Position numbers and translations under genes: made by a program. The notes under the pieces were generated by a model. It did not search any database and had not been told where the DNA came from. It saw nothing but the letters and a program-made list of their open reading frames with translations. Positions 1 through 35,551 of a stretch of 35,551 bases of DNA are shown in pieces (the first letter of the stretch is position 1; every line of letters starts with the position of its first letter). Origin of the DNA: Lyngbya sp. HA4199-MV5 (GTDB taxonomy: Bacteria; Cyanobacteriota; Cyanobacteriia; Leptolyngbyales; Leptolyngbyaceae); the NCBI GenBank assembly GCA_019359375.1, contig JAHHHL010000058.1, positions 1 through 35,551 on the forward strand, given 5' to 3'.

Positions 1-111
1 GGCAGTTTGGCGATGAAACGCTATCGAGCAGGCTTAGACGACCAGTTTATGCTGCAAATTCTCAAAGCTAACATCCCGCTGTTTGATGCAGATTCTCACT
101 CAAGTTTTTGA
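1..111 (+). CDS. C-terminal end of an unidentified protein (partial)
   Basis: Frame 1 is open from the first base to a TGA at 109-111 and gives 36 residues, ending in DADSHSSF. The gene begins outside the window. The visible tail is too short to assign a family. It converges on the GH15 gene, with only 14 bp between the two stop codons. That it is coding is inferred from the open frame and the tight convergent spacing. Confidence 0.45.
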   Translation, partial: GSLAMKRYRAGLDDQFMLQILKANIPLFDADSHSSF

Positions 112-125
112 TGCGTTTACCCTGA

Positions 126-1856
126 TCAATTGTCTTGTTCAAGCAACGCTTTGAGATCGATTACAGTGCCAATAAAGGCTGCATGAACAAAGGTCTGCGG
201 AAAGTTACCCAGCATTTGCCCCGTTTGAGGGTCGGCTTCTTCAGCAAAGAGTCCCAGATCGTTTGCAAACTCTAGCGCCGCATCCAGAATGGCATACACT
301 CGTTGGAGATCGCCACGCATCACCCAATACTGGGCAACCCAAAAGGTTCCGGCGAGAAAAGCACCTTCTTGACGAGAATCAAACTCTTCAAGATGGCGAC
401 GATACAGATTTTTCTCTGCGTAATTGCAGTCTAAATGTGCGATCGTTGCCAACATTTCTGGTGTATCAGGAGCCGTGTAGCCCCAAACTGGAAACAAGGC
501 TGCGGAGACATCAACCGCTTCACCCCCTGCCACCGCTGCATACGCGCCCTGTGAGTTGAGGCATTTCTGCGCCACAAATTCACGAATTGAGTGAGCGGCA
601 CTTTTCCAACGTTGGGCTTGAGCAGCTGTTTGAGCATATTCAGCAATGTATTCCAAACCGCAAGCTACAACCACTTTACTGGATGTGTACTGGCGTTCCT
701 CCTGTTCTTCCCACAGCCCATGATCGGGTTGATGCCAATGATCTGCTAAAAAATCAGCGAGGGATTCAATCAATCCCCAATGCTCACGCGTGTCGAAGTA
801 GGTATAAATCAATTTTGCGGCTAAGAGAACATTGCCATAAGCATCGAGCTGAAGTTGTTTGCCAGCACTATTGCCGATCGCCACAGGCTGACTGCCACAG
901 TAACCTGTCAGAGCGAGCGGTTCTTCCGCATTGATCGGCTGACCATAAATGCTAGAAAAGGGATAAAGAGGAAGCGCTCCATCACGATCGTACTTACAGA
1001 TAAATTCGAGGAAGCGCCGTTCCTCTTGACCATCACTTCCTGCACGCGTGAGCGCACTGACAATCATGCCCGCATCTCGTAGCCAAACATAGCGATAATC
1101 ATAGTTTCGCTGACCGCCGATCACTTCTGGTAAGCCGATCGTGAGCGCAGCAATCACTCCACCCGTTTCCTCAAAGGTGAGTAGCCGTAACACACGGATT
1201 GAAGCGGCGACTTGGCGTTCATAAGGTCCGTGATATATGGCATGGGAAGCAATTTGTCGCCAACGCTCCAATGTGGTTTTAAGCCAGACATCAGGTGCGA
1301 TCGCCGCTGCGAAAGGTTCATCCAACAGAACTGCCCAACCAGATTCGCCTGTGGGAATAGTGAACTCAACGTGATGCCCAACGATCGTCAGCGGATGAGA
1401 TGCATAGAGATAGTGCTGATCAATTTGAACCGCTTGCTGCTGAACACTCGCTTGTTTGTGAACAGTCAATTGAGGTAAGCAGCGAGCATAGTTCGGCGCT
1501 GCTTTCACTGTCACGGTAAGTGGTTCAGGCACGATTGAGAATTGGCGACAGATGCCATGCGGCACATTCTCACCGATCGGCATCCAATCTGTCACCTGTA
1601 GATCACCTGCTGGTGTACGAAGGGTCGTTTCCAGCACGCCGCTATCCTCCAGGTAATGACGTGCCACACATTCAACCTGTGACAGTTGCAACGCCCATTC
1701 ACCACCCTGTGGATCAAGCAGAGCGGCAAAAAGGGACGGGGCATCAAATTGTCCTGGGCAGTACCAGACGATCGATCCAGTCTTTGTTACTAAAGCAGCA
1801 GTCCGACGATCGCCAATGATGGCTAAAGCTCGGATTTCAAGAGAGTCATCTACCAT
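126..1856 (-). CDS. Glycoside hydrolase family 15 protein (glucoamylase/trehalase-like)
   Basis: 576 residues, the usual size for bacterial GH15 (alpha,alpha-barrel) enzymes, which hydrolyse alpha-glucosidic bonds in maltooligosaccharides, dextrins or trehalose with inversion. Seen: an N-terminal region beginning IRALAIIGDRRTAALV, typical of the beta-sandwich before the catalytic barrel; the barrel motif NYDYRYVWLRDA near residues 252-263; GLWEEQ near 381-386, where GH15 places the general acid glutamate; and EEADPQTGQMLGNFPQTF near 540-556, which carries the likely catalytic base. No signal peptide is visible, so it is probably cytosolic and could act on glycogen-derived oligosaccharides or trehalose. 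The start is the ATG at 1856; a TTG lies immediately upstream in frame, and no clear ribosome binding site separates them. Family assignment is firm; the substrate is not determined. Confidence 0.9.
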   Translation of the reverse strand: MVDDSLEIRALAIIGDRRTAALVTKTGSIVWYCPGQFDAPSLFAALLDPQGGEWALQLSQVECVARHYLEDSGVLETTLRTPAGDLQVTDWMPIGENVPHGICRQFSIVPEPLTVTVKAAPNYARCLPQLTVHKQASVQQQAVQIDQHYLYASHPLTIVGHHVEFTIPTGESGWAVLLDEPFAAAIAPDVWLKTTLERWRQIASHAIYHGPYERQVAASIRVLRLLTFEETGGVIAALTIGLPEVIGGQRNYDYRYVWLRDAGMIVSALTRAGSDGQEERRFLEFICKYDRDGALPLYPFSSIYGQPINAEEPLALTGYCGSQPVAIGNSAGKQLQLDAYGNVLLAAKLIYTYFDTREHWGLIESLADFLADHWHQPDHGLWEEQEERQYTSSKVVVACGLEYIAEYAQTAAQAQRWKSAAHSIREFVAQKCLNSQGAYAAVAGGEAVDVSAALFPVWGYTAPDTPEMLATIAHLDCNYAEKNLYRRHLEEFDSRQEGAFLAGTFWVAQYWVMRGDLQRVYAILDAALEFANDLGLFAEEADPQTGQMLGNFPQTFVHAAFIGTVIDLKALLEQDN

Positions 1857-2349
1857 CAAGCACTCTGACCCAGATGTTTCATCGGTGTACCAGCCATAGA
1901 TTGCCCTGCTTCTTTAACCAGTTTCTGTGCCTGTTCCTACGCTTGACCAGCTTTCGAGATCAGCAATTGCTCTATTTACACCTTCATGAGCAATCTCTCT
2001 TTTTATACCAATTTATTTGGAGGATGCGACAGATTTAAACGGGTAAAAGGCGAAGGGGTAAAGGGCAAAGGAGCTATGAGTACGACCTTTCCCCTTTTTT
2101 CCTTTCCCCTTGCCCCCAATTGATCTGCCACTTTTTCAAATAAAATTGCTCTGAAAATGCGGTTGTTCACACCCTATACCCCACACCCCACACCCTTTTC
2201 ATTCCTTGGGGTGCTAAAGCTTAGCATGGACGATTGGTATTGGAATTCACCTGTTTATCCTAAAAAGGATGCAGCGATTTCCCATCTTACTTTTGAAGGA
2301 CGCTGAGGCTTGCCTATGGTAATTTGATGGTTTTCCGCCACCCCTGATC
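1857..2349. other. Gene-free stretch between GH15 and modBC
   Basis: I see no convincing gene in these 493 bp. Around 2041-2118 lies purine-rich low-complexity DNA (variants of AAAGGGG) followed by its pyrimidine-rich counterpart, which could fold into an imperfect hairpin. From 2123 to 2243 there is a dispersed repeat described separately. The octamer ATACCAAT at about 2007 and ATTGGTAT near 2234-2241 could mark the ends of a larger non-autonomous element of about 235 bp; that is inference. Confidence 0.5.
2123..2243 (-). repeat. Dispersed repeat, left copy (about 121 bp)
   Basis: This segment matches 35301-35421 in inverted orientation. In the core from the GCTCTGAAAATGCGG motif to ATTGGTAT I count about 10 mismatches and two single-base gaps over 96 bp, roughly 87% identity. 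The match weakens but continues to a shared ATCTGC at the outer edge. It contains several CCCCACACC-type runs and no reading frame. It looks like a non-autonomous dispersed repeat. Confidence 0.75.
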
Positions 2350-4206
2350 TTACGCACTTAACAGAAGAAGCCGTAGCGGATTGAAATGAACGAACCAGGG
2401 CAGTGGTTTCTGCTTCAGCGTCTCCCACGTTTCCTTAAAGACTTCTACCTGCACATGATAGTCCTGGGGATGATCGGGTTGGGTCTTGAATTTGAGAAAT
2501 ACCGTCATGCGATGCGGCGTTTCGCTGGTGGAAACGAGCCAGCATGGAAAGGTGTTGGTCTGATTGAGAGTGTCAACAAACCGGATGTGATGAGCACGAA
2601 TTCCCACATAGGTGAGACGATCGGGCAGAGGCTCCACTATCTGCACGGACAAACCCCAATCGGCTGCAAGAATGGTTTGCGCTGCGATCGGTGCTGCCGT
2701 AGAGAAGTTCTTACATCCAGTAAGCTGAGCTACACCCAATCGTTCCGGTCGTTCAAAAATAGTGTCCTTAGAACCATACGCCAGCACATGCCCCTGCTCT
2801 AGCACCAGCAGATCCTCACAGACCCGGTAAGCTTCTTCTAAATTGTGAGTCACCAAAAGGCTTACCCCGTTAAAACTTTGCAGGCGGGTGATCAACGCCT
2901 GTTCCATTTGACTTCGCAGGTGGGTGTCTAGCGCCGAAAAAGGTTCATCGAGCAGGAGTACCTCTGGTTCACTTGCCAGTGCGCGTGCCAAGGCAACCCG
3001 TTGTTGCTGCCCACCCGAAAGCTGGCTGGGATAGCGATCGCCATAGCCCTGTAGCTGCACCGCTGCCAGTTGAACCTCTACACGCTGTCGGGTTTCGCTG
3101 GCAGAAAGGGCGTTGGGCAACCCAAACGCAATATTTTTTGCCACGGTCATGTGGGGAAACAGGGCGTAATTTTGCACCAAAACCCCAATGCGACGATCGC
3201 GGCTGGGCACGTTAATCCCTTTTTTTGCATCAAATAGCACTCGCCCATTTAAAACAATTTGCCCGTTCGTTGGGCGTTCCATCCCTGCCAGACACCGCAG
3301 CAGCATACTTTTGCCTGCCCCTGATCCCCCCAAGATCCCCAAGGTGGATTCGGTGACGGTAAAGGTTAAATCCAGATCAAAATTGGCAAGTCGCTTCTGT
3401 AGATTAACAACTAAGCCGGAAAGCCCATTGTGTTTAGGTTTAGACGGGCTGAGGGGCGCGATCGAACTAGGCACGGCAACGAGACGAGCGATCGCTGAAA
3501 GTCCCGATGGGGCAAACGTAACCCGTCGCTTTTTTTGCTGTTCCTGCCAAAAATTGACACTAAAAAGACCTGATAGTGAAATGAGCATAATCACGATCGC
3601 CCAAAACCAGGCTTCACTCATCGCACCCGCTTCCACCGCAAAGTAGATTGCCATTGGAATAGTTTGCGTTTGACCAGGAATATTACCCGCCAGCATTAAT
3701 GTGGCACCAAATTCACCCAGGGCACGAGCAAAGGCAAGAACGGCTCCTGCAATGACTCCAGGCAGTGCCAGCGGCAGCATCACGCGACGAAAGACTGTCC
3801 ATTCTGAAGCTCCTAAGGTGCGGGCAACGGCGAGAAGATTGCCATCAATTTGCTCAAACGCTCCCAATGCCGTGCGATACATCAAGGGAAAGGACACGAC
3901 TGTTGCCGTAATCGCGGCTCCGTACCAGGTAAAAACGACGCTGAAATCGACCGACATCAGCAGTTGCCCAGCGAATCCATTTTTGCCAAACAGCAGCAGC
4001 AGCAGGAAGCCTACCACAGTGGGCGGCAGAATCAATGGCGAGACAAAAAGCCCCTCCAGCAACGATCGCCCTTTTCCCCGATAGCCCAACATCCAGTAAG
4101 CAACAGCGATACCGACAAAAAAGGTAACCACCGTTGCTAATAGCGCTACTTTGAGCGAAATCCAGAGCGGCGATAGATCGGGTGGTAGGGCGATCGCATC
4201 ATTCAT
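2350..4206 (-). CDS. modBC: Fused molybdate ABC transporter permease and ATPase (ModB-ModC)
   Basis: 618 residues joining two normally separate subunits. Residues about 15-220 are a five-to-six-helix ModB permease, with the EAA-type loop and [17 protein letters not shown] near 162-178. After a linker of about 50 residues comes ModC: Walker A GGSGAGKS at 293-300, signature LSGGQ at 396-400, Walker B EVLLLDEP at 415-422. The last ~110 residues replace a classical Mop pair with a TOBE-like tail. It imports molybdate (or tungstate) across the inner membrane using ATP, receiving substrate from ModA. The gene begins 13 bp after modA ends, with GAGG just upstream of the ATG, so the two form one operon. 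ModBC fusions are known in cyanobacteria. I see no defect. Confidence 0.95.
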
Positions 4207-4219
4207 GCCTCATCCCCCT

Positions 4220-5011
4220 CTACTTGGGCACAATAAACCCATACTGCTGCAAAATCCGTTTCGCCTCACGACTGGAGAGATATTGCACAAATGCTTTAGC
4301 CGCAGCGGTGTTTTTGCTGCTTTTGAGCGCTGCCATTGGGTAGACGATCGGCGAATGGTATGAATCAGCCGCAACCGCGACAATTTTCACCTTGTTAGAA
4401 ATCTTGGCATCCGTAAGGTAAACCAGCCCCGCATCGGCATTACCGCTTTCCACCACTGACAGTACTTGCCGCACGTTATTCGCATAAACCAGCTTGGGCT
4501 TCACGGCATCTGTCAGGTTCAGCTTTTGTAGAACCTCCGCTGCATACTGCCCTGCTGGAACGCTACGCGGTTCACCCACAGCAATTCGTTTGACCTCTGG
4601 CTGCTGCAAACTATTGAAGCTGGTTACGCCTTTAGAATTTTTAGGCACAATTAAGACCAACTTATTATTTGCCAGGTTGCTACGAGTGCCGGGTGCTAAG
4701 GCTCCCTTTTGATCCAGTGCATCCATTTGACGCTTGGCGGCAGAAATAAACACATCGGCTGGTGCGCCCTGTTCAATCTGCTGAAGCAACGCACCCGATG
4801 CCCCAAAATTAAATGTCAGGCTTACATCAGCGTGGCTCTTTTGATACAGCGGCTTTATGGTTTCCATTACGTCCTTGAGGCTGGCAGCCGCCGATACCAG
4901 TAGTTTAGTATTGGCTTGAGCTGGCTCAGGGTTAATCAGCCGTAGACCAAGCACCAGAAAAAAACTGGTTAATGTTACACCTAGAAAAAGCAAAACCTGT
5001 TTACGTCTCAT
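4220..5011 (-). CDS. modA: Periplasmic molybdate-binding protein
   Basis: 263 residues from the ATG at 5011. This start was chosen because MRRKQVLLFLGVTLTSFFLV gives a proper signal peptide; a longer frame to 5083 would add 24 residues of non-signal sequence and run into the palindromic operator region. The mature part shows the ModA hallmarks LLVSAAASLKDVM, FNFGASGALLQQIEQGAPAD and DVFISAA, which line the oxyanion-binding cleft, and ends with the FVQYLSSREAKRILQQYGF motif of the family. It captures molybdate in the periplasm and delivers it to ModBC, encoded directly downstream. Transcription probably starts in the 5012-5099 gap, facing away from the RHH-Mop gene. Confidence 0.95.
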   Translation of the reverse strand: MRRKQVLLFLGVTLTSFFLVLGLRLINPEPAQANTKLLVSAAASLKDVMETIKPLYQKSHADVSLTFNFGASGALLQQIEQGAPADVFISAAKRQMDALDQKGALAPGTRSNLANNKLVLIVPKNSKGVTSFNSLQQPEVKRIAVGEPRSVPAGQYAAEVLQKLNLTDAVKPKLVYANNVRQVLSVVESGNADAGLVYLTDAKISNKVKIVAVAADSYHSPIVYPMAALKSSKNTAAAKAFVQYLSSREAKRILQQYGFIVPK

Positions 5012-5047
5012 ACAAGTATCACCAAACGAAAAGCTTAATGGCTGAAG

Positions 5048-5092
5048 TTGGTATGATTCTACCAATTTAACGAGTTTTTCCAACTTAGTTGG
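5048..5092. promoter_or_regulatory. Candidate operator between modA and the RHH-Mop gene
   Basis: The divergent gap holds a perfect inverted repeat TTGGTA-6 bp-TACCAA (5048-5065) and, 14 bp on, CCAAC-TTA-GTTGG (5080-5092), itself followed by TAA so that TTGGTA appears a third time. The second palindrome ends 7 bp before the ATG at 5100. Repeated short half-sites spaced like this suit a ribbon-helix-helix dimer or tetramer. Binding here could repress both the molybdate transporter and the regulator itself. The repeats are seen; their role is inference. Confidence 0.5.
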
Positions 5093-5099
5093 TAATAAA

Positions 5100-5528
5100 A
5101 TGCCCAGAAAAGACCAGGGATGGATTACATTTCAGACTTCTGAAGAGGAACGCCAACTGCTGGAGGCGATTTGTCAGCAGTCTCAGCGCACGAAAACAGA
5201 AGTCCTGCGAGAGATGTTGCGAGGGTTGAAGGATGCCACCCCAGATCCAACAGAAAACCCTGCTAACGTGCCACCATCAGGCACTCGTGAGCCGCCTGGA
5301 TTTCCGCCCAAGAGACCGTTTAAAGTTAGCTCTCGCAACGTGTTAGAGGGCAGGGTTACGCACATGATCAAAGGCTCGGTCAATACAGAAGTGACGTTAG
5401 AAATTGTGCATGTAGTCGAACTCACGTCTATCATCACAACCACATCGGCTGAGACGTTGGAGTTGGCAGAAGGTAAAGTCGCTTACGCGGTCATTAAATC
5501 CAACGATGTGGTGATTGCGATCGAATAG
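5100..5528 (+). CDS. RHH-Mop (TOBE) protein, likely molybdate-responsive regulator
   Basis: 142 residues in two parts. Residues 1-45 (MPRKDQGWITFQTSEEE, then LLEAICQQSQRTKTEVLREM) have the short strand followed by two helices of a ribbon-helix-helix DNA-binding domain. After a proline-rich linker (about 48-72), residues 74-142 are a single Mop/TOBE domain: SSRNVLEGRVTHMIKGSVNTE, then VTLEI, ELTSIITTTSAETLEL and AYAVIKSNDVVIAIE, as in the molybdate-binding Mop domains of ModE and ModC. Known ModE proteins use a winged helix instead. The gene is divergent from modA and its start abuts a palindromic region, so autoregulation and control of modA-modBC by molybdate are inferred. It could instead be a molybdate store, as single Mop proteins are, but the RHH domain argues against that. 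Confidence 0.8.
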   Translation: MPRKDQGWITFQTSEEERQLLEAICQQSQRTKTEVLREMLRGLKDATPDPTENPANVPPSGTREPPGFPPKRPFKVSSRNVLEGRVTHMIKGSVNTEVTLEIVHVVELTSIITTTSAETLELAEGKVAYAVIKSNDVVIAIE

Positions 5529-5701
5529 TGCGATCGCCACAATGCCATCTACCCGCAATTGGCATTTTCTGATCCATCGGATCGCAGCTCATCGTCAGAA
5601 TTTAACCAAAAGCGTTCAGTTTGATAGAGGTAAATCATTTAACTATTCACTAACACAGACTCAAGAACGGGTTTGTGACATTCGTTTTAACCTCCTGATG
5701 T

Positions 5702-6916
5702 ATGAAAATTCTGATTCTTAATGCAGGTTCCAGTAGCCAGAAAAGCTGTCTTTATGAGGTGGGCGATCGCTTACCAGAATTGCCTCCTGAGCCACTGTGG
5801 GACGCAACGGTTGACTGGACTCATCACCAAGGAACTGCCGAAATTAAGGTTAAAACGGCGGATGGGGCGGTGATAGAAGAAAGATTGCCCGCCCAGCAGC
5901 GCTCAGAGGTGATGGTTCACATGCTTGAAACCCTCTGGACTGGAAAAACCAGTGTGATTGATCACCCGTCTGCGATCGATGTGGTGGGGCATCGCGTGGT
6001 ACATGGCGGACAGGAGTATCGGGAGAGCGTGCGAGTGACTGCTGAGGTGAAAGCCACGATCGACCGTTTAGCGGTTCTTGCGCCCGTTCATAATCCCGCT
6101 AATTTAGAAGGCATTGAGGCGATCGAACGCGCTTTTGGAACAGAGATGCCACAAATTGCAGCCTTTGATACAGCGTTCCATAGCCAGCTTCCAGACGCAG
6201 CAGCCATCTATCCAGGAACTTATCAATGGATCGATTTAGGCATTCGGCGCTATGGGTTTCACGGCATTAGCCATCAATACTGTGCCCATCGAGTCGCCCA
6301 TCTGTTGCAGCGTGATTTAAAGGATCTACGGTTGATGGTTTGTCATTTGGGCAATGGGTGTTCGCTCTCTGCCATTCAGTATGGACACAGCATTGATACC
6401 ACGATGGGCTTTACACCGCTAGAAGGATTGATGATGGGTACACGTTCTGGCTCGGTTGATCCAGGCATTCTGCTTTACCTCATGCGGCAGGAAGGTTACA
6501 CCGTCGATCGCATGGATCAGGAACTCAACAAAGCCTCTGGGTTGCTCGGCATTTCCGGCGTATCTGCCGATTTGCGTCAGGTCATGCAAGCGATCGAGGC
6601 GGGCAATGCACACGCCCAGCTTGCGTTCGATGTCTATATCCATCGCCTGCGATCGGGTATGGGTTCGATGCTTGCCAGTTTGGGGGGGGTAGATGCCATC
6701 GTATTTACTGCTGGTGTTGGCGAGAATGCTGCGATCGTGCGCTCCCTTGCCTGCGAACACTTTTGCTTTATGGGCTTAAAGCTGGATGCCAAAAAGAACG
6801 AACACCATCCCATCGATCAAGATATTGCTACAGCCGATTCCACCGTCCGTATTTTCGTGATCCACACTCAAGAAGACTGGGCGATCGCGCAAGACTGCCA
6901 CCGTCTGCTGTCCTGA
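5702..6916 (+). CDS. ackA: Acetate kinase
   Basis: 404 residues, full length for the family (about 400). It interconverts acetyl phosphate plus ADP with acetate plus ATP in the cytosol, the second step of the Pta-AckA pathway, giving ATP in dark fermentation or handling acetate. Seen: MKILILNAGSSSQK at the start (phosphate-binding loop), VVGHRVVHGG near 98-107, HNPANLEGI, AAFDTAFH, YGFHGISHQY, CHLGNGCSLSA and DTTMGFTPLEGLMMGTRSG, all acetate/sugar-kinase (ASKHA) signatures. The start at 5702 follows a TGATGT context without a strong Shine-Dalgarno. No pta gene is visible nearby. The gene is followed by a 131-bp MITE-like element 28 bp after its stop. Confidence 0.97.
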   Translation: MKILILNAGSSSQKSCLYEVGDRLPELPPEPLWDATVDWTHHQGTAEIKVKTADGAVIEERLPAQQRSEVMVHMLETLWTGKTSVIDHPSAIDVVGHRVVHGGQEYRESVRVTAEVKATIDRLAVLAPVHNPANLEGIEAIERAFGTEMPQIAAFDTAFHSQLPDAAAIYPGTYQWIDLGIRRYGFHGISHQYCAHRVAHLLQRDLKDLRLMVCHLGNGCSLSAIQYGHSIDTTMGFTPLEGLMMGTRSGSVDPGILLYLMRQEGYTVDRMDQELNKASGLLGISGVSADLRQVMQAIEAGNAHAQLAFDVYIHRLRSGMGSMLASLGGVDAIVFTAGVGENAAIVRSLACEHFCFMGLKLDAKKNEHHPIDQDIATADSTVRIFVIHTQEDWAIAQDCHRLLS

Positions 6917-6944
6917 GCAATTGCAACCGCGCCCAACGTTCAAC

Positions 6945-7075
6945 CTAGGGCGTGTCATCAATCAGCTACGAAACCTTGCAGCATCAGCAGTGTCACGCCC
7001 GTCCCAACACATCAGGCTAGGGGCTGGAACCCTTGCTGCAAGTAATGTGTAGCAGTAATTGATGACAGCCCCTAG
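6945..7075 (+). mobile_element. MITE-like element, copy 1 (131 bp)
   Basis: 131 bp bounded by CTAG on both sides. The left end reads CTAGGGCGTGTCATCAAT and the right end, read inward, CTAGGGGCTGTCATCAAT: terminal inverted repeats of about 18 bp with two differences. A second copy of the same length lies at 9372-9502 in opposite orientation, about 83% identical by my count (22 mismatches, no gaps). There is no reading frame for a transposase. CTAG at both ends fits the YTAR-type target duplication of some IS5-family elements, but I cannot name the parent. The CTAG at the right end contains the stop codon of the cadD-like gene. Confidence 0.8.
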
Positions 7076-7728
7076 AGTCCCGGCAAAAGCTGGTATGCTT
7101 CACTCTCCATCAAGATATAAATGCCTAAGCCAATGAGTACGAAAGGGACGATCACTCCACCCCAACGAGTTAAGCCCTGAGCAACCAAGGGATGTTGAGT
7201 GAGCTGGTAAGCAATGAAACACCAGAGGCTTACCATGAAAAAAAATGTGATCAGAATGACGGCTAAACCGGATGGGCTACTGCTGGCAAAAAGCGGCACA
7301 TAGATGCCAACGTTATCACCACCGTTTGCAATGGTAATGGTCGTGACTTGATAGATCGGTGGCGAAAACAGGCTGGCAAACTTGGAACGAATTGGGTGCT
7401 CCCTTTGAGGTTGGCTCCACTCATCAGAGACTGCTTGAATGTTGGGTTTACCCCTTTTCTGGTCTAGTAACTCCTTGAGTCCGATCGCAATGGGAACCAG
7501 TCCCAACAGCCCAATCCATGCTTTAGGCAACACCAAGCCACCAAAAAATCCAGGTAAACTTAGCGCAACTAAGATTGTAAAACCGATGTACTGCCCTACA
7601 AAAATATGCTTTGGGCGAAACGTCGCATTCACCTGAGCAAAAAAGAGCATCAGGATCACAATGTCATCAATATTGGTGGCAATAAAGGCTGTTACACCTG
7701 CAACAACAGCTTGTATAAACCAGTTCAT
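7072..7728 (-). CDS. CadD-family cadmium/cation resistance transporter
   Basis: 218 residues from the ATG at 7728 (MNWFIQAVVAG), preceded by AAAGGAG at a spacing of about 13 bp. A longer frame reaches 7839 but its extra 37 residues look unlike a membrane protein. Seen: ATNIDDIVILMLFF near residue 14, the acidic motif of CadD/LysE-like transporters; repeated hydrophobic helices (about five to six); and ITIANGGDNVGIYVPLF in the middle, the second conserved NGxDN motif. CadD proteins are inner-membrane cation exporters described for cadmium resistance; the substrate here is unproven. The stop codon TAG lies inside the terminal CTAG of the neighbouring MITE-like element, so the present C-terminus (LLPGL) may have been set by that insertion. 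Confidence 0.85.
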   Translation of the reverse strand: MNWFIQAVVAGVTAFIATNIDDIVILMLFFAQVNATFRPKHIFVGQYIGFTILVALSLPGFFGGLVLPKAWIGLLGLVPIAIGLKELLDQKRGKPNIQAVSDEWSQPQREHPIRSKFASLFSPPIYQVTTITIANGGDNVGIYVPLFASSSPSGLAVILITFFFMVSLWCFIAYQLTQHPLVAQGLTRWGGVIVPFVLIGLGIYILMESEAYQLLPGL

Positions 7729-8132
7729 CCCGTACTCTAAACTCCTTTCATGAAAAGCTTGGCGCTCAAAGCCTATTTTTGTTGCAGTCTGAAAAACTCT
7801 CTGATGTGGACGATCGCAACCTGTTATTAGGGTTAGCATACAGGTTCCTCATTCTTTTCTTTTAAGAGAGTGCCATCGGCTTTTGTAAAGCATAGGGATG
7901 GCAATTGCAGCGTCGGGCGATCGACGGATTCAGAAGTCAAATGAATTTGATTTACGGTGGCTGTAGCTTACTGACGTACCGAACCCCATCCTGTAAAAGA
8001 ACCTTAAAGCTTCTCCCTTAACCCTTGTGCAGCGGAGGCAGTACGGTAAAATCGGCACTGATTGAAAGTGCTTCAATTGCAACCTGATTGAAAATGGTAC
8101 CGATTGAACGATCGCGCCGATAAACTGTCCAC
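7729..8132. other. Gene-free stretch between cadD-like and acyltransferase genes
   Basis: About 400 bp between divergent genes. It must hold promoters for both directions, but I could not pick reliable -35/-10 pairs. The AAAGGAG ribosome binding site of the cadD-like gene lies near 7741-7747. I see no conserved repeat, RNA gene or small frame worth calling. Confidence 0.4.
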
Positions 8133-9353
8133 ATGATTAAACTTGCTATGGCAAACGTTGAAGGGGAGCATCTGGAGCGTGGGACACCCCCATCGCCCAA
8201 AATTCGGCTGGAATTTTTAGATGGTATGCGTGGATTAACAGCCTTATATGTTGTGTTAGTACACGTCTACCGTGAAATTGATGGAGGCTTGCAAGGTGAT
8301 GGACTACCCTCTCTCTTCTACTGGGCAACTCGATGGATGACTCACGGGCGCAATGCCGTTTCTATCTTTATCGTACTGTCTGGTTTCTGCCTGATGCTTC
8401 CCGTCGTTCGTAGCAAAACGGGTCAGCTTAGAGGCGGGATCGTGCAATACCTCAAGCGAAGGGCGTGGCGCATTATCCCGCCTTACTACATCACACTCAC
8501 TCTGCTGTTGCTGCTGTTTTTAGTCATTCCCAGACCATTACAAAGCTTGATGGGAGTGGCATGGAATGAGTCAATGTCAGCCTTAACAGGGAGTGTTGTT
8601 CTATCTCATGTCTTACTAATTCAAAATTTGAGCTTGAATTGGATCTATAAGATGGAGATTCCCATGTGGAGCGTTGCAACCGAGTGGCAGATCTACTTTG
8701 TGTTTCCGTTGCTGCTTCTGGTCTGGCGACGGATCAACGTTGTAGCAGCGGTTGGGCTTGCGTTTGCGATCGGTCTGTCGCTGCATTTCATCCCTCACAG
8801 CCCTCTAGATCAAGCAATTCCCTGGTTTGTGGGGCTGTTTGCGCTGGGTATGTACGGGGCAGACGTGGTATTTTCGCCCAAACGTGCCGCGATCGCGCTT
8901 CGCAAACGAGTGCCTTGGCGCACCATTGCCTGGGTGGCACTAGCAGGATTAATAGCTGAATATTTTCTGCGTCCCAGTATGGATTCCAACGTTGCCACTG
9001 CTTTTATCAGCGATCTGTTGGTAGGCATTTTTGCACTCGCGGTTATCATTGACTGTGCGACTCACCGGGTTGAAAATCACGCCGATCGCCCAGCCGTTTT
9101 AGCCCTGTTGGAATCAAAATGGGTCGTCTGGTTGGGAACGTTCTCCTACAGTTTGTACCTGATCCATTTGCCGCTCTTGGGTCTTGCTGAATTACCGTTG
9201 AATGGAATCCATTCACCTGTGAGCAAATTTTTGGGTCTACTGCTGCTAGGTATGCCGTTTGCACTATTGGGAAGCTACGGCTTTCATCTGGTGTTTGAGC
9301 GCCCCTTCATGTCAGATTTTTCCCGTTCACAGCGAAAGGCGATCGAACCCTGA
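8133..9353 (+). CDS. Acyltransferase family 3 membrane protein (OafA/OatA-like)
   Basis: 406 residues with about ten hydrophobic helices, the layout of acyltransferase-3 (PF01757) proteins, which move acyl groups (often acetyl) across the inner membrane onto polysaccharides, lipids or peptidoglycan. Seen: IRLEFLDGMRGLTALYVVLVH near residues 24-44, the N-terminal signature with its RG and final H; FIVLSGFCL near 79-87; KRRAWRIIPPYYI near 108-120; and a C-terminal SYSLYLIH motif. No SGNH esterase domain is attached. ATG at 8133 is used; an in-frame ATG at 8148 is possible, and neither has a strong Shine-Dalgarno. The gene is bracketed, with the cadD-like gene, by inverted MITE-like copies. The acceptor is unknown. 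Confidence 0.88.
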   Translation: MIKLAMANVEGEHLERGTPPSPKIRLEFLDGMRGLTALYVVLVHVYREIDGGLQGDGLPSLFYWATRWMTHGRNAVSIFIVLSGFCLMLPVVRSKTGQLRGGIVQYLKRRAWRIIPPYYITLTLLLLLFLVIPRPLQSLMGVAWNESMSALTGSVVLSHVLLIQNLSLNWIYKMEIPMWSVATEWQIYFVFPLLLLVWRRINVVAAVGLAFAIGLSLHFIPHSPLDQAIPWFVGLFALGMYGADVVFSPKRAAIALRKRVPWRTIAWVALAGLIAEYFLRPSMDSNVATAFISDLLVGIFALAVIIDCATHRVENHADRPAVLALLESKWVVWLGTFSYSLYLIHLPLLGLAELPLNGIHSPVSKFLGLLLLGMPFALLGSYGFHLVFERPFMSDFSRSQRKAIEP

Positions 9354-9371
9354 AAGCCGTTAGCGGGTAGC

Positions 9372-9502
9372 TTAGGGGCTGTCATCAATTACAATTACAC
9401 ATGGCTCTTAGCAAGGATTCCAGCCCCTAGCCTGGTGTGTTTGGGCGGGCGCGACCATGCTGATACCGCAAGGTTTTGGAGCTAATTGATGACGCGCCCT
9501 AG
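9372..9502 (-). mobile_element. MITE-like element, copy 2 (131 bp)
   Basis: Inverted copy of the element at 6945-7075, the same length and about 83% identical. Its ends are TTAGGGGCTGTCATCAATT and, on the other strand, CTAGGGCGCGTCATCAATT, flanked by YTAR-type tetramers (TTAG and CTAG). It lies 18 bp after the stop of the acyltransferase gene and upstream of the 3' end of the amino-acid ATPase gene, so it sits between convergent genes, as copy 1 does. No coding capacity is seen. Confidence 0.8.
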
Positions 9503-9616
9503 GAATTTTGAGTTAATTGAGCAGTCAACGGTCAGCTTTTTATCCTTTATCCTTCATCTTTTCGTCTAGCCGTCAGCATAGAGTTGAAAGCTGATCACCG
9601 ATCGCGACCTCCTCTC

Positions 9617-10351
9617 TTAAAGCATCTTCTCTAGAAATTGCTTCGCCCGATCGCATTGAGGATTGGTGAAAAACGTGTCGGGTTCTGCGTCCTCAGCTAA
9701 ACTGCCTTCATTAAGAAACCAGACCCGATCGGCGACTTCCCGCGCAAAGCCCATTTCGTGGGTGACGATCGCCATTGTCATGCCTGTTTTTGCCAGCCCT
9801 TTCATCACTTCCAACACTTCCTGCACCATTTCAGGGTCAAGGGCAGACGTGGGCTCATCAAACAGAATGACATCGGGTTGCATTGCCAGGGCACGGGCGA
9901 TCGCCACACGTTGTTTCTGCCCACCAGACAGGCGAGACGGGTAGACATCCGCTTTTTCCTTCAGTCCAACCTTTTCTAACAGATCCATACCCAATTGCTT
10001 CGCTTCTTCTGACGGCACTTTGGATATTTTTGTGGGCGCATAAATGACATTCTTCAGCACCGTCATGTGGGGAAACAGATGGAAGTGCTGAAACACCATC
10101 CCCAAATGCTGGCGTACTTTAGAAATGTTGGTTTTGGGCGCTGTAATATTCTCGCCCTTAAAGTAAATGTTTCCCTGCGTAGGTGTTTCTAGCAGGTTCA
10201 TACAGCGAAGCAGGGTCGATTTGCCGCACCCAGAGGGTCCGATCACTGCGACCACTTCACCCTTGCGAATCTCGGTGGAAATGCCCTTGAGCACGTCCAG
10301 CTTACCAAACGATTTGTGCAATCCTTCGGTTTTAATAATGGTTTCACTCAT
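9617..10351 (-). CDS. glnQ: Polar amino-acid ABC transporter ATPase (GlnQ/HisP-like)
   Basis: 244 residues, full length for the GlnQ/HisP group. Seen: GPSGCGKST at 38-46 (Walker A), the Q-loop in [15 protein letters not shown], the signature [16 protein letters not shown], Walker [18 protein letters not shown], and the H-loop in [19 protein letters not shown]. It powers uptake of a polar or charged amino acid with the permease and binding protein encoded just upstream on the same strand. AGGAG lies about 11 bp before the ATG. It follows the permease gene by 111 bp, so the three genes probably form one transcription unit despite the repeats between them. The exact amino acid cannot be read from the sequence; the symbol marks the family. 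Confidence 0.93.
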
Positions 10352-10462
10352 GGCTTTAAAGCTCCTGTTGTCCTTTTGGGTTTTATAAGTGCCTCAAGTT
10401 GTAAATACCTCAAGGGTAATGCTTGCTTTTAGAATGTCGCAACGACCCTGAGGATTACTGCG

Positions 10463-11440
10463 TCATTCGCTACGTCTGAGCCGTCTTTCAAGCGCACTCG
10501 CCGCATAGGTTAGACCCATCACCAGAATGTAATAAATGAGTCCCGCAAACAGCAGTGGCTCAAAGTAGATGTACTTGTTGGCACCCACAATTTGCGCGGC
10601 ACGGAGAATTTCCACTACCCCAATGGTTGAAACCAGTGAAGAATCTTTCAGCAAACTGATGGTTTCATTTACCAGTGCAGGCAGAATATTTTTTAACGCC
10701 TGGGGCATAATCACGTCCCACATCATCAGCCAGTAGGGAATACCCAGCGAAAGCGAGGCTTCTGCCTGTCCTTTATCCACTGCCTGGATGCCTGCCCGAA
10801 TGGTTTCAGACATGTATGCCCCAGAGTTGAGGGTAAAGGTCAGCACGCCTGCTTGATAGGGGGTAATGTTGTAGCCCGTGAGCTGGGGCGTGGCGAAGTA
10901 GACGAGCGAGAGCTGTAAGAGGAGTGGAGTGCCGCGAAAGATGGTGGTATAGGCAAAGGAAAACCATTGGAGGGGCTTCAAACCTGAAATCTTGCACAAC
11001 GACAGGGCAGACCCCCACACCAACCCCAGCAGCACCGAAGAAATGGTGAAGATGAGGGTAACGGGAATGCCTGCCAGGATAAATGGAATGTCCGGCACGA
11101 TGCGCCCGAAGTCGAGATCTAGCCCACCTTTGCTCGCAGGTGCCTCGGCGGGTGGAGGCGCAGGAGCCTGAGCCACGATCACACCCTGATTGCCAGCAGC
11201 GGGGCTTTCCATCGCTGTTGGAGGGCTTTGTGCGATCGACGGTAGCGGTTGTGCCACCCAATGACTCGCCAGAAGAATGACCAGGAACGTTTGGAGTGCC
11301 ACGATCGCCCAGCGCGATCGCAGTCGATTAACGCCATTTCTAGAAACACTCATCCCCGCAAATCGTAGGGGTAACATCTTGCTCAAAAATCTCTTAAGCA
11401 ATGGAAATCTCACAGCACGGTTGTTGAAGCGTAGAAACAT
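10463..11440 (-). CDS. Polar amino-acid ABC transporter permease with N-terminal extension
   Basis: 325 residues; the family (HisM/GlnP, PF00528) is usually about 220-240. The core, from about residue 110, has the expected five helices and the motifs FRGTPLLLQLSLVYFATPQL, NSGAYMSETIRAGIQAVDKG (EAA-type coupling region) and PALVNETISLLKDSSLVS. The first ~110 residues are unusual: a basic stretch, a hydrophobic helix ending PSIAQS (signal-peptide-like), then a linker rich in Ala, Pro and Gly. It forms the inner-membrane channel for the transporter whose binding protein is encoded at 11647-12504 and ATPase at 9617-10351. The start at 11440 is preceded by AAAGGGA; later starts at Met22 or Met30 would remove only the basic stretch. 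Confidence 0.9.
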   Translation of the reverse strand: MFLRFNNRAVRFPLLKRFLSKMLPLRFAGMSVSRNGVNRLRSRWAIVALQTFLVILLASHWVAQPLPSIAQSPPTAMESPAAGNQGVIVAQAPAPPPAEAPASKGGLDLDFGRIVPDIPFILAGIPVTLIFTISSVLLGLVWGSALSLCKISGLKPLQWFSFAYTTIFRGTPLLLQLSLVYFATPQLTGYNITPYQAGVLTFTLNSGAYMSETIRAGIQAVDKGQAEASLSLGIPYWLMMWDVIMPQALKNILPALVNETISLLKDSSLVSTIGVVEILRAAQIVGANKYIYFEPLLFAGLIYYILVMGLTYAASALERRLRRSE

Positions 11441-11501
11441 AAATCCCTTTCAATGCAGCGGTCAACAGGATCAATACAATCAAGAACATGCCATCACACC
11501 G

Positions 11502-11535
11502 TTTGTAGGGACGTTACATGTAACGTCCCTACAAA
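11502..11535. repeat. 34-bp perfect palindrome
   Basis: Two 17-base arms (TTTGTAGGGACGTTACA and its exact complement) meet with no loop, centred on CATG. It lies in the gap between the binding-protein and permease genes. In RNA the arms would pair into a long hairpin with a tiny loop, so it could pause or end transcription or stabilise the upstream message. Motifs of the TGTAGGGACGTTACA type are common dispersed repeats in cyanobacterial genomes (general knowledge, not checked here). Confidence 0.8.
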
Positions 11536-11559
11536 AGAAAACATCGGCTTTCAAACCGC

Positions 11560-11626
11560 AAACCTCGGAGGTTTTAACCAGGGATCGGGCATCTGTCTCA
11601 TGTAGCGGCTTAAACCTCCGAGGTTT
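11560..11626. repeat. CCTCGGAGG palindrome module, copy a
   Basis: The segment begins AAACCTCGGAGGTTTT and ends with the complement AAACCTCCGAGGTTT after about 36 bp, so the whole can fold as a long stem or each end as a short one. A related module in the same orientation occurs at 12682-12748, on the other side of the binding-protein gene. It starts 20 bp beyond that gene's stop codon and may act as its terminator or RNA-stabilising hairpin. Confidence 0.7.
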
Positions 11627-11646
11627 AACAACATGCATCAGTCCCA

Positions 11647-12504
11647 CTAGGGTGATTTGCTGGGTGAAGGTGACGCAGAACCAGAGGGCGATGGAGACGG
11701 TGAGGCAGGCGCACTGGTGGCGAACCACTTGGCTGCAAGGGTTTTAATTTCGCCGCTGGCTTTCATTTTTTCCAGCACTTTATTGAAATCAGCGACGAGG
11801 GGTGAGCCTTTGGGGAAGGCAACCGCAGAACCAGACGGTCCTTCCGATGGAATCACGTTGAATGCCAGGTCGGGGCTGGAATCGGTAAAGCCTTTGGCGA
11901 CGGTATCTTCAACGATCGCCGCATCAATTCGCTTGGATTTAATTTCCTGAATCAGGTCGGGCACTTTGTTCAATTGCTTGACCTTCATCCCCGGCACCTT
12001 TTCGGCAATTTTTTTCGCATCGCCTTCTTGAATCGAGCCGAGCTGTACACCCACCGTTTTGCCTGCAAGATCTTTGGTCGTCTTCAAATTGCTGGCTTTC
12101 GGCGCAACGATCGTGTTCTTTGCCTCGTAGTAGATGGTCGAAAAGTCTACGTTTTTCTGGCGTTCGGGGGTGGGGGTCATGCCTGCCATCACAAAGTCAG
12201 CCCGCTTCGCCTGGAGCGCAGGCACCAAACCATTAAAGTCTGATTCGTTGATTTTGAGTTCGTAGCCCAACTCACTGGCAATTTTGTTGGCAATGTCTAC
12301 GTCAAATCCGACGATTTTGCGTTCACCGCTGGCGGTGTCGTAATACTCGTAGGGTGGATAATCGGGCGATGTCACCATTGTCAGCACTTTTTTGCCGCTG
12401 CTAGAGGTGGGACTTTGCCCTGGCTGAGGCGGTTCGCAGCTAGCGAGTGCAGTCACCGCTACGATCGCGGTCAAAGAGAGTGTTAAAAGCGATCGACGTT
12501 TCAT
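11647..12504 (-). CDS. Polar amino-acid binding lipoprotein of an ABC transporter
   Basis: 285 residues. MKRRSLLTLSLTAIVAVTA followed by LASC is a lipoprotein signal, with the modified cysteine at residue 23. The mature part is an SBP_bac_3 domain (PF00497): SPDYPPYEYYD, KIVGFDVDIANKIASELG, DFVMAGMTPTPERQKNVDFS, GKTVGVQLGSIQEGDA and a hinge VEDTVAKGF. It captures a polar amino acid for the permease and ATPase encoded downstream. After the folded domain (…LAAKWFATSA) comes a 20-residue tail made of Pro, Ser, Ala, Gly and Lys (PSPSPSGSASPSPS), absent from typical members. The ATG at 12504 is used; the adjacent TTG upstream would add one residue. AAGGAA lies about 10 bp before the ATG. Confidence 0.92.
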   Translation of the reverse strand: MKRRSLLTLSLTAIVAVTALASCEPPQPGQSPTSSSGKKVLTMVTSPDYPPYEYYDTASGERKIVGFDVDIANKIASELGYELKINESDFNGLVPALQAKRADFVMAGMTPTPERQKNVDFSTIYYEAKNTIVAPKASNLKTTKDLAGKTVGVQLGSIQEGDAKKIAEKVPGMKVKQLNKVPDLIQEIKSKRIDAAIVEDTVAKGFTDSSPDLAFNVIPSEGPSGSAVAFPKGSPLVADFNKVLEKMKASGEIKTLAAKWFATSAPASPSPSPSGSASPSPSKSP

Positions 12505-12681
12505 CAAACTTAGTTCCTTGTCAATGGGGCTTGAGAGGCAAAGAGCGATTAGTTAATCAAGCAGTCAAACTATCAGGCAGTTAATCTATGAGGAGAATCT
12601 CACACGATCGCAGCACGTTGAAAAGCCCCTGGCACAATTCTTAGCGTCGCCGTTGCGGGTTAAATCATTAGGGCTTACGCC

Positions 12682-12748
12682 AACCTCGGAGGTTTTGATC
12701 AGGCATCAAGCAGCGTCACCAATGTGGTCGCTTAAACCTCGAGGTTTT
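12682..12748. repeat. CCTCGGAGG palindrome module, copy b
   Basis: It begins with AACCTCGGAGGTTTTGATCA, and a slightly shortened AAACCTCGAGGTTTT (one base deleted) closes the pair after about 36 bp. It has the same length and orientation as copy a at 11560-11626, so the two are direct repeats about 1.1 kb apart with the binding-protein gene between them. It lies 17 bp beyond the stop codon of the porin gene, so it may serve as that gene's terminator. Confidence 0.65.
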
Positions 12749-12765
12749 GTGCTTAGGTTTTGCGC

Positions 12766-14502
12766 TTAGAAAACAAACGTGGTGCGAATGACCCCGACAA
12801 ACGCATCAGGGTTGCGATCGTCATGGTTAGGAGCCGTTAGCCAGATGACACCGGGCGTAATCGAGATATTGTCTGTCAACTGATAGCGGTAGAACACTTC
12901 AATGTGGTAGCCCGTATCCCGGTCTTCGCGTTGTCCCGCAGGTAGCCCGATCGCGGTGGCAACGGCTGCATTGCTTGTCCCCGTGAGGCGTGGCTGCATC
13001 CCAAACACAATGCCGCCCAGGTTGCCTTTTTTGCCCAAGTCAGGAAAAGCCAAATTGACGGCAAAGTTCCAGATATCGGCATCGCCTCTGGTGCCTGAGC
13101 CCAGGGTTCGCGCCTGCGTTAGACCGACCCAGCCACCCAGCTCAAACCAACTGGTAATGCGGTAGTCAAGCTCAATGCTGTAGCCGTTGCCCACCACTGG
13201 TCCCGCTCCCAGAATTTTTGCCGCATTACTGCCAGCCAGCGTATCCACCCCAAACTGCGGCGAGTACGAGTTGATGTAGAAAAAGCCCAGCTTGAAGGTG
13301 CCAGAGTACACGATGAGATGGGCAAAGGCACTGTATCCGCTGTTGAAAACCCCAAGCTTCGGGTCATTGGGGCTATCACCTTCACCTTGATAACCAAAGT
13401 CAAGCTGAAAGTTGGGGCTAATGGCGTAGTTTACAGCAAGACCAGCCTGGTTGCCGATCGGAAACCAAACGGGGTTAATTTGCGCAAAGTTAGACGGTGA
13501 ACCCGTTGCCTGGTCGTTAAACGGCGTGATGGGATCGGTGACGATCGACGGATCGATCGTGTTCGCATCTAAAAAGACGGTCAGTTTCTCGCCTACGGGA
13601 AAGCGATATTGCAATCGATTCAGCGTGATGTTGCTGTTAGAACTGGTGCTCGTCGCCAAAAAGCGCGTTTCGTCTGATAGATCACTAGTGGCACGACCCA
13701 CAGGCGAAACCCCAAAATCAGACCCGATATCAAACTTTCGTAGATTCGTTGCCTGCAAGCGAGTCCGCAGGCGATCTTTGCCTGTAAAGCTGGTATCGAA
13801 ATCTAAACGCAACCGATACCCAATAGCAGCATTGTTGCGCGAGTCAACGCGATCGCCAAACGCATCTGCAACGTAGGTAATTAACTCAGTGCCGATTTTG
13901 GTCGTCGTCGAAAACTGCTGCTTTTCTAGCGTGGCGGTTCGAGCTTCCAGGGCACCAACCCGACCGCGTAGCGTTGCCAGCTCAGCCGCAAACTCCTCTT
14001 GCAGTTTTTGTAACGCCAGCAGGTCTTCTTTTTTAACCAGATCAGCCGTGCCAGCGGCAATCAACTCGTTGATGCGATCCATGCAGGCATTAAGCCCAGC
14101 CGCAAATTCATACCGAGTCAGCGCACGGTTGCCGCGATAGGTTTTGTCGGGGTAGCCCACAATGCAGCCGTAGCGTTCTACAAGCGATTGCAAGGCTTGA
14201 AATGCCCAATCAGTGGGTCTTACGTCCGTTAGCTGCGAAACAGACGTGACCTGTTCCATATTGGTGGTTTCTGCATCTGCCTCAACCATGACTGAAGCAG
14301 ACGGTTGATCGGCTCCCATCGTTGCTGCCAGAGGGAGGGCAGGTGTTGTGCCTTCTCGCTCCAGCGCTACGGTATGAGCAGTTGTACTCGCGGTTTGAGC
14401 CTCAGGGTTAACATCAGCTTTGACAGGTGCCTGCACTAAAAAAACATGCCCCAAAAGCGCGAGCGTTGCGCTCAGGGTACTCCAAAAAAGCTTGGTCATC
14501 AT
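12766..14502 (-). CDS. Cyanobacterial outer-membrane porin with SLH domain (OprB family)
   Basis: 578 residues. An N-terminal signal sequence (LFWSTLSATLALLGHVFLVQ… ending around VKA) is followed by an SLH domain from about residue 88 (VSQLTDVRPTDWAFQALQSL, then YPDKTYRGNRALTRYEFAAG), a short coiled coil near 150-195 (LQKLQEEFAAELATLRGRVG), and a beta-barrel of the OprB carbohydrate-selective porin type ending in the aromatic VIRTTFVF that outer-membrane proteins use for assembly. The SLH domain binds peptidoglycan-linked polymer, so the protein spans the envelope. These porins carry small solutes, and some are implicated in inorganic ion or iron uptake. The ATGs at 14502 and 14499 are adjacent; GAGG lies 4 or 7 bp upstream, slightly favouring the second. 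Confidence 0.93.
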   Translation of the reverse strand: MMTKLFWSTLSATLALLGHVFLVQAPVKADVNPEAQTASTTAHTVALEREGTTPALPLAATMGADQPSASVMVEADAETTNMEQVTSVSQLTDVRPTDWAFQALQSLVERYGCIVGYPDKTYRGNRALTRYEFAAGLNACMDRINELIAAGTADLVKKEDLLALQKLQEEFAAELATLRGRVGALEARTATLEKQQFSTTTKIGTELITYVADAFGDRVDSRNNAAIGYRLRLDFDTSFTGKDRLRTRLQATNLRKFDIGSDFGVSPVGRATSDLSDETRFLATSTSSNSNITLNRLQYRFPVGEKLTVFLDANTIDPSIVTDPITPFNDQATGSPSNFAQINPVWFPIGNQAGLAVNYAISPNFQLDFGYQGEGDSPNDPKLGVFNSGYSAFAHLIVYSGTFKLGFFYINSYSPQFGVDTLAGSNAAKILGAGPVVGNGYSIELDYRITSWFELGGWVGLTQARTLGSGTRGDADIWNFAVNLAFPDLGKKGNLGGIVFGMQPRLTGTSNAAVATAIGLPAGQREDRDTGYHIEVFYRYQLTDNISITPGVIWLTAPNHDDRNPDAFVGVIRTTFVF

Positions 14503-14901
14503 ATCGCCTCACTCACACCACAGATGAAATTCACAAACGAAAACCCGTACACTTTAGAGCTGATGGCAACCAATACTAGCTCGACTCGATCCGATCAACC
14601 GGAGGCGAATCTCTCCTTTTTTCTCTGGCTACAATATCCAGAACACAAAAGAGAGACGCTTTTCTTCTCATGGCTCTAAACCCTGAAAGAGAGCGCTACT
14701 GGGAATTCTACGACCGAAAGCTCAAGCTTTCTCTGAGCCTTTCTTACCAGTTGACCGATCGCTCAGAATATTGGTTTATTAAACACTGAATGGAGAAGAC
14801 TGAAACAAATTTGCTTTCACGATCGAGAACCCTATGATTAAAAAGCTTGAGACCTTAGAGATTCTGTTAGATTTGATCACTTTTCACCGAAACTAAGACC
14901 C
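14503..14901. other. Gap between porin and phosphotransferase-kinase genes
   Basis: Divergent gap of 399 bp that should hold the promoters of both flanking genes. The only reading frame that looks possible is a 39-codon one at 14670-14789, listed separately. I see no convincing repeat or RNA structure. Confidence 0.4.
14670..14789 (+). CDS. Possible 39-residue small protein
   Basis: An ATG frame of 39 codons starting MALNPERERYWEFYDRK and ending SEYWFIKH. It is rich in charged and aromatic residues, unlike random translation of the AT-rich gap, and its codons look ordinary. GAGAGACG lies about 11 bp before the start. I do not recognise a family. It is a candidate only; the surrounding gap is otherwise without genes and the sequence could be a promoter-proximal fluke. 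Confidence 0.25.
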   Translation: MALNPERERYWEFYDRKLKLSLSLSYQLTDRSEYWFIKH

Positions 14902-16470
14902 ATGACTGATGCTTTGCTGCCAGCGCTGATTCAGCAGATGACCACACCCGCGTTTTACCCTCACTCCGTCATAGAGCCGATTCAGGTCATTCAAACGCAC
15001 ATCTCGTATGTGTTGCTGACGGGTGAGTATGCCTACAAGGTGAAAAAGCCCATCAACTTTGGGTTTCTTGATTTCTCTACCTTGGCAAAGCGACAGCACT
15101 TCTGTGCCGAAGAACTCCGGCTCAATCAACGCGGTGCCGCCGAACTGTATCTGGAGGCGTTGCCGATTACCCAAGACGGCGATCGCTTCCAGCTTGGTGC
15201 TACGGGCGAACCAGATGGCACGGGTGAAGCGGTGGAATATGTAGTGAAAATGCGGCAGTTTCCCCAATCGAGCTTGTTTACCGAAGTGTTCGATCGGGGT
15301 GAACTCACCGAAGACGTGCTAGAGCAATTAGCGCGGGTGCTGGCAGACTTTCATGCCCATGCGGAGACAAACGACTACATCCGCAGTTTTGGTCAGGTGG
15401 CAAAAATTCGGGCGGCGATCGACGAAAACTATGAGCAAACGCTGCAATACGTAGGCGGACCCCAAACTCAGCAGCAGCTAGACGAAACCAGGGAGTATAC
15501 CGATCGCCTGTTTGCCGAGCAAGAAGCCCTCTTTGAAAGCCGCGTCGCCCAAAACTGGATTCGGGAGTGTCACGGCGATGTCCATCTGCGAAATATTGCT
15601 CTTTGGCGTGATGCTTTGGGGCACGACAAAATTCTGCTGTTTGACTGCATCGAGTTCAACGAGCCGTTTCGGTTTGTCGATGTGATGTTCGACATTGCCT
15701 ACATCATCATGGATCTGGATGCGCGCGATCGGCGTGACCTCAGCAACCGCTTTTTGAATGCGTATCTTGAGCAAACGGGCGACTGGGAAGGTTTGCAGGT
15801 CTTACCGCTGTACCTCAGTCGTCAATCCTACGTTCGCGCCAAAGTCACGTCTTTCCTGCTCAGCGATCCTTCCGTTCCCGAAGCCACCAAACAAGAAGCC
15901 TCTACCACCGCTGCCCGCTATTATCGCTTGGCATGGGAATATACCCAACCCCAGCAAGGACGCTTGATTCTGATGGCAGGCTTGTCGGGTGCTGGTAAAA
16001 GCACAGTGGCACGCCAACTTGCCCAGCAACGCGGAGCCATCCACATTCGTTCCGATGCAGTTCGCAAACACCTGGCTGGCATTCCCCTAGAAGCCCACGG
16101 TAGCCAAGATCTTTACTCGGCTGAGATGACGCAAAAAACCTACGATCGCCTCCTGCATCTTGGTATCACTCTCGCATCCCAGGGCTACACCGTCATTCTG
16201 GATGCCAAATACGATCGCCAGCCCTTCCGCCAAGCCGCGATCGAGCAAGCGATCGCCCATCACATCTCCCTCCAAATCCTCCACTGCACGGCACCGATCG
16301 CCGTCCTACAGCAGCGCCTGCAACAGCGCCACGACGACATCTCCGACGCAACCGCCGACCTTCTTCCCAAGCAGCACATGGATGACTTTAGCCCCACTGA
16401 ACAGCCCTACCTCATTGAGTTAGACACAACCCAAGATCTAGAAACACAGTTGGAGAAGGTGAGGAAGTAG
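14902..16470 (+). CDS. Fusion of an aminoglycoside-phosphotransferase-like domain and a P-loop kinase
   Basis: 522 residues. The N-terminal ~330 residues resemble the APH/choline kinase fold: YAYKVKKPINFGFLDFSTL near 44-62 stands where the ATP-anchoring lysine lies, RECHGDVHLRNIAL near 222-235 is the catalytic loop, and LFDCIEFNEPFRFVDVMFD follows as the metal-binding segment. From about residue 352 comes an AAA_33/zeta-like kinase: LILMAGLSGAGKSTVA (Walker A at 360-368), HIRSDAVRKHLAG, and VILDAKYDRQPFRQAA. This two-domain protein is widespread and usually annotated as a bifunctional APH/ATP-binding protein. Its substrate is unknown; antibiotic resistance should not be assumed. It is divergent from the porin and its stop is 6 bp before a dispersed repeat. 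Confidence 0.85.
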   Translation: MTDALLPALIQQMTTPAFYPHSVIEPIQVIQTHISYVLLTGEYAYKVKKPINFGFLDFSTLAKRQHFCAEELRLNQRGAAELYLEALPITQDGDRFQLGATGEPDGTGEAVEYVVKMRQFPQSSLFTEVFDRGELTEDVLEQLARVLADFHAHAETNDYIRSFGQVAKIRAAIDENYEQTLQYVGGPQTQQQLDETREYTDRLFAEQEALFESRVAQNWIRECHGDVHLRNIALWRDALGHDKILLFDCIEFNEPFRFVDVMFDIAYIIMDLDARDRRDLSNRFLNAYLEQTGDWEGLQVLPLYLSRQSYVRAKVTSFLLSDPSVPEATKQEASTTAARYYRLAWEYTQPQQGRLILMAGLSGAGKSTVARQLAQQRGAIHIRSDAVRKHLAGIPLEAHGSQDLYSAEMTQKTYDRLLHLGITLASQGYTVILDAKYDRQPFRQAAIEQAIAHHISLQILHCTAPIAVLQQRLQQRHDDISDATADLLPKQHMDDFSPTEQPYLIELDTTQDLETQLEKVRK

Positions 16471-16476
16471 AAAAAA

Positions 16477-16528
16477 GTTGTTGGTTGTATAGCCCCTTGG
16501 GCATTCAAGAAAGGTTTTTAGTTTTTAG
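16477..16528 (+). repeat. 52-bp dispersed repeat, copy 1
   Basis: This 52-bp segment, containing AGCCCCTTGGGCATTCAAGA, recurs at 17983-18034 in opposite orientation with only 2 mismatches by my reading. It begins 6 bp after the stop of the phosphotransferase-kinase gene. It has no coding capacity. Confidence 0.85.
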
Positions 16529-16552
16529 AAGGAGTCAAGAACAGCGTATGCA

Positions 16553-16580
16553 CTAACAACCAACAACTAACAACCAACAA
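16553..16580. repeat. Tandem 14-bp repeat
   Basis: Two perfect copies of CTAACAACCAACAA, followed by a partial third. Similar CAACCAACAAC runs occur in other gaps of the window, for example near 24011-24022, and the same heptad-like CTAACAAC appears at the edges of the 52-bp repeat. Confidence 0.7.
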
Positions 16581-16646
16581 CTGGTTTAACTCATCCCTCA
16601 CCCTCTGCTTCTCCTGCTCCCTGTCCCCTGTCCCCTATTCCCTGTC

Positions 16647-16674
16647 CCCCACTCCCCACTCCCCACTCCCCACT
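16647..16674. repeat. STRR: four CCCCACT heptamers
   Basis: Four perfect copies of CCCCACT, preceded by degenerate CCCCTGT and CCCCTAT heptamers from about 16619. This is the short tandemly repeated repetitive (STRR) type described in filamentous cyanobacteria. The array ends 7 bp before the ATG of the next gene, leaving no room for an ordinary ribosome binding site outside the repeat. Confidence 0.85.
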
Positions 16675-16681
16675 CAAGCTG

Positions 16682-17035
16682 ATGTCCAAACTGCCCGATA
16701 CAAACCTGGGTCTAGCAACTGGCTTAAAGTACTGGCTCGTCTTTATGCTGGGCTTAGCCGTGCTGGGGTACGGTCCGATTCTGAGCATTACGTTTGGCGC
16801 GATCGGCGGGATTGCTAGCGGTATCATTGCAGCATGGCTCAAGCCCAAGGAGATTTATGTGCCAAAGACAGCAGAGCCGCGTGTGAAAGAAACACCTGAA
16901 GGGAAAGCCGAACAAACGGTTGACGAACCCGTGCGTCGAGCCAGATTTCGTAAATACGGCGCGCCTGCTGTCCAACGTCAGCATCAATCCAGAGCCAATC
17001 GACGTTTTGGGTGGCTTTTTCGTAGAAAACTCTGA
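16682..17035 (+). CDS. Small membrane protein of unknown function
   Basis: 117 residues. Residues about 15-52 hold two hydrophobic helices (YWLVFMLGLAVLGYGPILSI, then FGAIGGIASGIIAAWL), the second rich in Gly and Ala. The rest is a charged, soluble tail ending in a strongly basic RFGWLFRRKL. Orientation by the positive-inside rule places the tail in the cytoplasm. I do not recognise a named family, though small proteins of this form are common in cyanobacterial genomes. The reading frame is clean and shows CGATCG sites, which supports it being real. The start codon directly follows an STRR array. It is probably transcribed alone; the DUF4340 gene downstream is convergent. Confidence 0.65.
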   Translation: MSKLPDTNLGLATGLKYWLVFMLGLAVLGYGPILSITFGAIGGIASGIIAAWLKPKEIYVPKTAEPRVKETPEGKAEQTVDEPVRRARFRKYGAPAVQRQHQSRANRRFGWLFRRKL

Positions 17036-17149
17036 GCAGTCAGAGTCTTACAGCGATTACTGATTAGATAAGCCATAGTCCAATGAGTGAGGGTGTGTGG
17101 TGCAGGGTGTGGTGAATGCAACCAGAAACGGCTGCAAGCAATGGAAGTT

Positions 17150-17872
17150 TTAGGGCGTTATCGGGCTTGGGGTTGGCTCATTTGAAGCTGGCGGGTTCGA
17201 CGGCTTTGCAGTGGATTGCTTTGCTGGCGACGGCTTTGCTGAAGGTTGGGCGACTGGTGCCTCGGCTTTCCAATCGGCTAGGGGTCGTTTGACGGCATTT
17301 TCAAAATCGGTCGAGACCAGCACCACCGATCGCTCAGCCGACGCTTGAGCAGGCGGATCAACCTGAGCGTACAGCGCACTGCGATTAAAATTGGGCTTGC
17401 CAAGCACCAGTCGATGACGTTGCTGATTTGCCAGTTTAACCTCAGCGATCGCGATCGGCTGGTCAAATCCAAACTCTCCCTGTTGAGACGCTGGCACTTT
17501 GAGCGTCTGCTGCCGTTTGCCCGTTGCCATCAAATTCAGCAGGTAAGCAACCGAAGCATCCTTTGCCACCGCTTGATCTGGCGCAGTCATCGCCCAGACC
17601 AACGCACCAGCCTGAGGCTGAACTCCTGCTTTAGGATCGGCTTTAGAAGCAGATGCCACCCGCGCTGCCGGAGTTTTGGCAAACGTCAGCGTCTCGCTGG
17701 GAGTCGTCAGAGTGATCGATCGCACGTCCTCTTCTTTGAAGGTAAACAGTTGCTCTGTCTGTGCCTGAGCTGCCTCCCGCTGAGGCTTTCCCTGCACCTC
17801 ATACAGATAGACAAACGCACCGAGAACAAGGGCGATCGCCAATAAGAGCAAAGGTGTGCGTTGAATTTTCAT
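17150..17872 (-). CDS. DUF4340 domain protein, single-pass, partner of the Gld-like ABC system
   Basis: 240 residues from the ATG at 17872 (MKIQRTPLLLLAIALVLGAF). This start places an N-terminal helix first, as DUF4340 (PF14238) proteins have; the frame upstream to 17920 runs through low-complexity repeat DNA. Then QLFTFKEEDVRSITLTTPSE and the strand-rich periplasmic part, with FGFDQPIAIAEVKL and HRLVLGKPNFNRSALYAQV, match the family. The last ~45 residues are Pro, Ala and Ser rich and look disordered. DUF4340 genes frequently lie beside ABC transporters with GldG-like subunits, as here (18060-21884), so it is probably an envelope accessory of that complex. A 52-bp repeat and purine-rich DNA (188 bp) separate it from the GldG-like gene. 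Confidence 0.8.
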   Translation of the reverse strand: MKIQRTPLLLLAIALVLGAFVYLYEVQGKPQREAAQAQTEQLFTFKEEDVRSITLTTPSETLTFAKTPAARVASASKADPKAGVQPQAGALVWAMTAPDQAVAKDASVAYLLNLMATGKRQQTLKVPASQQGEFGFDQPIAIAEVKLANQQRHRLVLGKPNFNRSALYAQVDPPAQASAERSVVLVSTDFENAVKRPLADWKAEAPVAQPSAKPSPAKQSTAKPSNPPASNEPTPSPITP

Positions 17873-17982
17873 CACCAAGAGAGGAGTGAGGAGTAAGGCG
17901 TGAGGGGGACAAGGGGGCAAGGGGGCAGGGGAAGCGGAGGGGGCAGGGGATGAGAGTTATGAGTTTTGAATTGTTCTTGAGG

Positions 17983-18034
17983 CTAACAACTAAAAACCTT
18001 TCTTGAATGCCCAAGGGGCTATACAACTAACAAC
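17983..18034 (-). repeat. 52-bp dispersed repeat, copy 2
   Basis: Inverted copy of 16477-16528, matching at 50 of 52 positions. It sits 25 bp before the end of the GldG-like gene on the minus strand, in the gap leading to the DUF4340 gene. The two copies enclose the small membrane protein gene and the DUF4340 gene. Confidence 0.85.
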
Positions 18035-18059
18035 TCTTCTGCCTTCTGCCCTCTGCCTT

Positions 18060-19802
18060 CTACCGTCTTCTCCACCAAACCCCAAACGCCGCTGCAAACC
18101 CCAGGAGTGGAATAATGGCGATCGCCAGCCAGGTTGCCAGACTTGCCTGCTGAGCAGACAACCCCAGACGACGATTTTTGGCTTCTTTGGGACGGATGGA
18201 GAGGGATTGATCATCTGCACGGCTGAGCCAGCGCACTGAGTTGACGAAGACATCGCCGTTGATGCCCTGGTTTACTGCCCCATCTTCGGCAAAGCGGGAG
18301 TTTCCAATGACCACTAACCGGGCTTCTTTTGGCTTCTGGTCACTCCCTTGAGGGGCGGTTGCAGAGGGCGAGGGGCTGGGAGAAGGACTTGCGGACGCTG
18401 ACGGTTGAGGACTGGCAGAGGGACTGGGAGAAGGCTTGGGACTGACAGAGGCAGAGGGTGAAGGGCTTGGAGAGGGCTTGGGGGCTGCAACCGTTGGCGG
18501 CGTGATGGTACGAGTGAGCGCAAAGCCGATGACTAACGGACCGGGTCGATCGCTCGCCTGGTCAAACTTCAAAGGTTGCTCTTTCACGTTGCTTTCTGCC
18601 CAACTTCGTTCGCTGGTAAACAACAACGGTACAGATTTGACATCGGTTTCGGGCTTCACGTCGATCGGCTGTGCCAGCGGATAGATTGAGATTGAGTTGC
18701 CAAAGTCTTTTGTAATCGGGTGATTGCCGTACTGACTGACGGACGAGAAGGCGGGTCCCAGTTGTGCCAGTCTGCCGGAAACATCGATCACCACTCGTTT
18801 GTCGATCGCCACACCCCAGCGATTCAACAGGTTGTCCAATCCCGGATTCGTATTGGGGTCAACCATCACAAAGAGATTGCCACCACCATTCACATACTCA
18901 TCCAGCGCTTTGACTTCTGGTTCCAGGAACGGTTTTTGCGGTCCTGCCAGCACCAGCACATTAGCATCGGTCGGAATCGTCGCCGTTTCCAGGAGATTCA
19001 GCGGCTTGACGGTCACGTTCTTGTCTTGCAGCGTTTTCACTGCCTGAGAAATGGCACCCTGCGACTGGTCGATCGGGTGTTCGCCATGTCCCTGTATCAC
19101 ATAGGCAAAGGACTTCCGATTGCTGACCAGTTGTTCTAACGCGCTCGTCAGCTTCACCTCAGACAGGAAACCCCCTTCACCGACCAGACTATCCCCGGTG
19201 GTCGGCGCGATCGTCTGCACATACTGCTTCCGTCCTTCGGGTTGAATTTCGGCAATCACATCCCCGCCGCTCTTCGCCTCTAGCCGCTCTACCAATGATG
19301 GCTGCGTATTTGGATCGACAAACTCATAGCTCAGGCGATCGTTCTGGCGATGGTAGCTCTCCAGCAATTCCCGATCGCGCGAGTTGGGCTGGGGGACAAA
19401 CACCCAGACTTTCACAGGCTGCTTCAGATTCTTCACGATCTGTTGGGTTTCGGGAGCCAGCGAAAACAGCTGATTCTCCGTCAAATCCATCCGTCCCACA
19501 TGGGTTGCCGCCAAATAATTGACCAAGCCCAAAATGGCGATTACCGACAGGGTTGTAATCAATGCATTCGCGCCCACCTGCGTCGATCGCTGGCTCCAAA
19601 ACCCCGGCTGTGAACTATCCCCATAGGTGGACTGAAACACCAGCCATAGCCCAACGATCACAATGCCTGCAATCACCAAACCCAGAGGAATGGGGCTAAA
19701 AGAGCCAGAAACCAGACCCGCGATCGCGCCTGCAATCACCAGCATGGGACCCAGCCAGAACAGGTATGTGAGGTATTTCAGGTTGGTAGACAGCGTTTTC
19801 AT
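18060..19802 (-). CDS. GldG-like ABC auxiliary subunit
   Basis: 580 residues. Three hydrophobic helices lie at about 10-30, 38-57 and 80-100, then a large periplasmic domain of the ABC_transp_aux family (PF09822): LTENQLFSLAPETQQIVKNL, VKVWVFVPQPNSRDRELLES, YRHQN-like helix and VIQGHGEHPIDQSQ, then VLVLAGPQKPFLEPEVKALD and FVMVDPNTNPGLDNLLNRWG. Residues about 455-507 are a low-complexity insertion of Pro, Ser, Ala and Lys (PSPSPSPSASVSPKPSPSPS). A final helix (about 553-575) is followed by WWRRR. GldG is the auxiliary component of the GldAFG exporter known from Bacteroidetes gliding; in cyanobacteria the role is not settled. It follows the permease gene after a 282-bp gap filled with STRRs. 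Confidence 0.87.
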   Translation of the reverse strand: MKTLSTNLKYLTYLFWLGPMLVIAGAIAGLVSGSFSPIPLGLVIAGIVIVGLWLVFQSTYGDSSQPGFWSQRSTQVGANALITTLSVIAILGLVNYLAATHVGRMDLTENQLFSLAPETQQIVKNLKQPVKVWVFVPQPNSRDRELLESYHRQNDRLSYEFVDPNTQPSLVERLEAKSGGDVIAEIQPEGRKQYVQTIAPTTGDSLVGEGGFLSEVKLTSALEQLVSNRKSFAYVIQGHGEHPIDQSQGAISQAVKTLQDKNVTVKPLNLLETATIPTDANVLVLAGPQKPFLEPEVKALDEYVNGGGNLFVMVDPNTNPGLDNLLNRWGVAIDKRVVIDVSGRLAQLGPAFSSVSQYGNHPITKDFGNSISIYPLAQPIDVKPETDVKSVPLLFTSERSWAESNVKEQPLKFDQASDRPGPLVIGFALTRTITPPTVAAPKPSPSPSPSASVSPKPSPSPSASPQPSASASPSPSPSPSATAPQGSDQKPKEARLVVIGNSRFAEDGAVNQGINGDVFVNSVRWLSRADDQSLSIRPKEAKNRRLGLSAQQASLATWLAIAIIPLLGFAAAFGVWWRRR

Positions 19803-19881
19803 GTCAAGAAAGAAAAGGGAGTGGGGAGTCGGGAGTCGGGAATGGGGAAACGATGGAGAGAGAGGGAATGGGGGATGAGAA

Positions 19882-19909
19882 TTTTGAGTTTTGAGTTTTG
19901 AGTTTTGAA
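19882..19909. repeat. STRR: four TTTTGAG-type heptamers
   Basis: Three perfect copies of TTTTGAG and a fourth ending TTTTGAA, in the gap between the permease and GldG-like genes. More degenerate GAGTTTTGA and TTTGAGG pieces surround it. Confidence 0.8.
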
Positions 19910-20022
19910 TTTCAAGAGAGGGGTGAGGAGTGAGGAGAGTAAGAAGTGCTGAATTTTAAGCTTTGAACTTCAAGGTTTGAGGTTTGAGTTGATTTTGACT
20001 CCTCTCACCTCTCACCTCTCCT

Positions 20023-20081
20023 TTTAGCCTTTAGCCTTTAGCCTTTAGCCTTACCCTACTCCCTACTCCCCACTCCCCACT
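20023..20081. repeat. STRR: TTTAGCC x4 followed by CCCTACT/CCCCACT x4
   Basis: Four perfect TTTAGCC heptamers (20023-20050) are followed, after three bases, by two CCCTACT and two CCCCACT heptamers (20054-20081). The array ends 3 bp before the last codon region of the permease gene at 20085. Two different heptamers in direct succession suggest slippage acting on composite repeats. Confidence 0.85.
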
Positions 20082-20084
20082 CCC

Positions 20085-20873
20085 TCAAGATCGCTGGAAC
20101 CGGAACGCATCGATCGATTGTGCCGTCAAAAACAGCCCTAAAAAAATGTAGCTGGCGAACAGTACTAGACTGCTGCTGTCCAAAATGCCCTGGTTCAGGT
20201 TGTTGTAGTGCTTGAGGAGGGAAAGGTGCCCCAACGCGGCTCCAATGGGACCACCCAGCTTTTGCCCCAGCACTTCGACGACCCAGAGAAAGAGGACGAT
20301 GCCAAAGGTGCCGATCGCCGCGAGAATGGTGCTGTCGGTGAGCGACGAAACGAACATGCCCAGGGAAAGAATGGCGGCAGCAAGCAGAATTAAACCCAGA
20401 TGCGCGACTAGCACAACTGCAAAGTTGAAGGGTGGCGTAGTGGTGCTAAAGACGATCGCCTCATAAATCAAGAGCGGCAGCACCATCGTGATAAAAAACG
20501 TCAGTACGCCCAGGAGTTTGCCCACTGCCACTGCCCAGTTGGTGATAGGCGACGTGGCTAAAAGCTCCAACGTGCCGCGCTTACGTTCTTCCGCATACAG
20601 CCCCATCGACAAAATCGGCAGAATGAAAAGCGCGATCGAACCGAGTGTGCCTAAGAAAAACTGCAAAAACTGATAGGGCACATCGATCGGTGAAGCATAC
20701 CCCGCACTGTCGGCATAGGCAACCTGCTGGGTAATGCCGCCCAAAATCGTGACAAAGAAAAAGCCAGAGAGTAACCAGAAAACACCCGCGATCGCGTAGG
20801 CAAGGGGTGAAGCGAAGTAGCTCTGTAGCTCGCGTCGGTAAATTGCCAGAATGTTGCTCATCATCACACGCAT
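20085..20873 (-). CDS. ABC-2 type permease (GldF-like)
   Basis: 262 residues with six hydrophobic helices, the layout of ABC-2 exporter permeases. Seen: ILAIYRRELQSYFASPLAYA near residues 8-27, the cytoplasmic lead-in of GldF-like subunits; LSMGLYAEERKRGTLELLATSP near 88-109, the conserved gate segment between helices 2 and 3; and LFLTAQSIDAFRFQRS at the end. The start codon directly follows the stop of the ATPase gene (TAGATG), so the two are translationally coupled. It forms the membrane pore of an exporter with the ATPase and the GldG-like protein. Internal ATGs at codons 4 and 5 are possible starts. The substrate is unknown. Confidence 0.88.
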   Translation of the reverse strand: MRVMMSNILAIYRRELQSYFASPLAYAIAGVFWLLSGFFFVTILGGITQQVAYADSAGYASPIDVPYQFLQFFLGTLGSIALFILPILSMGLYAEERKRGTLELLATSPITNWAVAVGKLLGVLTFFITMVLPLLIYEAIVFSTTTPPFNFAVVLVAHLGLILLAAAILSLGMFVSSLTDSTILAAIGTFGIVLFLWVVEVLGQKLGGPIGAALGHLSLLKHYNNLNQGILDSSSLVLFASYIFLGLFLTAQSIDAFRFQRS

Positions 20874-21884
20874 CTAAGCTGCTTCTCCCGTTGATGGTTC
20901 CGACTCGTCTGGATCGGTTGTGGCATCCAGTGGTTTTTCTTCAGTCGTCAGTTGCAAGAAGACATCTTCCAGGGTGGCTTGCGATCGGCGCATTTCGTAC
21001 AGTCCTACCCCCGCACCCACGACCGTCTTGGCAATATCTTGACCAACCAGTTCGGTGCCTGGTTCCGCAATTACCCGCAGCTTGTGGTGTTCTGGCAGGT
21101 CAGAGGCTAACCGCTCGACCAGTCTGACGTTTGGCAACCCCTGGAGGAAAACCATGAGGCGAGAATGAATATCTTCTGCTTCGCCATCAACCTCTAGCTC
21201 GTAGCCAGAACCACCTGTAAGCTGTGCCATCAGGTTTTCGGGCGTATTGGTTGCGACGACCCGACCTTTGTTGATAATGGCGATGCGATCGCAGGTCATG
21301 CTCACTTCGGGCAAAATGTGCGTCGAAAGAATCACCGTATGATCACCTGCCAGACGTTTGATCAGGCTCCGCACTTCGGCAATCTGGCGCGGGTCTAACC
21401 CCACAGTGGGTTCGTCCAGAATGATGGCAGGCGGATCGTGGACGATCGCCTGGGCAATGCCTACCCGTTGCCGATAGCCCTTCGAGAGTTTGCGGATCAG
21501 CGTGTGGCTTTTTTCCGTCAAATTACAGCGATCGATCGCCGTTTGCACGCGAAGGGGGCGATCGCCTGCATTCACCCCTTTAATGCGTGCCACAAAATGC
21601 AAAAAGCCCTCCACCGTCATATCCGTATACAGCGGCGGCGTCTCAGGCAGATAGCCAATGTGCTTGCGGACTGCCATCGAGTTTTCGTGGACTTCAAACC
21701 CGGCAACTTTCGCCGTGCCTGCGGATGCGGGCAAATACCCCGACAAAATCCGCATCGTGGTCGTCTTTCCGGCTCCGTTCGGTCCCAAAAAGCCTAAGAT
21801 TTCCCCTGGCTCCACCGCGAACGTGACATCCTCAATGGCAGGGGTTGAGCCGTAAACCTTGCTGAGATGCTCAACTTCAATCAT
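20874..21884 (-). CDS. ABC transporter ATPase (GldA-like)
   Basis: 336 residues. MIEVEHLSKVYGSTPAIEDV opens a standard nucleotide-binding domain: GPNGAGKTT at 34-42 (Walker A), GYLPETPPLYTDMTV as Q-loop equivalent, LSKGYRQRVGIAQA (degenerate signature), and IILDEPTVGLDPRQI (Walker B). After about residue 230 comes the extended C-terminal region of the DrrA/GldA class, with MRRSQATLEDVFLQLT near the end, followed by an acidic tail (DATTDPDESEPSTGEAA). It energises the exporter whose permease gene begins at its stop codon. It is first in the minus-strand cluster, so the promoter should lie in 21885-22225. Confidence 0.93.
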   Translation of the reverse strand: MIEVEHLSKVYGSTPAIEDVTFAVEPGEILGFLGPNGAGKTTTMRILSGYLPASAGTAKVAGFEVHENSMAVRKHIGYLPETPPLYTDMTVEGFLHFVARIKGVNAGDRPLRVQTAIDRCNLTEKSHTLIRKLSKGYRQRVGIAQAIVHDPPAIILDEPTVGLDPRQIAEVRSLIKRLAGDHTVILSTHILPEVSMTCDRIAIINKGRVVATNTPENLMAQLTGGSGYELEVDGEAEDIHSRLMVFLQGLPNVRLVERLASDLPEHHKLRVIAEPGTELVGQDIAKTVVGAGVGLYEMRRSQATLEDVFLQLTTEEKPLDATTDPDESEPSTGEAA

Positions 21885-22225
21885 GTGAACCTCACGAATC
21901 AGAGCAGCGAGATAGTACCCTTCTCTACCCCAGGTTATATCAGTTGCGATTCTATATCAGTTGCGATTCTACAATGCGTGATTTTACAATGTGCGACCCT
22001 GCAACGACAAACCTGTTCTCTCAAGACGGCAAAACCAGATGATGGTGCCCGATCGTGGGTTCAGTCGTTGCTGTTGTGTGGCATGTCTATGCGATCGCGG
22101 CTCAACCCCAAAGCTTTTGGAGACTTACTCTTTGCCAGGTTTTTAACGAACTGAATGACACAATCCTTTCAAGGTAAGATTTTCGTTAGAGAGTGGCAGA
22201 CAGGTGTGGAGGAGTATTGTTCATC
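21885..22225. promoter_or_regulatory. Divergent gap with a 17-bp tandem duplication
   Basis: This gap separates the minus-strand Gld-like cluster from a plus-strand secreted-protein gene and should contain both promoters. At 21936-21969 the sequence TATATCAGTTGCGATTC is present twice in perfect tandem, followed by two TACAATG-type hexamer repeats (21970-21993). Such phased duplicates just upstream of an operon could be regulator sites; this is inference. GGAGG near 22208-22213 belongs to the next gene. Confidence 0.4.
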
Positions 22226-22870
22226 ATGTTCCTGAAGAGCGCCTTGAACAGTAAAGGAGATGCAACGGCGATCGGTGAGCAAGTGGTCAGGCAAATCGTT
22301 GTTATGTCAGTGTTGTGGCTGGGGTTAACCAGTGGGTCGATCGCCCTTGCCCAGCCTGCCAGCGTGTTTGCGCGCCACCTCGATCGCATTCGTCAAAACT
22401 TACCTCCCAAATTTGTGATGCGGCTACCGTCGCACATTGTGCTGAATGAGCCAGCCGATGATGAATTCATCCAAACCCTGAACGTGCGAATTACCACAGC
22501 CGATTCGCCCCAGCGCGTTAGTGTCGGGCTGTATAGCTGTGAAGATGATTCTCAGTTTTGTCGCATCGGCACTTTTTCAGCCGCCAATTCTCAAACGGTT
22601 CAGGCGCAGCAAGACTACCAACAGCATGTCGCCGCCGCCGCCCCCATCCAACTCACAAAAACCATTCGCGGCTATGTCTTAATGGGCACCGCCAAACAGC
22701 CCCCTTCAGCCTACTCCTCCGTCATGTGGCAGCAAGACGGCATGGTTTACACCATCAGTTTTGCCAATCCAGAGCGCCAAAATATGCTCTACATGGCGGT
22801 ATATATGGCAAACAACGATCCCATCATGGCGAATAATGCGGCTTCAGGAAACTCTCAAAGCCGACCGTAG
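22226..22870 (+). CDS. Secreted protein of unknown function
   Basis: 214 residues from the ATG at 22226, chosen because GGAGG lies about 12 bp before it and because the longer frame to 22193 would begin ahead of that site. A hydrophobic segment (IVVMSVLWLGLTSGSIALAQ, ending about residue 43) looks like a signal peptide with AQP after it; the Met at 22304 would give a more classical short signal. The mature part has FARHLDRIRQNLPPKFVMRL, a single pair of cysteines (YSCEDDSQFC) that could form a disulphide, and a strand-rich region with KTIRGYVLMGTA and YTISFANPERQNMLYMAVYM. I do not recognise a family. It stands alone between the Gld-like cluster and the channel gene. Confidence 0.7.
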   Translation: MFLKSALNSKGDATAIGEQVVRQIVVMSVLWLGLTSGSIALAQPASVFARHLDRIRQNLPPKFVMRLPSHIVLNEPADDEFIQTLNVRITTADSPQRVSVGLYSCEDDSQFCRIGTFSAANSQTVQAQQDYQQHVAAAAPIQLTKTIRGYVLMGTAKQPPSAYSSVMWQQDGMVYTISFANPERQNMLYMAVYMANNDPIMANNAASGNSQSRP

Positions 22871-22955
22871 TTAGACCGCTAGATAGAGGGATGAGGGATG
22901 AAGGCTAAAGGCTAAAAAGCTGTCCCCTGTCCCCTATCCCCTAAACTCCTATTGT

Positions 22956-23774
22956 TCAAGCTTCAGACGCTTCAGTTGCGGCGATCGACTCCAGCTTCGT
23001 ACCACACTGTTTACAAAATTGAGCATCAGCATCGTGGAGCGACAGTTTGCAGCTTACGCACGTTGTTTGCACCTGATTGGTCGTTTTTACCAACCGTTTC
23101 ACCAAATCGCCCAACTGCCAGGGAATTAGCGCAATGCCCGTCAAAATCATCAGCACGGTGAGAAAGCGACCGATCTCTGAAACAGGCGTGATATCCCCGA
23201 ATCCAACCGTGGTCATGGTTGCTACCGAAAAGTAAACGGCATCCAGAAACGTTCCAAATGCTTGCGGATTCGTCGGGTGTTCGACCTGATAGATCAAGCC
23301 AGAGTACACAAAAATGATGATGAAGAGCGTAAGTAGAATACGGGTAAAGATCGCGCTATCTTCAGTCGTCACATAACCAAAAATGGTTTTTCCTTCCATA
23401 AAGCGAATCAGCCGCAGAATTCTAAACCAGCGAAATACTCGGAGAAAGCTGATATTAAAAAGGTCAATATTGAAAATGCCAATAAAGAACGGCAGGATAA
23501 CGAGCAAATCAACCAGCGAAAACAGGCTAAAGAAAAAGCGTGCTTTATGCTCAGCACACCAGAACCGCAGCCCATATTCGATCGCAAAAATGACGAGAAT
23601 CCCCTGGTCGATCGCCTCTAATATGAGCCAGAGCGTGTTAGAAAGCGGATAGGTTTGCGCCACAAAAATCGCGGATGAGAGCAACACCAGCCCTGTAATG
23701 CTCAAATTAATGGCTCTACCGATCGGCGTTTCAATGTCTTCTAAATAAAAGCGAATGGTTTGTCGTAGCTGCAT
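22956..23774 (-). CDS. Voltage-gated-type potassium channel with C-terminal zinc ribbon
   Basis: 272 residues from the ATG at 23774 (MQLRQTIRFYLEDIETPIGR); the frame to 23822 adds 16 residues of poor quality. Seen: an Ion_trans domain (PF00520) with about six helices, FLRVFRWFRILRLIRFME (arginine-spaced S4 voltage sensor), and the pore motif VATMTTVGFGDITPVSEIGR with the potassium selectivity filter TVGFGD. After a TTNQVQTT linker, the C-terminus carries two CxxC pairs, CVSC and CKQC, about 11 residues apart, giving a zinc-ribbon-like module (cysteines near 239, 242, 254 and 257). It probably conducts potassium across the inner membrane. The ribbon is not part of the standard family layout. 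Confidence 0.87.
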   Translation of the reverse strand: MQLRQTIRFYLEDIETPIGRAINLSITGLVLLSSAIFVAQTYPLSNTLWLILEAIDQGILVIFAIEYGLRFWCAEHKARFFFSLFSLVDLLVILPFFIGIFNIDLFNISFLRVFRWFRILRLIRFMEGKTIFGYVTTEDSAIFTRILLTLFIIIFVYSGLIYQVEHPTNPQAFGTFLDAVYFSVATMTTVGFGDITPVSEIGRFLTVLMILTGIALIPWQLGDLVKRLVKTTNQVQTTCVSCKLSLHDADAQFCKQCGTKLESIAATEASEA

Positions 23775-24057
23775 GAAACCTGGGCTGATAAGATGAGAGT
23801 ACAAAGCAAAAGTACAAAGCAAGTGTGCAGACGGTGTAGCAATCCTCAGTTATTCATAAATTAGATACATGGGTTTTAGCGGTCAGCGATCAGCCGTCAG
23901 CCGTCAGCTTTTTAGCCTTTAGCCTTCATCCTTAATATTCTTCATCCCACCGCAAAGCGGAAGCAAGCTACATCCCTCCCCCTTCTGCCTCCTGCCTTCT
24001 GCCTCCTTCTAACAACCAACAACTCCCTTGACTCCCCTCTCCCCTCTCCCCATTTTT
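23775..24057. repeat. Low-complexity gap before sipA
   Basis: It holds short direct repeats (CAGCCGT and TTTAGCC around 23890-23925), CTGCCTC/CTTCTGCC runs (23985-24010), an AACAACCAACAACT run and CCCCTCTCCCC, all STRR-like. The last C-rich run stops 5 bp before the start codon of sipA. I see no gene here. Confidence 0.6.
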
Positions 24058-24282
24058 ATGCCAAAACCGCTTGCTGTCGGCGATCGTATTCGTCTTATTG
24101 CGCTTCCTGCTTTTGTGAAGACGGCTGATCCCATGCCTGCGCTACGCTCTCCTAATGTGCTTACTCTAGAAGCAGAGGGCACCGTCATCAATCAACGACC
24201 CGGTGGGTACTGGAGCGTTCATTTTGCGAATGGCACCTTTTTATTAGAGCCGCAATATCTTGAAGCGATCGAGGCTGGTTAG
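24058..24282 (+). CDS. sipA: SipA-like NblS-interacting regulatory protein (DUF3148)
   Basis: 74 residues from the ATG at 24058, giving the usual SipA length; the frame further upstream runs through repeat DNA. The whole protein fits the family: PLAVGDRIRLIALPAFVKTA, DPMPALRSPNVLTLEAEGTV and RPGGYWSVHFANGTFLLEP. SipA is an SH3-like small protein that binds the histidine kinase NblS (Hik33) in cyanobacteria and stimulates its activity, linking it to high-light and nutrient stress responses (established for Synechococcus). No kinase gene is in the window, as is usual for sipA. No ordinary Shine-Dalgarno is visible: TTTTT lies directly before the ATG, and before that the STRR-like C-rich run. 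Confidence 0.88.
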   Translation: MPKPLAVGDRIRLIALPAFVKTADPMPALRSPNVLTLEAEGTVINQRPGGYWSVHFANGTFLLEPQYLEAIEAG

Positions 24283-24463
24283 CGATCGCACGCAAGATCT
24301 CGTTCTGTGAAAACCGAACGGTGGAAAAAAGTTACTTCAAATTAATCCGTATTTCCACTTAAAACGCTCGTCTAAAAAGACAATTTTCATGAAACAAAGG
24401 CAGATTCGTTAGTACAAAAACAGATTCGGGCAACATAGCAATGCCATTGCTTGGTTAGTCGCT

Positions 24464-27400
24464 ATGCCTGATATCGCTGGGAATTCACTGGGAACAGCCA
24501 CATCGCTGAGCCTTACGTCCAATGTTCAATCCCTCCCGGACATTGTGACCGCCACTGCAAACGATTACTACCGCTTTACCCTGAGTCATCGGAGCAGCTT
24601 TAACCTTTCCCTCAATAGCTTAAGTGCTGATGCAAACATTGCTCTCTTAAGCAGCACAGGCAGCGTTCTCAGTATCAATAGCGTCTTACAAGTATCCAGT
24701 AATACGGGCAATCTGGCTGAGACCATCAATACCCCTCTCGATGCAGGGACATATTACATTCGAGTGGCTCCTGCTGCCTCGGCAACCACCGCTGACTATC
24801 GTTTAAATGTCTCGGCAAAGAGCGACCTCAAAACAGATATTCTCTGGCGGAATTATGCGACTGGCGAGAATGTTACCTGGCAAATATCTGGGACATCGCT
24901 GGAAGCGTTCGCGTCGCTAGAAAAGTCTGCAGACTTGAATTGGGCGATGCAGGGGTCGGGCGACTTCAACCAGGATGGTCAGGCTGATCTTGTCTGGCGC
25001 AACTATAAAACGGGCGAAAATGGCATCTGGTTGATGAATGGCACCGTTAGAACTGGCGCAGTCTTTTTAGAGTCAGTCGGCGATCTCAATTGGCAGATTC
25101 AAGGCGTAGGTGACTTTAACCAGGATGGTCAGGCTGATCTTGTCTGGCGCAACTATAAAACAGGTGAAAATGCTGCCTGGTTGATGAATAAAACCGTCAG
25201 AACTGGCGCAGCCTCTTTCCTAACGATCGGCGACCCAAACTGGCACATTCAGGGAGTCGGAGACTTTAACGGTGATAGCAAAGCTGATCTGGTGTGGCGT
25301 AATTACAGCACGGGTCAGAATGCCATCTGGTTAATGAATGGGACGACGCTCAGCACGGGCATTTTTATCAACCCGGTGGGTGGCAATTGGATTATTTCTG
25401 GAGTCGGTGATTTTAACAATGATGGCAAGTCCGATCTGTTGTGGCGCAACTATAGCAGCGGGGAGAATGCGATTTGGCTGCTGAACGGCACGTCCGTTAG
25501 TTCTACGTTCTTCATTTATCAAGTTGGTGACTTGAACTGGCGATCGATCGCTCCGTTGATACGTGCCGTTGAACCTTCTCCCATTAGCGTGGCTGGAACT
25601 ACACTGTCGAACGCGTTCAACATCGGCAGTAATCTTACTGGCAGCGGCACGTATCGCAACTCGGTTGGCAGCCTCAATAACGACTACTATCAGTTCAATT
25701 TAGGTACACCCAGTGCGGTCAATTTAACCCTGACCAATTTAACAGCGAATTTAGACGTGCAGCTCGTGAACAGCAGCAATCAAGTTCTGCAACGTTCGAC
25801 GCTGAGCGGCACCAGTGCAGAGACAATGACGAGCACGCTAGCGGCTGGCACCTACTACGTGCGTGTGTACGCCGCCAATGGGGATACCAGTGCCTATGCG
25901 CTTAATCTGCTGATCAACAATTTGCCTGTCGTTGTGACGAATGCTGGATTGACGCTCGATGAAGGAAGCACAACCACCATCAGCAGCACGTTACTCCAGG
26001 TGACCGACAACGATCACCCCACTACGCAGCTCACCTATACGCTGGGTAGCGTGCCGGGGCAAGGAGCATTGTCGTTGAATGGAGCTGCGATCGGGGTGGG
26101 CGCAATCTTCACGCAAACCGATATTAATGCCAACAAGCTGAGCTATCACCATGACGGTAGCGAAACGCTTTCGGATAGCTTTAGCTTCACCGTGACCGAC
26201 CCGGCGGGTGGCACGACGAGTAACACCTTCAACATCATCGTGAACCCGGTAAATGATGCCCCGGTGCTGACGGTTCCCGACGGACAAATTGTTGATCAAA
26301 ATGCAAACTCGTTGATTGCAGGCGTTGTGATTGCCGATCCAGATGTGGGTGTAGGGTCTGAGACGATCACCATCTCAGCCGCCAATGGCGTTGTGTCGCT
26401 TGGTTTAACAGCAGGCTTAACCTTTGCACAGGGTAACGGTAGCCCTGCCACCTCCATCACAGTGAGCGGCACACTGAGCGCCCTTAACACCGCCCTTACC
26501 AGCCTCATTTACCGCAGCAATGCTTCTTTCCAGGGCATAGATACCATTAGCGTTTCTGTGAATGACCAGGGCAATACGGGTAAAGGGGGTGCGCTGACCG
26601 ACAGCAAGACGATCGCGGTCACAGTCAAGCCAGTGAACAAGGCACCTACAATTACTGTGCCAGCAGCCCAGACGGTCAACGAAGATACGAGCCTCTCCCT
26701 GACGGGTATCAGTATTGGAGATGTAGATGCGAATGGCGGCAACGAGACGGTGAGCCTCTCAGCCATTAATGGTGTGCTGTCTCTGAGTACCACCGCCGGA
26801 CTCACGTTTTTGACGGGCACAGGCTCCAAAGACCGCAATATCACTGTTTCGGGTACTCTGGCGTTGATCAATGCGGCGCTACAAAGCCTGACATACCAGG
26901 CTAATAAAGATTTCAACGGGTCTGATGTTATCACCGTCAACGTGAATGACAACGGCAATATAGGCAACGGCGTAGCGCTCTCTGATACAAAGAGCCTGTC
27001 GATCACCGTTACGCCCGTCAACGATGCGCCCATCTTGATGGTGCCAACCGCTCAGACCGTCAACGAGAATACAGCCCTCTATGTGACGGGCGTTAGCGTG
27101 AGTGACGTGGATGCTAGCAGCGGCGCGATCGCGGTCAGCCTCGCGGCTACGAACGGGAAGCTGTCTCTTGGCTCCACCACGGGACTGTCATTTACCAGCG
27201 GCAATGGCACCACTCCCAGCACAACCCTCATCTTTAGCGGGACGTTAGCCGCCGTCAACAGTGCCTTGAGTACGCTGATCTATCGAGGCAACGCCAACTT
27301 CAGCGGCACCGATTCCATTAGCCTGAATGTGAATGACAACGGCAATACAGGTTTTGGCATTCCGCTGAGCGATAGCAAGACGATCGCGCTGACCGTGCTG

Positions 27401-30400
27401 GGAGTCAATCAGGCTCCTGTGATTCAAGTTCCCTTAGCTCCCTCAACGACAGCTAATACCAACTTGACCATTACAGGTGTCAGCATTAGCGATCCAGATG
27501 CCGCAGGTGGTACCGAAACGGTCACGATCGCCGCTGCCAATGGGGTGCTCTCCCTACCATCTAACACTGGACTCACCTTCACTCAAGGGACAGGCAATCA
27601 AAATAATCGCGTGACGTTCCAGGGCACACTGGCAGCGATTAATACGGCGATCGGCAACCTCGTTTACCGCAGCTATCCCGGCTTTACAGGCTTTGACACC
27701 ATCAGCATCAGCGTGAACGATGGCGGCAATACAGGCATCGGCACCGCCTTGTCTGACACTAAAACGCTTTTTGTGAACGTGGGTGGAGCCGTCAATACTG
27801 CGCCAACAGCTAACCCTGACAGCTACAGCACAACTCGCAACACGGCGCTTACGATCGTTGGGCAAGGGGTTCTGGTCAACGATATCGATCCTGAAAACAA
27901 TGCCCTCACTGCCAACCTACTCACCACACCGACTCAAGGCAGTATCGTCTTCAACAGCAATGGCACCTTCACCTACACGCCAAATGCCAACTACGTCGGG
28001 AACGATAGCTTCACGTACCGGGCTAGTGACGGTATTGGTAATTCCAACTCAACAACTGTAAGTCTCAATGTGACGGCACCCGCCAACCAAGCACCCACGG
28101 CGACGGCGGATAGCTTCACCCTGAGCCAGAACAGCACCTTCACCACCGGGAACGTGTTGTCCAACGACAGCGACCCTGACAACAACGTGCCCCTCACCGC
28201 GACGCTGGTTGCCGGATCTACCCAGGGCAGCGTCAATCTCAACGCCAACGGCACGTTCACCTACATCCCCACCGCCAACTTTAGTGGCACCGACTCCTTC
28301 ACCTATGCGGCGAAAGATGCTTTGGGAGCCGCTTCGACGACGGCGACTGTGAATTTGTCAGTTACAGCCCCGACGAATCAAGCACCCACGGCGACGGCGG
28401 ATAGCTTCACCCTGAGCCAGAACAGCACCTTCACTACTGGAAACGTGCTGAGCAACGATAGCGACCCAGACAACAATGTACCGCTCACCGCTACGTTGGT
28501 TGCTGGCACCACGCAGGGTAGCGTCAACCTCAACCCCAACGGCACCTTTACCTACATCCCCACCGCCAACTTCAGCGGCACAGACTCCTTCACCTACGTC
28601 GCCAAGGATGCGCTGGGTGCGACTTCCACCACGGCTACGGTCAACTTGAGTGTAACAGCTCCCACCAACCAGGCACCAACGGCTGCTGCTGATAGCTTCA
28701 CCCTGAGCCAGAACAGCACCTTCACCATCGGGAACGTGTTGAGCAACGACAGCGACCCCGATAATAACGTGCCCCTCACTGCCACGTTAATCGCTGGTAC
28801 CACGCAGGGCACCCTCAACCTCAACACCAATGGTACGTTCACCTACATCCCCACCGCCAACTTCAGCGGCACCGACTACTTCACCTATGTGGCGAAAGAT
28901 GCCCTCGGTGCGACTTCCACCACGGCAACGGTCAGCCTGAGCGTCACCGCTCCCACCAACCAGGCACCCACGGCTGCTGCCGACAGCTTCACCCTGAGCC
29001 AGAACAGCACCTTCACCACCGGGAACGTGTTGTCCAACGACAGTGACCCTGACAACAACGTGCCCCTCACTGCCACGTTAATCGCTGGCACGACACAGGG
29101 TAGCGTCAACCTCAACCCCAACGGCACCTTTACCTACATCCCCACCGTCAACTTCAGTGGGACAGATAGCTTCACCTATGTCGCCAAGGATGCCCTTGGT
29201 GCGACTTCTACCACGGCTACGGTTAGTCTCTCAGTTACAGCCCCGACGAATCAAGCACCAACTGCGACGGCGGATAGCTTCACCCTGAGCCAGAACAGCA
29301 CCTTCACTACTGGAAACGTGTTGTCCAACGACAGCGACCCCGATAATAACGTGCCGCTCACTGCCACATTGGTGGCTGGCACCACACAAGGTAGCGTCAA
29401 CCTTAACACCAACGGCACGTTCACCTACATCCCCACCACCAACTTCAGTGGGACAGATAGCTTCACCTACGTCGCCAAGGATGCCCTTGGTGCGACTTCT
29501 ACCACGGCTACGGTTAGTCTCTCAGTTACAGCCCCGACGAATCAAGCACCAACTGCGACGGCTGATAGCTTCATCCTGAGCCAGAACAGTACCTTCACCA
29601 CTGGAAACGTGTTGTCCAACGACAGCGACCCCGACAACAATGTGCCGCTCACCGCTACGTTGGTGGCTGGCACCACGCAGGGTAGCGTCAACCTCAACCC
29701 GAACGGCACGTTCACCTACATCCCCACCGCCAACTTTAGTGGCACCGACTCCTTCACCTACGTCGCGAAAGATGCCCTCGGTGCGACTTCCACCACGGCT
29801 ACGGTTAGCTTGAGTGTGACGGCACCGACGAATCAAGCACCCACGGCGGCGGCTGATAGCTTCATCCTGAGTCAGAACAGCGCCTTCACCACTGGAAACG
29901 TGTTGTCCAACGACAGCGACCCCGACAATAACGTACCGCTCACCGCTACGTTGGTGGCTGGCACCACGCAGGGTAGCGTCAATCTCAACCCCAACGGCAC
30001 TTTTACCTACATCCCCACCGCTAACTTCAGCGGCACGGACAGTTTCACCTATGTCGCTCAGGATGCTTTAGGAGCCACTTCGACCAGTGCCACCGTTAGC
30101 TTGAGTGTGACAGCTCCCACCAATCAAGCCCCAACAGCGGCGGCTGATAGCTTCACCCTGAGCCAGAACAGCACCTTTACCACTGGAAACGTGCTGAGCA
30201 ACGACAGCGACCCTGACAACAACATTCCCTTGACCGCGACGCTGGTTGCCGGATCTACCCAGGGCAGCGTCAATCTCAACACCGATGGCACTTTCACCTA
30301 CATCCCCACCACTAACTTCAGCGGTACAGATAGCTTCACCTATGTCGCCAAGGATGCGCTGGGAGCGGCTTCCACTACGGCTACGGTCAACTTGAGTGTG

Positions 30401-33400
30401 ACAGCTCTCACTAATCAAGCACCCACGGCGGCGGCTGATAGCTTTACCCTCAGCCAGAACAGTACCTTCACCACTGGAAACGTGTTGTCCAACGACAGCG
30501 ACCCTGACAACAATGTGCCTTTAACGGCGACGCTCGTGACTGGCACCACGCAGGGGAGCGTCAACCTCAACACCAACGGCACCTTTACCTACATCCCCAC
30601 CGCCAACTTCAGTGGGACCGATAGCTTCACCTATGTCGCCAAGGATGCTTTAGGAGCGGCTTCCACTACGGCTACGGTTAACCTGAGCGTCACTGCTCCC
30701 ACCAACCAGTCACCCACCGCAACGGCAGATAGCTTCACCCTGAGCCAGAACAGCACCTTCACCACCGGGAACGTGTTGAGCAACGACAGCGACCCCGATA
30801 ATAACGTGCCCCTCACTGCCACATTGGTGGCTGGCACCACACAAGGTAGCGTCAACCTTAACACCAACGGCACCTTTACCTACATCCCCACCGCCAACTT
30901 CAGTGGGACAGATAGTTTCACCTATGTCGCCAAGGATGCGCTGGGTGCTGCTTCAACAACAGCAACTGTGAATTTGTCGGTTACAGCGCCGACCAATCAA
31001 GCACCCACGGTGGCGGCTGATAGCTTCACCCTGAGCCAGAACAGCACCTTTACCACTGGAAACGTGCTGTCCAATGACAGTGACCCCGACAACAATGTGC
31101 CTTTAACGGCGACGCTCGTGACTGGCACCACGCAGGGGAGCGTCAACCTCAACACCAACGGCACCTTTACCTACATCCCCACCGCCAACTTCAGTGGGAC
31201 AGATAGTTTCACCTATGTCGCCAAGGATGCGCTGGGTGCTGCTTCAACAACAGCAACTGTGAATTTGTCGGTTACAGCGCCGACCAATCAAGCACCCACG
31301 GTGGCGGCTGATAGCTTCACCCTGAGCCAGAACAGCACCTTTACCACTGGAAACGTGCTGTCCAATGACAGCGACCCCGATAATAACGTGCCGCTCACTG
31401 CCACATTGGTTGCTGGCACCACGCAGGGCAGCGTCAATCTCAACACTAACGGCACCTTTACCTACATCCCCACCGCCAACTTCAGCGGCACGGACTCCTT
31501 CACCTATGTGGCGAAGGATGCGCTGGGAGCGACTTCTGCTACGGCTACGGTTAATCTGAGCGTCACAGCCCCCACAAACCAGGCACCCACAGCGACAGCC
31601 GATCGCTTCAGGGCTGTTACGGATACACCGTTGACGGTTTCTGCTGCCACTGGAGTGTTGAAAAACGATACCGATGCCGAAAGCTCGACGCTAACGGCTC
31701 TTTTGGTAAGCAATTCTAGTAACGGTAGTGTCGCCCTCAATGCGGATGGATCGTTTGTTTACACACCAACAACAGGCTTTACTGGCAGTGACACGTTTGT
31801 CTACAAGGCAAATGATGGAGCCTTAGATTCCAGCCCTGCGACTGTAACGCTGACCGTCTTTGGTAATACGGCACCAACTGCCAACACCGATACCTATGTT
31901 GTGTCGGCTGGAGTGCCACTGACCGTTGTTCCGTTCTCTGGCGTGCTTCAAAATGATAGTGACACCGAAGGAGACCCATTAACAGCTAGCCTAGTTACCC
32001 CAAGCAGTGGTAGCCTCACGTTCAATGGCGACGGATCTTTTGTCTACACACCGAACGCTGGGGTGACAAATGGGACGGACACGTTTGTCTATCGGGTGAG
32101 CGACGGTTTCTCGACTTCTTCTTCAACAACTGTCACGTTGAACATTGGTACCAATGCAGCGCCGATCGCCCAGGATGATACTTACAGCGCGTTTGCTGGT
32201 GGCACGTTAACCGTCAGTCAGTTTTCTGGCGTACTCAGCAACGACACCGATGCCCAGCCACTAATAGCAAGCGTGGTCAGCAATGCGGGTCAGGGAACGG
32301 TTTCTTTGAACAGCGACGGCTCGTTTACCTATGTTCCCAACGCCTCGTTTACGGGTGGCACTGATACTTTCGTTTACCAGGCAAGTGATGGTACTCTAGC
32401 GACCTCTGCCACCGTGACGCTAAATGTGTCCGCTGCCACTGCCCCGACGGCTCAAGATGACGTTTATCAAGTCGTGGCAGGCACAACGCTTAGCGTGGGT
32501 CAAACATCGAGCCTTCTCAGCAACGATAGTGACACCAATGGCGCGACGTTAACCGCTCAACTCGTGAGCAATCCCAGCCAGGGCACCCTTCTCCTGAATA
32601 CAGATGGCACCTTTGCGTATACGCCTAATGCCAGCGTGACCACTGCAACCGACACGTTCGTCTATCGAGCAAACAATGGCGCGGTCAACTCAAATCCTGC
32701 CACCGTTACCCTCAGTATCGTCAGCAACGCGCTTCCTGTTGTGGCGAACGATAGCTATTCAGTCACTGCTAACAACGCGCTAACCATCAACACGCCAGGA
32801 GTGCTCGCAAACGACACGGACAGTGATGCGGGTCAAACGGTAAGAGCCTTGTTGGCAAACCAGCCGACGCATGGCAGCCTGCTCTTGCGTGCGAATGGCT
32901 CCTTTGTCTATACGCCTGATGCAGGGTATATCGGTGCCGATTCTTTCACCTACCGAGCCAACGACGGGCTACAGGATTCGGCTAACGTGGGCACCGTCTC
33001 GCTCTCGATCGTGTCCAACGCAGCTCCCGTCACCAACACCGATACCTACAGCGTCAACAAAAATAATGTGCTGGTTAAAAACGCGGCTAGCGGGGTGTTG
33101 CAAAACGACACGGATAGCACGCCCCTTACCGCCAGCCTCGTCAATGCCCCGACCAAAGGTACTCTTGCTCTCAATAGCGACGGTTCGTTCACCTACACAC
33201 CCAATGCAGGGGTCACGAACACGACTGATACGTTTGTCTATGCAGCCAGCGATGGCACCCTCAGCACAAACGCAACGGTGACCGTGACCATCAAAGACAC
33301 GAGTTCCCCTCCCACGGCGGTCAATGACACAGGCTATACCGTGAATGCCAATGGTACGTTGACGATCGCAGCGGGGTCTGGCGTACTCACCAACGACACC

Positions 33401-35302
33401 GATCCAGAAGGTGATTTCCTTAAAGCGATCGGCGGCACCGCTCCCACCCACGGTACGGTGAGCCTCGGTAGCGATGGTTCCTTCGTTTACACGCCAACGG
33501 CAGGCTATTTAGGCACAGACAGCTTCACCTACTTTGCCAACGATGGCATTGTCAACTCGCTCAATCCAGCCACGGTGTCGATCGTCGTCGGTGGAGCGAA
33601 CAATGCCCCCACGATTACGGTGCCAGCGAGCCAGGTCGTGTTCCGTAACTCCGATTTGGTCATTCAATCTGGTCTCAGCGTGAGTGACCCGGATGCGGGC
33701 AGCAATCCCGTTGCCGTAACGCTCACATCAGCCAGTGGCAACTTAACCTTGAGCACGACGACCAACCTGACCGTTACGGGTGATGGTAGCAAAACCGTGA
33801 CCCTCAGCGGCAGTCTTAGTGCGATTAATGCCGCATTGACCAATCTCGTCTATCGCCCGGTGAATAGTGGGTTTACGGGCACAGATCAGATTACGATCGC
33901 CGTCAACGATAACGGCAACACAGGCAGCGGCGGCGCACAAACAGCCAATGCAGCCATCAATGTTAACGTCACGGATGGTCCCACGCTGGTTAGAGATCTG
34001 AACCCGACCCAAAATGCAACTGCGACAGGCACCAACAGTTCCACGCCCAACAACCTCACAAACGCAGACGGTGGTACCTTGTACTTCTCCGCCAATGATG
34101 GTGGGAGTGGGGTTGAACTATGGCGCAGCAACGGCACCAGTGCAGGCACCAGTCTGGTTGCTGACCTCAACACCGTTCCTGATGCCAGTGGTTCCTCAAA
34201 CCCCAGTAACCTGACGGTCATTGGCAACACGTTGTACTTTACCGCCAACAACAGCGTGCGGGGCACAGAACTCTGGAAAGTCGATTTGACCAGTGCAACC
34301 AATCCGACGATCGTCAGAGATATTCGATCGGGCTCCAGCAGTTCCAACCCTCGTAACCTGGTCAACTTTAACGGCACGCTCTATTTTGAGGCGGATGATG
34401 GAGGTGGTCTGGTGTTGTGGAAGACCGATGGCACGACGGCGAACACCGTTAAAGTGGAGACCTCAGCGAGCTACAGCCAGCCGGGTTTAATCGTGGCAGC
34501 AGGCACCACGCTCTTCTTCACCGCAGGCAACGGCAATCAATTGTGGCGACTGGGTGCCTCAGGTACGCAAACCACCTTGTTGCAAGATATTGGAGCGGGT
34601 GCTGGCATAACAAATCTGGTGGTGATCGGCAATACGCTCTTCTTCACCGCCACGAATAGCAGCAACGGCTTAGAACTCTGGCGCAGCGATGGGACAACGG
34701 CTGGCACCACCCGCATTTCTGATATCAACCCAGGCACGGGTGACTCAAGCCCCAGCAGCCTGGTGAACGTGAACGGCACGCTGTACTTCATCGCCAAGAA
34801 CGGTGCCAATGTCTACGGTCTTTGGCAGAGTACAGCGGCTGGGGTCGTGTCCCTGGTCAGCGCCCTTCCTTCTGCGGGGCAAGTGCCGACAAACCTCACG
34901 GCTGTCGGCTCTAAGGTGTTCTTGATCGTAGATGCTGGCACCAGCAGCGCTCCCGATCTTCAGCTATGGCAGAGTAATGGCACCACCACCAGTCGGGTGA
35001 AGGACATTAATACCGGAGGGAATGATGCGGTTGCCTCGCTCACCAACGTGAATGGCAGCTTGTTCTTTACGGCAAATGATGGCAGCACCCGCATCTGGAA
35101 GAGTGACGGCACGGATGCGGGCACAGTAGCGGTCAGCGCAAGTTACACAGGCATTACGCCCCATAACTTCACAGCCGTTGGCAATCGCCTCTTCTTCACC
35201 GCCGAAACTACCATAACGGTACTGCTGAACACCAATCCCGATGACCCTACCGTCTTTACGCCAGTTACAGGGACAACGGGTGAAGAATTGTTTGTGCTCT
35301 AA
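24464..35302 (+). CDS. Giant repeat-containing surface or secreted protein (3,612 residues)
   Basis: One uninterrupted frame. Residues 1-120: a PPC-like beta domain (PDIAGNSLGTATSLSLTSN, DNYYRF-type motif, AGTYYIRVAP). 124-365: five FG-GAP/VCBS-like repeats with D(L/I)xWRNYxTGxN…WLMNGT. 370-487: a second PPC-like domain. 490-600: a cadherin-like unit; 600-1105: four units of about 125 residues starting NxAPxxxVP and ending NDxGNTG. 1113-3046: twenty Ig-like (Big_9/VCBS type) units, of which 12 at 1208-2371 are near-identical at 97 residues each. 3046-3175: a fifth APTITVP unit. 3176-3612: ELWRSDGT-type repeats ending GEELFVL. No classical signal peptide or RTX nonapeptides are seen, so a type I secretion route with an unrecognised C-terminal signal is inferred. 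Likely role: adhesion or matrix. Size, composition and repeats argue against an enzyme. Confidence 0.9.
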   Translation: MPDIAGNSLGTATSLSLTSNVQSLPDIVTATANDYYRFTLSHRSSFNLSLNSLSADANIALLSSTGSVLSINSVLQVSSNTGNLAETINTPLDAGTYYIRVAPAASATTADYRLNVSAKSDLKTDILWRNYATGENVTWQISGTSLEAFASLEKSADLNWAMQGSGDFNQDGQADLVWRNYKTGENGIWLMNGTVRTGAVFLESVGDLNWQIQGVGDFNQDGQADLVWRNYKTGENAAWLMNKTVRTGAASFLTIGDPNWHIQGVGDFNGDSKADLVWRNYSTGQNAIWLMNGTTLSTGIFINPVGGNWIISGVGDFNNDGKSDLLWRNYSSGENAIWLLNGTSVSSTFFIYQVGDLNWRSIAPLIRAVEPSPISVAGTTLSNAFNIGSNLTGSGTYRNSVGSLNNDYYQFNLGTPSAVNLTLTNLTANLDVQLVNSSNQVLQRSTLSGTSAETMTSTLAAGTYYVRVYAANGDTSAYALNLLINNLPVVVTNAGLTLDEGSTTTISSTLLQVTDNDHPTTQLTYTLGSVPGQGALSLNGAAIGVGAIFTQTDINANKLSYHHDGSETLSDSFSFTVTDPAGGTTSNTFNIIVNPVNDAPVLTVPDGQIVDQNANSLIAGVVIADPDVGVGSETITISAANGVVSLGLTAGLTFAQGNGSPATSITVSGTLSALNTALTSLIYRSNASFQGIDTISVSVNDQGNTGKGGALTDSKTIAVTVKPVNKAPTITVPAAQTVNEDTSLSLTGISIGDVDANGGNETVSLSAINGVLSLSTTAGLTFLTGTGSKDRNITVSGTLALINAALQSLTYQANKDFNGSDVITVNVNDNGNIGNGVALSDTKSLSITVTPVNDAPILMVPTAQTVNENTALYVTGVSVSDVDASSGAIAVSLAATNGKLSLGSTTGLSFTSGNGTTPSTTLIFSGTLAAVNSALSTLIYRGNANFSGTDSISLNVNDNGNTGFGIPLSDSKTIALTVLGVNQAPVIQVPLAPSTTANTNLTITGVSISDPDAAGGTETVTIAAANGVLSLPSNTGLTFTQGTGNQNNRVTFQGTLAAINTAIGNLVYRSYPGFTGFDTISISVNDGGNTGIGTALSDTKTLFVNVGGAVNTAPTANPDSYSTTRNTALTIVGQGVLVNDIDPENNALTANLLTTPTQGSIVFNSNGTFTYTPNANYVGNDSFTYRASDGIGNSNSTTVSLNVTAPANQAPTATADSFTLSQNSTFTTGNVLSNDSDPDNNVPLTATLVAGSTQGSVNLNANGTFTYIPTANFSGTDSFTYAAKDALGAASTTATVNLSVTAPTNQAPTATADSFTLSQNSTFTTGNVLSNDSDPDNNVPLTATLVAGTTQGSVNLNPNGTFTYIPTANFSGTDSFTYVAKDALGATSTTATVNLSVTAPTNQAPTAAADSFTLSQNSTFTIGNVLSNDSDPDNNVPLTATLIAGTTQGTLNLNTNGTFTYIPTANFSGTDYFTYVAKDALGATSTTATVSLSVTAPTNQAPTAAADSFTLSQNSTFTTGNVLSNDSDPDNNVPLTATLIAGTTQGSVNLNPNGTFTYIPTVNFSGTDSFTYVAKDALGATSTTATVSLSVTAPTNQAPTATADSFTLSQNSTFTTGNVLSNDSDPDNNVPLTATLVAGTTQGSVNLNTNGTFTYIPTTNFSGTDSFTYVAKDALGATSTTATVSLSVTAPTNQAPTATADSFILSQNSTFTTGNVLSNDSDPDNNVPLTATLVAGTTQGSVNLNPNGTFTYIPTANFSGTDSFTYVAKDALGATSTTATVSLSVTAPTNQAPTAAADSFILSQNSAFTTGNVLSNDSDPDNNVPLTATLVAGTTQGSVNLNPNGTFTYIPTANFSGTDSFTYVAQDALGATSTSATVSLSVTAPTNQAPTAAADSFTLSQNSTFTTGNVLSNDSDPDNNIPLTATLVAGSTQGSVNLNTDGTFTYIPTTNFSGTDSFTYVAKDALGAASTTATVNLSVTALTNQAPTAAADSFTLSQNSTFTTGNVLSNDSDPDNNVPLTATLVTGTTQGSVNLNTNGTFTYIPTANFSGTDSFTYVAKDALGAASTTATVNLSVTAPTNQSPTATADSFTLSQNSTFTTGNVLSNDSDPDNNVPLTATLVAGTTQGSVNLNTNGTFTYIPTANFSGTDSFTYVAKDALGAASTTATVNLSVTAPTNQAPTVAADSFTLSQNSTFTTGNVLSNDSDPDNNVPLTATLVTGTTQGSVNLNTNGTFTYIPTANFSGTDSFTYVAKDALGAASTTATVNLSVTAPTNQAPTVAADSFTLSQNSTFTTGNVLSNDSDPDNNVPLTATLVAGTTQGSVNLNTNGTFTYIPTANFSGTDSFTYVAKDALGATSATATVNLSVTAPTNQAPTATADRFRAVTDTPLTVSAATGVLKNDTDAESSTLTALLVSNSSNGSVALNADGSFVYTPTTGFTGSDTFVYKANDGALDSSPATVTLTVFGNTAPTANTDTYVVSAGVPLTVVPFSGVLQNDSDTEGDPLTASLVTPSSGSLTFNGDGSFVYTPNAGVTNGTDTFVYRVSDGFSTSSSTTVTLNIGTNAAPIAQDDTYSAFAGGTLTVSQFSGVLSNDTDAQPLIASVVSNAGQGTVSLNSDGSFTYVPNASFTGGTDTFVYQASDGTLATSATVTLNVSAATAPTAQDDVYQVVAGTTLSVGQTSSLLSNDSDTNGATLTAQLVSNPSQGTLLLNTDGTFAYTPNASVTTATDTFVYRANNGAVNSNPATVTLSIVSNALPVVANDSYSVTANNALTINTPGVLANDTDSDAGQTVRALLANQPTHGSLLLRANGSFVYTPDAGYIGADSFTYRANDGLQDSANVGTVSLSIVSNAAPVTNTDTYSVNKNNVLVKNAASGVLQNDTDSTPLTASLVNAPTKGTLALNSDGSFTYTPNAGVTNTTDTFVYAASDGTLSTNATVTVTIKDTSSPPTAVNDTGYTVNANGTLTIAAGSGVLTNDTDPEGDFLKAIGGTAPTHGTVSLGSDGSFVYTPTAGYLGTDSFTYFANDGIVNSLNPATVSIVVGGANNAPTITVPASQVVFRNSDLVIQSGLSVSDPDAGSNPVAVTLTSASGNLTLSTTTNLTVTGDGSKTVTLSGSLSAINAALTNLVYRPVNSGFTGTDQITIAVNDNGNTGSGGAQTANAAINVNVTDGPTLVRDLNPTQNATATGTNSSTPNNLTNADGGTLYFSANDGGSGVELWRSNGTSAGTSLVADLNTVPDASGSSNPSNLTVIGNTLYFTANNSVRGTELWKVDLTSATNPTIVRDIRSGSSSSNPRNLVNFNGTLYFEADDGGGLVLWKTDGTTANTVKVETSASYSQPGLIVAAGTTLFFTAGNGNQLWRLGASGTQTTLLQDIGAGAGITNLVVIGNTLFFTATNSSNGLELWRSDGTTAGTTRISDINPGTGDSSPSSLVNVNGTLYFIAKNGANVYGLWQSTAAGVVSLVSALPSAGQVPTNLTAVGSKVFLIVDAGTSSAPDLQLWQSNGTTTSRVKDINTGGNDAVASLTNVNGSLFFTANDGSTRIWKSDGTDAGTVAVSASYTGITPHNFTAVGNRLFFTAETTITVLLNTNPDDPTVFTPVTGTTGEELFVL
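28085..31576 (+). repeat. Twelve tandem 291-bp units inside the giant gene
   Basis: Twelve units of exactly 291 bp (97 codons) in frame, each starting at NQAPTA/NQSPTA and containing SQNSTFTTGNVLSNDSDPDN, GTFTYIPTANFSGTDSFTY and KDALGA. They differ by few residues, mostly at fixed positions (LVAG/LVTG/LIAG, NPNG/NTNG/NANG). Units 10-12 share a stretch of 221 identical bases one unit apart, and unit 9 shares long blocks with unit 11 two units apart, which shows recent duplication or gene conversion. The units on either side of the array are the same fold but strongly diverged. Confidence 0.95.
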
Positions 35303-35421
35303 TACCAATCGTCTATGCTGATGTTTCAGTACCCCAAGGAATGAAAAGGGTGTAGGGTGCGGGGTGTAGGGTGTGTGGCAACCGCATTTTCAGAGCCATT
35401 TGATTTGAGCATATTGCAGAT
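35301..35421 (+). repeat. Dispersed repeat, right copy, overlapping the stop codon of the giant gene
   Basis: Inverted match to 2123-2243 (about 87% over the 96-bp core). The left edge, AATACCAATCGTC, begins inside the TAA stop codon (35300-35302) of the giant gene, so the element abuts or supplies the end of the frame. No open frame is inside it. It may form part of the gene's 3' untranslated region. Confidence 0.75.
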
Positions 35422-35510
35422 GGGGTAGGGGCGAACGGTCGTCATTGGTTTCAACTTAAGCTAACTCTTTCAAGAGAGGCAATACAATTTAAGCCGGTGA
35501 GATTGAGATT

Positions 35511-35516
35511 AGGAGG
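35511..35516 (+). promoter_or_regulatory. Strong ribosome binding site AGGAGG
   Basis: AGGAGG stands 7 bp before the ATG at 35524, the best Shine-Dalgarno match in the window, and fixes that codon as the start of the next gene. Confidence 0.75.
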
Positions 35517-35523
35517 ACAAGCC

Positions 35524-35551
35524 ATGGCTCGGAGTCGTCCTTGGTTCAGTG
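35524..35551 (+). CDS. N-terminal start of an unidentified gene (partial)
   Basis: Only nine codons are inside the window (MARSRPWFS), preceded by a textbook AGGAGG. The gene is real by this evidence but its family cannot be judged from the fragment. Its promoter probably lies in 35422-35510, outside the dispersed repeat. Confidence 0.55.

Follow-up and report, generated by a model that had tools for sequence, protein, structure and literature searches.

A probable molybdate-responsive repressor of cyanobacteria that joins a ribbon-helix-helix-like domain to a Mop domain, and its conserved palindromic operator

The 35,551-nucleotide stretch of Lyngbya sp. HA4199-MV5 DNA analysed here (the window) encodes a 142-residue protein (5100–5528, + strand, ATG start), called from its open reading frame, domain profiles, alignments and a structure model, that carries a ribbon-helix-helix (RHH)-like domain and one Mop domain and is divergent from modA. 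From the sequence data we propose, with a probability of about 0.78, that this RHH-Mop protein is a molybdate-responsive, autoregulated repressor, whose RHH dimer would read TACCAA/TTGGTA half-sites and whose Mop domain would bind molybdate or tungstate. The proposal draws on computed results: the domain make-up, the conservation of the ligand positions, the gene order, the conservation of the operator, and the occurrence of this operator before other molybdenum genes in some relatives.

Results

The regulator gene and modA, which encodes the molybdate-binding protein (4220–5011, – strand; TIGR01256, 5.1e-69), lie on opposite strands with 88 bp between them, which bears out the divergent arrangement described in an earlier sequence-only reading of this DNA. 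A modBC fusion encoding permease and ATPase (2350–4206, – strand), with matches to TIGR02141 and ABC_tran, is also present, and an acetate kinase gene is the next after the regulator gene. By its relatives the window is cyanobacterial, and the closest named one for the regulator, among the 80 best of 231 relatives, comes from Stenomitos rutilans, at 84% along the full length of the protein. Elsewhere in the window, positions 24464–35302 encode a 3612-aa repeat protein with numerous near-identical repeats.

Residues 74–142 of the regulator (5319–5525, + strand) form a Mop/TOBE domain, supported by profiles and alignments. Both Pfam TOBE (2.6e-12, residues 77–137, 47.2 bits against a cut-off of 22.3) and TIGR00638 Mop (68 bits against a cut-off of 55) are exceeded, the Pfam and TIGR profiles placing a single TOBE/Mop stretch in the protein, and the structurally closest proteins are MopII, ModG, Tub and ModE. 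In the available part of a study of Tub, its buried oxyanion sites are described as composed of Ser4, Arg6, Lys60 and Ala61 together with Ser40 from a neighbour, partly via the backbone, and as very similar to the site of Mop and ModE (PMC11980592). A gap-free alignment to Tub places S77, R79, T113, K133 and S134 of the regulator at Ser4, Arg6, Ser40, Lys60 and Ala61, respectively. These five positions are invariant in 16-row and 44-row alignments of relatives, so the molybdate sensor half is very likely intact. The suggestion that this protein represents an independent solution to molybdate sensing therefore does not stand, since only the DNA-binding half differs from ModE, and for sensing the protein uses a Mop domain whose ligand positions are those of other Mop proteins.

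Residues 1–45 (5100–5234, + strand) look like an RHH domain, the match being weak by sequence and middling by structure. In Pfam they reach no cut-off, the only match being TraY at E 0.1, below its cut-off. Among 44 relatives the weak N-terminal Pfam matches were to RHH_1 (15), TraY (14), RHH_9 (3) and NikA-like (2), with best E-values of 0.0086–0.27, alongside unrelated weak matches such as zf-CRD (27). A sequence profile of this half gave mostly chance matches against PDB sequences, with one ParD at E 1.1. In a structure prediction of the kind proposed in the sequence-only reading, an AlphaFold2 model of residues 1–55 (pLDDT 76.5) contains helices at 15–28 and 32–44, a pair arranged as in an RHH core. 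The best Foldseek and VIA rows for this model are mostly PutA, CopASO, NikR, TacA, CopG, Arc, ParD and AmrZ, which we take, in part from their titles, to be RHH proteins; Foldseek E is 0.3 or worse, and VIA Z is ≤6.6, a middling level that, by the tool's own warning, may mean just a common arrangement. The N-terminal strand, which we would place at about residues 8–12, is assigned in neither of the monomer models, full-length or residues 1–55. A variable linker of residues 46–73 (5235–5318, + strand) connects the two halves, with pLDDT below 50 over residues 47–77 in the full-length model, which is only moderate (pLDDT 69, pTM 0.39). The RHH-plus-Mop architecture read from the sequence is thus recovered, as a modelled RHH-like helix pair followed by a TOBE/Mop domain over its cut-offs.

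The gap between the two genes holds two palindromes, as had been noticed from the sequence. P1, TTGGTA-N6-TACCAA (TTGGTATGATTCTACCAA; 5048–5065), lies over -10-like hexamers. P2 (TTCCAACTTAGTTGGTA; 5078–5094), of the TACCAA-N5-TTGGTA type with one mismatch, contains CCAAC-TTA-GTTGG and ends 5 nt before the regulator ATG. They had been described as nested, but the arrangement is tandem, with centres 29.5 bp apart.

Conservation of the palindromes was assessed in 90 distinct 110-bp upstream regions, the window included and identical regions collapsed. These came from 80 loci of a genome collection (the best 80 of 231 relatives), 10 of 16 near-relative loci and the window; of the six near-relative loci set aside, one was the window itself and five were judged to duplicate genomes already represented in the 80. 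At ≤1 mismatch, P1 is present in 53/90 regions, P2 in 48/90 and either in 74/90, and both are found at two mismatches in 44/90. Dinucleotide shuffles of the same regions gave means of 0.045 (P1) and 0.075 (P2), with a maximum of 1; the regions come from related genomes and are not independent, so that the shuffle figures overstate significance and relatedness inflates all operator counts. P1 and P2 exceed chance and recur among the relatives, as the sequence-only reading would predict. Their placement is also regular: P2 ends 5 nt ahead of the ATG in 38 of 48 regions, and the P1–P2 centre distance is 29.5–33.5 bp in 32 of 33, which is close to three turns of the helix.

Positions 3–4 of the P1 core are AT in 51/53 regions, and P1 thus contains a -10-like hexamer both forward (TAGAAT, TAGGAT or TAAAAT in 48/53) and backward (most commonly TATGAT and TACGAT). 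The usual spacing between -35 and -10 elements is 16–18 bp, and in the modA direction the first half of P2 lies 16–18 bp from the backward P1 hexamer in 35/44 regions. In the window, a promoter-like match for modA, TTGGAA (5083–5078) and TAGAAT (5061–5056) separated by 16 bp (5056–5083, – strand), is the one match of a promoter scan that covered 801 bp and in which chance alone would give 1.3. A modA promoter as the sole cause of the P1–P2 spacing was rejected, because 17 loci that are not beside modA show equally tight spacing. The possibility of a riboswitch was also rejected for this gap, as no Rfam family reached its gathering score within the window.

Among near relatives, 35 of 58 genomes (the window's own included) have some match to the regulator; the 16 full-length genes taken from these 58, the window's included, have a divergent modA within about 530 bp in 13 cases. 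A profile search of 388 cyanobacterial genomes gave a match in 187. Full-length RHH-Mop genes without stops are present in at least 63 of the 388, with one more genome (G365) matching over positions 1–131, and most of the remaining listed matches are either Mop domains standing alone or fragments of the RHH half. A second RHH-Mop copy (G016:C7:3506-3991) is interrupted by a stop codon, and a plasmid search returned three Nostoc records with partial matches. The genome collection scan kept 231 relatives, the best 80 of which are cyanobacterial by their titles. Looking for RHH-plus-TOBE architectures next to modA across cyanobacteria had been put forward in the sequence-only reading, and the pairing recurs: 29 of these 80 loci have a divergent modA within 500 bp, with a gap of 83–100 bp. 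The other 51 are not beside modA, and 38 of them keep P1 or P2 at ≤1 mismatch; neither palindrome was found at one mismatch in 13 of the 51, or in 2 of the 29 modA-linked loci. The ModE DNA-binding domain (TIGR00637) exceeds its curated cut-off in 0/388 cyanobacterial genomes, with weak sub-cut-off matches in 265; as a control, the same profile matched 7 of 14 control genomes, 2 of them over the cut-off.

To look for the operator at other molybdenum genes, modBC was searched in 20 genomes of one family (f32), 19 of which yielded it (G540 gave none). It lies within about 2.5 kb of the regulator in two of the 19 (G115 and G153) and elsewhere in the others; a second, weak match in G153 (L314) was excluded from the upstream counts. 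The half-site TACCAAC/GTTGGTA occurs in 12/19 modBC upstream regions, twice or more in 8/19 (shuffle means of 0.46 for any and 0.002 for two or more), and is absent from 7/19; a whole site at ≤1 mismatch is present in 5/19.

The exact pattern TACCAAN5TTGGTA was then counted genome-wide in 16 RHH-Mop genomes; it occurs 59 times, and the reversed pattern 10 times. Six V-nitrogenase genomes hold 45 of these sites against 2 reversed, and the other ten, with no recorded V-nitrogenase match, hold 14 against 8, little excess. Sixteen genomes with no match to the protein profile gave 6 against 7, in a confounded comparison, as 12 of the sixteen belong to the same family as the window and f32 is not represented. 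In our own tally, 24 of the 45 sites in the V-nitrogenase genomes are at the regulator, at genes for RHH-only proteins or before molybdenum-related genes. The molybdenum-related genes encode ModA-type proteins (over cut-offs), Mop, ModD, a PaoA-like molybdoenzyme (below its cut-off), VnfR-like regulators and, where they stand back to back with a ModA-type gene, OprB-type porins. Some of these sites are distant, at 472 bp from one Mop gene, 193 bp from the PaoA-like gene and 271–279 bp from VnfR-like genes. The other 21 comprise 12 within ORFs of ≥229 aa and 9 with no evident tie to molybdenum (3 before HSDR_N genes, 1 before a DUF7219 gene and 5 unassigned). Neighbouring genes were read from mechanically called ORFs and considered up to a distance of 500 bp, and some labels (VnfR-like in G551 and G374, porin in G529) are by resemblance to scanned proteins. 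Of the HSDR_N-domain proteins, two (L276 and L270) were scanned and one (L281) is assigned by resemblance; they lie 88–144 bp behind operator sites in three of the V-nitrogenase genomes. At two loci (L239, 5731–8735; L277, 2578–5752), operator sites separate a ModA-type gene from an OprB/SLH-type porin gene in a back-to-back arrangement, and such pairs might provide molybdate with a way through the outer membrane.

For the genome of the window itself, the operator seems to be confined to the modA gap. At ≤3 mismatches there were 25 matches against 56 for the reversed control, with no second good site; the two sites with 2 mismatches adjoin no molybdenum gene by eye, and the sole exact TACCAAN5TTGGTA falls inside an ORF. 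Counts for this genome in loose-pattern whole-genome scans were near or below control. In genome G534, no whole site at ≤1 mismatch was found before vnfDG, vnfH or a vupA-like gene, which has one half-site upstream, and direct control of vnfDG, vnfH or vup there was rejected on this ground.

Discussion

In the mechanism that we infer, the protein binds DNA, and molybdate serves as its ligand and corepressor. With ample oxyanion, the loaded form would sit on both palindromes, covering the -10-like promoter elements at P1 and, at P2, the ribosome-binding region of the regulator's own gene, so that modA, modBC behind it and the regulator would all be off. When molybdate is scarce, the protein would leave the DNA and the uptake genes would be expressed. 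The direction of this response is consistent with the reported repression of a molybdenum-transport gene by molybdate, or by tungstate in its place, in Anabaena variabilis (PMC4284476, available text). As for the oligomeric state, each dimer of an RHH protein usually occupies a single half-site, and with four half-sites in the gap, four dimers would suit. The single-Mop protein Tub is described as a hexamer (PMC11980592, available text), and set against four half-sites this means that the oligomer of RHH-Mop could differ from four dimers.

The same palindromes could instead be activator sites, with the molybdate-free form activating modA, or with mainly molybdenum-using genes being activated (an activator or dual regulator). 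The far-upstream sites, such as those at the PaoA-like and VnfR-like genes, are less obvious for simple occlusion and fit such a role. Yet P1 overlaps -10-like hexamers and P2 in most cases stops 5 nt short of the ATG, a classical place for a repressor, and the A. variabilis transport gene is reported to be repressed by molybdate (PMC4284476, available text), so that we consider activation unlikely. It is also quite unlikely that the protein controls its own gene only, as a molybdate buffer limiting its own amount, and leaves modA to another factor, for example a VnfR-kind HTH_3 plus PBP_like protein. Such an arrangement would account for the 38 of 51 loci away from modA (among the best 80 of 231 relatives) that keep P1 or P2, and for the lack of a second site in the window's genome, and VnfR1 and VnfR2 are reported as molybdenum-dependent repressors of vnfDG (PMC4284476, available text). 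It does not account for the half-sites before modBC and the sites before ModA-type, ModD and Mop genes, or for the tight 83–100 bp modA gap with both palindromes placed within it.

Antitoxins (TacA, ParD, CopASO) are among the top structural neighbours of the RHH half, and this half could in principle be an antitoxin-like or plasmid-type autoregulator fused by chance to a Mop domain and with no link to molybdate. We regard this as very improbable, given that the neighbours in the window are modA and acetate kinase, that all five compared ligand positions are invariant and that the modA link recurs (29/80 loci, best 80 of 231). A molybdate-responsive repressor remains the preferred reading.

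Compared with ModE of the E. coli type (TIGR00637 plus di-Mop), which itself has a palindromic operator beside modA, the RHH-Mop protein shares the Mop sensing domain, the palindrome by modA and, as proposed here, control of modABC. Unlike ModE, with its winged helix and two Mop domains, it has an RHH-like domain and one Mop domain within 142 aa; it carries the molybdate ligand positions of Mop and lacks the di-Mop, and TIGR00637 gave no match to it up to E 1. NikR, one of the neighbours of residues 1–55, likewise combines an RHH DNA-binding domain with a C-terminal ligand domain, but this is a nickel-binding metal-ligand domain where RHH-Mop has Mop, and the regulator is not a NikR. The Mop, Tub, MopII and ModG storage proteins have the same Mop fold and oxyanion ligand positions, and no DNA-binding domain. 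In the available text of PMC11980592, single-TOBE forms are named ModE-like, and the three major regulatory TOBE architectures of gut microbes are all helix-turn-helix.

VnfR1 and VnfR2 of A. variabilis, as molybdenum-dependent repressors (PMC4284476, available text), would resemble RHH-Mop in function. They differ in fold, in that the likely VnfR1 of G534 (by position) and the relative in G291 are helix-turn-helix proteins, the latter being HTH_3 plus PBP_like in Pfam, an architecture absent from the regulator. That VnfR1 and VnfR2 are themselves RHH-Mop proteins was rejected, as the proteins encoded where they would be expected in the vnf region of G534 are of helix-turn-helix type, and the one scanned with Pfam, from G291, is HTH_3 plus PBP_like.

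The gene itself has very probably been seen before. A 'modE homolog' upstream of modA in A. variabilis, attributed to Zahalak et al. 2004, is cited in a review that places modA and modBC 2.7 Mb apart on a 6.36-Mb chromosome (PMC4284476, available text). In G534 an RHH-Mop gene (L157) and modA form a divergent pair near 4.289 Mb, and modBC is at 1.607 Mb, about 2.68 Mb away on a 6.378-Mb contig; the same gene was thus very probably noted in 2004 as modE. The available text on the 'modE homolog' describes no RHH domain or operator (PMC4284476), and no description of an RHH-Mop protein, its RHH domain or its operator was found in a search of open-licence literature.

The domain make-up, together with palindromes conserved beside the gene and, in some relatives, beside other molybdenum genes, suggests that RHH-Mop is the molybdenum switch of many cyanobacteria. 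It would explain the control of molybdate uptake in cyanobacteria, a group of important nitrogen fixers in which ModE over its cut-off is found in 0/388 genomes. Its Mop sensor is joined to a DNA-binding fold that is not ModE's winged helix, and P1 and P2 provide a precise DNA signal open to testing. The protein may also connect molybdate sensing with the change to V-nitrogenase.

Four V-nitrogenase genomes encode an RHH half with no Mop domain, of 65–92 aa as called (L173, L179, L182 and L183, in G534, G291, G551 and G374). These RHH-only genes share a contig with a V-nitrogenase gene, at a distance of about 8 kb (G291), 22 kb (G534), 49 kb (G551) and 115 kb (G374), and those of G291, G551 and G374 carry this operator only a few nt ahead of an MPRK start, whereas the G534 copy has none. 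The RHH-only proteins may compete with RHH-Mop for the operator. A broader reading, which we hold only tentatively and consider rather doubtful as a whole, is that RHH-Mop replaces ModE as the master switch of a Mo/W/V regulon built on the half-site TACCAA, expanded in V-nitrogenase strains to substrate-binding proteins, porins, Mop, ModD, a molybdoenzyme and VnfR-type regulators, with the sensor-less RHH-only paralogues competing as a molybdate-blind counterpart.

Two V-nitrogenase genomes also carry divergent full-length RHH-Mop copies (L162 and L163) with no operator in the 200 bp before the start; in G482, L163 is on the contig with vnf and is flanked by ORFs resembling nitrogenase genes. 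In Nostoc sp. UHCC 0926 (L316), a V-nitrogenase gene and operator sites seem to be on a 1.04-Mb plasmid (NZ_CP117772.1), whose RHH-only gene is at the same place as in contig C7 of G374.
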